Source: Sphingomonas aracearum
GTDB lineage: Bacteria; Pseudomonadota; Alphaproteobacteria; Sphingomonadales; Sphingomonadaceae
DNA length: 64,000 nt
Reading direction: 5' to 3'
Assembly: GCF_003345355.1 (NCBI RefSeq)
Contig: NZ_QQNB01000003.1
Coordinates: 62,001 to 126,000 of the forward strand
Below are positions 1 through 64,000 of this stretch, one piece after another. Position 1 is the stretch's first letter. Each line of letters starts with the position of its first letter. The position numbers and the translations under genes are program-made. The notes beneath the pieces were generated by a model. That model worked only from the letters and a program-made list of their open reading frames with translations, was not told where the DNA came from and did not search any database.

Positions 1-440
1 CGCCGCTCGCCGGCGAGATGAGCGGCCACCTGTTCTTCGGCGGCGACTATTACGGCTTCGACGACGCGCCCTATGCCGCGGTGCAGCTGATCCGCGCGGT
101 GCATGTCTCCGGCCGCTCTCTCGCCGAGCTGCGCGACGACATGCCCGAGCTGGCGAGCACGCCCGAGCTGCGCTTTCAGGTGGACGAGAGCCGCAAGTTC
201 GCGGTGGTGGACGAGGTGCTCGAGCGGCTGGAGCGATCGGGCGCCGACGTGAACCGCATCGACGGGGCGCGCGTCACCACCGCCGACGGCTGGTGGCTGC
301 TGCGCGCCTCCAACACGCAGGACGTGCTGGTGGCGCGCGCAGAGGCGAAGGACCAGGCGGCTCTGGAACGGCTGGTGGCGCAGATCGACGAACAGCTCGC
401 CGCGTCCGGCATCCGGCGCGGAGCCCAGGCGGCGCATTGA
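1..440 (+). CDS. Phosphomannomutase/phosphoglucomutase, C-terminal part (5' end outside window)
   Basis: The reading frame is open from the left edge, so this is the tail of a longer gene. The product ends with the sugar-phosphate-binding segment GEMSGHLFF followed by a [10 protein letters not shown] stretch, which is the substrate-recognition loop of alpha-D-phosphohexomutases (ManB/AlgC/PGM family). The last 80 residues have the fold-IV pattern, with an RxSNT element (LLRASNTQD) that binds the substrate phosphate. The family interconverts hexose 1- and 6-phosphates for nucleotide-sugar synthesis in the cytoplasm. Whether this member prefers mannose or glucose cannot be told from the C-terminus. 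Confidence 0.88.
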
Positions 441-471
441 CAGGATCGGCGGCAGGCATAGTCTCCCCGCC

Positions 472-933
472 ATGATCCACGACGACACGCCCGAGCGCGA
501 GCTCGACCGCTTTCGCGCCAGCACCACCAAGTGGCTGTTCGGCAGCTTCGCGGGCTGGCTTACGCTGCTGTTGTGCGGCGTGGGCGTCGGCTTCGTGCTG
601 CTGGGGCTCCGCTGGCTGCGCAACACCAGCTCGGCCTATCACCTTACCGATCAGCGGCTGATCGTGCGGCAGGGCCTGTTCAACAAGTCGATCGACGAGA
701 TCGAGCTGTACCGCATCAAGGACGTGCGGGTGCGTTTCTCGCTCATCAACCAGCTGACGGGCATCGGCACCATCACCATCACCTCCAGCGATCGCACCGG
801 CGACGGCGTTCTCGTGCTGCGCGACGTGCCGCTGGCGCCCGAGCGGCGCGAGGCGATCCGCCGGCTGGTGGACAAGGCGCGGCGCCTGCGCGGGGTGCGC
901 GAACTGGACGTGGACCGCGACGTGGTGGCCTGA
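472..933 (+). CDS. PH domain-containing membrane protein (bPH2/YdbS-like)
   Basis: A 153-residue protein with one hydrophobic segment near residues 25-48 (WLTLLLCGVGVGFVLLGLRW), followed by a bacterial PH-like domain of the DUF304 type. The characteristic signature is YHLTDQRLIVRQGLF, then an IELYRIKDV strand and a GIGTITI strand. Family members are membrane-tethered proteins of poorly defined function. It lies 31 bp downstream of the phosphohexomutase on the same strand and convergent to the next gene. The start at 472 is the first ATG upstream of the conserved region. Confidence 0.75.
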   Translation: MIHDDTPERELDRFRASTTKWLFGSFAGWLTLLLCGVGVGFVLLGLRWLRNTSSAYHLTDQRLIVRQGLFNKSIDEIELYRIKDVRVRFSLINQLTGIGTITITSSDRTGDGVLVLRDVPLAPERREAIRRLVDKARRLRGVRELDVDRDVVA

Positions 934-953
934 CAGCGGCCGTGCTCCTCCGA

Positions 954-1766
954 TCAGGGATTCGCCCGCGCGAAGGCAGCGGCTTCCTCCACCTGCGCCG
1001 CCGAGGGCGTGACGCCGGTATAGAGCACGAACTGCTGCAACGCCTGCAGCGTCGCCACCTCGGTTCCGGTGATGCGGCGCTTGCCGGCCTCCGCCGCCGC
1101 GCGGAGGAATGGTGTTTCGGGCGGATATTGCACAACATCGAAGGCGACCTCGCACCGGGCGATCATCTCTCCGGGGAACGCCAGCGCAGCCTCGTCGGCG
1201 CCGGTCATGCCGAGCGGCGTCACGTTGACCAATAGCGGCGCGGCCTCGCCCGGCTCGGCGCTCCAGCGATAGCCGTACAGGTCGGCCAGCGCCCTGCCCG
1301 CCTCCTCGTTGCGCGCGACGATCGTGCCGTTGGCGAAGCCGCTGTCGTGCAGCGCCGCCGCCACTGCCCTGGCCATGCCGCCCGACCCGCGCAGCACGAA
1401 GGGCATCGTGCGATCCAGATCGGCGACGAGATCCACCACCGCGCCGTAATCCGTGTTGTGCCCGGTCAGCACGCCATCGTCGTTGACGATCGTGTTCACG
1501 CTGTCGATCGCCGCCGCGCTGGGCGCCAGCCCGTCCAGCAGCGCGATCACCGCCTCCTTGAACGGCATGGAGATCGCGCATCCGCGGACGTTCAGCGCCC
1601 GGATGCCGCCGATCGCGGCCGGCAGGTCGGTGGTGGAAAAGCTCTTGTAGACGAAGTCCAGCCCGGTCGCCTCGTAAAGCCGGTTGTGGAAGCGGGTGCC
1701 GAAATTGCCGGGGCGCGCCGACAGGGACATGCACAGGCGCGTCTCGCGTCCGATCAGCGGCTTCAT
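954..1766 (-). CDS. Shikimate 5-dehydrogenase-like protein (HI0607/SDH-L type)
   Basis: A 270-residue protein with the AroE fold: an N-terminal substrate domain and a Rossmann domain. It differs from canonical AroE (also in this window, 22711-23574). The catalytic-lysine motif reads SMPFKE instead of TMPHK, the core has AIDSVNTIVND and NTDYGA, and the nucleotide loop is RGSGGMA. These are hallmarks of the HI0607-like shikimate dehydrogenase paralogues, which have low activity on shikimate and unknown physiological substrate. The ATG at 1766 is preceded by a GGAGG ribosome site; the longer upstream frame lacks family similarity and runs into the divergent exonuclease gene. Confidence 0.82.
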   Translation of the reverse strand: MKPLIGRETRLCMSLSARPGNFGTRFHNRLYEATGLDFVYKSFSTTDLPAAIGGIRALNVRGCAISMPFKEAVIALLDGLAPSAAAIDSVNTIVNDDGVLTGHNTDYGAVVDLVADLDRTMPFVLRGSGGMARAVAAALHDSGFANGTIVARNEEAGRALADLYGYRWSAEPGEAAPLLVNVTPLGMTGADEAALAFPGEMIARCEVAFDVVQYPPETPFLRAAAEAGKRRITGTEVATLQALQQFVLYTGVTPSAAQVEEAAAFARANP

Positions 1767-1821
1767 GGGGGCACCTCCAAGGGCTGGATTTGACAGGCTT
1801 TCGCGCCCACATACGGCCAAC

Positions 1822-2583
1822 ATGCCTCCCCCCAAACCCCAGATCGTCCGCGTTATCGACCTCGAGACCACCGGCAGCGCCCCGCCCGCGCACGGCGTGC
1901 TGGAAATCGGCTGGCAGGACGTCGCGCTGGGCGCGGACGGTCGCTGGGAGCTGGAAGGCGAGGGCGGGAACCTGATGGTCAACCCCGGCCGGCCCATCCC
2001 GCCGATCACCCAGGCGGTGCACCATATCCTCGACGAGCAGGTGGCGGACGCGCCTTATTGGCACGACGTGGCTCGCCGCGTGCTCGATCCCTATCCGAAG
2101 CGCCTGGCGCTGGCCGCGCATCGCGCCGATTTCGAGCAGCAGTTCTGCACGCCGCAGCTGTCCGGCGGCGCCGACTGGATCTGCACCTGGAAATGCGCGC
2201 TCAGGCTCTGGCCGGACAGCCCGGCCTTTTCGAACCAGGTGCTGCGCTATTGGCGCAAGCCGCACGGCATCGAGCATGAACGCGGACTGCCCGCGCACCG
2301 CGCCTTTCCGGACGCCTATGTCACCGCGTTCCACCTGCGCGACATGCTGAACGAGGCGAGCCTGGCGCAGCTGCTCGACTGGTCGCGCCAGCCCGGCCTG
2401 CTGCCCCGCGTCCGTTACGGCCCGGATCGCGGCAAGGACTGGCGCGAGATCGACGAGGAGAGCCTGGCCGGCTTCCTGACCGATCGCGACCCGGACGTGC
2501 GCTTCACCGCGGAAACGGAATATGCGCGTCGCCGCGGCGGCGGCGCGGTCGGACGCCCTAGCCTGCAAGGAAGCTTGCTCTAG
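1822..2583 (+). CDS. 3'-5' exonuclease, DnaQ/DEDDh fold
   Basis: A 253-residue protein beginning just before the Exo I motif VIDLETTG (acidic pair D and E). The Exo II region is replaced by AAHRADFEQ, and the Exo III motif HRAFPDAYVT supplies the DEDDh histidine and aspartate. This predicts a two-metal-ion 3'-5' exonuclease related to ExoX or the PolIII epsilon fold; whether it acts on DNA or RNA is not visible. It is transcribed divergently from the AroE-like gene. A TTGACA at 1790-1795 could be its -35. The MITE-like element begins 17 bp after the stop codon. Confidence 0.8.
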   Translation: MPPPKPQIVRVIDLETTGSAPPAHGVLEIGWQDVALGADGRWELEGEGGNLMVNPGRPIPPITQAVHHILDEQVADAPYWHDVARRVLDPYPKRLALAAHRADFEQQFCTPQLSGGADWICTWKCALRLWPDSPAFSNQVLRYWRKPHGIEHERGLPAHRAFPDAYVTAFHLRDMLNEASLAQLLDWSRQPGLLPRVRYGPDRGKDWREIDEESLAGFLTDRDPDVRFTAETEYARRRGGGAVGRPSLQGSLL

Positions 2584-2600
2584 CAACCGTCTTGCCGCTT

Positions 2601-2868
2601 GGGCGTGTACTCATAGCTGGCAACGGTCGGGACGGAGCCGATTTTGGCGCCAGGCCAGGAGCGAGGAGAGAGCGATGCACAAGCATCGTGATCGACGCGC
2701 GACGCCGCCTGGCGCCAAAAGCGGCCCGCCGCGCAGCGGTCGCCCGGGAAGGGCCGCCGAACAGCGTCGCTTGCTTGCGCGTAGCTGCAGCTACGCGTCT
2801 GCGCTACGCTCCTCGTCGGCGGCCCTTCCCGGGCGATCACGACCATTGCCAGCTATGAGTACACGCCC
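2601..2868. mobile_element. MITE-like element with perfect 23-bp terminal inverted repeats and nested hairpins
   Basis: The left end 2601-2623 (starting GGGCGTGTACTC) is an exact reverse complement of the right end 2846-2868. The match extends to about 28 bp with one mismatch. Inside lie a perfect 14-bp inverted repeat (2642-2655 with 2707-2720), a perfect 20-bp inverted repeat (2741-2760 with 2816-2835) and a 20-bp perfect palindrome at 2778-2797. No transposase is encoded, and there is no clear target duplication (tt on the left, ta on the right). A non-autonomous IS derivative is the likeliest reading. It probably also terminates transcription between the exonuclease and the kinase. Confidence 0.75.
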
Positions 2869-2883
2869 TAGGGCGCGGCGGTG

Positions 2884-4389
2884 ATGATCGCGAGCAGGAT
2901 CAAGCGTTTCGGCGTCGGGGAAGGTCTGGCCAACCGCTTTCTCGTCACGTGCATGGCGCTCGGCTTCGCCAGCGTCATCATCGCCGTGGTCGCCGCGGCC
3001 TGGATGACGACGCGCACGCAGGAGCTGTCGCGCTGGGTCAGCCACACCTACGAGGTGGAAATCGCCATCACCCAGGCGCTGAACGGGGTGGAGCAGGCCG
3101 AAGCCACCCGGCGCGGCTATCTGCTGACCGGACAGGAAATCTACCGCACCACCTATGTGCAGGCCGCCACCAAGGTCCAGCCCGCCTTGTGGCGCGTGCA
3201 CTGGCTAAGCCGCGACAATCCGGAGCAGCAGCGCAACCTGGCCGCTCTCCGCCGCGAACTCAACGACCTGCAGCGGGTGCGCAACGCCAGCGTCGCCCTG
3301 ATGGCCGCCGGCGACCGGCCCGCCGCGGTTCGGCTGTTCGCGGACGAGACCGGCGCCCGCCGCATGCGCCGCATCCGCGATCGCGCCGGTGCCATGGTGA
3401 CCGCGGAGCGCGTGCTGCTCGATCGCCGGCGGGAGGAACAGGCGGCCAGCCTCCGCGCGTTCTACGTCACCCTTGGTATCGCAGGCGTGCTGCTGGTGCT
3501 CTCCGCCCTCGCCTCGCTGGCCACCGTGCTGCGCTACACCAGCGACCTCGGCACCTCGCGCGACCAGTTGCAGTCCTTGAACGACAGCCTGGAAACGCTG
3601 GTCGCCGAACGCACGGAGGACCTGACCCGCGCGAACGAGGAAATCCAGCGTTTCGCCTATATCGTCAGCCACGACCTGCGCTCGCCGCTCGTCAACGTGA
3701 TGGGCTTCACCGCCGAACTCGATGCGGCGACCAGCGCGATCGGCGAACTGATCGACCGCGCGGAGGAACGCGCGCCGGACATCGTGACGGACGAAGCGCG
3801 CTTTGCCGCGCGCGAGGACCTGCCCGAGGCGATCGGCTTTATCCGCACGTCCACCCAGAAGATGGACCGGCTCATCAACGCGATCCTGAAGCTGTCCCGC
3901 GAGGGCCGCCGCGTGCTGCTGCGCGAAACGGTGGACGTGGCGGCGCTCGCCGACGGGATCGCGGCCTCGCTTCAGCACCGGCTGGACGAACAGGGCACCA
4001 CCATCACCGTGCAGCGGCCCATGCCGGAGATGACCACCGATCGTCTGGCGCTCGAGCAGATCCTGTCCAACCTGATCGAGAATGCGGTGAAATACCTGCA
4101 ACCGGGCCGACCGGGGCGCATTGTCGTGCGCGGCAGCGCCTGGGCCGGCCGCACGATCATCGAGGTGGAGGACAATGGCCGCGGCATCTCCGCCCATGAC
4201 CACCAGCGCATCTTTGACCTGTTCCGGCGTTCCGGGCAGCAGGATCAGCCGGGCGAAGGCATTGGGCTCGCGCATGTGCGCGCGCTCGCCTATAGGCTCG
4301 GCGGCACGATCGACGTGCGTTCCGAATTCGGGCAGGGCTCCACCTTCCGGTTGAGCCTGCCGACCGTAATGAACGAGGAAGCCAGATGA
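2884..4389 (+). CDS. Sensor histidine kinase with CHASE3-type extracytoplasmic domain
   Basis: About 500 residues: TM1 (about residues 20-40), a helical CHASE3-like sensor region, TM2 (about 190-215), a coiled linker (ERTEDLTRANEEIQRF), a HisKA domain with phospho-acceptor His263 in VSHDLRSP, and an HATPase_c domain with an N box (IENAVKYL) and a DNGRGIS box. A GTG at 2881 is an alternative start. An in-frame TAG at 2869-2871 sits exactly at the end of the MITE-like element, and there is no good ribosome site in between, so the element may have replaced the native leader. It overlaps the response regulator gene by ATGA, so the two are co-translated. Confidence 0.88.
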   Translation: MIASRIKRFGVGEGLANRFLVTCMALGFASVIIAVVAAAWMTTRTQELSRWVSHTYEVEIAITQALNGVEQAEATRRGYLLTGQEIYRTTYVQAATKVQPALWRVHWLSRDNPEQQRNLAALRRELNDLQRVRNASVALMAAGDRPAAVRLFADETGARRMRRIRDRAGAMVTAERVLLDRRREEQAASLRAFYVTLGIAGVLLVLSALASLATVLRYTSDLGTSRDQLQSLNDSLETLVAERTEDLTRANEEIQRFAYIVSHDLRSPLVNVMGFTAELDAATSAIGELIDRAEERAPDIVTDEARFAAREDLPEAIGFIRTSTQKMDRLINAILKLSREGRRVLLRETVDVAALADGIAASLQHRLDEQGTTITVQRPMPEMTTDRLALEQILSNLIENAVKYLQPGRPGRIVVRGSAWAGRTIIEVEDNGRGISAHDHQRIFDLFRRSGQQDQPGEGIGLAHVRALAYRLGGTIDVRSEFGQGSTFRLSLPTVMNEEAR

Positions 4390-4832
4390 ACGACCACCGC
4401 TCCGTCAGCATCGTGATGATCGAGGATGACGAGGGCCATGCGCGCCTGATCGAGAAGAACATCCGGCGCGCGGGCATCCTGAACGACATCACGCATTTCA
4501 CCGACGGCACCAGCGCGCTGGACTATCTGTTCAATGCCTCGGAAGGGCCGGCGCTGAACGGCCCTGCCCTGGTCCTTCTCGACCTCAACCTGCCGGACAT
4601 GAGCGGCACGGACATCCTGGCGAGGATCAAGAGCGGCCCCGCTTCCCTGAAGCGCACCCCCGTCGTGGTGCTGACCACCACCGACGACAAGGTGGAGATC
4701 CAGCGCTGCTACGACCTGGGCTGCAACGTCTACATCACCAAGCCGGTGAACTACGAAAGCTTCGCGCAGGCGATCCGCCAGCTCGGGCTGTTCCTGTCGG
4801 TGATTCAGGTGCCGGATCCCGAGCAGGCCTGA
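4386..4832 (+). CDS. Single-domain response regulator (Rcp1/CheY-like)
   Basis: A 148-residue stand-alone receiver domain. It has the acidic pocket near the N-terminus (MIEDDEGHARL), phospho-acceptor Asp66 in LLDLNLPDMSG, the conserved threonine region VVVLTTTDD and the KPVN lysine. There is no output domain, as in Rcp1-type regulators that pair with membrane or phytochrome kinases. Its start overlaps the stop of the upstream kinase, so that kinase is the obvious phosphodonor. The downstream hybrid protein starts 6 bp after its stop and probably completes a three-gene phosphorelay operon. Confidence 0.9.
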   Translation: MNDHRSVSIVMIEDDEGHARLIEKNIRRAGILNDITHFTDGTSALDYLFNASEGPALNGPALVLLDLNLPDMSGTDILARIKSGPASLKRTPVVVLTTTDDKVEIQRCYDLGCNVYITKPVNYESFAQAIRQLGLFLSVIQVPDPEQA

Positions 4833-4838
4833 CCGCAT

Positions 4839-5873
4839 ATGCACGCCGGCGCGCGGATCCTCTACATCGACGACGACGCCGGCCTGGCACGGCTGGCGGC
4901 GCGCGTGCTGGGGCGCCGGGGCTATGCCGTGACCACCGCCAACAGCGGGGCCGAAGGGCTGAAAATAGCGGCGGCCGAACGGTTCGACCTGGTGGCCGTC
5001 GACCATTACATGCCGGAGATGGACGGGCTGGAGACGATGGCGCGGCTGCACGCGCTGCCGGAAGCGCCGCCTGTGGTCTATGTCACCGGTTCCGAGGAAA
5101 GCCGGGTGGCGGTGGCCGCGTTGAAGGCGGGGGCTGCCGATTACGTGGTCAAGACGATCGGCGACGACTTCTTCGACCTGCTGGTCTCCACCTTCGACCA
5201 GGTGCTCGATCGCAGCCGGCTGGAACGCGAGAAGAGCGCGGCCGAGGAACAGCTGCGCGCCGGCAACGAGCGGCTCGCCGCCCTGCTGCGCGAGGTGAAC
5301 CACCGTGTTGCCAATTCGCTACAGATGGTGTCGGCCATGGTGCGGTTGCAGGCGGGCGCAACCAGCGACCCGGGCGCGCGCGACGCGCTGGAGGACACGC
5401 AGACGCGCATCGCCGCGATCGCACAGGTGCACCGGCGGCTCTACACGTCGGACGACGTGCAGCAGATCGACATGCGCGAATATCTCGCCGCGATGATCGA
5501 GGAACTGGGCGAAACCTGGTCCACCCCCGCTGCGCCGCGCACGCTGCGGCTCACCGCCGAGCCGATCCTGCTGGCGACCGACCGCGCCGTGTCGCTGGGC
5601 GTGATCGTCAACGAACTCGTCTCCAACGCCTGCAAATATGCCTATCCGGCGAGCGGCCCCGGCGAGGTGCGAGTGGCGCTGGGTGCGGAAGGCGACCGCT
5701 TCACGCTGGCGGTGGAGGATGACGGCTGCGGCATCGACCTGGACGCCGCACCGCGCGGGACGGGCGTGGGCACCAAGCTGATCCGCGCCATGGCGCAGAG
5801 CCTGCAAAGCGCGGTGCTGTACGACGCGCGGGAACAGGGCACCCGGGCGACGCTGACCGCAGCGCTGATCTGA
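4839..5873 (+). CDS. Receiver/HisKA_2 (HWE-type) hybrid histidine kinase
   Basis: 344 residues in the order receiver, coiled linker, kinase. The N-terminal receiver carries DDDAG and phospho-acceptor Asp55 (VAVDHYMPEMDG). After a coiled linker (about 125-148) comes a HisKA_2 dimerisation domain with His155 in LREVNHRVANSLQ, typical of the HWE/HisKA_2 kinases common in alphaproteobacteria. The ATPase part ends with DDGCGID and GTGVGTKL. There are no membrane segments. In Sphingomonas such kinases include PhyK-type general-stress regulators, but no phyR or ecfG lies nearby, so that role is not claimed. Confidence 0.87.
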   Translation: MHAGARILYIDDDAGLARLAARVLGRRGYAVTTANSGAEGLKIAAAERFDLVAVDHYMPEMDGLETMARLHALPEAPPVVYVTGSEESRVAVAALKAGAADYVVKTIGDDFFDLLVSTFDQVLDRSRLEREKSAAEEQLRAGNERLAALLREVNHRVANSLQMVSAMVRLQAGATSDPGARDALEDTQTRIAAIAQVHRRLYTSDDVQQIDMREYLAAMIEELGETWSTPAAPRTLRLTAEPILLATDRAVSLGVIVNELVSNACKYAYPASGPGEVRVALGAEGDRFTLAVEDDGCGIDLDAAPRGTGVGTKLIRAMAQSLQSAVLYDAREQGTRATLTAALI

Positions 5874-5913
5874 CAAATCCCCGCCCCGTCCGGGCGGCGC
5901 GCGGCAAGGCGGC

Positions 5914-6396
5914 TCAGAACAGCCAGTGCCAGATCAGGCGGCGCGAGGCCTCCAGCACGGCACCGAACACGGCATGGCTGGCCAGGCTATAGGCATGCAC
6001 GTTGAGCGGCGTCGCCCAGGGCCAGGGCGCCCAGCCGAACAGCGGCACCAGCACGTCGTCCAGCACCACCGACACGACGATCCCGAACACCACGCCGAAG
6101 CCGATCGCGACATGCGGGTCCATCCACACGGTGTGCACGTAGAGGATGCCGAGCGCGATCCCGGTGAGATAGTGGACGAGCCGTCCGGCGTTCTGCCGGC
6201 GCCTTTGGGTCACCGGCTTGCCCGTCGTCACCTTGCTGGCGCTGTCGGCTGCGGCAGCGGTGGCAGTTTCGCTGCTCCCGGGGATGCCGAACGGCCTGGC
6301 GGCGAGCGCCTGGAACACATCCATGACGATCGAGGCCAGGATGCCGGCAGACGCGCCCAGCACGATCAGCAGCAGAAGCATTCCATGGTTGTTCAC
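5914..6396 (-). CDS. Small integral membrane protein, YagU/DUF1440-like
   Basis: 160 residues with about four hydrophobic segments: an N-terminal GILASIVMDVFQ helix, HYLTGIALGILYV, IGFGVVFGIVVSVVLDD and a C-terminal LASHAVFGAVLEA helix. The layout resembles YagU-type (DUF1440) inner-membrane proteins of unknown function, but I would not assign the family firmly. The start appears to be GTG at 6396; an in-frame ATG lies 15 bp further in. It follows the methyltransferase-like gene on the same strand with about 30 bp between them. Confidence 0.6.
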   Translation of the reverse strand: MNNHGMLLLLIVLGASAGILASIVMDVFQALAARPFGIPGSSETATAAAADSASKVTTGKPVTQRRRQNAGRLVHYLTGIALGILYVHTVWMDPHVAIGFGVVFGIVVSVVLDDVLVPLFGWAPWPWATPLNVHAYSLASHAVFGAVLEASRRLIWHWLF

Positions 6397-6427
6397 GGTC
6401 GATCCAACGCGTGGCCGGGGGAAGCGT

Positions 6428-7180
6428 TCAGCGCGGCCGGCGGAACTTGAACACGAACTGATCGGTGTGGCCGCGGATCGTGGGATCGAACACGTTCTTG
6501 CCGTGGTCGTCGGCCGGATTGGCGAGCACGCGGCTTTCGCCCACGAACTGGAAGCCGGCCTTCAGCACCTGTGCCTTGGCGGCCACGGGATCGATGCGGT
6601 GGGTGGTCGAGGTGGCGGCCAGCCCGCTCCCGGCCGTGGCGGCATGATCGATCAGGACATAGGTGCCGCCCGGCTTCAGCGCCTTGAACACGGCGGCGTT
6701 CAGCGCGGCGAGCCCCGCCTCCCCTGCCCCGTTGTTCGCCGCGTCATGATAGTTCTGCACCGTCCAGACGAGATCAACCGGCCGGTCCACGGTGAGGAGC
6801 GCGGGATCGACCGAAGGCGTCACATTGGCGAGGTTGCGCGCCTTCAGCGCCGGCAGGCTCTTTTCCGCATACTTGGCGCCCGCCTGCGGCCAGATCGCCA
6901 GCACGCGGCCACGCGGCCCGACGATGCCGCTGAAGATGCGCGTCCAGTATCCGCCGCCGGGGAGGAAATCGACCACCGTGTCGCCCGGCTTCACCCCCGA
7001 AAAGGCGAGCACCGCCGCCGCCTGGCGACGCGCGTCGTCCGCCGCCTGGTCGGCGCGGGCGGGCGCGGCGAGCGCGCTGCGGACATAGGCCGGAACGGCG
7101 GGCGTCGCGGCCGGCGCGATGGCGGCAACGACAAGCGCAGCGGGGACGGCAAAGGAGGCGGGACGCACGACACGCAGCAT
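6428..7180 (-). CDS. Exported class I methyltransferase-like protein (COG4798 type)
   Basis: 250 residues. The N-terminus is a strong signal peptide (basic MLRVVR, then a long Ala/Val core, AxA-type cleavage near residues 38-42). After it comes a Rossmann methyltransferase fold: motif I VKPGDTVVDFLPGGGYWTRIF, a later LVWTVQNYHD motif and LKPGGTYVLIDHA. The glycine-rich loop has DFLPGGG instead of the usual DxGCGxG. A SAM-fold protein outside the cytoplasm is unusual because SAM is not known to be available there. Related secreted proteins are annotated only as predicted methyltransferases. Confidence 0.75.
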   Translation of the reverse strand: MLRVVRPASFAVPAALVVAAIAPAATPAVPAYVRSALAAPARADQAADDARRQAAAVLAFSGVKPGDTVVDFLPGGGYWTRIFSGIVGPRGRVLAIWPQAGAKYAEKSLPALKARNLANVTPSVDPALLTVDRPVDLVWTVQNYHDAANNGAGEAGLAALNAAVFKALKPGGTYVLIDHAATAGSGLAATSTTHRIDPVAAKAQVLKAGFQFVGESRVLANPADDHGKNVFDPTIRGHTDQFVFKFRRPR

Positions 7181-7253
7181 GGCAAGGCTCCTCGGTTCGG
7201 ACTTCGGAATCGTTCTACCGCTTCCGGCAACGCTTGTCGAAACGCCCGACTGC

Positions 7254-8372
7254 TCAGAGCTCGTCGATATAGTCGGCCAGGACTTCCAGGCAGCTGTGCG
7301 CCAGCCCCTTGGAGCGTTCCGGCGACCAGCCGAACTCGGGATCGGGGTTCGGATCGTGATCCTTGAACGGCATCTCCAGCGTCATCGCCACCGCGCCGAA
7401 GCGCTGCGCCACCTGGTTGGTGGACATGGACAGGTTGGCCTTGCCCGGCGCCGACTTCGCATACCCCTGCTCGGTCTGGAAATCGGGCGTGTGCGCGGCG
7501 AGGCGCCGGCCGAATTCGTAGAACTTGTCGCCATAGGCATTGGACCAGCGCTCGATGCCTTCATAGCCGGCGAAGAAGTTGGCGGGGATGGCCTCGTCGC
7601 CATGCACGTCCATCGCGAAGACGACGCCGGTGCCGTCCATCGCATCGCGGACGCAGAGCACTTCCGGGCTGCGCTCGAGCGAGGGCTCGTGCCATTCGCG
7701 ATTGAGGTTCACGCCCGCGGCATTGGTGCGCAGGTGCCCGCGAAAGGTGCCATCGGGATTCATGTTGGGCACGACGTGGAAAGTGCACTTCTCCCGCAGC
7801 GTCCGCGCGATCGGGTCGGCGGGGTCGGTGAGCCGTTCCAGCGCGCCTTCCATCCACCATTCGGCCATGCTCTCGCCGGGATGCTGCCGGGCATAAAGCC
7901 AGACGGGCTTCGGCCCCTCGCCGACCGTCAGGCAGTCGATCGCGCGCCCGTCGAGCGACCGGCCGAGCTCGCGGTGGATCACGCCCGGTGCGCGCGCGAT
8001 GCGGGCGACCAGCGCCTCGTGCTGTTCCATCGTATAAGGCGCGAAATAGGCGAACCAGGCAAGGTCGCCCGACGGCTGGCAGCGGAACTCCAGCACGCCG
8101 TCCGCATAAGAGGTATCGATCTGCCGCCAGGCGACCCGGTCCTCGCTCATCCGCGCCTTGTAGCCGGGCCAGCCGAACGGGTAGGCCGAGCCGCCGGCAT
8201 TGAGGATGCGCAGGGTCAGCGCCCTGCCCTTCGCGCCGGCAACGCGGAAATAGAACCACTGGTAGAAGTCGGACTGGTGGTCGCGCACGATCTCGAGGTC
8301 GAGGCGGTCGCCCTCGATCGCGACCACCCGGATGTTGCCGCCGTCGAACGCGGCGTTGACGCTGATGCTCAT
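7254..8372 (-). CDS. M14 metallocarboxypeptidase, cytosolic-carboxypeptidase (CCP/Nna1-like) type
   Basis: 372 residues. An N-terminal beta-sandwich (about 1-120, with DFYQWFYFRV) typical of the CCP branch precedes a zinc peptidase domain. Zinc ligands are in ARQHPGE (His and Glu) and the later histidine in DVHGDEA; the substrate-carboxylate region is NPDGTFRGHLR and NLNRE, and the catalytic glutamate is in MTLEMPFKD. No signal peptide is present, so it acts in the cytoplasm. Eukaryotic relatives remove glutamates from tubulin tails; bacterial substrates are unknown. Its start overlaps the stop of the upstream lipoprotein gene (ATGA). Confidence 0.87.
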   Translation of the reverse strand: MSISVNAAFDGGNIRVVAIEGDRLDLEIVRDHQSDFYQWFYFRVAGAKGRALTLRILNAGGSAYPFGWPGYKARMSEDRVAWRQIDTSYADGVLEFRCQPSGDLAWFAYFAPYTMEQHEALVARIARAPGVIHRELGRSLDGRAIDCLTVGEGPKPVWLYARQHPGESMAEWWMEGALERLTDPADPIARTLREKCTFHVVPNMNPDGTFRGHLRTNAAGVNLNREWHEPSLERSPEVLCVRDAMDGTGVVFAMDVHGDEAIPANFFAGYEGIERWSNAYGDKFYEFGRRLAAHTPDFQTEQGYAKSAPGKANLSMSTNQVAQRFGAVAMTLEMPFKDHDPNPDPEFGWSPERSKGLAHSCLEVLADYIDEL

Positions 8373-8995
8373 TTCACCTCGATAGTACGGCCCGACTCAC
8401 CGGGAAAGCCGAGGAACAGCGCGTGGGCGAGGCGGCCGGCCGCAGCGCTCGCCTGTGCTTGCGGCGCGTTGACGTCCGCCGAGGTCTGCGCGCGGCCTTC
8501 CCACACCGCGGTGCCGTCCGACTGGCGGCGGATCTGCACGGCAAGCTCGGTGGTCACGATCTGGCGGCCGCGGCGCTCCTTGCCGATCGGCACGCCCACG
8601 CCGCCGCCAACGCCCACGCCGCTGCGCCGCCCGAACGAGGCGCCGCCCAGGCCCAGCCCCAGGCTGAAGGCCGGCGGGCGCGGCGGACCTTCGAGCACGC
8701 CGCGGTTGAACGAGACGACCGCAAGGTACTGCTCGCGAACATTGGGCACCGCTGCGGTATAGCCGTTGCGCAGCGCTTCCGTCTCGACGGCGGCGGCATA
8801 GGTCTTGAACTCGAGGCTCGGCGGGCCGCCGCCGGGCGCCGGCTCCACGCGGATCGTGCCGCGCTCGAACGGCTGGCCGGGATTCGCGATGTTGAAGCGG
8901 CTGACCTCCACCGGCCCGCTCGCACTTGTGGTGGTGCACGCCGCCAGTAGCGCCGCACCCGCCAGACCCGTCACTGCTCGCAGCTTCATGTTCAT
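8369..8995 (-). CDS. DUF4136 family outer-membrane-type lipoprotein
   Basis: 208 residues with a lipoprotein signal: KLRAVTGLAGAALLAAC, lipobox LLAAC, lipidated Cys near residue 20. The mature part matches the DUF4136 pattern, with a YAAAVETEALRNGY helix, a glycine-rich middle (GLGLGGASFGRRSG) and a C-terminal VQIRRQSDGTAVWEGRAQT strand followed by a helix. Function is unknown; members are small envelope lipoproteins. It is translationally coupled to the peptidase gene downstream. Confidence 0.78.
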   Translation of the reverse strand: MNMKLRAVTGLAGAALLAACTTTSASGPVEVSRFNIANPGQPFERGTIRVEPAPGGGPPSLEFKTYAAAVETEALRNGYTAAVPNVREQYLAVVSFNRGVLEGPPRPPAFSLGLGLGGASFGRRSGVGVGGGVGVPIGKERRGRQIVTTELAVQIRRQSDGTAVWEGRAQTSADVNAPQAQASAAAGRLAHALFLGFPGESGRTIEVK

Positions 8996-9071
8996 TCTCG
9001 TTCATGCCATCGTTGCGGGGATGTAACGCTCCACAAGCACGACGGGTTGCGTGCCCGCAAGGGCCTTTCCC

Positions 9072-9100
9072 TTGACTTGACCGATCGCCCTCACTAGGCG
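9072..9100 (+). promoter_or_regulatory. Candidate housekeeping promoter for the L36 gene
   Basis: TTGACT (9072-9077), a 17-bp spacer and TAGGCG (9095-9100), located 47 bp upstream of the L36 start codon. The same TTGACTTG...CTAG arrangement occurs upstream of rho, which supports it weakly. The -10 is poor by the Escherichia coli standard, so this is a tentative call. Confidence 0.4.
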
Positions 9101-9146
9101 GGCGCCTTCCTGCAAACAGCACCAGATTTAGAAAAGCGAATCGATC

Positions 9147-9272
9147 ATGAAGATCCGCAACAGCCTCAAGTCGCTCAAGGACCGGCATCGCGACAACCGC
9201 GTGATCCGCCGCCGCGGCCGCACCTATGTGATCAACAAGACCAACCGCCGCTTCAAGGCCCGCCAGGGCTGA
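9147..9272 (+). CDS. rpmJ: 50S ribosomal protein L36, cysteine-free (type B) form
   Basis: A 41-residue basic protein starting [17 protein letters not shown] and ending RRFKARQG. It is the L36 paralogue that lacks the four zinc-binding residues and carries the extended [14 protein letters not shown] insertion (YkgO-like, C-minus form). L36 sits in the large subunit near the peptidyl-transferase region. The cysteine-free form does not depend on zinc; in many alphaproteobacteria it is the only L36. The HAD hydrolase starts 5 bp after the stop. Confidence 0.95.
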
Positions 9273-9277
9273 ACAGC

Positions 9278-9895
9278 ATGCGGCCGACTGCCGTCGTCTT
9301 TGACGTCGGCAAGGTCCTGTTCGATTGGGACCCCAGGTTCCTGTACGAGCGCCTGATCGCCGACGATCGGGCGCTCGACGCGTTCCTGCGCGATGTCGTC
9401 ACGCATGACTGGCACTTCCAGCACGATGCGGGCCGCCCCTTCGCCGAAACCTCGGCGGAGCTCGTCGCCGCGCATCCCGAGCACGAAGCGCTGATCCGCG
9501 TCTTTGCCGAGCGTTTCAACGAGACGATCCCCGGCCCGATCGCGGGCATGCACGAGCTGGTCGCCGAGCTGGACCAAGCCGGCGTGCCCCTGTTCGCGAT
9601 CACCAACTTCTCGGGCGAGTTCTTCCCGCCGTTCCGCGCGGCCTGGCCGGCGCTGTTCGATCGCTTCCGCGACATCGTCGTTTCCGGGGACGAGAAGCTG
9701 GTGAAGCCCGACCCGGCGATCTTCCGCCTGGCGCTGGAGCGCTTCGGACTGGAGCCCCACGAAGCGGCGTTCCTCGACGACAATCCGGCGAACCACGCCG
9801 CCGCCGAGGCGATGGGCATCCACTCGCTGCTGTTCACGGGCGTGGAACAGGCGCGGGCCTGGCTGCGCGGGCTGGGGTTTCCGGTCCGCGGGTGA
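9278..9895 (+). CDS. HAD-superfamily hydrolase, YihX-like
   Basis: 205 residues with motif I FDVGKVLFDWD, motif II ITNFS, motif III lysine in KLVKPDPAIF and motif IV FLDDNPAN. The nucleophile aspartate is present, but the usual DxDGT is DVGKV. This is the FDxGxVL variant seen in YihX-type sugar phosphatases and epoxide-hydrolase N-domains, not the phosphoglycolate phosphatase type. The NxxGE stretch after ITN also resembles YihX. Substrate cannot be predicted. It follows L36 by 5 bp, so co-transcription is likely. Confidence 0.82.
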   Translation: MRPTAVVFDVGKVLFDWDPRFLYERLIADDRALDAFLRDVVTHDWHFQHDAGRPFAETSAELVAAHPEHEALIRVFAERFNETIPGPIAGMHELVAELDQAGVPLFAITNFSGEFFPPFRAAWPALFDRFRDIVVSGDEKLVKPDPAIFRLALERFGLEPHEAAFLDDNPANHAAAEAMGIHSLLFTGVEQARAWLRGLGFPVRG

Positions 9896-9967
9896 GCAGG
9901 TGTTGGTGCGTTGGAAGACCCGCCGCTCGCTGTAGCGCCGTTTCCGTTGCGCCCCCTTCTTACACTC

Positions 9968-10072
9968 CGTCATTTCGGCGCAGGCCGGAATCCACCGAGC
10001 CGCGGGCGCTCCATTCTCTCTCAGAACGCACACCTGGCCGCAGGGTGGATCCCGGCCTGCGCCGGGATGACG
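9968..10072. repeat. Imperfect inverted repeat with 28-bp arms
   Basis: The arm 9968-9995 (beginning CGTCATTTCGGCGCAGG) and the arm 10045-10072 are reverse complements with three mismatches, separated by a 49-bp centre. The sequence matches the type of dispersed repeat (CGTCATcccGGCGCAGG...) scattered between genes in sphingomonads and other proteobacteria. It lies between the convergent HAD hydrolase and pyruvate kinase genes, where it could form a bidirectional terminator-like hairpin. Confidence 0.7.
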
Positions 10073-10117
10073 GGTGGAAGTGGAGAGCGCATCACTCCCA
10101 ACGCCGTCGCCAGCCGC

Positions 10118-11590
10118 TCATTCCTCCGCCGCTTGCCCCTTGTAGCGCTCCAGCTCGTCGCCGGTGACGCGCACCACGTGCAGCACATTGGTGCTGCCCG
10201 GCGTGCGGAAGGGGACGCCGGCCATCAGGATCAGCCGGTCGCCCGCCCGGGCAAGGCCATGGCGCAGCGCCATGCGCTTCGACTTCGCCACCATCTCCTC
10301 GAACGACTCGACGTCGCGCGTGTGCACCGCATGCGCGCCCCATAGCAGGCCCAGGCGACGCGCCGTCTCCTGGCTGGGCGTGAGCACGAGGATCGGCACG
10401 CCCGGCCGCTCGCGCGCCACGCGCCGGGCGGTGGAGCCGGAGGTGGTGAAGCAGACAATGGCCGAGGCGGACACGGTGGCGGCGATCGTCTTGGCCGCTT
10501 CGGACAGCGCGTCGGCGGTGGTCGGATCGGAGCGGATCACGGTGAAGTGGATGCGATCGCCGTGCATCGGGTCGCCTTCCACCGACACGCCGATGGAGTT
10601 CATCATGGCCACCGATTCGATCGGCCACTTGCCCGCGGCGCTTTCCGCCGACAGCATGATCGCGTCCGCCCCGTCATAGATCGCGGTGGCAACGTCCGAC
10701 ACCTCCGCGCGCGTCGGCGAAGGCGACTCGATCATCGACTCGAGCATCTGCGTGGCGACGACCACCGGCTTGCCCTGGCGACGCGAGACCTCGACGATGC
10801 GCTTCTGCAAGGGCGGCACGGTTTGCGGCGGCAGCTCGACGCCGAGATCGCCGCGCGCGACCATCACGCCGTCGCAATTCTCGACGATCTCCTCCAGCCG
10901 GTCGATCGCCGCCGGCTTCTCAATCTTGGCTAGCAGCGCCGCCTTGCCGCCGATCAGCTTGCGCGCTTCGGCCAAGTCCTCCGGCCGCTGCACGAACGAC
11001 AGCGCGATCCAGTCGACGCCCTGGTCCACCGCAAAGGCAAGGTCGCTGCGGTCCTTGTCGGTGAGCGCCGCCATCGGCACCACCACGTCGGGCACGTTGA
11101 GGCCCTTGTTGTTGGACAGCGGCCCGCCGACCTCGACATTGGTGACGATGCGCTCCGCATCATGTTCCAGCACGCGCAGCACGAGCTTGCCGTCGTCCAG
11201 CAGCAAGCGCGCGCCCGGCTCGATCGCGGCGAAGATCTCCGGATGCGGCAGCTCGACGCGGGTTTCGTCGCCGGGGGTGGCATTCCGGTCCAGCGTGAAG
11301 CTGCTGTCCGTGTTCAAGGTCACGCGGCCGGCGGCGAACTTGCCGACGCGCAGCTTGGGGCCCTGAAGATCGGCGAGGATCGTGGTCGGCCGGCCGGTTT
11401 CCTGCTCCAGCGCGCGGATCGCCTGGATCACGGGCGCCTTGGAAGCCTGGTCGCCATGGCTCATGTTGATGCGGAACGCGTCGGCGCCCGCGGCGGAAAG
11501 CTGCGCGATCATCTCCGCGCTGTTGCTCGCCGGGCCCAGCGTGGCGAGCACGCGGACCTTGCGCGGACGAGGATGGAAGGCCTTGGTCAT
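10118..11590 (-). CDS. pyk: Pyruvate kinase
   Basis: 490 residues, full length. It has the N-terminal KVRVLATLGPAS strand, an FRINMSHG motif, the catalytic region KIEKPAAIDRLEEI with the catalytic lysine, MVARGDLGVELP and TQMLESM, then a C-terminal regulatory domain ending with the VLHVVRVTG strand. It converts phosphoenolpyruvate and ADP to pyruvate and ATP at the end of glycolysis or the Entner-Doudoroff pathway. It is transcribed divergently from the DUF1244 gene, with 76 bp between start codons and an AGGAG ribosome site. Confidence 0.96.
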   Translation of the reverse strand: MTKAFHPRPRKVRVLATLGPASNSAEMIAQLSAAGADAFRINMSHGDQASKAPVIQAIRALEQETGRPTTILADLQGPKLRVGKFAAGRVTLNTDSSFTLDRNATPGDETRVELPHPEIFAAIEPGARLLLDDGKLVLRVLEHDAERIVTNVEVGGPLSNNKGLNVPDVVVPMAALTDKDRSDLAFAVDQGVDWIALSFVQRPEDLAEARKLIGGKAALLAKIEKPAAIDRLEEIVENCDGVMVARGDLGVELPPQTVPPLQKRIVEVSRRQGKPVVVATQMLESMIESPSPTRAEVSDVATAIYDGADAIMLSAESAAGKWPIESVAMMNSIGVSVEGDPMHGDRIHFTVIRSDPTTADALSEAAKTIAATVSASAIVCFTTSGSTARRVARERPGVPILVLTPSQETARRLGLLWGAHAVHTRDVESFEEMVAKSKRMALRHGLARAGDRLILMAGVPFRTPGSTNVLHVVRVTGDELERYKGQAAEE

Positions 11591-11666
11591 GGGGAGGAGT
11601 CCTTGGCTTGTGCGCGGCCGGCTCTAATCGCTATCTCCCCGGGATCAACCCGGGAGCTGCACCGCC

Positions 11667-12056
11667 ATGACGCTGAACGAGATAGACGACGCCGTCGCCG
11701 CCAAGGCATTCCGCCGCCTGGTGCGCCATCTGCGCCACCGGTCGGACGCCCAGAACGTGGACCTGATGGGCCTGTCCGGCTTCTGCCGCAACTGCCTCGG
11801 CGACTGGCTCAGCGAGGCGAGCGACGGCGCCGTGACCAGGGAGCAGGGCCGCGAGGCGGTCTATGGCATGCCGTACGGCGAATGGAAGGCGAACCACCAG
11901 CAGCCGGCGAGCGACGAGCAGGTCGCGCGGATGAACGCGTCGCTGGAGAAGAACCGGCCCGATCCGGGCGACATGGACGAGGAACTCGACGAGGCGCTGG
12001 ACGAATCCTTCCCGGCCAGCGACCCGCCGGCGATCACCGAGCCGGGGCGCGGATGA
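11667..12056 (+). CDS. DUF1244 family protein with acidic SFPASDPPA tail
   Basis: 129 residues. Residues 1-90 fit DUF1244: RLVRHLRHRSDAQNVDLMGLSGFCRNCL with two cysteines, then EAVYGMPYGEWKANHQ. The C-terminal 35 residues (MDEELDEALDESFPASDPPAIT) are an acidic extension. That tail motif also occurs as a stand-alone module in small bacterial proteins, so this looks like a composite. Function is unknown. It is probably expressed alone; a hairpin lies at 12103-12132. Confidence 0.75.
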   Translation: MTLNEIDDAVAAKAFRRLVRHLRHRSDAQNVDLMGLSGFCRNCLGDWLSEASDGAVTREQGREAVYGMPYGEWKANHQQPASDEQVARMNASLEKNRPDPGDMDEELDEALDESFPASDPPAITEPGRG

Positions 12057-12102
12057 GTCTTTGGGTTGAGACGCGAACGGTTAAGCATTAGAGCCGCCCG
12101 CC

Positions 12103-12132
12103 TGCCGGTGGCGGGAAACCGCTCCACCGGCA
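12103..12132 (+). terminator. Hairpin downstream of the DUF1244 gene
   Basis: TGCCGGTGG (12103-12111) pairs with CCACCGGCA (12124-12132) across a 12-nt loop that can itself pair (GCGG/CCGC). No U-run follows, only CTCATTTC. It is a terminator-like hairpin before gapR, but it could instead be part of the gapR leader. Confidence 0.4.
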
Positions 12133-12187
12133 CTCATTTCAGGATCGGGAAAGGGCAGCGGAGCGATCCGCGGCGGGGGTGAAGCAT

Positions 12188-12454
12188 ATGGCGGAAGAGC
12201 GTGGCGAAGGCATGGGCGGCGGTCATGTCGCGGCGGACGAGCTGCGGCTGCTGATCGAGCGGGCCGAGCGGCTGGAAGAAGAGAAAAAGGGCATCCAGGA
12301 CGACATCAAGGACGTCTTCGCGGAAGCCAAGGGCCGCGGCTACGATCCGAAGGCGATGAAGAAGATCCTGTCCATCCGCAAGAAGAAGCGCGAGGAATAT
12401 CAGGAGGAAGAGGCGATCCTGGAAACCTATCTCCAGGCGTTGGGGATGCTCTGA
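12188..12454 (+). CDS. gapR: GapR-family nucleoid-associated protein (DUF2312)
   Basis: 88 residues, mostly predicted coiled coil, with the family core [20 protein letters not shown], then [26 protein letters not shown] and a basic [18 protein letters not shown] end. In Caulobacter GapR forms tetramers that clamp overtwisted DNA ahead of replication and transcription. The ATG at 12188 was chosen because it gives the usual length; a GTG at 12179 is possible. Confidence 0.93.
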
Positions 12455-12498
12455 AGAGGCAAGAGCCTTTCGTAACCGGTCTGCGATAGGCTCGGTCC

Positions 12499-12771
12499 AT
12501 GCCGGTCTTGCTGATGTTGATGCTGGCGGCGGTGAATGCCGCCACCATCGCGTGCTTCGCGATCGACAAGTCGCGTGCGGTTTCCGGTGGCTGGCGGTTG
12601 CGGGAGTCCACGCTCCTAGGCCTTGCCGCGCTTGGCGGCTCGCCCGGCGTTGTATGGGCGCGCCGCCACTATCGCCACAAGACACGCAAGCAACCGTTCG
12701 CCACCCAATTGGACGTCATTGCCATGGTGCATGTCGGCCTTGCAGGCGGGCTGCTGATCGCGCTTCTTTGA
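12499..12771 (+). CDS. DUF1294 family small membrane protein
   Basis: 90 residues with two hydrophobic segments (residues 3-20 and about 72-90). Between them is the family signature FAIDKSRA, then WRLRESTLLGLAALGGSPG and RHKTRKQPF. Function is unknown. In other proteins the same module is found fused after a cold-shock domain, which is absent here. Confidence 0.85.
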   Translation: MPVLLMLMLAAVNAATIACFAIDKSRAVSGGWRLRESTLLGLAALGGSPGVVWARRHYRHKTRKQPFATQLDVIAMVHVGLAGGLLIALL

Positions 12772-12833
12772 CGATTGCGCGGGATCGTTCCCCCACGGCG
12801 CCGGTTCTCCCTGCCTCAAGACAGGAGGCAGGA

Positions 12834-13505
12834 ATGCAAGACCAGGCGATCGAAGCGGTGTTGTTCGATCTCGACGGCACGCTGGTGGACAGCAACGAAC
12901 TGCACGTCGCCGCCTGGGCACAGGTGTTCGAAGGCGCGGGCCACGCCATCCCGGCGGAGGTGATCCGCGGACAGATCGGCAAGGGTGGCGATAATCTGGT
13001 GCCCGCCTTGCTGCCCGACCTCGCCGAGGAGGCGCAGGAGGAACTCGCCGACGAGCATGGCCGCCTGTTCAAGCAGGCCTTTATCGACCGGGTGATCCCG
13101 TTTCCGGATGCCGCGGCGCTCCTCCGCCGTGTCCGGCAAACGGGCGCGAAGGTGGTGCTCGCCTCCTCTGCCAGCGGCGAGGAGCTCGATCACTATGTCG
13201 AATTGCTCGGCGTGGGCGATGTGATCTCCGCGACCACCAGCACGGACGACGTGGGTGCATCCAAGCCGGCGCCCGACATCTTCGCCGTCGCCCTGAAGAA
13301 GGCCGCCGTCGCGCCGGACCGCGCGGTGGCGGTGGGCGACACGCCGTATGACGCCGAATCGGCGGGCCGCGCCGGCGTGCGCACCGTGGGCGTGCTGTCC
13401 GGCGGCTTTGCCGAGTCCGCCCTGCGCGAGGCCGGCGCGGTGGCGATCTACCGCGATGTGGCGGAGCTGCTGGCGAGATTCGAGGAATCGTTGCTGGCAG
13501 GGTGA
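12834..13505 (+). CDS. HAD-superfamily phosphatase (beta-phosphoglucomutase/Gph-like)
   Basis: 223 residues with a complete HAD signature: FDLDGTLVDSNELH (nucleophile and acid/base Asp), a helical cap, ASSASGEELD (motif II Ser), KPAPDIF (motif III Lys) and VGDTPYDAESA (motif IV acids). It is predicted to be a cytoplasmic phosphatase or phosphomutase; the substrate is not deducible. The ATG at 12834 follows an AGGAGGCAGG ribosome site; the frame upstream has no family similarity. Confidence 0.87.
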   Translation: MQDQAIEAVLFDLDGTLVDSNELHVAAWAQVFEGAGHAIPAEVIRGQIGKGGDNLVPALLPDLAEEAQEELADEHGRLFKQAFIDRVIPFPDAAALLRRVRQTGAKVVLASSASGEELDHYVELLGVGDVISATTSTDDVGASKPAPDIFAVALKKAAVAPDRAVAVGDTPYDAESAGRAGVRTVGVLSGGFAESALREAGAVAIYRDVAELLARFEESLLAG

Positions 13506-13588
13506 CCGGCCGGGCCCCGGGGTGGGTGTTTGCCGTCGGGGCGATTAGCGGGCACCATCTCCCTCTGCGATCCCGGGGGTGATGTTCG

Positions 13589-14320
13589 ATGCTGGCGCTT
13601 GCCTTGATAGCTGTCCTGCAAACCGGGGCCGCGAACGTTGAGACCGACTGCCTGGTCGAGCGATCCCCCGCCAGCAAGGAGGAACGCGAGATTTCCCGCG
13701 CCGGATGGGCGAGGACGACCAAGGCCGCGCGGGCATTCGGCGCGAGGATGCAGGTGCAGCCCGAAGCAACGGCGCTGCCGGCAGGGCTGGATGCCGCGTT
13801 CCGCTCCGGTTTCGTTGGCGTATCGTTCGTCCTTACCGCGGAGGGGCGGGTGCGTGATTGCACGGTTGCGGTTTCCAGCGGCATCCCCGCTCTGGATGAC
13901 GCAAGCTGCGCCCTTCTCCTCAGGCATGGCGTGGCGCAGCCGAAGATGGTCGCCGGCGCGCCGGTGAACTCCAGCGTGCGCGTCGGCGTGCTGTGGCATC
14001 GCTCGCCGAACCCCGACGATCGCGCGCGCTGCGGCGGCAGCGGCGGTGCGGTGCCGGTGATCGGCCCCGACCTCTTTGCCACCCGCTATTTCGCCGGGCG
14101 ACGTCTGCCTGACGGCAAGGCCGTGATGCTGCGCTTGGCCGTGTCGGCCGGGGGCATACCGGGCGAGTGCCGCGTCGTGGCCGCCACCGCCGCCCCTGAG
14201 TTCGGCGAGCGAGCGTGCCTCGCCGCGGTGGAGACGATGCGGTTCCTGCCAGCAGTCGACCAGCAGGGCCGCTTCGTGCCGGCGATCGCCACGCGCGTGG
14301 TGCATTTCACCCAACGCTGA
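13589..14320 (+). CDS. Exported protein with two TonB_C-like domains
   Basis: 243 residues with a short hydrophobic N-terminus (MLALALIAVLQTGAANVE) likely to be a signal peptide. Two modules follow that each resemble the TonB C-terminal fold: about 70-130 (GVSFVLTAEGRVRDCTVAVSSG, then ALDDASCALL) and about 165-240 (VMLRLAVSAGGIPGECRVVAAT, then FGERACLAAVETMRF). Each has the V-x-G-x-V-x-x-C strand and a paired cysteine. There is no proline-rich spacer or TolR/ExbD partner gene nearby, so it is not a classical energy transducer. Role unknown. Confidence 0.65.
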   Translation: MLALALIAVLQTGAANVETDCLVERSPASKEEREISRAGWARTTKAARAFGARMQVQPEATALPAGLDAAFRSGFVGVSFVLTAEGRVRDCTVAVSSGIPALDDASCALLLRHGVAQPKMVAGAPVNSSVRVGVLWHRSPNPDDRARCGGSGGAVPVIGPDLFATRYFAGRRLPDGKAVMLRLAVSAGGIPGECRVVAATAAPEFGERACLAAVETMRFLPAVDQQGRFVPAIATRVVHFTQR

Positions 14321-14323
14321 GCG

Positions 14324-15787
14324 TCAGCCAGCCTCGCTCGCCGCGGTGGTCCAGCCGAGGCGCGGGATGGTGATGGAGCGCTTGCCAGACAGGTCGATGC
14401 GGGTGACGAACAGCTCGCGGTTCTCGATGTTGGCGATCAGCCGGCGGACGCGGCCCAGGCTGCTGGTGCCGTAGGTTTCCGCCAGTTGCGCGTCGGACGG
14501 GCACGGCTCGCCCTCCCGCGCGGCGCGGGCGACGAGCAGGAAGGCGCCGATCATGTCGTCCGGCAGGGTATCGGCCAGCGCCATCGCTTCGGCCCATTCG
14601 GGCGCGGCGACATCGAAGATGCCGGCACGCGCCGCGGACAGCCGGCGGGTGAAAGCGGGCAGGTCCAGCGGCGGCCTGGCGAGCCCGGCCATGCGGCAGC
14701 GGACGCCGAAGTCCTGGAAGAGCACGGAGGCGGGCCGGCTCGCCGCATCCGCATCGGCAACGATCGCGCGCAGCACCTCGGCGGTGATCGCCTCCACCTC
14801 GTCGTCCGACTTGTCGGGCAGGGGGGCGAGGCCGGGTTGCGGCGCCGGGCGCTCGATCGTGCCGAGCAGTTCGTCCGCGGGCACGCGGCGCGGGCGGCTT
14901 TCGAAGTTCATCGGCAGCGTCGGCGCCTCCTCCGGCGGGGGCGCGAAGATCAGTTCTGCCAAATTCTCCGCCGGCGCGGTTGGTAGCGGGGTGAGCTTGG
15001 GACTGCCGCTGCGCGCGGAGGTTTCCACCGCGCCGATGCGCACGGTCAGCGGGCGGCGCGACACCGCGGGGCCGAGCGCCAGGAAGGTGCCGCGCGCCAG
15101 GTCGCGGATCGCCTCGGCCTGGCGGCGCTCCATGCCGAGCAGGTCCGCCGCGCGTGCCATGTCGATGTCGAGAAAGGTGCGGCCCATCAGGAAATTGGAT
15201 GCCTCCGCCGCGACGTTCTTAGCGAGCTTGGCCAGCCGCTGGGTGGCGATCACGCCGGCCAGCCCGCGCTTGCGGCCGCGGCACATCAGGTTGGTCATCG
15301 CCGACAGCGAGGCGCGGCGCACTTCCTCCGCCACTTCGCCGCCCGTTGTCGGCGCGAACAGTTGCGCCTCGTCCACCACGACGAGCGCAGGATACCAATG
15401 CTCGCGCGGCGCATCGAACAGCGCCGACAGGAACGCGGCGGCGCAGCGCATCTGGCCCTCCGCCTCCAGCCCTTCGAGGCTGAGCACGACGGACGCGCGA
15501 TGTTCGCGCAGGCGCGCGGCGATGCGGCCGATCTCCGGCACCGAATAGTCGGAGGCCTCCACCACCACATGGCCATAGGCCTGCGACAGGGTGACAAAAT
15601 CACCTTCGGGATCGATCACCACCTGCTGCACCTGCCCCGCCGAACGCTCCAGCAGGCGGCGCAGGAGGTGCGACTTTCCGGACCCCGAATTGCCCTGCAC
15701 GAGCAGGCGGGTGGCGAGCAGTTCCTCGAGATCCATGGTCACGGGGCTGCCGCGCTCGTCGGCCCCCATGTCTACGCTGACGGTCAT
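14324..15787 (-). CDS. HerA/DUF87-type ATP-binding protein with C-terminal helical region
   Basis: 487 residues. A HerA-like ATPase core has Walker A GNSGSGKS (residues 32-39), VIDPEGDF, Walker B ALVVVDEAQLF and a conserved arginine-rich sensor region (RGRKRGLAGVIATQR). A proline-rich linker (about 270-330) leads to a C-terminal part with an HTH-like YGTSSLGRVRRLIANIENREL element. Such proteins are hexameric DNA-translocase-fold ATPases. HerA usually pairs with the NurA nuclease, which is not present here. It ends 3 bp from the convergent TonB_C-like gene. Confidence 0.8.
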   Translation of the reverse strand: MTVSVDMGADERGSPVTMDLEELLATRLLVQGNSGSGKSHLLRRLLERSAGQVQQVVIDPEGDFVTLSQAYGHVVVEASDYSVPEIGRIAARLREHRASVVLSLEGLEAEGQMRCAAAFLSALFDAPREHWYPALVVVDEAQLFAPTTGGEVAEEVRRASLSAMTNLMCRGRKRGLAGVIATQRLAKLAKNVAAEASNFLMGRTFLDIDMARAADLLGMERRQAEAIRDLARGTFLALGPAVSRRPLTVRIGAVETSARSGSPKLTPLPTAPAENLAELIFAPPPEEAPTLPMNFESRPRRVPADELLGTIERPAPQPGLAPLPDKSDDEVEAITAEVLRAIVADADAASRPASVLFQDFGVRCRMAGLARPPLDLPAFTRRLSAARAGIFDVAAPEWAEAMALADTLPDDMIGAFLLVARAAREGEPCPSDAQLAETYGTSSLGRVRRLIANIENRELFVTRIDLSGKRSITIPRLGWTTAASEAG

Positions 15788-15904
15788 CGCCGAGGCGTTT
15801 GGCCGATGGAGGGGCAGGGGAGCAAGAGCGACGTGGCTCGGTCTGGCGAAAATGGGCCAAGCGCCCTAAAGGCTTGACCACGATCCGTCACAACAGAGCG
15901 ACCC

Positions 15905-16648
15905 ATGGCAGGCCATTCCAAGTTCAAGAACATCATGCATCGCAAGGGCGCGCAGGACAAGAAGCGCTCCGGCATGTTCTCCAAGCTCTCGCGAGAGATC
16001 ACCGTGGCGGCCAAGATGGGCCTGCCCGATCCGGACATGAACCCGCGCCTGCGCGCCGCGGTGAACGCCGCCAAGGCGCAGTCCATGCCCAAGGACAACA
16101 TCCAGCGCGCGATCGACAAGGCGGCCCGCGGCGACACCGAGAATTACGAAGAGATCCGCTACGAAGGCTTCGGCCCGGGCGGCGTGTCGCTCATCATCGA
16201 GGCCCTGTCCGACAATCGCAACCGCACCGCCACCAACGTGCGCACCGCCGTGTCCAAGAACGGCGGAAACCTGGGCGCCTCCGGCTCGGTGAGCCATGGC
16301 TTCGACCGCATGGGCCTGATCAGCTATCCGGCGAGCGCCGGCGATGCGGAAAAGGTGTTCGAGGCGGCGCTGGAGGCCGGCGCGGAGGACGTGACGTCCA
16401 GCGAGGACGGCCACGAGATCTGGACCTCCAACGAATCGCTGCACGAAGTGGTGACGGCGATCACCCCGGTGCTGGGCGAGCCGGAAGGCGCCAAGCTCGC
16501 CTGGCGGCCGCAAACGATGGTCGAGGTGGGCGAGGACGATGCGGCGACTTTGTTCAAGCTGATCGACGCGCTCGACGACGACGACGACGTGCAGACCGTG
16601 TGGGGCAATTACGAGGTATCCGACGCGGTGATGGAGAAGCTGGGCTGA
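15905..16648 (+). CDS. yebC: YebC/PmpR (TACO1) family protein
   Basis: 247 residues, full length, beginning with the invariant [20 protein letters not shown] and containing ITVAAKMG, the [10 protein letters not shown]-type helix and the [10 protein letters not shown] strand. YebC proteins were long annotated as DNA-binding regulators. More recent work implicates the TACO1/YebC family in translation of polyproline-rich messages. It sits 1 bp upstream of ruvC, the common bacterial yebC-ruvCA arrangement. Confidence 0.95.
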
Positions 16649-16649
16649 G

Positions 16650-17165
16650 ATGGTCATTCTCGGCCTCGATCCGGGCCTTGGCACCACCGGCTGGGGCCTG
16701 ATCCATGCCGAGGGCAATCGCCTGCGCCATGTCGCCAACGGCCAGATCAAGACCGAGACGACCATGCCGCTGCCGCGCCGCCTCGCCAATCTCTTCGACG
16801 CGCTGGGCGAGGTGATCCGCACCGAGCGGCCGGAAACGGCAGCGGCGGAGGAGGTACTGGGCAACAGCAACGCACAATCGACGCTGAAGCTCGGCCAGGC
16901 GCGCGGCGTGGTGCTGCTCGCCGCCGCCACCGCCGGGCTGGTGATCGGGGAATACCATCCCAGTGTCGTGAAAAAGGCGGTGGTCGGCACGGGCGGTGCC
17001 GAGAAGCGCCAGATCCAGGCGATGGTGGGCCACCTGCTGCCGGGGGTGAAGCTCGCCGGGCCGGACGCCGCCGACGCGCTGGCGGTGGCGATCACGCATG
17101 CGCACCATCTCGCCAGTCGTGACGGCATGATGCGCCGCGCGACGGTGATGGCGGGCGGGCGCTGA
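16650..17165 (+). CDS. ruvC: Crossover junction endodeoxyribonuclease RuvC
   Basis: 171 residues. The catalytic acids are visible: Asp7 in [11 protein letters not shown], Glu67 in [10 protein letters not shown], and Asp139 and Asp142 in [14 protein letters not shown]. It resolves Holliday junctions by symmetric nicking with RuvAB. It lies 1 bp after yebC and 1 bp before ruvA, so all three are co-expressed. Confidence 0.96.
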
Positions 17166-17166
17166 C

Positions 17167-17763
17167 ATGATCGCGCACCTGAAGGGCAGACTGGAAGCGA
17201 CCGGCATCGACCATGCGGTGATCGACGTCGGCGGCGTCGGTTATCTGGTGGGCGCCTCGTCCAAGACGCTGGCGGCGATCGGCGCGGTGGGTGAGGCGGT
17301 CATGCTGCACACCGAAATGCTGGTAGCGGAGGATTTCATCCGACTCGTCGGCTTCGCCTCCGCCGCCGAGCGCGACTGGTTTCGGCTGCTCACGGCGGTG
17401 CAGGGCGTCGGCGCACGGGTGGCCCTGGCGATTCTGTCGATCCTCGAACCGGCGGAGCTGAACCGTGCGGTGGCCGCGCAGGACAAGGCGATGGTCGCCC
17501 GCGCCAGCGGCGTGGGGCCCAAGCTTGCCGAACGGATCGTGCGCGAGCTGAAGGACAAGGTGGGCGCGGTGGCGCTCGGCCCGGCGGCCCTGGCGACGGC
17601 GATTCCCGCCGGTGCCGCGCAGGACGCGGTGTCGGCGCTGCTCAACCTCGGCTTCCGCCCGGCCGAAGCGTCCGCCGCGGTGGCCGCCGCCGAGGAGGAG
17701 CTCGGCCCCGCCGCGACGCTGGACGCGCTCGTCCGACTGGCGTTGCGCAAGGCGGCTAAATGA
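17167..17763 (+). CDS. ruvA: Holliday junction branch-migration protein RuvA
   Basis: 198 residues in three domains: an N-terminal OB-fold ([10 protein letters not shown], then DVGGVGYLV and [17 protein letters not shown]), the helix-hairpin-helix middle ([17 protein letters not shown] and [13 protein letters not shown]) and the C-terminal RuvB-contacting domain ([11 protein letters not shown]). It binds four-way junctions and loads RuvB. ruvB is not next to it: an orphan parA overlaps its stop codon instead. No ruvB occurs anywhere in this window. Confidence 0.95.
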
Positions 17764-18506
17764 GCGCGCGCATCCTTGCGGTCTACAGCCTGAAGGGCGG
17801 GGTGGGGAAAACCACGCTGGCGGTGAACCTGGCCTGGGCGGCGGCCGCGTTGTCCAGCCGGCGGACCCTGTTGTGGGATCTGGACGGGCAGGCGGCGGCC
17901 TCCTGGATCCTGGGACATGAAGTGCTGGGCAGCGAGGCGCAGGCGAGCATCCGCGGCACCGCCGATCCGCGCCGGCTGATCCGGCCGACGGCGGTGGAGC
18001 GGCTGGACCTGCTGCCGGCGGACCCGTCGCTTCATGGGCTGGACTCGGCCTTTCGCGAACTCGACAAGAAGAAGCGGCTGGCCCGGATCGCGGACGGGCT
18101 GGCGGGGGATTACGACCGCATCGTCATCGATTGCCCGCCGGGTTTGTCCGACACCGCCGACCAGATCATGCGCGCGGCGGACCTGGTGGTGGTGCCGGTG
18201 ATCCCATCGGCCTTGTCGCGCCGCGCGCTGGACGCGATCGCCGCGCATGTCGCCAGGAAGAAGGGTCCGAAAGTCACCCTGGCGCCGGTCTTCTCGATGG
18301 TCGACCGCCGGCGCGCGCTGCACCGCGAGGCGCTGGAACGGCATCCGGAGTGGCCGAGCGTGCCGATGGCGAGCGCGTTCGAGGCGATGACCGAGCGGCG
18401 CGCGCCGCTGGGTGCCTTCGCGCCGCGCGGATCGACCGGCGTCGAGGCGATACACAGCCTGTGGTCGCGGGTGGAACGTGCGCTGGTGCAGGTCCGGCGC
18501 GAGTAG
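17760..18506 (+). CDS. Orphan ParA/MinD-family ATPase
   Basis: 248 residues with a deviant Walker A motif [15 protein letters not shown]' motif [10 protein letters not shown] and Walker [11 protein letters not shown]. The family positions proteins or plasmids on membranes or nucleoid. It is distinct from the chromosomal ParA at 34060-34845 and has no ParB-like partner. Its start overlaps the ruvA stop (ATGA), so it is translated with yebC-ruvC-ruvA. Downstream it converges with mmcB. Its cargo is unknown; a role linked to DNA repair is only a guess from position. Confidence 0.8.
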
Positions 18507-18521
18507 ACCGCCGGCCTCCGG

Positions 18522-19007
18522 CTAGAGCAGGGCGTCGGGATCGAGCTGGCCGAGGAGCCGCCGGGCGGCGCGGCGCGCAAAGGCGAGCGTGCATCGCTTG
18601 CGGGCAGGAGCGGGCAGGGGGTGCGTATGCGCTTCCCGTACGACGACGGCGTCATAGCGATCGGCGAGCAGGATGCCGGTGCGATCGGGAAGGAAGCCGG
18701 GCCGGTCGAGCGGGGACAGGTCGAACCCGGCCGGCAGCGCCCAGAAGAAACGGTCGCAATGGTCGAGATAATCGGTCCACTTGCCGTCGCCTATCAGGTC
18801 GGCGCGGGACACCTTGATCTCGACGATCACGATCTGCCCCCGCGCGTCGATCGCCATGAGGTCCGACCGGCGACCGCCTTCCAGCGGCACTTCGGACATG
18901 GCGATGCAATCGTGGCGCAGCAAAAGGCGCGTGACGCCGCGGGCCACGTCGGCGGCGCACAGCGTTTCCAGCGCGGGATCGGAACAGGCGGGCGGCGTTT
19001 CCAGCAT
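18522..19007 (-). CDS. mmcB: MmcB family DNA repair protein
   Basis: 161 residues matching MmcB (formerly DUF1052). It has a PD-(D/E)xK-like core: ARGVTRLLLRHDCIAMSEVPL, then GRRSDLMAIDARGQIVIVEIKVSRADLIGD, where the D and the ExK pair form the nuclease-like site, and KWTDYLDHCDRFFWALP. In Caulobacter mmcB is SOS-regulated and needed for mitomycin C resistance. It converges with the orphan parA. I did not find a clear LexA box upstream. Confidence 0.9.
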   Translation of the reverse strand: MLETPPACSDPALETLCAADVARGVTRLLLRHDCIAMSEVPLEGGRRSDLMAIDARGQIVIVEIKVSRADLIGDGKWTDYLDHCDRFFWALPAGFDLSPLDRPGFLPDRTGILLADRYDAVVVREAHTHPLPAPARKRCTLAFARRAARRLLGQLDPDALL

Positions 19008-19038
19008 CCACCCGCTGTTAGAACAAGCCGGGAACGGG

Positions 19039-19062
19039 GGAAAGCCCCCGCTCGGGCTTTCC
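19039..19062 (-). terminator. Hairpin between the cell-wall hydrolase and mmcB
   Basis: GGAAAGCCC (19039-19047) pairs perfectly with GGGCTTTCC (19054-19062) over a 6-nt loop. It starts 3 bp past the stop of the upstream minus-strand gene (ending at 19065). On that strand the stem is followed by a pyrimidine tract, consistent with a terminator for the cell-wall hydrolase gene. Confidence 0.55.
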
Positions 19063-19064
19063 GA

Positions 19065-19742
19065 TCAGCGGTAGAAGGTGTGGTTGCCGATCGAGGCGAC
19101 CTTCACGGCGCGGAAGCCGGGCGCGGCGCGGCGGGCGTGGAAGTACAGCGCATCCTCGGCGGGGCTGTTCCATGCGTCGGCAAGCGCGACCTGGGCGACG
19201 GCGACGGCGGTGCGGTAGTTGGGGCTATCGGCGATCGCCGGGATCGCGCCACCGCGCACAAAGGAGAACTGGCCGCGCTGCGTCACCACCTGGCACACGC
19301 CGGCGGGAAAGCGGCCGGACTTGCTGCGGTTGATGATGACCTCAGCAACGGCGAGCTGACCGGCAAGGGGCTCGCCCTTGGATTCGAAGTAGATCGCGCC
19401 GGCGAGGCAGTTGAGGTCGTCGCTCATCGCGGCGGGGGCGTCCTGCGCCTCCACGGCGGCGGACAGGCTGGCATAGGCGAAAGTGGCGGGCGCCGTGGCG
19501 GCAAACGCGGCGTCCTGCGCCGGGTGGCCCGGGCCTTCATGCGCTGGAAGCTGTTGAACGATCTCGGAAACGGGAGCGAACGTCACGCCCTGCACCTGTG
19601 GTGCGGTGGGAACCGAACCCGTCGCGGGGACGTTGGTGGTTCGGTCGGTCTCGAAGGCGAAGCCCGGCGTGCTGATGCCGGCGATGCCCAGGAGCCCAAG
19701 GGAGACGGCCGCAAAGGTAACGGCCCGCTGGAAGAAAGACAT
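19065..19742 (-). CDS. Cell-wall hydrolase, SleB-like (Hydrolase_2)
   Basis: 225 residues with an N-terminal signal peptide or anchor (residues 7-30). A low-complexity Ala/Pro segment leads to a C-terminal SleB/CwlJ-type catalytic domain (about 105-225): LNCLAGAIYFESKGEPLAGQLAVAEVIINR with the catalytic glutamate, then CQVVTQRGQFSFV and ALYFHARRAAPGF. It is predicted to be a periplasmic lytic transglycosylase or amidase-like enzyme acting on peptidoglycan. Non-sporulating alphaproteobacteria use such enzymes for wall turnover. Confidence 0.87.
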   Translation of the reverse strand: MSFFQRAVTFAAVSLGLLGIAGISTPGFAFETDRTTNVPATGSVPTAPQVQGVTFAPVSEIVQQLPAHEGPGHPAQDAAFAATAPATFAYASLSAAVEAQDAPAAMSDDLNCLAGAIYFESKGEPLAGQLAVAEVIINRSKSGRFPAGVCQVVTQRGQFSFVRGGAIPAIADSPNYRTAVAVAQVALADAWNSPAEDALYFHARRAAPGFRAVKVASIGNHTFYR

Positions 19743-19910
19743 TCAACATTTCGACATGCGGTTGGCGTGCGGACGCGGGCGAGCGAAATCGCTTTCGAAC
19801 CCCGGCCGGACATACCCCCCGACTGCGTAACCGACCGGATCGCACCCGGCGCGGCACAACGCGCTCATCAGATGATGTGGCTATTTCGCACCCGCGAACC
19901 GGGGTCAACG

Positions 19911-20243
19911 TTACAGCAGCGTTTCAGCGACGAGTCGTTTCGCCGACGGGACGATGAGTTCCAGCACCCACAGATCCGGATCGCTCCGCCGTCGCTTCTG
20001 CCAATAGGTGCTCACCTCGTCAGCAGACGCCGGATGTTGTGGTCCCGATTCGACCAGGGCGGCGCGGCCGGTTGCATCCAGCCCGCGTTCGAGCAGGCGA
20101 ACCGTGCCGTGCTCCTCCGCGATCACCAGGATCGCGCCGGCCTGTGCGTCGCCCCGCGCCAGCACCACGCCCAGACCGCCGGCATCGTTCGCCTGTCGCA
20201 GCAGCGCCGATACCAGCATGCCGCTGGGCAGGCGGTCGCTCAC
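19911..20243 (-). CDS. DUF1491 family protein
   Basis: 110 residues fitting DUF1491: PSGMLVSALLRQANDAGGLGVVLARGDAQAGAILV at the N-terminus and DPDLWVLELI near the end. Function is unknown. The start overlaps the stop of ptsN (ATGA), so it is co-translated with the nitrogen-PTS protein. That position is the only functional clue. Confidence 0.82.
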   Translation of the reverse strand: MSDRLPSGMLVSALLRQANDAGGLGVVLARGDAQAGAILVIAEEHGTVRLLERGLDATGRAALVESGPQHPASADEVSTYWQKRRRSDPDLWVLELIVPSAKRLVAETLL

Positions 20244-20695
20244 GCCGAGCCTGCCGTCAGCAACGCATAAAGCGCATCGTTCGAGCCGGCCCCGCGCAGC
20301 TTGGCGAGGAACGCCTGGTCGCGCAGCGTGCGGGACACCCGGGCCAGCGCCTTGAGATGCTCCGCCCCGGCCTCCTGCGGCGAAACCAGCACGAACACGA
20401 GGTCCACCGGCAGATCATCCACCGCCTGAAAGTCGATCGGCTGGGCCAGGCGGGCGAACAGGCCGATCACCTTCGGCAGGGTCGCCAGCTTGCCGTGCGG
20501 AATCGCCACGCCGGCGCCGAAGCCGGTGGAGCCGATCTTCTCCCGCGCGGCGAGCGTGTCCGCCACCGCCTTGGCTTCCAGCCCGTGCGCCCCGGCCAGC
20601 GTGGCAGCGACCGCGGCGAACAAGGCCTTCTTGTTGGTCGCCGGCACGCCCGCCACCACGGTGGCGGGGGTCAGCAGGTCGGCGAGGTCGGTCAC
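20240..20695 (-). CDS. ptsN: Nitrogen-regulatory PTS protein EIIA(Ntr)
   Basis: 151 residues with the EIIA fold and phospho-acceptor histidine in GVAIPHGKL, preceded by REKIGSTGFGAG and followed by VDLVFVLVSPQ. It accepts phosphate from NPr and modulates potassium transport, stress responses and, in Caulobacter, (p)ppGpp hydrolysis. It follows hpf, a frequent pairing in proteobacteria, and is coupled to DUF1491. Confidence 0.93.
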   Translation of the reverse strand: MTDLADLLTPATVVAGVPATNKKALFAAVAATLAGAHGLEAKAVADTLAAREKIGSTGFGAGVAIPHGKLATLPKVIGLFARLAQPIDFQAVDDLPVDLVFVLVSPQEAGAEHLKALARVSRTLRDQAFLAKLRGAGSNDALYALLTAGSA

Positions 20696-20758
20696 GAGAG
20701 CCTTTCACGGGAGAGGAGGCGCCCTTACGCCTTCCCTCCCGCGAGCGCAAAACGAAGC

Positions 20759-21361
20759 TTATCCGGCCGTCGCACGCTGCGGCTCGACCCAGCCGATCGT
20801 GCCGTCGCCGCGGCGATAGACCATGTTGTAGGCGCCGGTGCCGCTGTTCTTGAACAGCAGGGCGGTGGTATGGCGCAGGTCCAGCATCATCACCGCATCC
20901 GACACGGACGCATCGGGCACGTCGACGCGGGTTTCCGCGACGATCGGCATGTGCTCGGCGGCTTCCTCCTCGTCGGCATCGGACGACTGGAAGACGGTGT
21001 AGCCGGCTTCGGCAAAGCCGTCATAGCCGCCGGCCTCCGCCGCGCCGGCGATGGCGGCGGCGTTGCGATCCTTCAGCCGGCGCATGTAGCGGCGCAGCTG
21101 CTTCTCGATCTTGTCGGCGACGCCGTCGAAGGCTCCATGGGCGTCCATGCCGTCATTGCTGGCCTTCAGCACGAGGCCCTGCATGACGTGCGCGACGATC
21201 GCCACGGTGAAGCCATTGTCGTGCGGCCCCTTGCCGAAGGTAACATCGGCCGAAATCGTGCGGGAGAAGTATTTGTCGGCGATCGCCTGGAGCCGAGCGG
21301 TGACATGATCCTTGAGCGCGTCGCCGGTGGCGACCTGATGACCCGAGATACGAATGTCCAT
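20759..21361 (-). CDS. hpf: Ribosome hibernation-promoting factor, long form
   Basis: 200 residues. An N-terminal S30AE domain (MDIRISGHQVATGDALKDHV, then YFSRTISADVTF) is joined by an acidic linker to a C-terminal dimerisation domain (MPIVAETRVDVPDASVSDAVMMLDL, ALLFKNSGTGAYNMVYRRGDG). The long form dimerises 70S ribosomes into 100S particles in stationary phase. The AAGGAGAA ribosome site precedes ATG 21361. It lies upstream of ptsN. Confidence 0.94.
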   Translation of the reverse strand: MDIRISGHQVATGDALKDHVTARLQAIADKYFSRTISADVTFGKGPHDNGFTVAIVAHVMQGLVLKASNDGMDAHGAFDGVADKIEKQLRRYMRRLKDRNAAAIAGAAEAGGYDGFAEAGYTVFQSSDADEEEAAEHMPIVAETRVDVPDASVSDAVMMLDLRHTTALLFKNSGTGAYNMVYRRGDGTIGWVEPQRATAG

Positions 21362-21419
21362 GCGCTTTTCTCCTTCTTGGCTTTGCGGACCGCCGGTTCT
21401 TCCGGTCGGCCGCTCCGCG

Positions 21420-22112
21420 TCAGGACGCGGGCGGCCCCCAGAGTGGATCGGCGATCTTGGAGAGGAACGCGGCGTGGCGCTGAAGTTCCGCCTGTGTTGC
21501 GGTAAAATGACGCGGCGGTCGCACGGGACGCGGCGCGGCGGCGGCGATGGCGATCGTGGACGCCTCCGAAACGGCCTCCGCCACCAGGCCCAGGCCGATC
21601 TGCCGGCCGCCGGTCAGCTCCACATAGACCTGCGCCAAGAGCTGTGCATCGAGCAGCGCGCCGTGGAGAACGCGGTGGCTGCGGTCCACGCCGTACCGGC
21701 TGCACAGCGCATCCAGGCTGTGCTTGGCGCCCGGATGGCGGGTGCGCGCCATCACCAACGTATCCACCATGCGCGCGAGATCGATGCAGGGCTGGCCGCA
21801 CCGCTCCAGCTCGCCGTTGAGGAAGCCGAAGTCGAAGGTGGCGTTGTGCGCGATCAGCGGCGCATCGCCCAGAAACTCGAGCAGGTCGGCCACGCCGTGC
21901 GCGAACAGCGGCTTGTCGGCGAGAAACGCATCGGACAGGCCGTGAACCGCGAACGCGCCGGGCGGCATGACGCGCTCCGGGCAGAAATAGGCGTGGAACG
22001 TGCGCCCGGTCTCGACGCGGTTGAACAGCTCCACGCAGCCGATCTCCACCAGCCGGTCGCCATCGGCGAAGCTGAAGCCGGTAGTCTCGGTATCGAAGAC
22101 GATTTCGCGCAT
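21420..22112 (-). CDS. dnaQ: DNA polymerase III epsilon subunit (proofreading exonuclease)
   Basis: 230 residues, DEDDh exonuclease. Exo I is VFDTETTGFSFADGDRLVEIGC at the very N-terminus, Exo II is LIAHNATFDFGFLN, and Exo III is HSLDALCSRYGVD followed by HGALLDAQLLAQVY. A short C-terminal tail contacts the alpha subunit. It corrects misincorporated nucleotides during replication. The ATG at 22112 directly precedes Exo I; the longer frame overlaps coaE and is not conserved. It is last in the PpsR-maf-aroE-coaE-dnaQ run, next to the probable oriC. Confidence 0.95.
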   Translation of the reverse strand: MREIVFDTETTGFSFADGDRLVEIGCVELFNRVETGRTFHAYFCPERVMPPGAFAVHGLSDAFLADKPLFAHGVADLLEFLGDAPLIAHNATFDFGFLNGELERCGQPCIDLARMVDTLVMARTRHPGAKHSLDALCSRYGVDRSHRVLHGALLDAQLLAQVYVELTGGRQIGLGLVAEAVSEASTIAIAAAAPRPVRPPRHFTATQAELQRHAAFLSKIADPLWGPPAS

Positions 22113-22120
22113 TCGCGACG

Positions 22121-22714
22121 TTATCGCCCCGCGGGCGGCATCAGGCAAGCGATCACCGCGTCCACCGCGGCGCGCGTTTCCGGGAGACTGCCGCCGGTGG
22201 GAATCACGAAATCGGCGCGCGCCCGCTTCTCGACGTCGGGCATCTGGCGGGCAAGGATCGCCTCGAACCGCGCCGCCGTCATGCCGGGGCGGGCGAGGAC
22301 ACGCGCGCGCTGCTGCTCCGGTGCGGCGGAAACCACGGCGACCTTGTCCACGCCTGCCGCGCCGCCCGTCTCGAACAGGAGCGGAATGTCGAACAGCACC
22401 AGCGGCGCATCGGCATGCTGCGCCAGAAAGGCGGCCCGCTCCTGCGCGACGGCGGGGTGGACCAGTGCCTCCAGCCGTCGCAGCGCCGCGGTGTCGCCCA
22501 GCACTGCCTCGCCCAGCGCGGTGCGGTTGACTCCCCCGGACCCGGTTGTGTCCGGGAACAGCGCCTCGATCTCGGCGACCAGCCTGCCGCCCGGGCCTTG
22601 CAGGCGGTGAACGGCGGCATCGGCATCGAACACGGGCACGCCCTTGTCCGCAAACATCGTGGCGACGGTGGACTTGCCCATGCCGATCGAGCCGGTGAGG
22701 CCGAGCCGGATCAT
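22121..22714 (-). CDS. coaE: Dephospho-CoA kinase
   Basis: 197 residues starting MIRLGLTGSIGMGKSTVATMF, the P-loop of CoaE, followed by PVFDADAAVHRL and a LVLFDIPLLFETG lid region, then an RQMPDVEKRARADFVI end. It catalyses the last step of coenzyme A synthesis, ATP-dependent 3'-phosphorylation of dephospho-CoA. It overlaps aroE by 4 bp and is followed by dnaQ after 8 bp. Confidence 0.95.
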   Translation of the reverse strand: MIRLGLTGSIGMGKSTVATMFADKGVPVFDADAAVHRLQGPGGRLVAEIEALFPDTTGSGGVNRTALGEAVLGDTAALRRLEALVHPAVAQERAAFLAQHADAPLVLFDIPLLFETGGAAGVDKVAVVSAAPEQQRARVLARPGMTAARFEAILARQMPDVEKRARADFVIPTGGSLPETRAAVDAVIACLMPPAGR

Positions 22715-23574
22715 GCGAGCAGGCGCTCGCGCAGTTCGGGATCGCGCTCCCGCGGGGGCTCGGCGTCGAAGAAGTGCGTGAACGCGGCCGCCGCCTGCCC
22801 GATCAACATGTCCAGCCCACCGATCGTCCGCAGCCCGCGGGCGCGCGCCTGCGCGAGGAGTGAGGTCTCGAGGGGGGCGTAGACCATGTCGAACACGATC
22901 GTGTCCGGATAGTAAGGCGAGAGGTCGATCGGCACCGGCGGCTTGCCTTCCATCCCCATCGGCGAGGCATTGAGGACGATGTGGCTGTAGCGCTGTTCGT
23001 CGGCACCGTCATCCGGGTTGCGCGCGGGGCCGAGCTGGTCGAGCCCATGCCCGAACGCCTCGGGGAGCCCGAACGTGTCGGCAAGTTCCATGGCCCTACT
23101 CATGTCCCGGCTGAAGAACTCGATCTCGCCCCGCCGGGCCATCGCCACGCCCGCTGCACGCGCGGCGCCACCCGTGCCGATGATCTGCGCATAGGTCGCG
23201 ACATGGCGCGGATAGCCGCCGATGCGGTTCTCGGGCCGGTCGAGCGGCTCGCCGATGCCGACCACATCGGTGTTGTAGCCGAGGAGGGTGTCGCCCCGGC
23301 GCACGATCGTGTTCACCGCGCCGACGGCCCGCGCGGTTTCGTCCAGTTCGTCCACCAGCGGCAGCACGGCCGTCTTGTGCGGCATGGTGACGTTGCAGCC
23401 GCGCCAGTCGGGATCGCTGCGCCGTTCTGCGAGATATCCGGCCAGCGCTTCGGGGGTGACATGAGCACGCCGATAGTCGGCATCGAGCCCGAGCGCCTCG
23501 ATCCAGAAGCCGTGGATCACCGGCGACTTGGACTGGGCGATCGGATCGCCGATCACTTCGGCGTAAGGGATCAT
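22711..23574 (-). CDS. aroE: Shikimate dehydrogenase
   Basis: 287 residues, canonical AroE: IGDPIAQSKSPVIHGFW, NVTMPHKTAVLPLVDE with the catalytic lysine, AVNTIVRRGDTLLGYNTDVVG, IIGTGGAARA (NADP loop) and VLNASPMGM. It reduces 3-dehydroshikimate in aromatic amino-acid synthesis. It is longer by about 15 residues than the Escherichia coli enzyme because of inserts around residues 120 and 195. The start at 23574 gives a 4-bp overlap with maf; the longer frame is not conserved. Confidence 0.93.
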   Translation of the reverse strand: MIPYAEVIGDPIAQSKSPVIHGFWIEALGLDADYRRAHVTPEALAGYLAERRSDPDWRGCNVTMPHKTAVLPLVDELDETARAVGAVNTIVRRGDTLLGYNTDVVGIGEPLDRPENRIGGYPRHVATYAQIIGTGGAARAAGVAMARRGEIEFFSRDMSRAMELADTFGLPEAFGHGLDQLGPARNPDDGADEQRYSHIVLNASPMGMEGKPPVPIDLSPYYPDTIVFDMVYAPLETSLLAQARARGLRTIGGLDMLIGQAAAAFTHFFDAEPPRERDPELRERLLA

Positions 23575-24170
23575 GCCGGCATCACCTCGCGGGTGCGCAG
23601 ATAATCGAGGATCTGGAGCAGCGGCATGCCGAGGATGGTGAACTGGCTGCCGTCGATCCGCGCGAAGAGCTGCACGCCCGGCCCTTCGATGCGGAAGCAG
23701 CCGACACAGCCGGCGATCTCCGGCCATTCCGCGTCGAGATAGCTCTCGATAAAGGCAGGCGACAGCGGACGCACCCACAGCCGTGCCTGGTCGACATGGC
23801 GCCAGACGGGCGCGCCGCCTTCCGCGATCACCGCGGCGCTGAACAGGTCGATGCGCGTGCCCGACATGGCGGCAAGATGCGTGGCGGCATGCTCGCGGGA
23901 GTCCGGCTTGTCGAGGATCGTGCCGTCCGCCAGCACGACGATGCTGTCGCCGCCGAGCGTCAGCGCGCCGGGCACCCGCGCGGAAACCTTGCGCGCCTTC
24001 AACTCGGCAAGCGCATCGGCGAAGTCGCGCGGCGCAACACGGTCGGCGCGCAACGCCTCCTTGGCCGCGTCCTCGTCCACGCCGGCCGACACCGCCTCGA
24101 ACGGCACACCGGCGGCCAGCAGCATCGCCTTGCGCGAGGCGCTTTGCGAGGCGAGGATCAGCCGGCTCAT
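23571..24170 (-). CDS. maf: Maf family nucleotide pyrophosphatase
   Basis: 199 residues with the Maf signature: ILASQSASRKAMLLAAGVPFEAVSAGVDE at the start, LTLGGDSIVVLADG carrying the catalytic aspartate, DKPDSREHA, and a GCFRIEGPGVQLFARIDGSQFTILGMPL end. Maf proteins hydrolyse non-canonical nucleoside triphosphates. This one lies between the PpsR-type gene and aroE, overlapping each by 4 bp. Confidence 0.93.
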   Translation of the reverse strand: MSRLILASQSASRKAMLLAAGVPFEAVSAGVDEDAAKEALRADRVAPRDFADALAELKARKVSARVPGALTLGGDSIVVLADGTILDKPDSREHAATHLAAMSGTRIDLFSAAVIAEGGAPVWRHVDQARLWVRPLSPAFIESYLDAEWPEIAGCVGCFRIEGPGVQLFARIDGSQFTILGMPLLQILDYLRTREVMPA

Positions 24171-24982
24171 TCGTCTCCGTCCCGGTCCGTGACCAGCGCG
24201 ATCACCGCCGCGGCGGTTTCCTCGATCGAGCGGCGGGTGACGTCGATCACCGGCCAGCCATTGTCGGCGAACATGCGCCGGGCATAGGCCACCTCGCGGC
24301 TGACCGCCTCGTGATCGACATAGTCGGTGGCCGGCGCCTGGTTCAGGCTGAGCAGGCGGTTGCGGCGGACCTGGATCAGCCGGTCCGCGCTGGTGGTGAG
24401 GCCCACCACCAGCGGTCGCTTGAGCTCGAACAGGATCGGCGGCGGCGGGCTTTCCACCACGATGGGGATGTTGGCCGTCTTGAAACCACGATTGGCCAGA
24501 TAGATGCTGGTCGGCGTCTTGGACGATCGCGACACGCCCGCGAGCACGATGTCGGCCTGCTCCCAATCCTCCGACGCGATCCCGTCGTCATGCGCCATGC
24601 TCCACTGGATTGCATCGACGCGCGCGAAATAGCGGTCGTCCAGCACGTGCTGGCGACCGGCGCGGGCCTTGGCCTGCTGGCCGAGCAGGGCGGACACGGC
24701 ATCCACCACCGGATCGAGCGCGGCGACGGCGGGAAGGCCAAGCGCCATGCACCGCGTCTCCAGCCGCCGCCGGCTTTCCGCATTCACCAGCGTAAAGAGA
24801 ACCAGCCCGGGGTTCTGCGCGATCTCCTGAAGGATGCGCTCCAAATGCGCTTCGGTGCGGATCATCGGCCAGAAATGCCGAACGGGCTCCACATCGTCGT
24901 AGAGCGCGAGCACCGCTTTCGCGATGTTCTCCAGCGTCTCGCCGGTGGAGTCCGACAGGAGGTGGACGTGAAGCCGCCTCAT
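24167..24982 (-). CDS. Pyruvate,water/phosphate dikinase regulatory protein (DUF299, PpsR type)
   Basis: 271 residues: MRRLHVHLLSDSTGETLENI at the N-terminus, GVSRSSKTPTSIYLANRGFKTANIP (the P-loop-like motif) and VGLTTSADRLIQVRRNR. The family is a bifunctional ADP-dependent kinase and phosphotransferase controlling PEP synthase or PPDK. In Rickettsia and Caulobacter this gene (RP001 type) flanks the replication origin opposite hemE, exactly as here. It is the first gene of the minus-strand run leaving the origin. Confidence 0.93.
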   Translation of the reverse strand: MRRLHVHLLSDSTGETLENIAKAVLALYDDVEPVRHFWPMIRTEAHLERILQEIAQNPGLVLFTLVNAESRRRLETRCMALGLPAVAALDPVVDAVSALLGQQAKARAGRQHVLDDRYFARVDAIQWSMAHDDGIASEDWEQADIVLAGVSRSSKTPTSIYLANRGFKTANIPIVVESPPPPILFELKRPLVVGLTTSADRLIQVRRNRLLSLNQAPATDYVDHEAVSREVAYARRMFADNGWPVIDVTRRSIEETAAAVIALVTDRDGDE

Positions 24983-25259
24983 GAGGGGAAACGGGGCGGA
25001 ACTGTGGACAACATCGGGACGGGAGGTAGCGCAACCCGGACCTCCCGCCAACCGGTGGAAAAGCCCCGATCTGTCCACACGCGCATCCCCAGGCGAACAA
25101 CTTGTCCACCGCCTGTGGATAATGTGGACGCGCCGATCGAATCCGCGGCGTTCCGCGGCCTTCGCCGGGTCAAGCTGTTGGCATTTCGGGGGCGATTGCC
25201 TAAGCCACAGCACCCACGCGCCAACTCCCTCCTCATCCTTTTCAAGATTCTAGATTCTT
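24983..25259. other. Probable chromosomal replication origin (oriC)
   Basis: This intergenic region separates the divergent PpsR-type gene and hemE, the position of the Caulobacter and Rickettsia origins. It contains one perfect DnaA box, TGTGGATAA (25114-25122), a one-mismatch box TGTGGACAA (25003-25011) and weaker ones at 25071-25079, 25102-25110 and 25123-25131. Three GANTC sites for CcrM methylation lie at 25139-25143, 25246-25250 and 25253-25257. An AT-rich tract (about 25238-25262) next to hemE could be the unwinding element. Transcription points away from it on both sides, and parAB with parS lies within 10 kb. Confidence 0.8.
25114..25122 (-). promoter_or_regulatory. Perfect DnaA box
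   Basis: Read on the minus strand the site is TTATCCACA, an exact match to the DnaA consensus. It is flanked on both sides within 30 bp by degenerate TTGTCCAC-like sites, the clustering expected of an origin. Confidence 0.8.
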
Positions 25260-26315
25260 ATGAAGAATGGCTCTGCCCGACCTGTGAACAACGCGACGAA
25301 GCCGCTTCTGTCGGTGCTCGGCGGGGCAAAGCCCGCGGTGCCGCCGGTGTGGCTCATGCGGCAGGCGGGGCGCTATCTGCCGGAATATCGCGCGCTGCGG
25401 GCGGAAAAGGGCGGCTTTCTCGCGCTGGCGACCGATCCGGTGGCGGCGGCGGAGGTCACGCTCCAGCCGATCCGGCGGTTCGGCTTCGACGGGGCGATCC
25501 TGTTCTCCGACATCCTGATGGTGCCCTGGGCGCTGGGACAGGATCTCAGCTTCGGCGCGGGCGAGGGGCCGCGTCTGGCCCCTCCGCTGGTCGATGCCGC
25601 GCTGGCGAGCCTCCAGCAGGCTCCTGAGCGGCTCCAGCCGGTGTACGAGACGGTGCGGCAGGTCGCAGGTGCCCTGCCGTCGCAGACAACCTTTCTGGGC
25701 TTTGCTGGGAGCCCCTGGACGGTGGCGACGTACATGGTGGCCGGGCAGGGCAGCCGCGACCAGGGCGAGACGCGCGGATACGCCTATCGCGATCCGCAGG
25801 CTTTCGGCGAGATCGTCGCGGCGATCGAGGCGATGACGGTGGATTATCTCTCGGCGCAGATCGCAGCGGGCGTGGAAGCGGTGCAGCTGTTCGACAGCTG
25901 GGCCGGCAGCCTTTCCCCAGCGCAATTCGAGCAGTGGGTGATCGCGCCCAATGCGCGGATCGTGGCGGCGCTGAAGGCGCGGCATCCCGATGCCCCGGTG
26001 ATCGGCTTTCCCAAAGGCGCGGGCGGGAAGCTGCCTGCCTATGCCCGCGAAACCGGGGTGGACGCGGTCGGCCTGGACGAGACGGTGGACCCGGCCTGGG
26101 CGGATGCGGTGCTGCCCTCCGGCATGCCGGTGCAGGGCAATCTCGACCCGCTGGCGCTGATGGCGGGCGGCGCGGCGCTGGACAACGGCATCGACAGGGT
26201 GCTTGCCGCCTTTGCCGAGCGGCCGCATATCTTCAACCTGGGGCACGGCATCGGCCAGCATACGCCCATCGCGCATGTCGAGCAGCTGCTGCGGCGCGTG
26301 CGGGGCCAGGATTGA
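25260..26315 (+). CDS. hemE: Uroporphyrinogen decarboxylase
   Basis: 351 residues: WLMRQAGRYLPEYRALRAEKG (substrate-binding arginines), ILFSDILMVPWALG with the catalytic aspartate, FLGFAGSPWTVATYMVAG and LFDSWAGSLSP, ending FNLGHGIGQHTPIAHVEQL. It decarboxylates uroporphyrinogen III to coproporphyrinogen III in haem synthesis. Its start codon adjoins the AT-rich edge of the probable oriC, so its promoter lies inside the origin, as in Caulobacter. Confidence 0.96.
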   Translation: MKNGSARPVNNATKPLLSVLGGAKPAVPPVWLMRQAGRYLPEYRALRAEKGGFLALATDPVAAAEVTLQPIRRFGFDGAILFSDILMVPWALGQDLSFGAGEGPRLAPPLVDAALASLQQAPERLQPVYETVRQVAGALPSQTTFLGFAGSPWTVATYMVAGQGSRDQGETRGYAYRDPQAFGEIVAAIEAMTVDYLSAQIAAGVEAVQLFDSWAGSLSPAQFEQWVIAPNARIVAALKARHPDAPVIGFPKGAGGKLPAYARETGVDAVGLDETVDPAWADAVLPSGMPVQGNLDPLALMAGGAALDNGIDRVLAAFAERPHIFNLGHGIGQHTPIAHVEQLLRRVRGQD

Positions 26316-26327
26316 GGTCGTACGGTG

Positions 26328-26777
26328 ATGTGGGAGAAGATGCAGGTGGCCTATCTCTGGTTCAAGGCGGCGCATCTGATCTTCGTCATCTTCTGGATGG
26401 CGGGGCTGTTCATGCTGCCCCGTTATCTAGTCTACCACCAGGAAGCGCTTGCCGCGGGACGCGCTGACGAGGCCGCCGAATGGGTGAGCCGCGAGACGAA
26501 GCTGCGGCACATCATCCTGACGCCCGCCATGGTCCTGGTGTGGCTCCTTGGCCTGCTGATCGCCACCCTGGGCCAGCATTGGGGCGAGGGATGGCTGCAC
26601 GCCAAGCTGGTGCTGGTGCTGGTGCTCAGCGGCTATCACGGCTGGGCGGTGGGCTATGCCAGGAAGCTCGCCGCCGGAAAGCCGACGCTGACCGGACGGC
26701 GGCTGCGCATGATCAACGAGGTGCCGGCAATCGGGCTGGCGCTGATCGTGATCCTGGTGATCGTGCGGCCGTTCTAG
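26328..26777 (+). CDS. hemJ: Protoporphyrinogen IX oxidase HemJ (CopD/UPF0093 family)
   Basis: 149 residues with four predicted membrane helices. The conserved AYLWFKAAHLIFVIFWMAGLFMLPR contains the essential histidine; ETKLRHIILTPAM, LHAKLVLVLVLSGYHGW and RMINEVP follow. HemJ is the quinone-dependent protoporphyrinogen oxidase of most alphaproteobacteria. It lies 12 bp after hemE, so two haem-synthesis genes are co-expressed. The ATG at 26328 was preferred over GTG 26325 because the family begins MWE. Confidence 0.92.
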   Translation: MWEKMQVAYLWFKAAHLIFVIFWMAGLFMLPRYLVYHQEALAAGRADEAAEWVSRETKLRHIILTPAMVLVWLLGLLIATLGQHWGEGWLHAKLVLVLVLSGYHGWAVGYARKLAAGKPTLTGRRLRMINEVPAIGLALIVILVIVRPF

Positions 26778-26787
26778 CCTTGCCCCC

Positions 26788-26807
26788 GCTCCTTTGAGGA
26801 AGGGAGC
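26788..26807 (+). terminator. Hairpin downstream of hemEJ
   Basis: GCTCCTTT (26788-26795) pairs with AAGGGAGC (26800-26807), one G-U pair, GAGG loop, 11 bp after the hemJ stop. It lacks a U-run. It probably separates the haem genes from rho. Confidence 0.5.
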
Positions 26808-26827
26808 GCCAGAGGTGCGACGGGCGC

Positions 26828-26856
26828 TTGACTTGCCTCCGGCCGCACCCTAGCTC
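26828..26856 (+). promoter_or_regulatory. Candidate rho promoter
   Basis: TTGACT (26828-26833), a 17-bp spacer and TAGCTC (26851-26856). It would give a leader of about 110 nt before the rho start, long enough for the Rho-dependent autogenous attenuation known for rho in other bacteria. The layout matches the candidate upstream of the L36 gene. Confidence 0.45.
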
Positions 26857-26973
26857 CCTTGCGTGTCGGCAGCGGGTTCTCCGCGGCCACGACCCCTCCC
26901 TCCAGCACTTGTCGCGACGTCCATCCGCAGACGATTTGCTATCTCCCCCGCCTTTCAGCGCCCGGACTCCTCC

Positions 26974-28230
26974 ATGCACCTCAAAGAACTCAAGAAAACC
27001 TCCCCGGCAGACCTCGTCGCCATGGCGGAGGAGCTCGGCGTCGAAAGCGCCTCCACGCTGCGCAAGCAGGACCTGCTGTTCGCCATCCTCAAGGCACAGG
27101 CCGAGCAGGGCGACCAGATCATGGGCGAGGGCACGATCGAGGTGCTGCCGGACGGCTTCGGCTTCCTGCGCAGCCCCGAGGCCAATTATCTCGCCGGCCC
27201 CGACGACATCTATGTTTCGCCCAACCAGGTCCGCAAGTTCGGCCTGCGCACCGGTGACACGGTGGAAGGCGAGATCCGCGAGCCCAAGGACGGTGAGCGC
27301 TATTTCGCGCTGACCAAGCTCATCTCGGTCAATTTCGACGATCCTTCCGCCGTCCGCCACCGTGTCAATTTCGACAACCTGACGCCGCTCTATCCCGAGC
27401 AGAAGCTGACGCTGGACCCGTACGATCCGACGCAGAAGGACAAGTCGGCGCGCGTGATCGACATCGTCTCGCCGCAGGGCAAGGGCCAGCGCACGTTGAT
27501 CGTCGCGCCGCCGCGCGTCGGCAAGACGGTGATGCTGCAGAACATCGCCAAGGCGATCACCGACAATCATCCCGAGGTGTTCCTCCTCGTCCTGCTGATC
27601 GACGAGCGGCCGGAGGAAGTGACCGACATGCAGCGCTCGGTGAAGGGCGAGGTCGTCTCCTCCACCTTCGACGAGCCGGCGACCCGGCACGTGCAGGTCG
27701 CCGAGATGGTGATCGAGAAGGCCAAGCGCCTGGTGGAGCACAAGAAGGACGTGGTGATCCTGCTCGACTCGATCACCCGCCTGGGCCGTGCCTACAACAC
27801 GGTGGTACCGTCGTCGGGCAAGGTGCTGACCGGTGGTGTCGACGCCAACGCGCTGCAGCGTCCGAAGCGCTTCTTCGGTGCGGCGCGCAACATCGAGGAG
27901 GGCGGCTCGCTGTCGATCATCGCGACCGCGCTGATCGATACCGGCAGCCGCATGGACGAAGTGATCTTCGAAGAGTTCAAGGGCACCGGCAATTCCGAGA
28001 TCGTGCTGGATCGCAAGGTGGCGGACAAGCGCATCTTCCCGGCGCTGGACGTGGGCAAGAGCGGCACCCGCAAGGAGGAGCTGCTGGTGGACAAGTCCAA
28101 GCTGTCGAAGATGTGGGTGCTGCGTCGCATCCTGATGCAGATGGGCACGATCGACGCGATGGAGTTCCTGCTCGACAAGATGAAGGACTCCAAGACCAAC
28201 GAGGATTTCTTCGACAGCATGAACCAGTAG
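26974..28230 (+). CDS. rho: Transcription termination factor Rho
   Basis: 418 residues: an N-terminal helical domain ([22 protein letters not shown]), the cold-shock RNA-binding domain ([40 protein letters not shown]) and the RecA-type ATPase with Walker [12 protein letters not shown], Walker [17 protein letters not shown] and the Q/R-loop region [13 protein letters not shown]. It is full-length and without insertions. The ATG at 26974 is the conserved start; an upstream in-frame extension is unlike the family. Confidence 0.97.
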
Positions 28231-28234
28231 CCGA

Positions 28235-28267
28235 ATGCGGCCTGCCGCAAGCTGCGGCAGGCCGCAT
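28235..28267 (+). terminator. 15-bp perfect hairpin after rho
   Basis: ATGCGGCCTGCCGCA (28235-28249) is perfectly complementary to 28253-28267 with a 3-nt loop, starting 4 bp after the rho stop. No T-run follows. It is a very stable structure that could protect the 3' end or terminate transcription. Confidence 0.6.
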
Positions 28268-28299
28268 CGGGTCGGCCGGCGCAAAGCGACCGACGTGAT

Positions 28300-28325
28300 G
28301 GGCGTGAGGCTTCTGCCTCGCGCCC
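28300..28325 (+). terminator. Second hairpin between rho and the TerC gene
   Basis: GGGCGTGAGGC (28300-28310) pairs with GCCTCGCGCCC (28315-28325), one G-U pair, TTCT loop, followed by TTCTC. It looks like an intrinsic terminator with a weak U-tract, making a tandem pair with 28235-28267. No yybP-ykoY riboswitch core was recognisable here although the next gene is a TerC protein. Confidence 0.55.
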
Positions 28326-28432
28326 TTCTCGCATCCGCTCCGCCCGCAACGCTTCGTTACAAGCGCAATAGGCAGCTTTCGGACCCATCGTCCGTCTTGG
28401 AGGTTTCCGCAGGGCCTGCGACCTTCTAAGCG

Positions 28433-29170
28433 ATGTTCATGCTCTCGACCCTTCTCGCCGCCGCTGCCGCCGCCCCGCAGGGCCCCGGCTCGCTTGCCGA
28501 TATCTGGCACCACATCGTCGCGGACTTTTCCAACCTGTCCGATCCTGCCGCGCTGGCGGCGTTCGGTTCGGTGCTGATGATCGATCTGGTGCTAGCGGGC
28601 GACAATGCCATCGTGGTGGGCGCGCTGGCGGCTGGTCTGCCCGCGGATCAACGCAAGAAGGTGATCCTGATCGGCATCGGCGCGGCGCTGGTGCTGCGCA
28701 TCCTGTTCGCGCTGGCGGTTACCTGGCTGATGGGCATCGTCGGGCTGATCTTCGCCGGCGGGTTGCTGCTGCTGTGGGTAAGCTGGAAATTCTGGCGCGA
28801 GATCCGGGCGGGCGGGCACAATGCCGGCTCGGAGGATATCGTCGGGGACGAGCAATCCGGATTGAAGCCGGCGCGCAGCTTTGCCAGCGCGGCCTGGGCG
28901 GTTGCCGTGGCGGACGTATCGATGAGCCTCGACAACGTGCTGGCGGTGGCGGGCGCCGCGCGCGAGCATCCGGGCATCCTGGTGATCGGCCTTCTGCTGT
29001 CGGTCGCGCTGATGGGCCTGGCGGCGAACCTGATCGCGCGGATCATCGATCGCTATCGCTGGATCGCCTATGTCGGGCTGGCCGTGATTGTCTTTGTCGC
29101 CGGCAAGATGATCTACGAGGGTTGGGTGGGCTCCGAAGGGACGCAGGGCCTCGCCAGCCTGTTCGGCTGA
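28433..29170 (+). CDS. TerC family integral membrane protein (YjbE-like)
   Basis: 245 residues, about seven membrane helices. The two TerC signature motifs are present: MIDLVLAGDNAIVVGALAAGLP and VADVSMSLDNVLAVAGAA, each with acidic residues in a helix. Members are implicated in metal (manganese) efflux and metal loading of exported enzymes. A periplasmic-looking N-terminus (ALAAAAAAPQGPGS) precedes helix 1. It is probably transcribed alone. Confidence 0.9.
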   Translation: MFMLSTLLAAAAAAPQGPGSLADIWHHIVADFSNLSDPAALAAFGSVLMIDLVLAGDNAIVVGALAAGLPADQRKKVILIGIGAALVLRILFALAVTWLMGIVGLIFAGGLLLLWVSWKFWREIRAGGHNAGSEDIVGDEQSGLKPARSFASAAWAVAVADVSMSLDNVLAVAGAAREHPGILVIGLLLSVALMGLAANLIARIIDRYRWIAYVGLAVIVFVAGKMIYEGWVGSEGTQGLASLFG

Positions 29171-29217
29171 GAGGCGGAGGGCCGCGCCACAGGCGTGCGG
29201 CCCTCGCCGGCTGCACC

Positions 29218-29919
29218 CTAGCCGAGATGTTCGGCGAAGAAGGCGGCGGTGCGGCTGTCCGCCAGTTGCGCGCTTTCTTCCGAGCGACGCTGCCCGAACT
29301 CGGTGGCGAAGCCGTGATCCTCGCCGGGATAATCGTACAGCGTGACCTTCGGATGGTCGTCCAGGCCCGCGTGCATCCGGGCCTGCGCGGCCTTGTCGAC
29401 GAAGTGATCCTCCTCCGGAATGTGGAGCAGCAGCGGATTGGCGATGGCATGCTTCTCGTCCAGCAGCCCGTCGATCCCGACCCCGTAATAGCCGACGGTT
29501 GCGTCGGCATCGGTGCGGGCAGCCGTCATGTACGCCAGTCGGCCACCCAGGCAGTAGCCGACCACGCCGACCTTGCCGCCACTCGGCAGCGCGCCACGGG
29601 CAAAGCGGATCGTCGCCTCGACATCGGCGATGCCGAGCTGCTGGTCGAACGGCTCGATCATCGACAGCCCCTTCTGGAACTGCTCGGGGATGTCTGGATC
29701 AAGATCGAGGCCCGGCTCGATGCGCCAGAACAGATCGGGCGCCAGGGCCAGATAGCCTTTTTCCGCCCATTGATCGCAGCGGCGGCGGATGCCCGAATTT
29801 ACGCCGAACACCTCCTGGATGACGATGATCGCGGCCTTGGGCGTGCCGGCAGGGTCGGCCCGATAGGCGGAAAAGTGGCCGCTTCCGTCCAAGGCGGGAA
29901 TGTCGATCGTCGCGGTCAT
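29218..29919 (-). CDS. Dienelactone hydrolase family protein
   Basis: 233 residues with an alpha/beta-hydrolase fold: AIIVIQEVFGVN (family glutamate), nucleophile Cys in VGVVGYCLGGRLA, and EDHGFATEF with the catalytic His. The cysteine nucleophile in GxCxGG is diagnostic of dienelactone hydrolases, which open lactones from chlorocatechol breakdown. Many relatives have other ester substrates, and no catechol genes are nearby. ATG 29919 follows an AGGAGAC ribosome site; the longer frame is not conserved. Confidence 0.88.
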   Translation of the reverse strand: MTATIDIPALDGSGHFSAYRADPAGTPKAAIIVIQEVFGVNSGIRRRCDQWAEKGYLALAPDLFWRIEPGLDLDPDIPEQFQKGLSMIEPFDQQLGIADVEATIRFARGALPSGGKVGVVGYCLGGRLAYMTAARTDADATVGYYGVGIDGLLDEKHAIANPLLLHIPEEDHFVDKAAQARMHAGLDDHPKVTLYDYPGEDHGFATEFGQRRSEESAQLADSRTAAFFAEHLG

Positions 29920-30056
29920 CGGCGTCTCCTTTGCGCTGGCCCCTTGCACGGATCGCGGCAGCGGGGCCGGCGTTGTCAGCCGGGCCGCAGCAAGGGCATA
30001 AGGGGCAAAACGCGCTATGCCTTTCCGGCCGGCGCCGCTCAAGCTGGAGATGCCCG

Positions 30057-30293
30057 GTGAAGATCAATGTCGAATTCGACTGCACCCCGGAGGAAGCGCG
30101 CCGGGTGGTGGGGCTCCCCGATCTCACCCCGCTGCACGACAAGTATATCTCGACCATGATGAACGCGATGGACGGAAAGGCCGCGCCGGAGATGATCGAA
30201 CAGATGATGAAGACCTGGGGTCCGATGGGTGAGGCAGGCTTTGCCATGTTCCGCAAATTGTTCGAGGCGGGTACCTCCAAGACGGGCGGCTGA
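30057..30293 (+). CDS. DUF6489 family small protein
   Basis: 78 residues starting at GTG 30057 (VKINVEFDCTPEEARRVVGLPDLTPLHDKY), preceded by a GGAG ribosome site. It has two predicted amphipathic helices with many methionines (MMNAMDGKAAPEMIEQMMKTWGPMGEAGFAMF). It resembles a conserved alphaproteobacterial family of unknown function. The next start (mnmE) lies 7 bp after the stop, so the two are probably co-expressed. Confidence 0.75.
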   Translation: MKINVEFDCTPEEARRVVGLPDLTPLHDKYISTMMNAMDGKAAPEMIEQMMKTWGPMGEAGFAMFRKLFEAGTSKTGG

Positions 30294-30300
30294 GGCGGGC

Positions 30301-31581
30301 GTGAGCGACACGATCTACGCCGTCTCGAGCGGGCAGCCGCCGGCGGCCATCGCCGTTATCCGGATCAGCGGCCGGCAGGCGATCGTGGCGGCGGCGGCGC
30401 TGTGCGGCGATCTCCCCGCGCCGCGCCGCGCGGGCGTGCGGGTACTACGCCGCGCCGACGGCGCGCCTCTGGACGAAGCGCTCGTGCTGCTGTTCCCGGG
30501 GCCACGTACCGCCACCGGCGAGGATCTGGTCGAGTTGCAGGTGCATGGCGGCCGCGCGGTGATCGCGGCGGTGCTGTCCGCACTGGGCGAGCAGCCGGGA
30601 TTGCGTCAGGCGAATGCCGGGGAATTCACCAGGCGTGCCCTGCTCAATGGCCGGCTCGACCTGACCCAGGCCGAAGGGCTGGGCGATCTGCTGATGGCGG
30701 AGACGGAGGCGCAGCGCCGGGCTGCGCAACAGGCGAGCGAAGGCGGGGTGCGCCGCCAGGTCGAGGCCTGGGGGGAAAGACTGCTCGCCCTTTCGGGACA
30801 AGTCGAAGCATTGATCGACCATTCCGACGAAGGCGATGTCGATGCGCATGCGTTGCAGCCGGTACGGGAGGCGATCCGGGCGCTCGCGAGCGAACTGGGG
30901 CAAGCTGCTGCGCAACCACCGGTCGAAGGCCTGCGCGACGGCGTGCGCGTGGTGCTGGCCGGGCCGCCGAATGCAGGCAAGTCGAGCCTGCTCAACGCAT
31001 TGATCGGCCGCGAGGCGGCGATCGTCTCGGCACAACCGGGTACTACCCGTGACCGGATCGAAGCGGGTGTGGTACGGGCCGGCACTGCCTGGCTGCTGAC
31101 GGATACCGCCGGCCTGCGCGCGGAAACGGCCGATCCCATCGAGGCGCAAGGCGTGGTTCTGGCGGATGCCGCGATGCGCGCTGCTGATCTGGTGATATGG
31201 TTGGGCGACGATCCACCTCCAGTGAAGGCGCTGTGGGTACACGCGCGCGCCGATATGCCGGAGCGCACGATCACTCCGGTCGGCCCCGACCTGGCGGTGT
31301 CCGCGCGGAACGGGACCGGGCTCGAGGCGTTATGGGGGGAACTCGAGGGACGCGCACATGCGCTGACCCCGGCATTGGACCGGCCTGCCTTCAATCAGCG
31401 ACAACGCGATCTTCTCCACTCGGCGGTGGACGCGATTGCCCGTGCCGGTGACACGAGCGACATCCTGATCGTCGCGGAAGAGCTGCGTGTGGGCCGCTTG
31501 GCCTTTGATCGGATTACCGGACGGGCAGATGTCGAGGCCGTATTGGACGCGCTGTTCGGTCAGTTCTGCATCGGCAAATAA
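30301..31581 (+). CDS. mnmE: tRNA uridine-5-carboxymethylaminomethyl(34) synthesis GTPase MnmE
   Basis: 426 residues from GTG 30301. The N-terminal THF-binding domain has DTIYAVSSGQPPAAIAVIRISG and GEFTRRALLNGRLDLTQAEG. The G domain has GPPNAGKSSLLNAL, the switch AQPGTTRD and DTAGLR. The C-terminal tail ends FCIGK, with the catalytic cysteine of the MnmE family. With MnmG it modifies the wobble uridine of several tRNAs. It is the first of the mnmE-mnmG-rsmG-parA-parB cluster. Confidence 0.96.
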   Translation: MSDTIYAVSSGQPPAAIAVIRISGRQAIVAAAALCGDLPAPRRAGVRVLRRADGAPLDEALVLLFPGPRTATGEDLVELQVHGGRAVIAAVLSALGEQPGLRQANAGEFTRRALLNGRLDLTQAEGLGDLLMAETEAQRRAAQQASEGGVRRQVEAWGERLLALSGQVEALIDHSDEGDVDAHALQPVREAIRALASELGQAAAQPPVEGLRDGVRVVLAGPPNAGKSSLLNALIGREAAIVSAQPGTTRDRIEAGVVRAGTAWLLTDTAGLRAETADPIEAQGVVLADAAMRAADLVIWLGDDPPPVKALWVHARADMPERTITPVGPDLAVSARNGTGLEALWGELEGRAHALTPALDRPAFNQRQRDLLHSAVDAIARAGDTSDILIVAEELRVGRLAFDRITGRADVEAVLDALFGQFCIGK

Positions 31582-31585
31582 CTGC

Positions 31586-31599
31586 GTTCCACGTGGAAC
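31586..31599. other. parS centromere-like site 1
   Basis: GTTCCACGTGGAAC, a perfect 14-bp palindrome in the mnmE-mnmG gap. It matches the alphaproteobacterial parS core. The identical 16-mer CGTTCCACGTGGAACA occurs again at 33990-34005 inside rsmG. ParB (34842-35747) is the expected binding protein. Confidence 0.88.
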
Positions 31600-31637
31600 A
31601 TTTTGACCCCTGTTCGTGGAGGGCGTAGGGCGCTGGC

Positions 31638-33455
31638 ATGACGTTTGACGTAGTGGTAATCGGTGGCGGTCATGCCGGCACCGAGGCGGCCGCCGCCGCG
31701 GCTCGGCGCGGCGCGAGGACGGCGCTGGTCAGTTTCGACGCTGCTCGAATCGGAGAAATGTCGTGCAACCCGGCCATCGGCGGGGTCGGCAAGGGGCATC
31801 TTGTTCGCGAAGTAGATGCCTTCGATGGTCTGATCGGCCGCGCTGCAGATGCTGCGGCGATCCACCACCGCATGCTCAATCGCAGCAAGGGCGTTGCCGT
31901 CCATGGCCCGCGCGTGCAGGCGGATCGGGTGCTCTACAAGGCGGCGATCCAGGAATCGCTGCGCCGCCAGAACAACCTGACCGTCGTAGCCGGTGAGGCT
32001 TACGAGCTTCTGCTCCACCCCGGCAGCGTGGCAGGCGTCGTTCTGGATGACGGCACGAAACTGCGCGCAACCGCCGTCGTGCTGGCAACCGGCACCTTCC
32101 TGGGCGGGCGATTGTTCCGCGGCGAAGAGCGGCTGACCGGCGGGCGGATCGGAGAGGCGGCGTCCGTGCCGCTGGCGGCGCAGATCCGGTCGCTTGGACT
32201 GCCGATGGGTCGCCTGAAGACAGGTACGCCTCCCCGGCTGGATGGGCGGACCATCGATTGGGCCAGGCTCGAACGCCAGGAAAGCGACGTCGAGCCTTGG
32301 TTCATGTCCCCGATGACGAGGACGCGGCGCCTACCGCAACTACACTGTGCGGTGTCGCGGACGACCGCGCAGACGCACGAGATCATCCGTTCGGGGCTGG
32401 ATCGCTCGCCGCTGTTCGGGGGCGACATCCAGGGCTCCGGGCCGCGCTATTGCCCCTCGATCGAAGACAAGGTGTTCCGTTTCGCGGATCGCGACAGCCA
32501 TCAGGTGTTCCTCGAACCGGAGGGGCTGGATACGCACCTGATCTACCCGAACGGCATTTCCACGTCGCTGCCGACCGATGTTCAGGCAGCGATGATCGCG
32601 AGCATGCCGGGGCTCGAACACGCCGTCATTACCGAACCGGGCTATGCCGTCGAATATGATTATCTGGATCCGCGGGCCCTGTCTTCCCAGCTCGCACTGG
32701 CGGCGATACCCGGCCTGTTCTGCGCCGGTCAGATCAACGGAACGACAGGGTATGAAGAGGCGGCGGCGCAGGGCCTGATTGCGGGGCTGAACGCCGCTGC
32801 TCACGCCCTCGGGGTCGATGCGGTCGTTCTGGATCGGGCGTCGAGCTATCTCGGGGTGATGGTCGACGATCTCGTTCTGCAGGGTGTCACCGAGCCGTAT
32901 CGCATGCTCACCGCCCGGGCGGAGTATCGGCTTCGGCTACGCGCGGACAATGCCGAAACGCGGCTGGGGCCGATCGCGGCAGCGGCCGGGTGCCTGTCGC
33001 CGGAGCGATCCGAACACCAGGCCAGGCGCGAGCAGCAGCGACAGCAGGCCACGCGGCGCCTCGACGATCTGCAAGCGGGGCCGCCCCATCTCGGCTTGCC
33101 GGAGCGGCGAAGCGCCGCAGCGTGGCTACGGGTCGATGGCGTAACCCTCGCCGATGTCGCGCCCGATCTTCTTGGGACGGGGGATGCGGACGTCCTGGCC
33201 GAGGTGGTGGAGGACGCCCGCTACGCACCTTATTTGGAGCGGCAAGCCAGGGAGATCGCCGAGCTGCGGGAGAATGATGCGATCCGTCTGCCGGACGCCT
33301 TTAAATTCGGCGCGGTACCCGGTCTCTCCAACGAGATGATCGAGCGACTGACCCGAGCATCGCCGCAGACCCTCGGAGAAGCAGGACGCATCCGCGGCGT
33401 TACGGCGGCGGCGCTTTCCGCTATCCTGCTCCAGGCACGGCGCCTCGCGCGATGA
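31638..33455 (+). CDS. mnmG: tRNA uridine-5-carboxymethylaminomethyl(34) synthesis protein MnmG
   Basis: 605 residues: the FAD Rossmann motif [44 protein letters not shown] with the active-site cysteine, [23 protein letters not shown], and [25 protein letters not shown]. Its C-terminal helical domain contacts MnmE and tRNA. It is full-length. The stop overlaps the rsmG start (ATGA). Confidence 0.97.
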
Positions 33456-34063
33456 CCGAAGAGGAAGCGAAGAACTGGCTGGAGGAGCATTTCGGCGTCG
33501 AAGCGGTGGCGCGGTTGGAACCCATCGTTGCCGCCGTGCTGGCGGAAAATGCCCGGCAGAACTTGATTGCCCCATCAACGGTGGATCACATCTGGGAGCG
33601 GCATGTCGTGGACTCGGCGCAGCTCATCCTCCTGACCGATCGGGATGCGCGATCCTGGCTCGATATCGGGACGGGCGCGGGTTTTCCGGGCATGATCGTG
33701 GCCGCGCTCTGTGCTATGCCCGTGACCATGGTCGAGCCCCGCCGCCGTCGCGCCGATTTCCTGGATAGCCTGTCCCGCGCCCTGCGCTTCGAGCACGCAC
33801 AGGTGCGCGCGTCGAAGATCGAGACGGTCGAGGGGCAGTTCGACATCATTTCCGCCCGGGCGGTGGCCAGCGTCGATACGTTGTTCGTGTCGGCCAGCGG
33901 TGCTGCGCATGGCGGGACACGGTGGGTACTGCCGAAGGGGCGTGCCTGGTCTGACGAACTCGACGTGGCTCGACGGTATTGGCGAGGAACGTTCCACGTG
34001 GAACAAAGTGTCACCAGTCCAGAAGCTCGCATCATCGTGGCCCAAGGGGTGTCGCGCGCATGA
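33452..34063 (+). CDS. rsmG: 16S rRNA (guanine(527)-N7)-methyltransferase RsmG
   Basis: 203 residues: an N-terminal helical part with [27 protein letters not shown] motif [31 protein letters not shown], and [10 protein letters not shown]. It methylates G527 in the 530 loop of 16S rRNA; loss confers low-level streptomycin resistance in other bacteria. Its 3' end carries the second parS palindrome, encoding residues TFHVEQ. It overlaps mnmG upstream and parA downstream by 4 bp each. Confidence 0.95.
33991..34004. other. parS centromere-like site 2 (inside rsmG)
   Basis: GTTCCACGTGGAAC again, in the coding region of rsmG about 60 bp before the parA start. It is the same 16-mer as site 1, 2405 bp away. 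A parS site within rsmG next to parAB is a layout seen in other alphaproteobacteria. Confidence 0.88.
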
Positions 34064-34845
34064 ACATCATTACCGTTGCCAACCAGAAGGGCGGGGTCGG
34101 CAAGACCACCACGGCAATCAATCTGGGCACCGCGCTGGCTGCCGTGGGACAGCGCGTGTTGATCGTTGACCTCGATCCGCAGGGAAATGCGTCCACCGGC
34201 TTGGGCCTCAGCCAGTCGGCGCGCGCGCGGTCGACCTATGACGTGCTCTGTGGCGAGACGCCGGTGGTCGATGCTGCCGTCGCCACGGGCGTGCCGCGGC
34301 TGGAAGTCGTTCCCGCCACGGTGGACCTTTCCGGCGCGGAGATCGAGCTGGTCGAATATGCGGAGCGGACCCACCGGCTGGATCGGGCGCTGCGGCGGGT
34401 ACCCGCAGGGCGCTGGGACGCTGTGCTGATCGATTGTCCCCCATCGCTCGGGCTGCTGACGCTGAACGCTATGGTGGCATCGGACGCGCTGCTGGTGCCG
34501 CTGCAATGCGAGTTCTTCGCGCTGGAGGGGTTGAGCCAGCTGCTCAACACGGTTGAACGCATCCGTGAGCGGTTCAACCCTGGCCTCTCGATCCTTGGGG
34601 TGGTGCTCACCATGTATGATCGGCGCAACCGGCTGACCGACCAGGTCTCGGCGGACGTGCGCGCGGTGCTGGGTGGGGTAGTGTTCGAGACGGTTATCCC
34701 GCGCAACGTGCGGCTTTCGGAAGCGCCGAGTCACGGGCTGCCGGCGTTGATCTACGATCATCGCTGCTCCGGCTCCCAAGCGTATATCTCCCTGGCGCGT
34801 GAGATGATCCCGCGCCTTGCTCCTCTCTCGACGCAGGCCGCATGA
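34060..34845 (+). CDS. parA: Chromosome-partitioning ATPase ParA
   Basis: 261 residues: [20 protein letters not shown] (deviant Walker A), VDLDPQGNASTGLG (A' motif), and IDCPPSLGLLTLNAMVASDALLVPLQCEFFALEGLSQLL (Walker B and downstream). This is the chromosomal (Soj-like) ParA that forms a nucleoid-bound ATP gradient for origin segregation. The start at 34060 overlaps the rsmG stop; parB overlaps its stop. Confidence 0.96.
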   Translation: MNIITVANQKGGVGKTTTAINLGTALAAVGQRVLIVDLDPQGNASTGLGLSQSARARSTYDVLCGETPVVDAAVATGVPRLEVVPATVDLSGAEIELVEYAERTHRLDRALRRVPAGRWDAVLIDCPPSLGLLTLNAMVASDALLVPLQCEFFALEGLSQLLNTVERIRERFNPGLSILGVVLTMYDRRNRLTDQVSADVRAVLGGVVFETVIPRNVRLSEAPSHGLPALIYDHRCSGSQAYISLAREMIPRLAPLSTQAA

Positions 34846-35747
34846 CTGATCCGCTTCCCGTTCGCGCCAAGCCCCGGGGTGGTCTCGGCCGAGGCCTCAA
34901 CGCGCTGCTGGGCGAAGTCTCGCGCGAGGAGCCGGTCGCGCCCGGGGAGGCGCCGTCCTCCGGTGTGCGGATGCTGCCGGTCGGAGCGCTTGCCCCGCAC
35001 CCCGATCAGCCCCGCCGCCATTTCGCGGAAGCCGCGCTGGAAGAGCTTGCCTCCTCCATCGCCAGCCGCGGGCTGATCCAGCCGATCGTCGTGCGTCCGC
35101 ATGGCAAGGGGTATCAGATCGTTGCCGGCGAGCGCCGCTGGCGCGCCGCCCAGCGCGCACGGCTGCACGAAGTTCCCGCCATCGTGCGTGACTTCAACGA
35201 TGCCGAAACGCTGGAAGTCGCGCTGCTGGAGAATATCCAGCGCCAGGACCTCAATGCCATCGAAGAGGCCGAAGCCTATCAGCGCTTGATCGCGGAGTTC
35301 GACCACACGCAGGAGGCGCTGGCCAAGATCGTCCACAAGTCCCGCAGCCATGTGGCGAACCTGTTGCGACTGCTGGAACTACCCGCAACCGTGCAGGCGC
35401 GCGTGAGCGACGGCACGTTGACCATGGGTCATGCCCGCGCTTTGGTCGGGGCCGACGACGCCGAGGCGCTGGCGGACCAGGTGGTCGCAAAGGGCCTGTC
35501 GGTTCGCGACACGGAGCGCCTGGTCCGTTCGGTGAAGGCGGAGGTCACGCAGCGGGGCAGCGGCGGCGGAAGTGCGGGGGGCGAGGGCTCTGCCGACATC
35601 GCGGCACTGGAGCACCAGCTCGCCGATCTGCTCGGGCTGCCGGTGAAGATCAGCTTCGGGGCGAAGGGCGGTGCCGTGTCGCTGTCCTATTCCACCTTGG
35701 ACCAGCTGGACATGATCTGTCAGCGTCTGTCCGGCGATCGTCTCTAG
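34842..35747 (+). CDS. parB: Chromosome-partitioning protein ParB
   Basis: 301 residues: an N-terminal RGGLGRGLNALLG ParA-interacting motif, the CTPase domain with QPRRHF and IASRGLIQPIVVRP, GYQIVAGERRWRAAQRA, the HTH region (ALAKIVHKSRSHVANLLRLLELP) that reads parS, and a C-terminal dimerisation domain (KISFGAKGGAVSLSYSTLDQLD). It loads at parS and spreads as a CTP-dependent clamp. Its parS sites lie 0.8 and 3.2 kb upstream. Confidence 0.96.
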   Translation: MTDPLPVRAKPRGGLGRGLNALLGEVSREEPVAPGEAPSSGVRMLPVGALAPHPDQPRRHFAEAALEELASSIASRGLIQPIVVRPHGKGYQIVAGERRWRAAQRARLHEVPAIVRDFNDAETLEVALLENIQRQDLNAIEEAEAYQRLIAEFDHTQEALAKIVHKSRSHVANLLRLLELPATVQARVSDGTLTMGHARALVGADDAEALADQVVAKGLSVRDTERLVRSVKAEVTQRGSGGGSAGGEGSADIAALEHQLADLLGLPVKISFGAKGGAVSLSYSTLDQLDMICQRLSGDRL

Positions 35748-35760
35748 GCCGCGAATTCGA

Positions 35761-37296
35761 TCACTCGAGGCCGATACGCCGCGCAAGCCACCGTGCGGCA
35801 GCATCGGGGCTCTGCTTGGCTGCATCGCGGTCGACCCGGTAATTGGCCTCCTGCATCGCGGAGAGGCTGATGCGACGGGCAAGAGGAGCAAGGGCGTCGG
35901 TCAGCCGCGTGTCGCCGGCATGCGCACCGTCGACCAGCAGCAGCGCATCGTAGCCGGGAATGGCGCCGCGTGGATCCGTCAGCAGGGTGAGGCGATCGGC
36001 GGCGATGCGCCCATCCGACGAAAAGGCGGAGATCACATCCGCGCGACCGCTACCCAAGGCACGATAGAGGAACGTCGGCGCATAGGGCTGGGTGGTCGCG
36101 AAACGCAGGCCGTAGCTATCGCGGACGTCGCGCCATTCCGGCCGGTCGAGGAACTCCAGATCGCTGCCAAGGGTCAGTCGAGGCGCCACTCGGGTGAGGT
36201 CGGCGAGGCTCGCGACGCCAAGCGACCGGGCCCGCGCCGGCTGCATCGCAAAGGCATAGGCGTTCTCGAAGCCGAGCGGCGCCAGCAGGCGAACGCCGTT
36301 CTGGCGACGCGCCCAGTCGCCGATCGCCGCGATCATGGCGGCGCGGGGCAGGCGATCGTGGCGACGCATCTCGCTGCCCCACAAGGTACCCGCATAATCG
36401 ACATAAAGATCGACATCGCCGGACTGCAATGCGGAGAAGATCACTGCCGAGCCGAGCCCCTCGCGATATTCGACCCTATAGCCCGCCCTCTCCAGCCGAT
36501 GGCCGATCAGGCGCGCCAGGATGAACTGTTCGGAAAAGTTCTTCGCGCCGATGACGATGGTGCGCTCGCCCCGCGGCCACAAGGCAACTGCCGACAGCAG
36601 GAGCGCGGCCACGATCACGACCGCGGCAGTCAGCGCCGGGCGCCGCTTCCGATGTCGCAAGCCATGCTCCACCCACCCGAGAAGCCCGTCCATGGTCATC
36701 GCCAGCGCGGCTGCGGCTAGGCAGCCGGCCAGCACCAAAGCCCAATCCTGCGTCTGCAATCCCGCAAAGATCAGGTCGCCGAGGCTCGCCTGGCCCACGG
36801 TGGTGGCCAGCGTTGCGGCACCCACCGTCCATACGGCGGCGGTGCGGATGCCGGCCATCAGCATCGGGAGGGCGAGCGGCGCCTCCACCAGGCGCAGCTT
36901 CTGCCACGAGGTCATGCCCATGCCCTCCGCGGCTTCGATCACCGCGGGATCGAGCCCGGCCAGCCCGGTTACCCCGTTTCGCAGGATCGGCAGCACCGCA
37001 TAGAGCGTCAGCGCGAGCAGGGACGGCAGAAAGCCGAGCGCCGGCAGACGGCCGCCGACGGTTGCGGAAAAAAGCAGCAGCAGGGGGTAGAACAAGGCCA
37101 GCAGGGCCAAAGCAGGGATCGTCTGCACCAGGCCGGCCAGGGCCAGGGCGAGGCGGCCGATAGCCGGCCGTCGGACGGATACGAGGATCAGGGGCAGGCT
37201 GAACGCCAGTCCAAGGGCGATGGCGGCGGCAGAGAGGAGGAAATGCTGAGCCAGCAGCAGCGGCACACGACCAAGCGCGGCCTCGAACCCGCTCAT
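35761..37296 (-). CDS. OpuC-type osmolyte ABC transporter: fused permease and substrate-binding protein
   Basis: 511 residues. Residues 1-225 are a BPD_transp_1 permease with about six helices and an EAA-loop-like segment (EAAEGMGMTSWQKLRLVEAPLALPMLMAGIR). After one more helix, residues 245-511 are an OpuAC-type periplasmic binding domain: TIVIGAKNFSEQFILARLIGHRLERAGY, LQSGDVDLYVDYAGTLWG and GRADVISAFSSDGRIA. Such permease-binding fusions import betaine, choline or similar compounds; some relatives import other thiol or osmolyte substrates. It overlaps the ATPase gene by 4 bp. Confidence 0.85.
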   Translation of the reverse strand: MSGFEAALGRVPLLLAQHFLLSAAAIALGLAFSLPLILVSVRRPAIGRLALALAGLVQTIPALALLALFYPLLLLFSATVGGRLPALGFLPSLLALTLYAVLPILRNGVTGLAGLDPAVIEAAEGMGMTSWQKLRLVEAPLALPMLMAGIRTAAVWTVGAATLATTVGQASLGDLIFAGLQTQDWALVLAGCLAAAALAMTMDGLLGWVEHGLRHRKRRPALTAAVVIVAALLLSAVALWPRGERTIVIGAKNFSEQFILARLIGHRLERAGYRVEYREGLGSAVIFSALQSGDVDLYVDYAGTLWGSEMRRHDRLPRAAMIAAIGDWARRQNGVRLLAPLGFENAYAFAMQPARARSLGVASLADLTRVAPRLTLGSDLEFLDRPEWRDVRDSYGLRFATTQPYAPTFLYRALGSGRADVISAFSSDGRIAADRLTLLTDPRGAIPGYDALLLVDGAHAGDTRLTDALAPLARRISLSAMQEANYRVDRDAAKQSPDAAARWLARRIGLE

Positions 37297-38051
37297 GCCT
37301 CCCGATCCAGCGCCATCAGTCGTCGCATCTGCTCGCGCGGGACGGCGACAAGCGCTTCCGCCTCCGGTCCCGCCTTGCCGGCCAACAGGTCGGCCGGTGT
37401 CGCGTCGGCGACGATGCCGCCTTTCGCCATCACCAGAACGCGGCTGGCGAGAAGCAGCGCCTCCGCCATGTCATGGGTGACCATGATCGTGGTGAGGCCA
37501 AGCCGTTCGTGCAGGTCGCGCACCTTGCGACCGAGCGCGTCGCGCGTGATCGGGTCGAGGGCGCCGAACGGTTCGTCCATGAGCAGAAGGCGAGGTCCGG
37601 GCGCAAGCGCACGGGCGACCCCGACCCGTTGCTGCTGTCCGCCGGAAAGCTCCGCAGGCAGGCGAGTGGCGATGCCGTGCGGCAGATCGACCAGGTCGAG
37701 CATCTCGGCTACGCGGGCCGGGTCCGGCCGTCCGGCGAGTTCCAGGCCGATGCCGATGTTGCGACCCACGGTGAGGTGAGGGAACAAGCCGATATTCTGA
37801 AAGACATAGCCGATGCTCCGCCGCAGCAGCGCCGATGGTTGTGCGGCCACGTCCACCCCGTCCAGCAGCACGCGCCCGGCGCTTGGCGGAACGAGGCGGT
37901 TGATCGTCTTCAGGAGGGTGGACTTGCCCGAACCGGAACTGCCGACCAGGGCGATGAAGCTGCCGGACGCAATCTCCAGCGACACGGAACGCACTGCCGC
38001 CGCTTCACCGTAAAGCTTGGAGACGGCATCAAAGGTGATTGCAGGCGGCAT
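37293..38051 (-). CDS. Osmolyte ABC transporter ATP-binding protein (ProV/OpuCA-like)
   Basis: 252 residues: Walker A VGSSGSGKSTLLKTIN, Q loop YVFQNIGLFPHLTV, signature LSGGQQQRVGVARALAP, Walker B LLLMDEPFGALDP and the H loop THDMAEAL. There is no C-terminal CBS pair, which ProV proteins often carry for ionic-strength sensing. It overlaps the fused permease-binding gene, so the two make a minimal two-gene transporter. An ATG at 38066 is an alternative start. Confidence 0.88.
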   Translation of the reverse strand: MPPAITFDAVSKLYGEAAAVRSVSLEIASGSFIALVGSSGSGKSTLLKTINRLVPPSAGRVLLDGVDVAAQPSALLRRSIGYVFQNIGLFPHLTVGRNIGIGLELAGRPDPARVAEMLDLVDLPHGIATRLPAELSGGQQQRVGVARALAPGPRLLLMDEPFGALDPITRDALGRKVRDLHERLGLTTIMVTHDMAEALLLASRVLVMAKGGIVADATPADLLAGKAGPEAEALVAVPREQMRRLMALDREA

Positions 38052-38105
38052 GCAGCCATTGTGCATGACTGCCCGTGAAGATCAAACGCCCGGGACCTGT
38101 CAGGT

Positions 38106-38372
38106 TCAGCGCCCGGGGTCGCCCCAGCGCCAGCGCCACGCGCCGTCCGTCTTGCGCCACGCAACGAACGCCAGCAGGGCGACCAGCGCGATCACCGACA
38201 TGGTCCTGGCCGGACCGTCCTCAAGCCTGTGGGCCAGCGCGACGATCGCGGCCGCGCCGCCAAGCGTCAGGAGCCAGCCTTCCCACGTCACCGGCGTCGC
38301 CCCCCAGCCGAACAGGCGCGGAGCGAACCAGTATCCGGGCCGGACACGCGCCCATTGCTGCCGATCGCTCAT
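38106..38372 (-). CDS. Small two-helix membrane protein, SPFH-operon partner
   Basis: 88 residues: a soluble N-terminus with RVRPGYWFAPRLFGWGATPVTWEGW and two hydrophobic helices (WLLTLGGAAAIVALAHRL, TMSVIALVALLAFVAWRK). I recognise no family with a function. The ATG at 38372 has a strong GGAGGA ribosome site and overlaps the stop of the ribbon-helix-helix gene (38369) by 4 bp. It is the last gene of the SPFH operon. Confidence 0.65.
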   Translation of the reverse strand: MSDRQQWARVRPGYWFAPRLFGWGATPVTWEGWLLTLGGAAAIVALAHRLEDGPARTMSVIALVALLAFVAWRKTDGAWRWRWGDPGR

Positions 38373-38575
38373 GATGCGTCCTCCTTGGGTGGTCGGCCGC
38401 GGCGGGCCGGTTGCGGCGCTTCCAGCTTCACGCCCCGTCGTGCCAGCGCCTCGCGCAACAGGCACTCGACCTGCGCATTCACGCTGCGCAGGTCGCCGGC
38501 CGCCGCCCGCTCGATCGCCGCATAGAGCGCGGGATCGAGGCGCAGCGGAAAGGCCTTTTTCGGTGGGGCAGCCAC
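38369..38575 (-). CDS. Arc-like ribbon-helix-helix DNA-binding protein
   Basis: 68 residues: KKAFPLRLDPALYAAIERAAAGDLRSVNAQVECLLREAL is a MetJ/Arc-type ribbon-helix-helix, where FPLRL is the DNA-contacting beta strand. A basic, proline-rich tail ends RRGRPPKEDAS, with an RGRPPK AT-hook-like element. There is no toxin gene next to it, so a toxin-antitoxin role is unlikely. It lies 1 bp from the SPFH gene and may autoregulate that operon; an inverted TGATAT/ATATCA pair lies upstream of the SPFH gene. Confidence 0.75.
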   Translation of the reverse strand: MAAPPKKAFPLRLDPALYAAIERAAAGDLRSVNAQVECLLREALARRGVKLEAPQPARRGRPPKEDAS

Positions 38576-38576
38576 G

Positions 38577-39479
38577 TTACTGGTACAGCGAGCCTGCGTT
38601 CACCACCGGCTGAGTGTCCCGATCGCCGCACAGCACGACCATCAGGTTGGAAACCATGGCGGCACGGCGCTCGTCGTCCAGTTCGACCACGCTGCGCGCG
38701 GAAAGCTGGTCGAGCGCCATTTCCACCATGCCCACGGCGCCCTCGGCCAGGGTGGCGCGAGCGGCGACCACGGCCGCGGCCTGTTGCCGGCGCAGCATCG
38801 CCCCGGCGATTTCGGGCGCATAGGCCAGGTGGGTGAAGCCGCATTCGTCCACGGTGATGCCGGCCACCGCCAGCCGGGCGATCAGCTCCTCGCGCAACTC
38901 GCCGCCGACCCGATCGTGGTTGCCGCGGAGAGTCACCTCGTGATGCTCGTAATCGTCATACGGGTAGCGCGCGCCGATGGTGCGAACCGCCGCTTCGATC
39001 TGCACGAGCACGAACGCCCGGTAGTCATCCACGTCGAACAGTGCCTGCGCCGTGTCCACCACGCGCCAGACGACCTGTGCGGCGATCTCGATCGGGTTGC
39101 CGCGCAGATCGTTCACCTTCAGCCGCTCGGAGATCATGTTGTTGGCCCGCACGGAGATCTTGCGGCGCAGAAGAAACGGGATCACCCAGCGCAGCCCGGT
39201 GGTGCGGTCGGTGCCCTTGTAGCTGCCGAACAGCGTAAGCGCAGCAGCCTGGTTCGGCTGCAGCATGTAGAAGCCCGCAGCGACAAAGGCGAAAAGGAGC
39301 CCGCCGGCGATCATGAGGCCGACGCCGAGACCGGGGGAGAACTTCACCCGGAAAAGGCCGACCGCGACCAGGCCCAGCCCCGCCAGGGCGACCAGCAACA
39401 TCACATAGCCGCTTTGCATTGCCCCGGCGCGCTCCCGCGATTGCGTCAGCGCCACGTTCCTCCCGTTCGACTCGGACAT
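38577..39479 (-). CDS. SPFH/stomatin-like membrane protein
   Basis: 300 residues: two N-terminal membrane helices (about 25-70), then an SPFH domain ([67 protein letters not shown]) and a C-terminal coiled-coil or helical part. SPFH proteins form large ring assemblies in the membrane and often partner with proteases or NfeD. Here the partners are a ribbon-helix-helix protein and a two-helix membrane protein. The ATG at 39479 has a GGAGG ribosome site 6 bp away. Confidence 0.85.
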
Positions 39480-39496
39480 ACCTGCCTCCATAAACA

Positions 39497-39515
39497 TGAT
39501 ATCACATTTATATCA
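39497..39515. promoter_or_regulatory. Inverted repeat upstream of the SPFH operon
   Basis: TGATAT (39497-39502) and ATATCA (39510-39515), 7-bp spacer, inside the 33-bp gap between the ohrR stop and the SPFH start. It is AT-rich in a GC-rich surrounding and could be a promoter or operator. Weak evidence. Confidence 0.35.
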
Positions 39516-39971
39516 GGCAGCGGCCGGGTCAAGCCCTTCCGGACGCGCCAGGGCATCCCTCAGCCGCTGCACGTCCGCGTTGAGCCGGGCAAGGCTCGAG
39601 ACGTCGAACCCCGCCCGTTCCAGCAGCATTTCGCCGAGACAGCCACAACGCTCGCGCAGGTCCGTTCCTGCGTCGGTCAGACGCACGCGGACCTGTCGTT
39701 CGTCGGCGGGGTTGCGCGCACGGGTGACCAGCCCTGCCGCTTCCATCCGCTTCACCAAGGGCGTGACGGTACTCGATTCGAGACCCAGGCGTTCGCCGAT
39801 CGCGCCGATGGAGCGGCCCTCGGGTGCCTCCCACAAGGTATGGAGGACGAGATATTGCGGATAGGTGAGGCCGAGCCGATCGAGCAGTGGCTTGTAGGCA
39901 CGGCCGACCGCCATGCTGGCGGCGTAGAGCGAGAAACAGAGCTGTTCGTCGAGAGGGCGAGGGGCAGGCAT
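39513..39971 (-). CDS. ohrR: Organic-hydroperoxide-sensing MarR-family repressor OhrR
   Basis: 152 residues: PLDEQLCFSLYAASMAVGRAYKPLLDRLGLTYPQYLVLHTLWE is the OhrR signature, with the peroxide-reactive Cys12. The winged helix (SIGAIGERLGLESSTVTPLVKRMEAAGLVTRARNPADERQVRVRLT) follows. Oxidation of the cysteine by organic hydroperoxides releases it from DNA. It is divergent from ohr with a 126-bp shared regulatory region containing two palindromic sites. Confidence 0.93.
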   Translation of the reverse strand: MPAPRPLDEQLCFSLYAASMAVGRAYKPLLDRLGLTYPQYLVLHTLWEAPEGRSIGAIGERLGLESSTVTPLVKRMEAAGLVTRARNPADERQVRVRLTDAGTDLRERCGCLGEMLLERAGFDVSSLARLNADVQRLRDALARPEGLDPAAA

Positions 39972-39994
39972 GGATCGGACATAGCAGCAAATCG

Positions 39995-40006
39995 TTATCG
40001 CGATAA
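39995..40006. promoter_or_regulatory. Candidate OhrR operator, ohrR-proximal
   Basis: TTATCGCGATAA, a perfect 12-bp palindrome, 24 bp upstream of the ohrR start codon. The same core recurs at 40050-40061. Position in the shared ohrR-ohr region and the palindromic form support an OhrR site; this is inference. Confidence 0.6.
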
Positions 40007-40049
40007 GGTTTCTGCTGGACAGCCGGCGAACCCGCTCGTAGCTGTGCTT

Positions 40050-40061
40050 TTATCGCGACAA
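40050..40061. promoter_or_regulatory. Candidate OhrR operator, ohr-proximal
   Basis: TTATCGCGACAA, one mismatch from the perfect palindrome at 39995, and 36 bp upstream of ohr. The centre-to-centre distance to the other site is 55 bp, so each site probably overlaps one of the two divergent promoters. Confidence 0.55.
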
Positions 40062-40097
40062 ACAATCGCGTGACAACGTTGCAGAAAGGTCCCGCTC

Positions 40098-40523
40098 ATG
40101 TCCGTTGATGTCAAATACAGCACCCGCGCCACTGCCACCGGCGGCCGTGACGGCAGCGCCCGTTCCGAAGACGGCGCGCTGGACCTCAAGCTTTCCACCC
40201 CACGCGAGCTGGGCGGGGCAGGCGGCGAGGGCACCAATCCGGAGCAGCTGTTCGCGGCGGGCTATTCGGCTTGCTTCATCGGCGCGCTGAAGGCGGCCGG
40301 CCAACAGCTGAAGGTGAAAGTGCCGCAGGACGTATCGGTGACGGCGACGGTGGGCATCGGCCCGCGCTCCGGAGGCGGTTTCGGCATCACTGCCGATCTT
40401 CAGGTCAGCCTGCCCGGCGTGGAGCGCGCGGACGCGGAGAAGCTGGTCGAGGCTGCGCACCAGATCTGCCCCTATTCGAACGCGACCCGGAACAACGTGG
40501 ATGTCGGCCTGACGATCGCCTGA
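40098..40523 (+). CDS. ohr: Organic hydroperoxide reductase Ohr
   Basis: 141 residues of the Ohr/OsmC family. The two redox cysteines are Cys59 ([10 protein letters not shown]) and Cys124 ([13 protein letters not shown]); the C-terminal VDVGLTIA is typical of Ohr as opposed to OsmC. It reduces organic hydroperoxides with lipoylated protein as electron donor. It is divergently paired with ohrR. Confidence 0.95.
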
Positions 40524-40536
40524 CCGCTGCACAGGA

Positions 40537-40570
40537 AAACGCCGCCGGAAGGATGCTCCCGGCGGCGTTT
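40537..40570. terminator. Bidirectional terminator between ohr and pal
   Basis: AAACGCCGCCGG (40537-40548) pairs perfectly with CCGGCGGCGTTT (40559-40570), 10-nt loop. The stem ends in AAA/TTT, so it works in both directions, between the convergent ohr and pal genes. Confidence 0.75.
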
Positions 40571-40588
40571 CCCTGCTGGCTGCTGCCC

Positions 40589-41107
40589 TCAGTTGAGGAC
40601 GATGGTCACCGCGCGACGGTTCTGCGCGTAGCTCTCCTCATCGGAGCCAAGCGCCACGGGGCGTTCCTTGCCATAGCTGATGGTGGAAATCCGCGCTGGC
40701 GAGATGCCGCGTGTCGCCAGATAGTTCTTCGCCGAGTTCGCACGGCGATCGCCCAGGCCGAGATTGTACTCGCGCGTGCCGCGCTCGTCCGCGTGTCCTT
40801 CGATCGTGATGTTCACGTTGGGATAGCGCTGCAGCCACGTCGCCTGGCTGTCCAGGATCGTGCGCGCCTGCGGATCGATGTCGTAGCTGTCGAGCGCGAA
40901 CAGCACGGTGGTGCTGGTCACGGAGCGCTCGAAATCGGCACGGCTGCCCGGCACGATCTGCCCGCCGGTATTGGCGCCGGCATTGGGATCCACCTGGCCC
41001 GGCGGCGGGCCGGGCGGCGGCGGGATGTCCTTGACCTTCTTGGGTCCGCACGCCGAGAGGGCGAGAGCTGCGGCGACGACGACAAGGCTGGGCGTCAGTC
41101 TTTTCAT
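40589..41107 (-). CDS. pal: Peptidoglycan-associated lipoprotein Pal
   Basis: 172 residues: lipoprotein signal with lipobox LSAC, a proline-rich linker (DIPPPPGPPPGQVDP) and an OmpA-like domain with the peptidoglycan-binding helix (NITIEGHADERGTREYNLGLGDRRANSAKNYL). It anchors the outer membrane to peptidoglycan and is recycled by TolQRAB during constriction. It is the last gene of the ybgC-tolQRAB-pal operon. Confidence 0.96.
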   Translation of the reverse strand: MKRLTPSLVVVAAALALSACGPKKVKDIPPPPGPPPGQVDPNAGANTGGQIVPGSRADFERSVTSTTVLFALDSYDIDPQARTILDSQATWLQRYPNVNITIEGHADERGTREYNLGLGDRRANSAKNYLATRGISPARISTISYGKERPVALGSDEESYAQNRRAVTIVLN

Positions 41108-41190
41108 CGGGGGCTTCTCCTTCTTGTTGATCTTCAGGTGCCGCCCCCGGACTGGCTTCTGTCTGCGCCAGAGCCGGAGGCGGAGTCAAG

Positions 41191-42588
41191 TTAGGGCCGG
41201 AGCGGACCCCACGCCGGGTCGGAGCCGTCGAGCGGCGTGCGGATGCGGTTCTCCACCTTGCCGGTCAGGTCCACCTGCCACACGTCCGCCTTGCCCGAGC
41301 CGCCCTGGGTGGCGCGGTAGAAGGTGACAACACGGCCGTTGGGCGACCAGCTCGGCCCCTCGTCATGCCAGCTGTCGGTGAGCAGCCGTTCGCCGCCGCC
41401 GGAGGGCGACATCACGCCGATGCGGAAGCCGCCGCCGATCTTGGTGAAGGCGATCAGGTCGCCGCGCGGGCTCCACACCGGCGTGGCGTAGCGGCCGCCG
41501 CCGAAGCTGATCCGCTGCGGATTGGAGCCATCGGCGTTCATCACGTAGATCTGCTGCGTGCCCGAACGATCGGACTCGAACACGATGCGCGAGCCGTCCG
41601 GCGAATAGCTGCCCCCGGTATCGATCGCCGGGGAGTTGGTCAGCCGCTGCGGCGAGCCCCCGCCGGCGGGGATGCGGTAGATGTCGGTGTTGCCGTTCAC
41701 CGCCATGGAGAACAGCACATAACGGCTGTCGGGCGAGAAACGCGGCGCGAAGCTGATGTTGACGTTCTGCACCAGCAGCCGCTGCCGCCCCGAGCCGACA
41801 TCGTAGATGTAGATCGCTGGCTTGTTGTTGATGTACGACATGTACGCGATCGTCTGCTGGTTGGGCGCGAAGCGCGGCGTCAGCACGATCGACTGGCCGT
41901 TGGTCAGGAAACGATGGTTCTCGCCGTCCTGGTCCATGATGGCCAGGCGCTTGATGCGCTTGCCCTTGGGGCCCGTCTCCGAGACGTAGATGATGCGGCT
42001 GTCGAAATAGGGGCCTTCGCCGGTCAGCTTGGAATAAACGAGGTCGGCGCACTTATGGCCTGCGCGCCGCCATTCGTTGGGCGAGAACTGCCAGCCGCCG
42101 CGGGTCAGCTCGGTGCGGCTGAACGTGTCGTAGAGGTAGCAGCCGACCGACAGCGAGCCATCGCCGTTGGCGCGCACGAAGCCCTGCACCAGCGCCTGCG
42201 AGCCGGCGCCCGCCCAATATTCGAACTGCGGCTGCTGCACTTCGCCGAACGCGATCGCGCGGACGCTCTGTGCCGGGCGGAACAGGCCGGAATTCTGCAG
42301 GTCGTTCTTGACGATGCCGGCGAGCTTCTGGCCGACTTCCTCCGTGCTGCCGGCCGGCGTGTTCACCGACTGGTTGGTGGGAAAGGGCGGCACGGCGATC
42401 GTTTGCGGCGCGGAAACGCCGCCGACCACGTCCACCACCAGCCCGCCCTGCTGGTCCTGCGGCGCGGCCTGGCCGGGCTGGACTGCGGGCGCGGGCGCGG
42501 GCGGCGGCGCGACCTGCGCGAGCGCGGCGGCGGAGCCGAGCAGCAGGGCGGCGATGCCAAGAAGCCTCGGGGCGAATGTGCGAACCAT
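41191..42588 (-). CDS. tolB: Tol-Pal system beta-propeller protein TolB
   Basis: 465 residues: a signal peptide (RLLGIAALLLGSAAALAQ), a proline-rich stretch, an N-terminal alpha/beta domain (VDVVGGVSAPQTIAVPPFP) and a six-bladed propeller with WD40-like repeats (RFLTNGQSIVLTPRFAPNQQTIAYMS and similar). It is periplasmic and binds Pal and TolA. The mature N-terminus carries an unusually long Pro/Ala/Gln linker (about residues 25-50) compared with Escherichia coli. Confidence 0.95.
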   Translation of the reverse strand: MVRTFAPRLLGIAALLLGSAAALAQVAPPPAPAPAVQPGQAAPQDQQGGLVVDVVGGVSAPQTIAVPPFPTNQSVNTPAGSTEEVGQKLAGIVKNDLQNSGLFRPAQSVRAIAFGEVQQPQFEYWAGAGSQALVQGFVRANGDGSLSVGCYLYDTFSRTELTRGGWQFSPNEWRRAGHKCADLVYSKLTGEGPYFDSRIIYVSETGPKGKRIKRLAIMDQDGENHRFLTNGQSIVLTPRFAPNQQTIAYMSYINNKPAIYIYDVGSGRQRLLVQNVNISFAPRFSPDSRYVLFSMAVNGNTDIYRIPAGGGSPQRLTNSPAIDTGGSYSPDGSRIVFESDRSGTQQIYVMNADGSNPQRISFGGGRYATPVWSPRGDLIAFTKIGGGFRIGVMSPSGGGERLLTDSWHDEGPSWSPNGRVVTFYRATQGGSGKADVWQVDLTGKVENRIRTPLDGSDPAWGPLRP

Positions 42589-42610
42589 CTCTCTTCCTCT
42601 CGTCCCTGCG

Positions 42611-43597
42611 TCAGCCCGGGAGCTTGTAGGTCATGCGGAAATCGTTCCAGCCGTTGGGAACGTCGTACAACTCCTGCGGCAGGCCGCGAAGCGGCGCGCA
42701 ACCGACAAACGCGTTGATCGCGTTGCGGTTGACCGCATCGACATACCGCTCGTTCGCGTCGGTCACGCCGCGCGGTGCACCGGCGATGGTCGGGCGGCCT
42801 GCCAGCGATCCGTCGCGATTGATGCGCAGGCGCAGCGTGACGACGATGTCGGACGCGCCGGGGCCGGGGTTTACCTGGCGATCGGCACAGGGCTGCACCT
42901 GCCGCTTGATGGCCGAGCCGATGCTGGCGGCGGCGCTGGCGCTCATCTTCGCCGCCATCGGCTTTTGCGAGGTGGAGGTCGACGGATCGGCGCTGAGCCC
43001 CTGGAGGAAGTTGGCGCCCAGCCGCGAGCCGCGCGGCTTCGGCTTGGCTGCGGCTTGCGGATTGTTGCCGGTCGACTTCGCCGTGCCCGGCTTGCTGGCC
43101 GCCGTTGCCGCAGGCTTGGCAGGAGCGGCATTGCGCGCCGGAGCGGGCTTGGCGGCCGGCCGCGGCGGCGTCTTTGCCTCTGCCGGCTTGGCAGCGGTCT
43201 TCTGTGGCGGCTTGGGCGGTGCCTTGGGGGCAGGCTTCGGCGCGGGAGCGGCCTTGGGCTGCGGCACGGGCTTGGGCTGCGGTGCCGGCTCCGGCCTGGG
43301 CTCGGGTGGCGCAGGCTTTGGCTGTGGCGCCGGCTCGGGCTGCGCGACCGCCTCCGCGGCGGGTGGCGGCGCGTCTTCCGGCGGCCCTGCCACGGGTGCG
43401 CGCGATTGCGCAGGCTGTTCGGCGGGCTCCGGTGCGGCAGCCTCCAGGGCGACGTCCTCCACCAGCGAGACGTCGATCGGCTGCTGTTTGGGCTGCGGCT
43501 TCGGCGGCGACAGGAAGCTCAGGGACAAGAGGCCGAACATGACGAGGTGGCCGACCACGGCCACGCCGAACCCCGTCCTTTCGGCGCGATCCATCAT
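42611..43597 (-). CDS. tolA: Cell envelope protein TolA
   Basis: 328 residues: one N-terminal membrane helix (FGVAVVGHLVMFGLLSLSFL), a long Pro/Ala/Lys-rich periplasmic region (about 30-215, with many PxPKPxP units) and a C-terminal TonB-like domain (SAIKRQVQPCADRQVNPGPGASDIVVTLRLRINRDGSLAGRP). In Escherichia coli the middle region is an Ala/Lys helix; here it is proline-rich, more like TonB. It links inner-membrane TolQR to TolB and Pal. The ATG at 43597 follows the tolR stop; ATG 43621 would overlap tolR. Confidence 0.88.
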   Translation of the reverse strand: MMDRAERTGFGVAVVGHLVMFGLLSLSFLSPPKPQPKQQPIDVSLVEDVALEAAAPEPAEQPAQSRAPVAGPPEDAPPPAAEAVAQPEPAPQPKPAPPEPRPEPAPQPKPVPQPKAAPAPKPAPKAPPKPPQKTAAKPAEAKTPPRPAAKPAPARNAAPAKPAATAASKPGTAKSTGNNPQAAAKPKPRGSRLGANFLQGLSADPSTSTSQKPMAAKMSASAAASIGSAIKRQVQPCADRQVNPGPGASDIVVTLRLRINRDGSLAGRPTIAGAPRGVTDANERYVDAVNRNAINAFVGCAPLRGLPQELYDVPNGWNDFRMTYKLPG

Positions 43598-43598
43598 G

Positions 43599-44036
43599 TC
43601 AGCGACCGCCCTCGTCACCATTGGTGACCAGCGCGATCCGGTTCAGCCCGGCGCGGTTGAGTTCGCCCATCACCTTGGCGACGCGGCCATAGCCGAGCTC
43701 GCGATCGGCCCGCAGGAAGATCTGCGGTGGCTGGTCCGCCGGTGCCCTGGCAGCGATTGCCGCCAAAGCGTCAGGCAGTGCGTCCTCGCTGATCTCGTCC
43801 TTGTCGAGGAAGATGCGGCCGCCGGAATCCAGGCTGATCTGGATCGGCTCTTTGTCCTGGTCCAGGCTCTTGGCGCGGCTGTCCGGCAGGTTCACCGGCA
43901 CGCCGGCGGTGAGCAAAGGTGCCGTCACCATGAAGATGATGAGCAGCACCAGCATCACGTCCACCAGCGGCGTGACGTTGATCTCCGCCATCGGCGCACG
44001 GCGCCCGCGGCGGGAAGAGGGGAGGTGCATCGCCAT
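43599..44036 (-). CDS. tolR: Biopolymer transporter TolR (ExbD family)
   Basis: 145 residues: a basic N-terminus, MAEINVTPLVDVMLVLLIIFMVTAPLL, the single membrane helix with the proton-conducting aspartate (VDVMLV), and a periplasmic domain ending ELNRAGLNRIALVTNG. With TolQ it forms the proton-driven motor. It lies 4 bp downstream of tolQ. Confidence 0.95.
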   Translation of the reverse strand: MAMHLPSSRRGRRAPMAEINVTPLVDVMLVLLIIFMVTAPLLTAGVPVNLPDSRAKSLDQDKEPIQISLDSGGRIFLDKDEISEDALPDALAAIAARAPADQPPQIFLRADRELGYGRVAKVMGELNRAGLNRIALVTNGDEGGR

Positions 44037-44040
44037 GGGC

Positions 44041-44739
44041 TCAGCGGCGCCCTTCCAGCTCGAGCTGGCGCGACAGGGTGGAGTGGAAGCCGTCGGCGAA
44101 GCGGTTCAGCCGCGCCTCGATCCGGTTGATCGAATGGCTCAGGCGATTGTACGCGATCACCGCCGGGATGGCGGCGAACAGACCGATCGCGGTGGCGAAC
44201 AGCGCCTCGGCGATGCCCGGGGCGACCACGGCCAGCGACGTGTTCTGCTGCTGCGCGATGCCGGTGAAGCTGCGCATGATGCCCCACACGGTGCCGAACA
44301 GGCCGACGAACGGCGCCACCGAGCCGACCGTCGCCAACACGTTCAGCTTGTCCGACAGCTTGTCCACCTCCGCTGCCGCGGCGGCAGCCATGGCGGTCGC
44401 CAGGCGCTCGCGCGTGCCGTCGCGATCGACATTGCCGCCCGCGGTGGAGCGGCGCCATTCGGTGACGCCGGCGGCGAACACGCGCGCGATCGGCAGGTCG
44501 CTCTCGCCATGCACCTTGTAGAAGGCGTCGATATCGTCCGCCTTCCAGAAATCGCGCTCGAACTTCTCGACGGATTTGCGGATGCGGCCGAACTTCAGCC
44601 ACGAGCCGATGATGATCGCCCAGGTCCAAATGCTGGCGAGCAGCAGCCCGGCCATCACGATCTTCACGACGATGTCGGCCTGCAGGAACAAGGCGATCGG
44701 CGACAAGGACACGGCGTCGGTGTTGAGAACGGGGGTCAT
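44041..44739 (-). CDS. tolQ: Proton channel subunit TolQ (ExbB family)
   Basis: 232 residues with three membrane helices: ADIVVKIVMAGLLLASIWTWAIII, LNVLATVGSVAPFVGLFGTVWGIMRSF and APGIAEALFATAIGLFAAIPAVIAYN. The conserved threonine and glycine residues of the channel are present. The ATG at 44739 overlaps the ybgC stop by 4 bp. Confidence 0.96.
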   Translation of the reverse strand: MTPVLNTDAVSLSPIALFLQADIVVKIVMAGLLLASIWTWAIIIGSWLKFGRIRKSVEKFERDFWKADDIDAFYKVHGESDLPIARVFAAGVTEWRRSTAGGNVDRDGTRERLATAMAAAAAAEVDKLSDKLNVLATVGSVAPFVGLFGTVWGIMRSFTGIAQQQNTSLAVVAPGIAEALFATAIGLFAAIPAVIAYNRLSHSINRIEARLNRFADGFHSTLSRQLELEGRR

Positions 44740-45218
44740 TGGCCTTCGGTTACTCCCTGGTGGTCCGGCGCGCGGGCGAGCCCGTGATAGATGTCGAGCC
44801 AGGCGGCAGGTTGCCGGCGCGGCCGCCCGGAGGGGCTGACGAGCGCGGCGGTGACCTCGGCTTCGACGAGAACTTCCGCACCGCGCCTGACTGTCTGCTG
44901 AATATCGACCGACGCCGCGCGAACCTCGATCAACTCGGACACGACCAGCAGCGCATCGTCCAGCCGCGCCGGACGCCTGAACCGCAAGGCCATCGCGCTG
45001 ACCGCATAGGCGCCTTCGCCCGCGTCGTGGAACGCCCGCTGGTCGATGCCGGCCAGCCGCAGCATGTCCGACCGGGCGCGCTCCATGTAGCGCAGATAGT
45101 TGGCATGGTAGACGACGCCGGAAAGATCGGTGTCCTCGAAATAGATACGGATCGGAAAACGGTGCTCGCGGCCAACGAAACGGCCTGTCGCAGGGCTGTC
45201 GGACGCGCGGCTCTCCAT
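44736..45218 (-). CDS. ybgC: Tol-Pal-associated acyl-CoA thioesterase YbgC
   Basis: 160 residues with a hotdog fold: FPIRIYFEDTDLSGVVYHANYLRYMERARSDML carries the catalytic aspartate and histidine (4-hydroxybenzoyl-CoA-type). It is the first gene of the tol-pal operon, as in most proteobacteria. Here nothing resembling ruvB precedes it, although ruvCAB often does so in alphaproteobacteria. Confidence 0.94.
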   Translation of the reverse strand: MESRASDSPATGRFVGREHRFPIRIYFEDTDLSGVVYHANYLRYMERARSDMLRLAGIDQRAFHDAGEGAYAVSAMALRFRRPARLDDALLVVSELIEVRAASVDIQQTVRRGAEVLVEAEVTAALVSPSGRPRRQPAAWLDIYHGLARAPDHQGVTEGQ

Positions 45219-45269
45219 GACGGCCTGTTAACCCAACCGGACTCGCGAAGAAACCCGCTTGCATCGACT

Positions 45270-45303
45270 GTAACCCATAGGTTACCTGTCACCTACAGGT
45301 TAC
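45270..45303. promoter_or_regulatory. Twin palindromic operator upstream of the XRE-type operon
   Basis: GTAACCcataGGTTAC (45270-45285) is a perfect 6-4-6 palindrome, and GTCACCtacaGGTTAC (45288-45303) is a second copy with one mismatch, 18 bp apart. Together they span the leader up to the AGGAGG ribosome site (45304-45309) of the downstream operon. An autoregulatory operator for the small XRE repressor encoded by the second gene is the natural interpretation. Confidence 0.7.
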
Positions 45304-45316
45304 AGGAGGCGAGTCG

Positions 45317-45745
45317 ATGATGGCGTCGGGCGGATCGGTGATCGACAAGGCGGAGAGGGTGTCGCGACGGCGGGCGGCGATCTTCTATCTGCTTGCCGGC
45401 GTGCTGGTGCTGAGCGTGCTGACGGCGGGGGAGGTGGGCGAGCGACCGCTCCGGCTGCTTCCGTGGCTGTGCATGGTGGCGCTGGGGGCGACCAACCTCT
45501 GGACGGTGGGCGTGGTCCGCTCGCCGCGGCTGAAGGCGCTGCTCAACGACGAGAGCACACGGGCGCATCGCTCCGCGGCGATGTCGGCCGGCTTCGTGGC
45601 CGCGCTGGCATCGGGCGCCTGCGTGACGGTCGTCGCCGCCCTGACGCCGCTCAGCGCGGTGCTGGCGGGCAAGGTGGTGATAACTGCCTCCCTGGCGGCG
45701 GCGCTCGGCTGCTTCGCGACGCTGGAGCTGCGGGCGAGCCGGTGA
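45317..45745 (+). CDS. Four-helix membrane protein paired with an XRE regulator
   Basis: 142 residues with about four hydrophobic segments: [58 protein letters not shown] and [20 protein letters not shown]. It resembles the small DUF2178-like membrane proteins that sit next to XRE regulators, but I would not name a family. The start follows an AGGAGG site by 7 bp. Its stop overlaps the GTG start of the regulator. Confidence 0.65.
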
Positions 45746-45945
45746 GCGAGGAACTGCACAACGCGCTGAAGGAGGCGCGCGAGGCGCTTGGCCTGACGCA
45801 GGGCGCGCTGGCGGAGCGGGTGGGGGTGAGCCGCAAGACCATCAACACGGTGGAGAACGGCGTGTTCGTCCCCTCCACCGTGCTCGCCCTGAAGCTGGCG
45901 GCGGCGCTTGGCCGCCCCGTGGAGGCGCTGTTCCGCCTCGCCTGA
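45742..45945 (+). CDS. XRE-family transcriptional regulator
   Basis: 67 residues, a single helix-turn-helix: [56 protein letters not shown]. It lacks any sensor domain, like the YgzD-type small repressors. The GTG start (45742) overlaps the membrane-protein stop (GTGA), so the regulator depends on translation of its partner. It most likely binds the twin operator at 45270-45303. Confidence 0.87.
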
Positions 45946-46575
45946 CTATTCGGCCAGCACCACCCTCGGATCGAGCACAACGCGCTGGAACGCGATCACC
46001 TGCCGCGTGGACCAGGCCTGATAGCGGTCGAAATAGGTCGCGAACGGGCGATCCAGGGTGGCCAGCATGGCCGGAGCCGCCGCCTCATAGCCGGCATCCG
46101 GCACTGAACCCAGCTGGCCGAGCACCTGGTTTGCCGCGTCGCAGAAACCGGCCCGCGCGGGGAGCTGCGAATAGAAGTTGTAGAGCTGCGTCATGCCGGC
46201 ATCGAAGCCGGGCTCCTTGGAGGCAGCCTTGTGAACGCGCGCCAGCAGCGCCTTTCGGCTCTTCAGCAGCCCGTTATAGCCCGCCACGATAGGTGCGGCC
46301 TGCTCGCCGGTGCAGGTGAGCGCGGCAACGTTGAGCGCGGCGCGCAGGTGCCAGCCGGCGGCAACGGGCGAGAGGCCGTCGCTCGGCGTGGGCCAGCCGC
46401 CATCGGCGCGGCGCGTCGGCAGCTTCAGGCCGGGCGTGGCATAGGCAGGCAAGGGCGCGAAGGCATTGTCCATCACCGGTGCGGAGGCCGGCGGCGGTGC
46501 GACGGCGACCTTGGACTCGCGGTGCGCGCAGGCGGCGAGGGGCAGGGCAAGGCAGACAGCGGCGAACAGTCGCAT
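45946..46575 (-). CDS. Hypothetical lipoprotein
   Basis: 209 residues with a lipobox (LALPLAAC, Cys about residue 16), a Pro/Ala linker and a helical mature part. It includes two cysteines (ALTCTGEQAAPIV, AGFCDAANQVL) that may form a disulfide and a C-terminal WSTRQVIAFQRVVLDPRV. I recognise no functional family. It is convergent with the XRE regulator (its stop adjoins 45945). The 245 bp upstream (46576-46820) show no gene or obvious element. Confidence 0.6.
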   Translation of the reverse strand: MRLFAAVCLALPLAACAHRESKVAVAPPPASAPVMDNAFAPLPAYATPGLKLPTRRADGGWPTPSDGLSPVAAGWHLRAALNVAALTCTGEQAAPIVAGYNGLLKSRKALLARVHKAASKEPGFDAGMTQLYNFYSQLPARAGFCDAANQVLGQLGSVPDAGYEAAAPAMLATLDRPFATYFDRYQAWSTRQVIAFQRVVLDPRVVLAE

Positions 46576-46820
46576 GGCAACACTCCAGCACCCCCCGGCA
46601 GGAGCGGTATGCGCCGACGATGGTTAAGATCGGGTAAGTGCCACGATCAGCGGAGCGCTTCTCGCCGGGGGCGTTCCCACGAATTCGGCGATCTCCGTAG
46701 CGCCTTTCGGCCGAGAGTCGGCGGTGCATTGCGCAGCGCGCCGCGTGGCGGGCGCTCCGCCCCAGTGCGGCGCGATCGTAGAGGGCGAGGACCGATAGTC
46801 CGCGCCCCGCCCGGCGCGGT

Positions 46821-47849
46821 TCAGGCCGCCCGCTTCGCCAGCGCGCCCGCGGCCTCGTCCATCAGCTGCGCGATGATGGCGGCGACCGGCTCCTCCCGCG
46901 ACACCATGCCCACCGACTGGCCCGCCATCACCGAGCCATGCTCCACATCGCCCTCGATCACCGCGCGGCGCAGCGCGCCGGCCCAGTAATGCTCGATCTG
47001 CAACTGTGCCTCGGCCATCGCCACGCGGCCCTCGTCCAGATGCGCGGCGACTTCACGCTGCTTGGCGGTGAACAGCTCGCCGCCGGCATTCTTGAGCGCG
47101 CGGACGGGGATCACCGGCAAGCGCGGGTCGATCTGCACGCTGGCGACCGCGTCACGGGCGTTGGCGCGCAGGAACGCCCGCTTGAAATTCGGGTGCGCAA
47201 TCGATTCGGTGGCGCAGACGAAGCGGGTGCCGAGCTGCACGCCGGCTGCTCCCATTTCGAGGTAGCCCGCAATTGCCTCGCCCCGGCCAATGCCGCCGGC
47301 GACGAACACCGGCACCTGCTCGGCGATCTCCGGCAGCATCTCCTGCGCGAGGACGGAGGTGGAGACCGGGCCGATATGGCCGCCGGCCTCCATTCCCTCG
47401 ATCACCAGTGCATCCACGCCCGAGCGGATCAGCTTCTTCGCCAGCGCCAGCGCGGGCGCAAAGCAGATCAGCTTGGCGCCGTTCGCCTTGATCGCGTCGA
47501 GCGAGCCGGCGGGGGGCAGCCCGCCCGCCAGCACCACATGGCCGACACCGTGGCGGCCGCACACGGCGATCAGCTCCATCAGCTGCGGATGCATGGTGAT
47601 GAGGTTCACGCCGAACGGCTTGCTCGTCAGCGCCTTGGTCGCGGCGATTTCGGCGTCCAGCAGCTCCGGCGACATCGCGCCGCAGGCGATCACGCCGAAC
47701 CCGCCGGCGTTGGAAATGGCGGAAACCAGATTGCGCTCCGACACCCAGGACATGGCGCCGCACAGGATCGCGACCTCCGTGCCGAGAAAAGTCGCGCCGC
47801 GCGACATCAGGTTGCGAAGGCGGCTGGCGCCGGCATGTGTCTCGTTCAT
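46821..47849 (-). CDS. Nitronate monooxygenase / FMN-dependent dioxygenase family
   Basis: 342 residues, TIM-barrel flavoprotein: CGAMSWVSERNLVSAISNAGGFGVIACG, MEAGGHIGPVSTSVLAQEMLPEI with the active-site-region histidine, and VFVAGGIGRGEAIAGYLEMGAAGVQLGTRFV (FMN phosphate loop). The family oxidises nitronates with FMN and O2; FabK-type enoyl reductases share the fold, so function is not certain. It stands alone. Confidence 0.85.
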   Translation of the reverse strand: MNETHAGASRLRNLMSRGATFLGTEVAILCGAMSWVSERNLVSAISNAGGFGVIACGAMSPELLDAEIAATKALTSKPFGVNLITMHPQLMELIAVCGRHGVGHVVLAGGLPPAGSLDAIKANGAKLICFAPALALAKKLIRSGVDALVIEGMEAGGHIGPVSTSVLAQEMLPEIAEQVPVFVAGGIGRGEAIAGYLEMGAAGVQLGTRFVCATESIAHPNFKRAFLRANARDAVASVQIDPRLPVIPVRALKNAGGELFTAKQREVAAHLDEGRVAMAEAQLQIEHYWAGALRRAVIEGDVEHGSVMAGQSVGMVSREEPVAAIIAQLMDEAAGALAKRAA

Positions 47850-47953
47850 GTCGGACGCATGCCGTCGCCGGCGCCGAGCGACAAGTCCTTGCGCCGCCGC
47901 GAGGGCGAGGGGTCACTTGGGTGTTGCACAAAGGACCCAGCTATGGCGGGGCG

Positions 47954-48604
47954 TCACCCGCGGGCGAGGTTCGCCCGCCAGGCATAGCCGCGATAGCGCG
48001 GCACCGTGCGCGCGATCGGCAGGCCGGGAGAGCGCAGGCCCTCCACCACCTCGAACAGCTGCGCGCGCGGGCTGACGTGGAAATGCCGCAGCCAGGCGAA
48101 CAGCAGGGCGCGCCACCAGCGCGGCAGATGTTCCTGCTGCCCGAAATCGACCAGCTCCAGCCGGCCGCCCGGCGCCAGCTTGTCCGCCGCCTCGACCAGC
48201 GCGCCGCGCCAGTCGGGGATCATCGACAATGTGTAGCTGAGGAACACCCGATCGAACCGCGCCACGCCGAACAGCGGCTTCGGATCGAAATGGGTGGCGT
48301 CGCCCGCGGCCACCGTGATCCGGCCGGTGAGCCCTGCACGGGCGATGTTGGTGCGCGCCGTCTCCAGCATGGCTTCGGAGATGTCGATGCCGAAGAACCG
48401 CGCTTCGGGCCAGGCGCGTGCCGCCGCGATCAGGTTGCGTCCGGTGCCGCAGCCGATCTCCAGCACCGTGCCGCCGCGGGGTGGCACCAGTGCGTCGATC
48501 AGCTCGTCGCGGGCGAGCAGGTAATATTTGCGCGTCCAGTCATAGACGTGCCGCTGGCCGCGATAGATCGCGTCCATGCGCGCGGCATGGGTGAGGTCGC
48601 TCAC
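47954..48604 (-). CDS. btaB: BtaB-type SAM-dependent N-methyltransferase (betaine lipid synthesis)
   Basis: 216 residues: RMDAIYRGQRHVYDWTRKYYLLARDELI, SAM motif I VLEIGCGTGRNLIAAARAWP and VFLSYTLSMIPDWRGAL. In Rhodobacter and Sinorhizobium, BtaB trimethylates the amino group of diacylglyceryl-homoserine to give DGTS. GTG 48604 overlaps the btaA stop (GTGA), so it is translationally coupled. Identification relies strongly on the btaA neighbour. Confidence 0.87.
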   Translation of the reverse strand: MSDLTHAARMDAIYRGQRHVYDWTRKYYLLARDELIDALVPPRGGTVLEIGCGTGRNLIAAARAWPEARFFGIDISEAMLETARTNIARAGLTGRITVAAGDATHFDPKPLFGVARFDRVFLSYTLSMIPDWRGALVEAADKLAPGGRLELVDFGQQEHLPRWWRALLFAWLRHFHVSPRAQLFEVVEGLRSPGLPIARTVPRYRGYAWRANLARG

Positions 48605-49818
48605 TTCAGCAGGTAGAGGTGAACGCCGCCGTAGATGGACGAGCGGTCGCGCGCGGTGAACTCGCGGGATTCGGGCGCGGCGTAATGCCAGCGGTTCAGC
48701 GTGGCGGCGGGCACGCGGCCGGGCAGGATGCTGGGCACGCCCGCGGTACGGAACAGCACGCGCGCGCCCTTCCGGGCCGTGCGGGTGATCTCCGCCCACA
48801 GTCCCGCGAGCTGCGCATCGGTCATCCAGTCCTGCGCATCGAGCAGGACATAGCGGTCGAGCGACCCGTCCGGCTGCGACGCCAGATAGTCGGTGAAGTT
48901 GGTGTGGCGCACCTCCACCCGGTCTGCGCGGGAGACCACCGCATCGTAATTGGCCGGTTGCAGATAGGGCGGCAGCGGCGCGTTCGGCCCCGCGCCATAG
49001 CCGCGGCCGAACGCCTGCCAGGCGAAGTAATTGTCCTTGAGGTCGAAGCCGCAGGCGAGCTTCTCCAGCCGCGCCTTCAGCACGGCGGCCATCTTCTCGT
49101 CGCCCGCGAGCTTCTCATACTGAGCGGGCGGAATGCCCAGGCCGAACAGGGCGGCGGGCTGGTCGGTCAGCCAGCGCACGAAGCCGCGCTCGAACACCGG
49201 CGCATAGTCGCGATCGAAGATCTCGCGCTGCTCCTCGATGGAGCGGGCCGAGAGGATCGCCTGCGGGTTGACGCCATGCACCCGCGCGATGGCATGCGCC
49301 GCGCCGATGAACAGGCCGAGCAGGCCGCGCTTGTAGAGGCCATGGGCGAAGCTGCCGATCCGGCGGCGGCCGATCAGGTCGCGGCCTTCCCAGTAGCGGC
49401 GGGTTTCCTCGTCGAGCTGCGGGCGGACATGGGCGCGGTAGGCGGCGATGTTCTCGCGGCTGTTGGCGTCGCCGAAGAAGCGGCGAAAGGACGCATAGTC
49501 CGGCAGCGACTGCGCGGCGGCCAGCTTCAGCTTGTTGAGCGCGATGTGCGCGGTGTTGAGGTCCACCGCGGTGATCGCGCGCGGATTGGCGGTGAGATAG
49601 GACAGGACGTTGCACCCGCCGGACGCGATCGCCACCACATGGCAATCGCCCGTGATCGCCAGCGCCTCCATGTCGACCGCCGGATCCTCCCAGATCTGCG
49701 CATAGACGAGTCCGCGAAAGGCAAAGGTGAAAGCGCGTTCGAGCACGCCCTGTTTCGACAGGTGCTCGTGCTGATGCACGGCGTCCCGCACCGCGCCGTT
49801 GATCGGCTGCCTGCTCAT
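48601..49818 (-). CDS. btaA: BtaA: SAM:diacylglycerol 3-amino-3-carboxypropyltransferase (DUF3419)
   Basis: 405 residues, DUF3419: RGLVYAQIWEDPAVDMEALAI near the N-terminus, a SAM-binding-like VVAIASGGCNVLSYLTANPRAITAVDLN, and a C-terminal VLLDAQDWM segment followed by ARVLFRTAG. It transfers the aminocarboxypropyl group of SAM to diacylglycerol, the first step of DGTS betaine lipid synthesis, which replaces phospholipids under phosphate limitation. Four 11-bp-spaced Pho-box-like units lie just upstream. Confidence 0.88.
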   Translation of the reverse strand: MSRQPINGAVRDAVHQHEHLSKQGVLERAFTFAFRGLVYAQIWEDPAVDMEALAITGDCHVVAIASGGCNVLSYLTANPRAITAVDLNTAHIALNKLKLAAAQSLPDYASFRRFFGDANSRENIAAYRAHVRPQLDEETRRYWEGRDLIGRRRIGSFAHGLYKRGLLGLFIGAAHAIARVHGVNPQAILSARSIEEQREIFDRDYAPVFERGFVRWLTDQPAALFGLGIPPAQYEKLAGDEKMAAVLKARLEKLACGFDLKDNYFAWQAFGRGYGAGPNAPLPPYLQPANYDAVVSRADRVEVRHTNFTDYLASQPDGSLDRYVLLDAQDWMTDAQLAGLWAEITRTARKGARVLFRTAGVPSILPGRVPAATLNRWHYAAPESREFTARDRSSIYGGVHLYLLK

Positions 49819-49864
49819 CTCGGGTCCTGTCCTTGAAAGAGTCGCAGTGCCTTACGGGCCGGCG

Positions 49865-49904
49865 GTGACGGTCGCATGACCGGGCCGCGACGAAGCCGTG
49901 ACGA
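49865..49904 (-). promoter_or_regulatory. Pho-box-like array upstream of btaAB
   Basis: Read on the plus strand there are four 7-mers at exact 11-bp steps: GTGACGG (49865), ATGACCG (49876), GCGACGA (49887) and GTGACGA (49898). On the coding strand these are TCGTCAC, TCGTCGC, CGGTCAT and CCGTCAC, close to the CTGTCAT/C half-site of PhoB boxes. A TAAGGC (49848-49853) sits 11 bp downstream as a possible -10. It is predicted to be a PhoB-activated promoter. Confidence 0.6.
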
Positions 49905-49996
49905 TCGCGCGTCAGCCATGTTTCGGGTGGCAATTTCGCGACGGAGCGCGTAGAGGCGCGCCATCCTTTCATCGCCACAGGAACAGCGCCCCGCGC

Positions 49997-50446
49997 ATGC
50001 GCATCGCCATTGCTTCCGATCACGCCGCCTTTGACCTGAAGGCGCGGCTTGTGGAGACGCTGCAAAGCTGGGGCCACGAGGTGCTGGACCTCGGTCCCGC
50101 CGACGATGGCCGGGTGGACTATCCGGATTTCGGCTACAAGCTGGCGGAAGCGGTCGGCGACGGCCGGGCGGAGCGCGGCGTCGCCCTGTGCGGATCGGGG
50201 ATCGGCATCTCCATCGCGGTGAACCGGCATCCCGCCTGCCGCTGCGCGCTGGTCAGCGACCCCTATGCCGCCGCGCTGGCCCGCGAGCATAACGACGCCA
50301 ACGTGCTGGCCATGGGTGCCCGTCTGATCGGGCCGGACATGGCCGCCGCCTGCCTTCAGACCTTTCTCGTCGCCGAGTTCGCCGGCGGCCGCCACGCCGG
50401 GAGAGTGGACAAGCTCTCCGCCCCTTCGTTGGAGAAATCCGCATGA
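49997..50446 (+). CDS. rpiB: Ribose 5-phosphate isomerase B
   Basis: 149 residues: [33 protein letters not shown] and the active-site loop [18 protein letters not shown] with the catalytic cysteine, then [17 protein letters not shown]. It interconverts ribose 5-phosphate and ribulose 5-phosphate. The start overlaps nothing upstream; the stop overlaps glyA (ATGA), so the two are co-expressed, a common arrangement. Confidence 0.94.
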
Positions 50447-51753
50447 GCACCCATCCCCAGAGCGCCAGCGACACGCAGCCCGACGGCTTCTTCACCCGCA
50501 CCCTCGCCGAGGCCGATCCGGCGGTGTTCGCCGGCATCGCGCACGAGCTGAAGCGCGAACAGACGCAGATCGAGCTGATCGCCAGCGAGAACATCGTCTC
50601 CAGGGCGGTGCTGGAGGCGCAGGGCTCCGTGTTCACCAACAAATATGCCGAGGGGTATCCTGGCAAGCGCTACTACCAGGGTTGCGCCCCGTCCGACGAG
50701 GTCGAGACGCTCGCGATCGATCGCGCGAAGGAACTGTTCGGCTGCGGTTTCGCCAACGTGCAGCCGCATTCGGGCGCGCAGGCCAACGGCGCGGTGATGC
50801 TGGCGCTGGTCAAGCCCGGCGAGACGATCCTGGGCATGAGCCTCGACGCCGGTGGCCACCTGACCCACGGCGCGCGCGCGGCGATGTCGGGCAAGTGGTT
50901 CAACGCGGTGCAATATGGCGTCACGCCCGATACGCACCTGATCGACTATGACGAGGTCGAGCGGCTCGCCGTCGAGCACCGCCCGCGCCTCATCATCGCC
51001 GGCGGCTCGGCCTATCCGCGCGTCATCGACTTCGCCCGCTTCCGCGCCATCGCCGACAAGGTAGACGCCTATTTCATGGTCGACATGGCGCACTTCGCCG
51101 GCATCGTCGCCGCCGGGCTCCACCCCTCGCCGCTGCCGCACGCGCATGTCGTCACCACCACCACGCACAAGACGCTGCGCGGCCCGCGCGGCGGCATGGT
51201 GCTGACCAATGACGAGGCGGTCGCCAAGAAGATCAACTCGGCGGTGTTCCCGGGGCTTCAGGGCGGCCCGTTGATGCACGTCGTCGCCGCCAAGGCGGTG
51301 GCGTTCGGCGAGGCGCTGCGTCCCGACTATAAGGGCTACATCGCGGCGGTGGTGGAGAACGCCAAGGTGCTCGCCGCCACGCTGAAGGAGCGCGGCGCCA
51401 ACATCATCTCGGGCGGCACCGACACGCATCTGGCGCTGATCGATCTCACCCCGCTCGGCATCACCGGCCGCGACGCGGACGAGGCGCTGGAACGCGCGGG
51501 CATCACCTGCAACAAGAACGGCATCCCCAACGATCCGCTGCCGCCGGTGAAGACCAGCGGCATCCGCGTCGGCACGCCGGCGGGCACCACCCGCGGCTTC
51601 GGCCCGGCCGAGTTCCGCGAGATCGGCAACATGGTCGCCGACGTGCTCGACGGCCTGGCGAAGAACGGCGAGGCGGGCGACGCGCAGATCGAGGCCGATG
51701 TGCGGGAACGTGTGGCGGCCTTGTGCGCTAGGTTCCCGATCTACAACGATTGA
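50443..51753 (+). CDS. glyA: Serine hydroxymethyltransferase
   Basis: 436 residues, full length: [55 protein letters not shown], the PLP lysine in [16 protein letters not shown], and [14 protein letters not shown]. It makes glycine and 5,10-methylene-THF from serine. It is translationally coupled to rpiB and followed by a small glycine-zipper gene and nrdR. Confidence 0.97.
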
Positions 51754-51761
51754 GGGTTCGC

Positions 51762-51938
51762 ATGAGCAAGATCGAGGAAATCCAGTCCACCATCAAGTCC
51801 GACCCGAAGCTCGGCCGGCGGATGGCCAAGTACAGCGCGATCGGCGCGGTGGTCGCGATCCCGATCCCGGTGGTCGGGCCGGTGTTCGGTGCACTGGCCG
51901 GCGCCGCGATCGCCTATGCGCGGCGCAACAACAGCTAA
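51762..51938 (+). CDS. 58-residue glycine-zipper-like small protein
   Basis: A basic N-terminus ([24 protein letters not shown]) is followed by one hydrophobic stretch of small residues ([31 protein letters not shown]). The GxxxG/AxxxA spacing resembles glycine-zipper segments that oligomerise in membranes. No family is recognised. It lies 8 bp after glyA and 8 bp before nrdR on the same strand, so it is probably in the same transcript. Confidence 0.65.
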
Positions 51939-51946
51939 GGACGCGA

Positions 51947-52408
51947 ATGCGCTGCCCGTTCTGCGGCCATGAAGACAGCCAGGTAAAGGATAGCCGCCCG
52001 TCGGAAGACGGCGCGGCGATCCGCCGCCGCCGCCAGTGCGAAGGCTGCGCGGCGCGCTTCACCACGTTCGAGCGCATCCAGCTGCGCGAGCTGACCGTGC
52101 TCAAGAGCGAGGGCCGGCGGGAGCCGTTCGAGCGCGAGAAGCTCATGCGGTCCATCGCCATCGCCACGCGCAAGCGGCAGATCGATCCGGTCCGCATCGA
52201 AAAGCTGGTCAGCGGCATTCAGCGCCAGCTGGAAACCGGCGGTGAGGGCGAAGTCGCCTCGCACCGGATCGGCGAGATGGTGATGGAGGGGCTGAAGGGC
52301 CTCGATTCCGTCGCCTATATCCGCTTCGCCAGCGTCTACCGCGACTTTTCGGAGGCCCGCGACTTCGAGGAGTTCGCCGGGCATGTGAGCGAGGTGGCGA
52401 AGGGGTAG
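51947..52408 (+). CDS. nrdR: Transcriptional repressor NrdR
   Basis: 153 residues: an N-terminal zinc ribbon with two cysteine pairs ([15 protein letters not shown] and [13 protein letters not shown]), then an ATP-cone domain ([22 protein letters not shown]). It senses ATP/dATP and represses ribonucleotide reductase genes. The placement after glyA is common in alphaproteobacteria. Confidence 0.96.
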
Positions 52409-52426
52409 GTGGCGCTGCCCGCCCCT

Positions 52427-52543
52427 CTCGATACGCTGTCTCGACAAGCTCGACAGCTACTCGAGGCGAACGGATCTGACCACGGCACTCTCCTCTACGT
52501 TCGTCTCGAGTAGCCTTCGAGCTTGTCGAGAAGGCATATCGAG
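52427..52543. repeat. Imperfect inverted repeat with 46-bp arms upstream of the GIY-YIG/TrmJ gene
   Basis: Arm 52427-52472 (CTCGATACGCTGTCTCGACA...) and arm 52498-52543 (ending ATATCGAG) are reverse complements with a handful of mismatches around a 25-bp centre. The arm carries CTCGACAAGCTCGA and CTACTCGAG cores typical of dispersed sphingomonad repeats. It fills the nrdR to GIY-YIG gap and could form a hairpin in transcripts. Confidence 0.75.
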
Positions 52544-52558
52544 AGATAGGCCGCATCC

Positions 52559-53698
52559 ATGAGCTTCTGGACCTACATCCTGCGCTGCGCCGACGGTAAG
52601 TACTATACCGGGCACACGGACAATCTGGAGCGGCGCGTCGCCCAACATCAGATCGGCGAGGTGCCGGGCTGGACCAGCATGCGCCGGCCGGTGGAATTGA
52701 TGTGGTCGCAGGACTTCCCCTCTCGCGAAGAGGCACTCGCCGCCGAGCAGCAGGTCGGCAACTGGTCTCGCGCCAAGAAGGAGGCGCTGATCGCCGGCGA
52801 CTGGGACGCCCTTCAGCGGCTGGCGAAGAAATCCTTCGATACGGGGCTTCGCTCCGCTCAGCCCCAACTCAGGACGAACGGGGAAGAGGACGAGCGAGGT
52901 TCTTTCGCCGTTGCTGTTCAGGAGGGGTCGAGCGCCAGCGAAGAGCCGTCTCGAAGCACCTGCACCGGCGCCCCGCCCCCCGTCATCGTTCTCGTCCGCC
53001 CGCAGCTGGGCGAGAATATCGGCAAGGCGGCGCGCGCCATGCTGAATTTCGGGCTTACCGAGATGCGGCTCGTGTCCCCGCGCGACGGATGGCCGAATCC
53101 GGCCGCTGGCCCCGCCGCCAGCGGGGCGGACGTGGTGCTGGCGGACGCGCAGGTGTTCGACAGCGTTGCCGAGGCGGTGCACGATTGCCCGCACGTCTTT
53201 GCCACCACCGTGCGCAAGCGGGGCGTCACCAAGCCGGTCGTCACGCCCGAGGCCGCGGCGATCGAGGTCCATCGCGGGCCGGGCCGCTCGGCGATCCTGT
53301 TCGGGCCGGAGCGTTCGGGGCTGGAAACCGACGACGTGGCGCTCGCCCGCGCGATCCTGACGGTGCCGATCAACCCCGAGTTCGGCAGCCTCAACCTGGC
53401 CCAGGCGGTGATCCTCGTCGCGTACGAATGGTCCAAGCATGTCGGCCTCGTCTCGCCCACCGAAACCGAGCTGCCGCTGCCGGCGCCGCAGGAGGAGCTG
53501 GAGGGCATGATCGGGCAGCTGGAGACCATGCTGGAAGACGCCAACTACTTCTTCCCGCCCGCCCGCGTGCCGGCGACCAGGCGCACGCTGCGGACGTTGC
53601 TGACAAAGCCCGGCTGGTCGAGCATGGAGGTGCGCACGATGCGCGGCGTCCTTTCGGCGCTGGCGGGGGCGAAGCAGCGGCGGGGGCAGCCGGAGTGA
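52559..53698 (+). CDS. Fusion protein: GIY-YIG nuclease domain plus TrmJ-like SPOUT RNA methyltransferase
   Basis: 379 residues in one open frame. Residues 1-90 are a GIY-YIG domain ([27 protein letters not shown]). Residues 95-138 are low-complexity and encoded by a repeat element (52834-52956). Residues 140-379 are a SPOUT methyltransferase of the TrmJ/LasT group: [38 protein letters not shown] and [16 protein letters not shown] (SAM knot motifs). No in-frame ATG, GTG or TTG lies between the repeat and the methyltransferase, so the latter depends on the upstream start. The usual versions are separate genes. Confidence 0.78.
52834..52956. repeat. 123-bp repeat element inserted in frame inside the fusion gene
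   Basis: The ends are inverted: CTTCGATACGG (52834-52844) and CCGTCTCGAAG (52946-52956), 10 of 11 complementary. An internal hairpin GGGGCT/AGCCCC lies near the left end. The length is exactly 41 codons, so the reading frame continues through it. The ends resemble those of the 52427-52543 repeat, suggesting the same repeat family entered this locus twice. Confidence 0.6.
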
Positions 53699-54882
53699 CC
53701 GACACGATCTACACGACCCACACGATGCGCTGGTTCGGCCCGAACGATCCGGTGCCGCTCGCGCATATCCGCCAGGCCGGGGCGACCGGGATCGTCACCG
53801 CGTTGCACCAGGTGCCCAACGGCGCCGTATGGACGCGCGAGCTGATCGCGCAGCGCCGCGCGACGATCGAGGGCGCGGGGCTCGAATGGCGGGTGGTGGA
53901 AAGCCTGCCGGTGCACGAAGGCATCAAGACGCGGGGCGGCGACTGGGACGCGCTGATCCACGCCTATGTGGAAAGCCTGGAGAACCTCGCCGCCGAGGGC
54001 ATCCGCACCGTCACCTACAATTTCATGCCGCTGCTCGACTGGACGCGCACCGATCTCGGCTGGGAACTGCCCGATGGCGCCCGCGCACTTCGCTTCGAGC
54101 TGGAGGCGGTGGCCGCCTACGACATCCACATCCTCCAGCGGCCGGACGCGGAGCGGGACTATGCGCCGGAAATGGTCGCTGCCGCCGCCGCCCGGTTCGA
54201 AGCGATGACCGCCGGGGAGCGTCACGCGCTGGAGCGGACGATCATCGCCGGCCTGCCGGGCAGCGAGGAAAGCTTCACCTCCGCCGAGTTCCTGCGGGCG
54301 ATCCACACCTATGACGGGATCGATGCCGAGCAGCTGCGCGCGAACCACCATGCGTTCCTGCAGGCGGTGTGCCCGGTCGCCGACCGGCTGGGCCTGCAGC
54401 TGGTCGTCCACCCCGACGACCCGCCGTTCCCGATCTTCGGCCTGCCCCGTGTGGTCAGCACGGAAGCGGACGTGGCGGCGCTGGTCGCGGCGGTGCCGGC
54501 GGCCTCCAACGGGCTGTGCTTCTGCACCGGCTCGTTCGGGGCGCGGGCGGACAACGACCTGCCGGGCATGGTCGAGCGCTGGGGCGAGCGGATCGGCTTC
54601 CTGCACCTGCGTTCCGTGCAGCGCGAGCCGAACGGCGCCTTTCACGAGGCCGCGCATCTGGAGGGCGATGCGGACATGCCGGCGGTACTCGCCGCGGTGC
54701 ACCGCCTGCAGCAGCGCGAAGGCCGCTCGATCCCGCTGCGGCCCGACCACGGGCACCAGATGGCCGACGATCTCGAACGGCGCACCAATCCGGGTTATTC
54801 GCTGATCGGCCGCCTGCGGGGGCTCGCCGAACTCCGCGGGCTGGAGCGCGGGATCGCCGCCGGTGCGGCGGTGGCCCGATAG
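53695..54882 (+). CDS. uxuA: Mannonate dehydratase
   Basis: 395 residues (Escherichia coli UxuA has 394): [67 protein letters not shown] and [16 protein letters not shown] with metal ligands, then HLRSVQRE and RPDHGHQM. It dehydrates D-mannonate to 2-keto-3-deoxygluconate in glucuronate use. GTG 53695 overlaps the fusion-gene stop (GTGA). No other glucuronate genes are adjacent. Confidence 0.94.
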
Positions 54883-54883
54883 G

Positions 54884-56716
54884 CTAGGCGACGAGCGCCA
54901 GTCCGCCCTCGCGGCGCGAATCGATCATCGCCGTGGCGCGATCGGTCGCGGCCCGGGTGTCGGCCGCCAGTTTCTTCACCTCGCCGGCAACCACCGCAAA
55001 GCCGCGGCCGGCGTCCCCGGCGCGCGCCGCCTCGATCGTGGCATTGAGCGCCAGGAGGTTGGTCTGGGCGGCAATGCCGGCGATGGTGCCGACAATGGTG
55101 TCGAGTTCACCCACCGTTTCCTGAAGCGCCAGCTTGCGCCGCTCCAGGATGTCGTGAAGCCGCTCGCTCTCTTCCAGCCGCTGCTGCGCTTCCTGCTCCA
55201 GCCGCACCTGGCGGGTCACGTCGCTGGCGATCTTCACGATCTTGCGCGGCTTTCCCTCCGGATCGAGGATCGGGTTGTAGGTGGCCTGGATCCAGATCTC
55301 GCGGCCGTTGCGCCCGACGCGGCGATAGCGTCCCGCATCGAACTCGCCCCGGCCGAGCCGTTGCCAGAAGGCCGCATAGTCGGGAGAGCGCGCATGTTCC
55401 GCATCGCACAGGACGCGGTGCGACTGGCCGACCAGCTCGTGCCGGTCGTAACCGAACGTCGCCTGGAAGTTCTCGTTCACTTCCAGGATGGTGCCGTTCA
55501 GGTCGAACTCCGCCACCGCCTGGCTGCGGTCCACCGCGCGATTGCGGCTGCCATTTTCCGCGTCGCGTTCCTGCGACCGGGTGATGTCGGTGGCGAGCTT
55601 CACGATGCGCAGTGGCCTGCCCTCCGGATCGAGGATCGGATTGTAGGTGGCCTGCAGCCACACGTCGCTGCCGTCCTTCGCCACGCGGCGGAACACACCC
55701 GCCTCGAACGCGCCGCCGCCGAGGCGACGCCAGAAGTCCGCATAGGCGGCACTTTCCGCATGTTCGGGATCGCAGAACAGGCGATGGTGGCGGCCGACCA
55801 CCTCCGCCAGGGTGTAGCCCGTTGCGGTAAGGAAGTTCTCGTTGGCATGCAGGATCGTGCCGTCCAGCGCGAACTCGATCACCGCCTGGCTGCGGTTGAT
55901 CGCATTCGATCGCGCCTCGAAATCCGCATGGCGCAACCGCGCCTCGGTGATGTCGGTCGCGATCTTGACGATGCGCACGGGACGGCCATCCGCATCGAAG
56001 ACCGGATTGTACGTCGCCTGCAACCACACGTCGCGCCCATCGCGGGTGCGCCGCTTGTAGACGCCCGCGTCATAATCGCCGGCGCCGAGCTTGGCCCAGA
56101 ACCGGTGATAGGCGGCGCTGGCGGCATCCTCCCCCGTGCAGAAGATGCGGTGATGGTGCCCGACGATCTCGCCCCGGTCGTAACCCAGGATGGTGAGGAA
56201 ATTGTCGTTGGCGCCCAGGATCGTGCCGTCCAGGCCGAACTCGGCCACGGCCTGGCTGCGGTCCAGCGCCGTCAGCCGCGCCGCATCGATCGCGGTTTTC
56301 GCCACCTCCGCGCCGATGTCCGCCGCGAGCAGCAGGATGCGGCTGCACCGGCCATCGTCGTCCAGCACCGGGCTGTACGTTTCCCCCAGCCACAGGAGGT
56401 GCCCGCCGCGCGTGCGGTAGCGACGATGCCCGACATGGATGGCGCCATCCGCCAGCCGCGCCCATAAGCCGGCCTGATCCGACGCTCCCGCCTCCGCCCG
56501 GTCCAGCAGCGAGTCGTGGGTTACGCCGGCAAGCTCGCCGGGCGCGAAGCCGAGGGCGGCGTGGAAGCGTTCGTTCGCCCAGCGGAGGGTACCGTCAGGC
56601 GCGAACTCCGCCAACAGGTGCGAACGCTCCACTGCGGCCCAGGCACGCAGCAATTCCCTGTCCGACGTTCGGTCGGCAGCTTCCGGCGAGCGGTCGATGG
56701 CGGCTATCCTCTGCAT
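54884..56716 (-). CDS. Soluble chemoreceptor-like protein with four tandem PAS domains
   Basis: 610 residues without membrane segments. There are four consecutive PAS units of about 120 residues, the last three nearly copies of each other ([49 protein letters not shown]). A coiled linker ([16 protein letters not shown]) leads to a minimal MCP signalling tip ([41 protein letters not shown]). The receptor ends only about 60 residues into the MCP module, so no adaptation helices for methylation are present. It probably senses oxygen, redox or light in the cytoplasm. Confidence 0.85.
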
Positions 56717-56788
56717 TTCCCGTAAAGGTACTAGGCAGGTCTGGTTAACATCTTTGTGCTTGATCCAGAGCAGGATCGACGCGCGGCC

Positions 56789-57331
56789 TCAGGCGAGATC
56801 GGGACCGAGGCTGGGATCGAGATCGCGCGGGCGGATGAAGCGCGCGAGGCGGGCGGTGCCCCGCGCCACCTGGCCCCAGCTGTCGAGATCGAACACCAGT
56901 TCGGCGACCGAGGCGGTCGGGAACTTCTCCTCTACATCCTCGCGCAGGCGATCGTCGCTGCGATCGGGAACGAGGTGCAGCACCAGATCCTCGAGCCCGG
57001 GATTGTGCCCGGCCAGCAGCACGCTGGACGCGCTGTCGGGCAGGTCGCCGACCAGGTCGAGCAGCGTGGCGGCGGAGGCGAGATAGATGCGGCGGTCCCA
57101 TTCCGGCGCCAGCGTGCGGCCATAGCCCGCGGCGACTTCCTCCAGCGTTTCGGCAACACGGATCGCCGGGGAGGCGACCACATGATCGAACTCCAGTCCC
57201 AGCCCGCGCATCCGCTGACCCACCGCCTGGCCTGCCCGCCGGCCCTTGGCGTTGAGCGGACGGTCATAGTCGCGCAGGCCCTGCTCGCCCGAACCGGACT
57301 TGGCGTGGCGGAGCAGGGTGAGCGTCTTCAT
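56789..57331 (-). CDS. SixA-like histidine phosphatase
   Basis: 180 residues, phosphohistidine-phosphatase fold: the N-terminal TLTLLRHAKSGSG carries the nucleophile histidine, followed by ASPAIRVAETLEEV and the second histidine in VLLAGHNPGLEDL. The RHxxS form and size match SixA, which in Escherichia coli dephosphorylates NPr of the nitrogen PTS. A ptsN gene is at 20240 in this window, which fits, but it is not adjacent. Its stop lies 72 bp from the chemoreceptor gene on the same strand. Confidence 0.85.
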   Translation of the reverse strand: MKTLTLLRHAKSGSGEQGLRDYDRPLNAKGRRAGQAVGQRMRGLGLEFDHVVASPAIRVAETLEEVAAGYGRTLAPEWDRRIYLASAATLLDLVGDLPDSASSVLLAGHNPGLEDLVLHLVPDRSDDRLREDVEEKFPTASVAELVFDLDSWGQVARGTARLARFIRPRDLDPSLGPDLA

Positions 57332-57349
57332 GGCGCGGTTTGGTCCCGA

Positions 57350-60061
57350 TCAGGCGTCCTGCGCCGCCTCCTGCACGTTTTGTCCGACAGAGGGAAGGGC
57401 GGCCACGCGCGCCACCGCCTCGTCCAGGGTCAGCCGGCGCACCGGCGTGCCGGCGGGGAACGCCTCCAGCAGGCGCGAGGGCATGGCGGCGGAGAGCAGC
57501 ACGAACGCGCCGCGATCGTCGGCGCGGCGGATCAGCCGGCCGAACGCCTGGGCGAGCTTGGCGCGGACCAGCCGGTCGTCATAGGCGCTGCCGCCGCCTT
57601 CCAGCCGGCGCGCGGCATGGAGCACGGTCGGCTTGGGCCAGGGCACGCCCTCCATCACCACCAGCCGCAAGCTGCGGCCGGGCACGTCCACCCCGTCGCG
57701 CAGCGCGTCGGTGCCCAGCAGCGAGGCGGCGGCATCGTCGCGGAAGATGTCCACCAGCGTGCCGGTGTCGATCGGATCGACATGCTGCGCGAGCAGCGGC
57801 AGCCCTTCGCGCGCCAGCCGGTCGGCGATGCGGCCGTGCACGGCGCGCAGCCGGCGGATGGCGGTGAACAGGCCCAGCGTGCCGCCGCCCGCCGCCACGA
57901 TCAGCCGCGCATAGGCGTTGGCGAGCGCACCCAGGTCGCCGCGCTTCACGTCGGTGACGATCATCACCTCGGCCTGTGCGGCGTAATCGAACGGGCTCGC
58001 CGCCTCGATCCGGGTGGCGGGGCGCAGCAGGTGGCGCGCGCCGGAACGGGCCTCGGCCACCTCCCAATCCCCTCCACCGCGCAAGGTCGCCGAGGTGACG
58101 AGCGCGCCATGGGCGGGCTTGAGCACCGTCTCGGCAAAGGGCTTGGAGGGATCGAGCCAGTGCCGGTGCAGGCCGATATCGTATTCGCGACCCTCCACCC
58201 GGTCCACCGCCAGCCAGTCGACGAATTCGGGCGTCGCCGGCCCGCCAATGCGCGACAGCAGCGAAAGCCATGCCGCGACCGTCTCGGCGCGCCAGCCGAT
58301 CGAGGCGACGGCGCCCTCGATGCGCGCGCGGGCAGGCGCGTCCATCCAGTCGGGTGACTCGCTCAGCACCGCCTCCAGCCGCCGTCCGAGCCCCACCAGT
58401 GGGCGGACGAGCGCATCCAGCGCTTCGGCGGCCGGCCCCGCGGCCTCGATCAGCTCGGGTGTCGGCTCGGCGAGTTCGGTTTCGAGGCCATAGCCGGCGT
58501 CTGCCTCCTTGCCGGTTTCGGCGCGCGCATAGGCAAGCCCGCGCACCGCCGCGAGCAGCGTTTCGATCGGGCCGAACGGCGCGCCTTCGCCCAGCCGCTG
58601 CAGCCAGCCGTCGCTGGCGAGGCCGCGCGCCGCCTCCACCGCGTCCGCGATCGCCCGCCCGCCCAGCTCGTCATAGCTGGCCACGTCCGTCAGCCGCGCC
58701 GCCAGACCGCGCCGCCGCCCGCGCCCGCCGGCTTCGGGGCCGAGCAGCCAGCGGCGCAGCTCGATCGTTTCCTGCCCGGTCAGCGCGACGGAGAACATCG
58801 CGTCGGCGGCGTCGAACAGGTGATGCCCCTCGTCGAACACGTAGCGCTGCGGACGGGTGGTCGTTTCGCGCCCGCGCGCGGCGTTGACCATCACCAGCGC
58901 GTGATTGGCGATCACGATGTCCGCCTCCGCCGAGGCGCGGGCGGCGCGCTCGATGAAGCACTTCCGGTAATGCGGGCAGCCGGCATACACGCATTCGCCG
59001 CGTCGATCGGTCAGCGCGGTGGAGCCGTTGCGCCGGAACAGGGTGGGCAGCCAGCCGGGCAGGTCGCCGCCCACCATGTCGCCGTCCGCGGTATAGGCCG
59101 CCCAGCGTGCGACCAGTTGCGCCAGCACCGCCGCACGTCCGCCGAAGCCGCCTTGCAGCGCGTCCTCCAGGTTCAGCAGGCAGACATAGTTCTCGCGGCC
59201 CTTGCGGGTGACCACGCGCGCCTTGCGCGTCGCCGCGTCTGGGAACAGCCGCGCCGTCTCCGCGGACAGCTGGCGTTGCAGCGCCTTGGTGAAGGTGGAG
59301 ACCCACACCGCGCCGCCCGCCTGCTCCGCCCAGAGCGACGCCGGGGCGAGATAGCCCAGCGTCTTGCCGATGCCGGTGCCCGCTTCCGCCAGCACGAGGT
59401 TGGGCGTGTCGCGCGCCACGCGCGGGGCAAAGGCGCCCAGCGCGCCCTCGGCAAAGGCGCGCTGGCCGGCGCGCTGTTCGGCGTCCCGCCCGGTCAGCCG
59501 CGCCAGCCTGTCGGCCGTTTCCGCGGCATCGATCGTCACCGTGCGCGGCGCGGCGCGCGGCGCGGTTTCCTCCCATTCCGGCAGTTTCGCGAACAGCCAG
59601 CGCTCGTTCTCCTTCGGCGCGGCGATGCGGTCGGCCAGCAGCGGCGTCCATGCCCAACGCAACCGGCCGAGGCTGCGCAGGCTCGTCCAGGCGCCCTCTC
59701 GCTCCGGCCAGTCGCCCGCCGGCACTTCCAGCAGCCGCTCGGTCGCGGTGCGGAGAAAGGCGGCGACATCCTCATCCCGCTCCGGCGCGGCCAGGCCGGC
59801 GACGCGCGCGAGCCCCTTGGGCGTCGGCACCGCGAAGCGGGCGGGGTGGAGAAAGGCGAACAGCTCCAGCAGGTCGAGCCCGGACAGGTCGGCATAGCCC
59901 AGCCGCTGCCCGGCGAGCGGCGCGTTCAGCAGCAGCACCGGCGTTTCCGCGGCCACGCGGATCGCCTCGCCCCGGCTTACCGCCTGCGTGCCGTCCTCGC
60001 TGGCGATCCAGATGCCGCCATGGCTGGCATGAAGGGCAGGGTAAGGAAGCACCTGCCCCAT
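57350..60061 (-). CDS. DinG/XPD-type ATP-dependent DNA helicase
   Basis: 903 residues. The N-terminal part (about 1-180) is not helicase. The core has motif I LAEAGTGIGKTLGYLAPA and, further on, an iron-sulfur cysteine set (YVCLLN, ECVYAGCPHYRKCF) and DEAH-like YVFDEGHHLFD, ending LRDGVDVPGRSLRLVVMEGVPWPKP and VRAKLAQAFGRLIRRADDRGAFVLL. It is a 5'-3' helicase of the DinG family, used to resolve R-loops and recombination intermediates. It runs 18 bp upstream of the SixA gene. Confidence 0.87.
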   Translation of the reverse strand: MGQVLPYPALHASHGGIWIASEDGTQAVSRGEAIRVAAETPVLLLNAPLAGQRLGYADLSGLDLLELFAFLHPARFAVPTPKGLARVAGLAAPERDEDVAAFLRTATERLLEVPAGDWPEREGAWTSLRSLGRLRWAWTPLLADRIAAPKENERWLFAKLPEWEETAPRAAPRTVTIDAAETADRLARLTGRDAEQRAGQRAFAEGALGAFAPRVARDTPNLVLAEAGTGIGKTLGYLAPASLWAEQAGGAVWVSTFTKALQRQLSAETARLFPDAATRKARVVTRKGRENYVCLLNLEDALQGGFGGRAAVLAQLVARWAAYTADGDMVGGDLPGWLPTLFRRNGSTALTDRRGECVYAGCPHYRKCFIERAARASAEADIVIANHALVMVNAARGRETTTRPQRYVFDEGHHLFDAADAMFSVALTGQETIELRRWLLGPEAGGRGRRRGLAARLTDVASYDELGGRAIADAVEAARGLASDGWLQRLGEGAPFGPIETLLAAVRGLAYARAETGKEADAGYGLETELAEPTPELIEAAGPAAEALDALVRPLVGLGRRLEAVLSESPDWMDAPARARIEGAVASIGWRAETVAAWLSLLSRIGGPATPEFVDWLAVDRVEGREYDIGLHRHWLDPSKPFAETVLKPAHGALVTSATLRGGGDWEVAEARSGARHLLRPATRIEAASPFDYAAQAEVMIVTDVKRGDLGALANAYARLIVAAGGGTLGLFTAIRRLRAVHGRIADRLAREGLPLLAQHVDPIDTGTLVDIFRDDAAASLLGTDALRDGVDVPGRSLRLVVMEGVPWPKPTVLHAARRLEGGGSAYDDRLVRAKLAQAFGRLIRRADDRGAFVLLSAAMPSRLLEAFPAGTPVRRLTLDEAVARVAALPSVGQNVQEAAQDA

Positions 60062-60107
60062 CTAGCGGCTTGTCCCTCCGAACGGAAGGGGAACGCTGCC
60101 GTTCAGA

Positions 60108-61001
60108 TCACCACAGCACGCCCTTGACCGGCTGCACCGGCGCCGGTGCCTCGTCGCCGATGCCTTGCAGCAGGTCGATCTCGATCGTCCGGCACATGGC
60201 GGTCAGGGGCACGTCGTGCACGGTGTTCGCGAAGGGATCGACCAGATCGTCGCCGATCTTGTGCGCGGCGAGGAACATCAGCCCGGCGATGGTGGAGCCG
60301 ATCGGCGTCGCCACCCCCAACGTCTCGACCAGCCCGATCGGCAGCAGCACGCAGAACACGCGCGTGAACAGCATCGGGAAGAAGCGGTATTGCATCGGCA
60401 GCGGCGTGTTCTTGATCCGCTCCATCCCGCCCTGCGCATTGGCGATGTCGACCAGCACGCGCTCGAACTGGGTCTGCTGGATGGTGTCGATACGCCCCTC
60501 CCGCTGGGCAAGCGCGATGCGCTGGCCGGTGCCGTCGAGCAGCGCATTGGCGACGTTGACCCGCGCCAGGGGCTCGGCCGCTTCTTCCTCCGACAGGAAG
60601 CGCAGCACCTCGTCCCGCGTCGGCTGGCGGCGAAGCTGGCAGCGCAGCGCATTCACATAGGCGAGGTGCCGCAGCACGATGGAGCGCTTGAGATCGCGCG
60701 TCTGCCCCTCGTCGCGCGGGCCGAGAAAGGTCACGGCTTCGCGCGCAAGGCTGCGCGAGGCGTTGATCATCGCGCCCCACAGCGTGCGGCTTTCCCACCA
60801 GCGCTGATAGGCGGAGGTCGACCGCGCGGTGAGGAACAGCGCCAGCACGGTGCCGAAGATCGTCAGCGGCAGCGAGGGCGCGGTGAACGGCAGGTAGAAA
60901 TAGGTGACGGTGACGATCACGTCCCACACGAACAGGGCAACGAGAGGCCGCCATACCTCGCGCAGGATCTGGCCGACACCGGGGGTATCATTGAGTATCA
61001 T
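60108..61001 (-). CDS. Bestrophin-like anion channel protein
   Basis: 297 residues with about four membrane helices: LVALFVWDVIVTVTYFYLPF and LTIFGTVLALFLTARSTSAYQRWWESRTLWGAMINASRSLAREA (the bestrophin signature), then PIGLVETLGVATPIGSTIAGLMFLAAHKIGDDLVDPF and DLLQGIGDE. Bacterial bestrophins form pentameric ion channels. A very long upstream open frame exists, but family similarity starts at ATG 61001. It is divergent from lysS (69-bp gap). Confidence 0.88.
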   Translation of the reverse strand: MILNDTPGVGQILREVWRPLVALFVWDVIVTVTYFYLPFTAPSLPLTIFGTVLALFLTARSTSAYQRWWESRTLWGAMINASRSLAREAVTFLGPRDEGQTRDLKRSIVLRHLAYVNALRCQLRRQPTRDEVLRFLSEEEAAEPLARVNVANALLDGTGQRIALAQREGRIDTIQQTQFERVLVDIANAQGGMERIKNTPLPMQYRFFPMLFTRVFCVLLPIGLVETLGVATPIGSTIAGLMFLAAHKIGDDLVDPFANTVHDVPLTAMCRTIEIDLLQGIGDEAPAPVQPVKGVLW

Positions 61002-61070
61002 GGGTGCTCCGACAAATGCTGCAACGCGGAAAGGTTCCCTGTCGGCGCCGCTCGCGCTAGAGCCTCCGGG

Positions 61071-62639
61071 ATGTCCGACACCGATCTTCACACAGCCGCA
61101 ATGGAATCCAAGGCCTGGCCGTTCGAGGAAGCGCGCAAGCTCCTCAAGCGCTATCCGGCAGGGAAACCGGACGCGCCGGTGCTGTTCGAAACCGGCTACG
61201 GCCCGTCGGGCCTGCCGCATATCGGCACGTTCAACGAAGTGCTGCGCACCACCATGGTGCGCCATGCCTATGAAACGCTGACCGGCGCCGCCACCCGCCT
61301 CGTCGCGTTCAGCGACGACATGGACGGCCTCCGCAAGGTGCCGGACAACGTGCCGAACGGCGACATGCTGCGCGAGCATCTCGGCAAGCCGCTGACCCGC
61401 ATCCCCGATCCGTTCGGCACCCACGAAAGCTTTGCCGCGCACAACAACGCGCTGCTGCGGCAATTCCTCGACCGCTACGGCTTCGAGTACGAGTTCGTCT
61501 CGGCGAGCGACTATTATAACGGCGGCAGGTTCGACGCGGCGCTCGCCAACGTGCTGCGCCGCTTCAACGAGGTCATGGCGATCATGCTGCCGACGCTGCG
61601 CGCCGAGCGGCAGGCGACCTATTCGCCGGTGCTGCCGGTCAGCCCGAAGAGCGGCATCGTGCTCCAGGTGCCCGTGGAGGTGCTCGATGCGGAAACCGGC
61701 ACCATCGCGTTCGAGGACGAGGGCGAGCGCATCGAGCAGACGGTGTTCGGCGGCCGGGCCAAGCTGCAGTGGAAGGTCGACTGGGCGATGCGCTGGGTCG
61801 CGCTGGGCGTCGATTACGAGATGGCGGGCAAGGACCTGATCGATTCGGTGGTGCAGTCCGGCAAGATCGCCCGCGCGCTGGGCGGCCGCCCGCCGGAAGG
61901 CTTCAACTACGAAATGTTCCTGGACGAGCGCGGCGAGAAGATCTCCAAGTCCAAGGGCAACGGCCTCTCCATCGAGCAATGGCTGACCTATGGGCCGGAA
62001 GAGAGCCTGGCCTTCTACATCTATCGCGAGCCGAAAAAGGCCAAGTCGCTGCACCTGGGCCTGATCCCGCGCGCGATCGACGACTACTGGAAGGCGGTGG
62101 CGGATTATTCCGGCCAGACGCTGCCGCAGCGGCTCGCCAACCCGGTGCACCATGTTCACAACGGCGCGGTGCCGGCGGAGGTGCCGCCGGTGTCCTTCTC
62201 GCTGCTGCTCAACCTGGTCGGCGTGCTGGGCGCGGAGGCGAGCGAGGAGCAGGTGCGCGGCTATCTCGCGCGCTACCTGCCCGATGCGGCCGATCATCCG
62301 GCGCTGGCGGATCTGGTGCGCTTCGCCATCGCTTTCACCCGCGACGTGGCCGACAAGCCGGTGCGCCGCGCACCCGATGCCGCGGAAGCCGGGGCGCTGC
62401 GCGACCTCGATGCGCAACTCGCCGCGCAATCCGCGGGCGTGAGCGCCGAGGACCTGCAGAACATCGTCTACGAGATCGGCAAGGCGCGCTTCGGCAAGGA
62501 GGCGCTGCGCAGCTGGTTCAAGACGCTGTACGAGACGTTGCTCGGCTCCGAACAGGGGCCGCGCATGGGCAGCTTCATCGCGCTCTACGGGGTGGAGAAC
62601 ACGCGGCGGCTGATCGCGGAGGCGCTGGCGCGGGCCTGA
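61071..62639 (+). CDS. lysS: Lysine--tRNA ligase, class I
   Basis: 522 residues, the archaeal-type class I LysRS: APVLFETGYGPSGLPHIGTFNEVLRT carries the HIGH-type motif (HIGT), and KISKSKGNGLSIEQWL is the KMSKS loop. Alphaproteobacteria commonly use this form instead of class II LysRS. ATG 61071 begins MSDTDLHTAAME; the long upstream frame is not conserved. The HMCES-like gene starts 1 bp after the stop. Confidence 0.95.
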   Translation: MSDTDLHTAAMESKAWPFEEARKLLKRYPAGKPDAPVLFETGYGPSGLPHIGTFNEVLRTTMVRHAYETLTGAATRLVAFSDDMDGLRKVPDNVPNGDMLREHLGKPLTRIPDPFGTHESFAAHNNALLRQFLDRYGFEYEFVSASDYYNGGRFDAALANVLRRFNEVMAIMLPTLRAERQATYSPVLPVSPKSGIVLQVPVEVLDAETGTIAFEDEGERIEQTVFGGRAKLQWKVDWAMRWVALGVDYEMAGKDLIDSVVQSGKIARALGGRPPEGFNYEMFLDERGEKISKSKGNGLSIEQWLTYGPEESLAFYIYREPKKAKSLHLGLIPRAIDDYWKAVADYSGQTLPQRLANPVHHVHNGAVPAEVPPVSFSLLLNLVGVLGAEASEEQVRGYLARYLPDAADHPALADLVRFAIAFTRDVADKPVRRAPDAAEAGALRDLDAQLAAQSAGVSAEDLQNIVYEIGKARFGKEALRSWFKTLYETLLGSEQGPRMGSFIALYGVENTRRLIAEALARA

Positions 62640-62640
62640 C

Positions 62641-63222
62641 ATGTGCAACGAGGCAGCCCGCCGCATCGCGCTTGGACAGTTGCGCGATGACTGGTCGGAG
62701 ACGGGCATCCCGCTCGTCTTTCCGGAAGGCGCGCCCAACATGGCCCCGCTGGACAGCTTCCGCATCACCGATCCCACGGTGATCGTCCGCGCGCACGACG
62801 AGGGCGCGGCGCTCGTCACCCGGCGGTGGAGCTGGCCGGGGGCGGGCGGGCGCCCGGTGTACAATTTCCGATCGGACGGCCGCGACCTCGTCCAGGGCCG
62901 CTGCCTGATCCCGGTGGACGCGTTCTTCGAGTTCACCACGCCCGCCGATCCGACGCGGAAGCGCAAGGACAAGTGGAGCTTCCGCCTGCGCGACCATTCC
63001 TGGTTCTGCATTGCCGGCCTGTGGCGCAGCAACCCGGCGGTGGGTGAGGCGTTCACCATGCTCACCTGCCCGCCCGGGCCGGACATCGCGCCCTATCACT
63101 CGCGTCAGGTGGTGGTGCTCGGCCGCGAGCATTGGGCCGACTGGCTCGATCCCGCGGTGCCGTCCGCCGAGCTGTGCCGTCCGTTGCCCGAGGGCAGCCT
63201 CATCGTGGAGCCCCTGTCCTGA
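62641..63222 (+). CDS. HMCES/YedK-like DNA-protein crosslink protein (SRAP), variant
   Basis: 193 residues. It begins MCNEAARR, so Cys2, which becomes the N-terminal catalytic cysteine after Met removal, is present. However the usual MCGRF is altered and the NARAE motif reads NFRSD. The CLIPVDAFFEF segment corresponds to CLxPxxGFYEW and the late histidine region is YHSRQVV. SRAP proteins trap abasic sites in single-stranded DNA. Changes at the second catalytic motif suggest altered activity. It follows lysS by 1 bp. Confidence 0.8.
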   Translation: MCNEAARRIALGQLRDDWSETGIPLVFPEGAPNMAPLDSFRITDPTVIVRAHDEGAALVTRRWSWPGAGGRPVYNFRSDGRDLVQGRCLIPVDAFFEFTTPADPTRKRKDKWSFRLRDHSWFCIAGLWRSNPAVGEAFTMLTCPPGPDIAPYHSRQVVVLGREHWADWLDPAVPSAELCRPLPEGSLIVEPLS

Positions 63223-63245
63223 ACGTCAGCGATCTGAAGCCCGCC

Positions 63246-64000
63246 GTGCGAAAGCCGCTCAGCGTCCTGCGCGCCTTTCTGAAGAGCGAGGCGTCGGGCG
63301 GCATCGTCCTGATCGTCGCTGCGCTGCTCGCGCTGCTCGTCGCCAACTCCTCGCTTGCCGGATCCTACGAGCACCTCCTCCATGCCGAAACCGGTCCGAT
63401 GCTCGCCCCCGCGCTGGGGCCGATGACCGTGCACCTGTGGATCAACGACGGGCTGATGGCGGTGTTCTTCCTGCTCGTCGGCCTGGAGATCAAGCGCGAG
63501 CTGGTGGATGGTGCGCTGACCCGTCCGGCGGACCGCACGCTGCCGGTGATCGCCGCGGCGGGCGGCATGATCGCGCCGGCGCTGGTCTTTCTCGCCATCG
63601 CCGGGGACACGGCGGGGCTGGCGCGCGGCTGGGCGATCCCGGCCGCCACCGACATCGCCTTTGCCGTGGGGGTCATGGCGCTGCTCGGCAAGCGGGTGCC
63701 TGCTTCGCTCAAGCTGTTCCTGACGACGGTGGCCATCGTCGACGACATGGGCGCGGTGGCGATCATCGCGCTTGCCTATTCGGGCGGGCTGGACCTCGGC
63801 GCGCTGGCGGCGGCCGCCGGCGTGCTCGCGGCGATGATCGCGCTGGGCCGGCGCAAGGTGATGGCCGTGTCGCCCTACCTGCTGCTGAGCGTGCTGTTGT
63901 GGTTCCTGGTGCTGCGATCGGGCGTGCATGCAACGGTGGCCGGCGTGCTCGCCGCCAGCGCCTTTCCGGTGCACCGGTCGCCCGGCGCGCCGGACCATGT
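63246..64000 (+). CDS. nhaA: Na+/H+ antiporter NhaA, N-terminal part (3' end outside window)
   Basis: The frame is open to the right edge with NhaA features: RKPLSVLRAFLKSEASGGIVLIVAALLALLVANSSLA, INDGLMAVFFLLVGLEIKREL, IPAATDIAFAVGVMALLGKRVP and FLTTVAIVDDMGAVAIIALAY. The last includes the two adjacent aspartates that bind Na+ or H+. It exchanges sodium for protons to hold pH and sodium. GTG 63246 is the likely start, 23 bp after the previous stop. Confidence 0.88.
   Translation, partial: MRKPLSVLRAFLKSEASGGIVLIVAALLALLVANSSLAGSYEHLLHAETGPMLAPALGPMTVHLWINDGLMAVFFLLVGLEIKRELVDGALTRPADRTLPVIAAAGGMIAPALVFLAIAGDTAGLARGWAIPAATDIAFAVGVMALLGKRVPASLKLFLTTVAIVDDMGAVAIIALAYSGGLDLGALAAAAGVLAAMIALGRRKVMAVSPYLLLSVLLWFLVLRSGVHATVAGVLAASAFPVHRSPGAPDH

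Follow-up and report, generated by a model that had tools for sequence, protein, structure and literature searches.

Where on its chromosome does a Sphingomonas-like bacterium start replication? We examined this question for the short gap between ppsR and hemE in a 64,000-nucleotide stretch of genomic DNA (the window; Table 1). The gap extends 277 bp from the ppsR start at 24982 (− strand) to the first possible hemE ATG at 25260 (+ strand), with the two genes diverging and transcription of ppsR heading away from the origin. The profile matched by ppsR, PRK05339, is that of the PPDK/PEP synthase regulator (DUF299). Because an ATG was aligned to position 25260 in just 2 of 64 relatives, hemE may, on weak support, start at GTG 25284 instead, in which case the gap would measure 301 bp and the ORF drawn from 25260 would perhaps be too long; a start codon near GTG 25284 was found in only 15 of the 64 rows, in a spot where the alignment is loose. 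A scan of a genome collection with HemE placed the closest relatives in Sphingomonas (82% identity to Sphingomonas sp. RIT328).

The neighborhood itself has precedents. The Caulobacter origin (Cori) lies between hemE and COG1806, and predicted origins have been listed in related bacteria (PMC1914354), which agrees with the original prediction in its placement of hemE and a DUF299 gene on either side of the Caulobacter origin; its description of 277 bp between divergent DUF299 (PpsR-type) and hemE genes likewise matched the NCBIfam hits and coordinates. oriC is also near hemE in Sphingopyxis, and is predicted likewise for most Sphingomonadaceae in DoriC (PMC4741004). The predicted oriC of Sphingopyxis granuli TFA resembles the locus studied here in its position beside hemE, its conserved boxes, its putative duplex-unwinding element (DUE) and its conserved gene neighborhood, but it belongs to another genus, and we found no triplet array of the kind described below in main-text passages of PMC4741004. 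Origins adjacent to hemE are already published for the class and for sphingomonads, and the oriC proposed here adds one more.

Table 1. Features of the ppsR–hemE locus and the nearby partition genes (window coordinates).
Feature	Position	Strand	Basis or remark
ppsR (DUF299/COG1806), left flank	24167..24982	-	NCBIfam PRK05339, 320.8 bits vs cut-off 225
Proposed oriC	24983..25283	.	right edge 25259 or 25283, by hemE start chosen
DnaA box, one mismatch, TTGTCCACA	25003-25011	-	aligned box with ≤1 mismatch in 46/64 relatives
Weak DnaA box, two mismatches	25054-25062	-	motif scan
Weak DnaA box, two mismatches, CTGTCCACA	25071-25079	+	aligned box with ≤2 mismatches in 23/64 relatives
Weak DnaA box, two mismatches, TTGTCCACC, left half of inverted box pair	25102-25110	+	≤2 mismatches in 40/64 relatives
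DnaA box, exact, TTATCCACA	25114-25122	-	aligned box with ≤2 mismatches in 43/64 relatives, ≤1 in 31/64
GANTC (CcrM-type methylation) site, in conserved CGAATC	25139-25143	.	motif scan and alignment
Conserved GTCAAGCTGTTGGCA, candidate IHF site	25169..25183	+	two mismatches to WATCAANNNNTTR; conserved in sphingomonad alignment
Candidate tandem degenerate DnaA boxes, TAAGCCACA (2 mismatches) and GCACCCACG (4 mismatches)	25201-25218	+	face AT-rich side
C-anchored triplet array CAA CTC CCT CCT CAT CCT, candidate relaxed DnaA-trio array	25222..25239	+	trio strand taken as -
AT-rich stretch, probable duplex-unwinding element	25239..25268	.	lowest GC content (23%) of any 30-mer in the window
Two GANTC sites (25246-25250, 25253-25257) inside AT-rich stretch	25246..25257	.	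motif scan
hemE, right flank	25260..26315	+	TIGR01464, 374.3 bits vs cut-off 302.95
Weak DnaA box, two mismatches, within hemE 5′ end	starts 25283		motif scan
parS GTTCCACGTGGAAC	31586..31599	.	exact match; 6.3 kb from origin
parS GTTCCACGTGGAAC	33991..34004	.	exact match; 8.7 kb from origin
parB, chromosome partition system	34842..35747	+	TIGR00180, 199.5 bits vs cut-off 58.45

The gap contains a cluster of DnaA boxes. Scanning 313 nt from 24983 found 2 boxes with at most one mismatch, compared with 0.034 expected from shuffles, and 7 with at most two mismatches, compared with 0.37 expected; five of the seven (starting at 25054, 25071, 25102, 25201 and 25283) had exactly two. The exact box TTATCCACA occurred once in the 3,642,894 bp assembly, inside the gap, whereas a reversed control pattern occurred 12 times. 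When boxes were scored over 300 bp, the gap reached 11, compared with a maximum of 3 in the rest of the window and of 5 in 1,056,656 other sampled bases of the genome, which included positions 2001–62000 of the same contig (the assembly has 14 contigs, and ~31% of its sequence was read). With one mismatch allowed, the box had 128 places genome-wide. Among the matches listed, the first hundred or so of these 128, one other pair lay equally close, consisting of two single-mismatch boxes at 1199102–1199203 of contig C6, where the 300-bp score was 4. The tandem degenerate boxes were recovered unevenly in relatives, with at most two mismatches in 28 of 64 for the second and 6 of 64 for the first.

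Other origin-type motifs accompany the boxes. GANTC is scarce across the window (64 sites in 64 kb vs 267 expected from shuffles, a depletion of about four-fold), and its clustering in the gap is therefore conspicuous: three sites within 280 bp, or about ten times the local rate. One exact box, one single-mismatch box and weaker ones, three GANTC sites and an AT-rich stretch touching the hemE start had all been picked out from the letters beforehand, and the scans recovered each of them. In the alignment of relatives GTCAAGCTGTTGGCA stands out as a well-conserved motif of the sphingomonad origin that is not a box, and from its likeness to WATCAANNNNTTR, which we take to be the IHF consensus, we guess that it could be an IHF site.

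Comparison with Caulobacter showed both likenesses and differences. Cori, too, has GANTC sites. It further shares with the gap the same two flanking genes, DnaA boxes and an AT-rich stretch, and its IHF site may have a counterpart in the candidate motif here (PMC1914354). It differs in its G-box, TGATCCACA (PMC4285127), the main box here being TTATCCACA, and in its five CtrA sites. No CtrA site (TTAA-N7-TTAA) was found in the present gap at up to two mismatches, the best candidate having three, and a site with at most one mismatch occurred in the gaps of 5 of 64 relatives. Because some of the predicted origins in related bacteria have no CtrA sites (PMC1914354), such sites are not strictly defining.

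The partition genes lie close by. Only two exact copies of GTTCCACGTGGAAC exist in the genome, both within the window, and their distances of 6.3 and 8.7 kb from the proposed origin compare with ~8 kb for parS in Caulobacter (PMC6399470). According to the ORF list, a ParA-type ORF precedes parB, and GidA/GidB-like ORFs lie together with mnmE (an NCBIfam match) between the gap and the partition genes. The dnaA gene is on a different contig, C6.

The motifs of the gap recurred in relatives. Among the best 80 loci of the HemE scan, 66 had a reversed ppsR upstream of hemE, and 64 of these were assigned to the sphingomonads, by titles and identity rather than by a tree. Their gaps contained 49 exact boxes (in 33 of 64; 0.06 expected) and 147 boxes with at most one mismatch (in 62 of 64; 3.1 expected), and in 63 loci the density of GANTC was 13.5 per kb in the gap, compared with 2.1 per kb in the remainder of the locus. 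The alignment revealed a common order, with some rows missing some of the elements: CTGTGGATAA, (T)CATCCACAG, an inverted pair like TTTATCCACAG-CTGTGGATAACGGGGATAA, CGAATC, GTCAAGCTGTTGGCA, TAATCCCCG and [TA]TCCAC, GCC, C-anchored triplets and finally AT-rich DNA. Across the class, hemE was present in 98 of 115 alphaproteobacterial genomes, and we took upstream DNA from 60 of the 98 (two of them of the bacterium's own family); ppsR was reversed beside hemE in 48 of the 60, and 44 of those 48 had a box with at most one mismatch.

Strand polarity gave a divided answer. The original prediction had called for a GC-skew minimum at the gap. On the bacterium's own contig this did not come out cleanly: the skew is weak, and its cumulative curve over 2001–246000 reached its minimum at ~25.7 kb, about 61 kb left of the gap. 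In two relatives an origin-type turn of strand polarity lies at hemE or brackets it. All but one of the samples of the own contig to the right of the gap were G-rich. The polar motif GGGNAGGG, presumably KOPS, was found on the own contig as 5 + and 15 − occurrences at 2.0–70.2 kb and as 11 + and 2 − from 76.8 to 158 kb, which puts its sign change at 70–77 kb, 10–17 kb left of the gap; samples of two other contigs were strongly one-sided (C6, 11 + and 83 −; C7, 8 + and 50 −). With the local minimum 61 kb off, we dropped the skew of this genome as proof of its origin. GC skew has been found insufficient in several alphaproteobacteria (PMC1914354).

The two relatives had longer contiguous sequences. 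On the single 3.8 Mb scaffold of Sphingomonas phyllosphaerae FA2, the skew of the 240 kb around hemE reached its minimum at 3,075,084, ~3.5 kb from a box cluster at 3,071,521–3,071,640, and GGGNAGGG flipped from − to + at hemE, with the opposite turn near 1.0–1.4 Mb. In a one-contig genome of the same genus (G031), GGGNAGGG turned from − to + between the samples at 2.04 and 2.38 Mb, which narrows the turn only to 320 kb (2.06–2.38 Mb); hemE, at 2.208 Mb, falls inside this interval. The reverse turn, from + to −, came between the samples at 0.51 and 0.68 Mb (0.53–0.68 Mb). The dnaA gene was at 1.243 Mb in the former, near the terminus-type turn, and at coordinate 167 in the latter, inside the + arm; the origin-type turn is therefore at dnaA in neither.

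The skew minimum at ~25.7 kb and the motif's sign change at 70–77 kb would suit an origin that lies nearby yet outside the gap, for example 10–60 kb to the left. We regard this as very improbable, given that box scores did not exceed 3 elsewhere in the window or 5 in the 1.06 Mb that covered 2001–62000 of the same contig, that the turn in S. phyllosphaerae FA2 falls no more than 3.5 kb from the gap, and that the own-genome skew is shallow near the gap. An origin at dnaA, as in many bacteria, with the gap merely a pair of DnaA-regulated promoters (DnaA boxes do also occur in DnaA-controlled promoters), can hardly be right when dnaA is on another contig, the gap contains the assembly's only exact box, and dnaA sits within one arm in G031 and near the terminus-type turn in S. 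phyllosphaerae FA2.

Because independent lines agree, namely the boxes, their clustering, parS, conservation and the polarity turn in two relatives, the ppsR–hemE gap is almost certainly the chromosomal origin. The original prediction of oriC at this place is thus upheld by the sole exact box, the top box cluster of the scanned sequence, parS sites 6–9 kb off, and the boxes and polarity of relatives; position, motifs, conservation and relatives' polarity are direct observations. The genes around oriC would be expected at high dosage, and with the origin fixed for an unfinished genome, gene dosage, contig order and replication-linked gene placement would become readable.

How might this origin open? 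Here our attention turned to the triplet array, in which C occupies the first position of every triplet over 18 nt after the degenerate boxes and before the AT-rich stretch. Eleven sphingomonad rows lack an extra base (9 remain after thinning), and in these C made up 96% of phase 0, compared with 31% and 7% of the other phases. In the other 52 of 63 rows (47 after thinning), one extra base broke the phase mid-array and left two short runs, with C at a frequency of 0.98 at the first anchor, 0.96 at the second and 0.89 at each of two later ones, and mostly A/T between. Because these rows are related, their shared phase is not independent evidence, and the shuffle test on them gives no probability. 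Unbroken runs of at least four C-W-W were set aside as a measure: among the sphingomonads they occurred in 3 of 63 rows, where 0.22 were expected, and class-wide in 9 of 60, where 0.24 were expected, and because these rows were so few we switched to a phase score, which was designed after the sequences had been inspected and treats A and T alike.

Outside the family, where the test is more independent, we applied this score to 300 nt spanning the hemE start and the DNA upstream of it. In 21 of 58 alphaproteobacterial genomes C-anchored triplets reached the 99% point obtained by shuffling dinucleotides, and the other 37 fell short of it. In the controls, 3 of 58 reached it when the reverse complement was scored and none of 58 when DNA farther upstream was used. 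The 30 nt after the 21 matches were 50–93% AT, and in 13 of the 21 a forward box with at most two mismatches lay within 40 nt before the triplets. Random pieces drawn from these loci would give 0.45, and none of 200 draws gave more than 3. On the trio strand, the 119 C-anchored triplets had 50 T, 38 A and 31 G as their middle base, and the share of G is if anything understated because the score favors A/T at positions 2 and 3.

These counts bear on the possibility that the array is unrelated to DnaA and is instead a part of the hemE promoter or leader whose phase was simply inherited. Its end, ~20 bp before hemE (ATG 25260) or 44 bp before it (GTG 25284), would fit such a role, as would the relatedness of the sphingomonad rows and the 37 genomes below the 99% point. 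Since the 21 genomes stand against so few in either control, and forward boxes precede the triplets far more often than in random pieces, we consider this explanation rather unlikely.

The reading that involves DnaA draws on known systems. At the Bacillus subtilis origin, a box is oriented 5′ to 3′ in the direction of the triplets and the trio is on the other strand; taking the box here to point at the triplets by the same convention, we obtain a layout like that of the basal unwinding system (BUS) of that species. The BUS consists of tandem co-oriented DnaA boxes, a GC-rich spacer and DnaA-trios (PMC8287927, PMC6669920, PMC10721633), and the present locus has boxes, a short GC-rich spacer, a triplet repeat and AT-rich DNA in the same order. 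It departs from the BUS in that its triplets, which repeat a C every third base, read 3′-G-N-(A/T)-5′ and mostly have a base other than adenine in the middle, and in the window the boxes beside the AT-rich stretch are poor. The published BUS rule asks for three or more 3′-NAN-5′ triplets no farther than 16 bp from a DnaA box that has at most two mismatches (PMC8287927). In the window, the strand that faces the AT-rich stretch has no such match; the opposite strand has one, which involves the hemE 5′-end box with two mismatches. Canonical DnaA-trios were rejected for the sphingomonads, with matches on the + strand in 14 of 63 gaps compared with 19.5 expected from shuffled downstream sequence, and on the other strand in 10 of 63; class-wide the rule picked out 17 of 58 genomes, a count that has no control.

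In Escherichia coli oriC, a box faces the DUE. The single-stranded DUE motifs there are TTGT and TTATT (PMC5742627), and the lower strand of the array similarly reads as TTG/ATG repeats in many sphingomonads, with TTGTT, TTGAT or ATGAT present in 42 of 63 rows; the sphingomonad array differs in being phased by three bases and in having no 13-mers.

B. subtilis DnaA is reported to touch the amino group of the trio's middle adenine through Asn187, and opening is weakened by T or G at that place but not by C (PMC10721633). At the position of Asn187, the DnaA of our genome has Phe, and a class set made up of the best 30 of 115 genomes, L300 and the own protein has Tyr in 28 and Phe in 4 of 32. In 24 further Sphingomonadales the residue was F in 13, V in 8, I in 2 and L in 1, such that all 56 genomes examined have an aromatic or large hydrophobic residue. 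In other classes of the phylum (the best-scoring 27 of 88 genomes) it was A in 11, Q in 9, T in 4, S in 2 and N in 1, and never aromatic. Loss of Asn187 was accordingly discarded as a mark of the class: because other classes also rarely have Asn there, the class is distinguished only by having a residue that is aromatic or large and hydrophobic. Of the residues that contact the first-position guanine, E228 was kept in 56 of 56, and R202 was replaced by Lys in 56 of 56, as is usual in other classes (25 of 27).

With E228 kept and C anchoring the triplets, DNA and protein both appear to keep the guanine side and to depart at the middle base, a match that is a correlation at the level of the class. 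On these sequence comparisons we tentatively suggest, at somewhat less than an even chance, that alphaproteobacterial origins carry a relaxed DnaA-trio, 3′-G-N-(A/T)-5′, with a fixed guanine and a middle base that can be T, A or G, and that it is read by a DnaA that has Tyr, Phe or another large hydrophobic residue in place of Asn187. In largely open-access texts on the DnaA-trio together with Alphaproteobacteria or Caulobacter, we found no description of alphaproteobacterial triplets lacking adenine. If the suggestion is true, the open remark in the literature about trios without a central adenine would turn into a direct oligonucleotide test, and there would be a matching change of the DnaA pocket in a class that includes the cell-cycle model Caulobacter.

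From known systems we infer every step of DnaA binding and DNA opening at this oriC. DnaA would bind the strong boxes at 25003 and 25114 and then fill the weak ones, perhaps aided by an IHF bend at the conserved 25169–25183 motif. A DnaA filament would grow rightwards across the degenerate tandem boxes (25201–25218) onto the triplet array (25222–25239) and open the AT-rich DNA at 25239–25268 against hemE, where the helicase would be loaded. Methylation of GANTC may time re-initiation, and ParB on the two parS sites 6–9 kb off would separate the copied origins.

Several relatives showed individual features. In three loci of the HemE scan (L045, L068 and L072), ppsR was not found upstream of hemE; the next gene is reversed and matches the maf of the window at 45–49% identity. 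Boxes with at most one mismatch beside hemE numbered none in L045, one in L068 and two in L072, and a GCTGTTGGCA-like motif was readable in all three. From these sequences, the origin seems to stay with hemE where ppsR is lost. In Sphingomonas panni, nine exact TTATCCACA boxes, all on a single strand, lie in 43 kb around the hemE locus (contig C1, 720030–762951), compared with 3 to 10 per whole genome in 21 other genomes; this group could be a DnaA-titrating cluster. Finally, two records titled Microvirga sp. SRT01 (L028) and Bacillus sp. 2B10 (L056) carry sphingomonad-like ppsR–hemE loci, with 72–81% identity to the window in HemE and in PpsR, which makes these titles look wrong.
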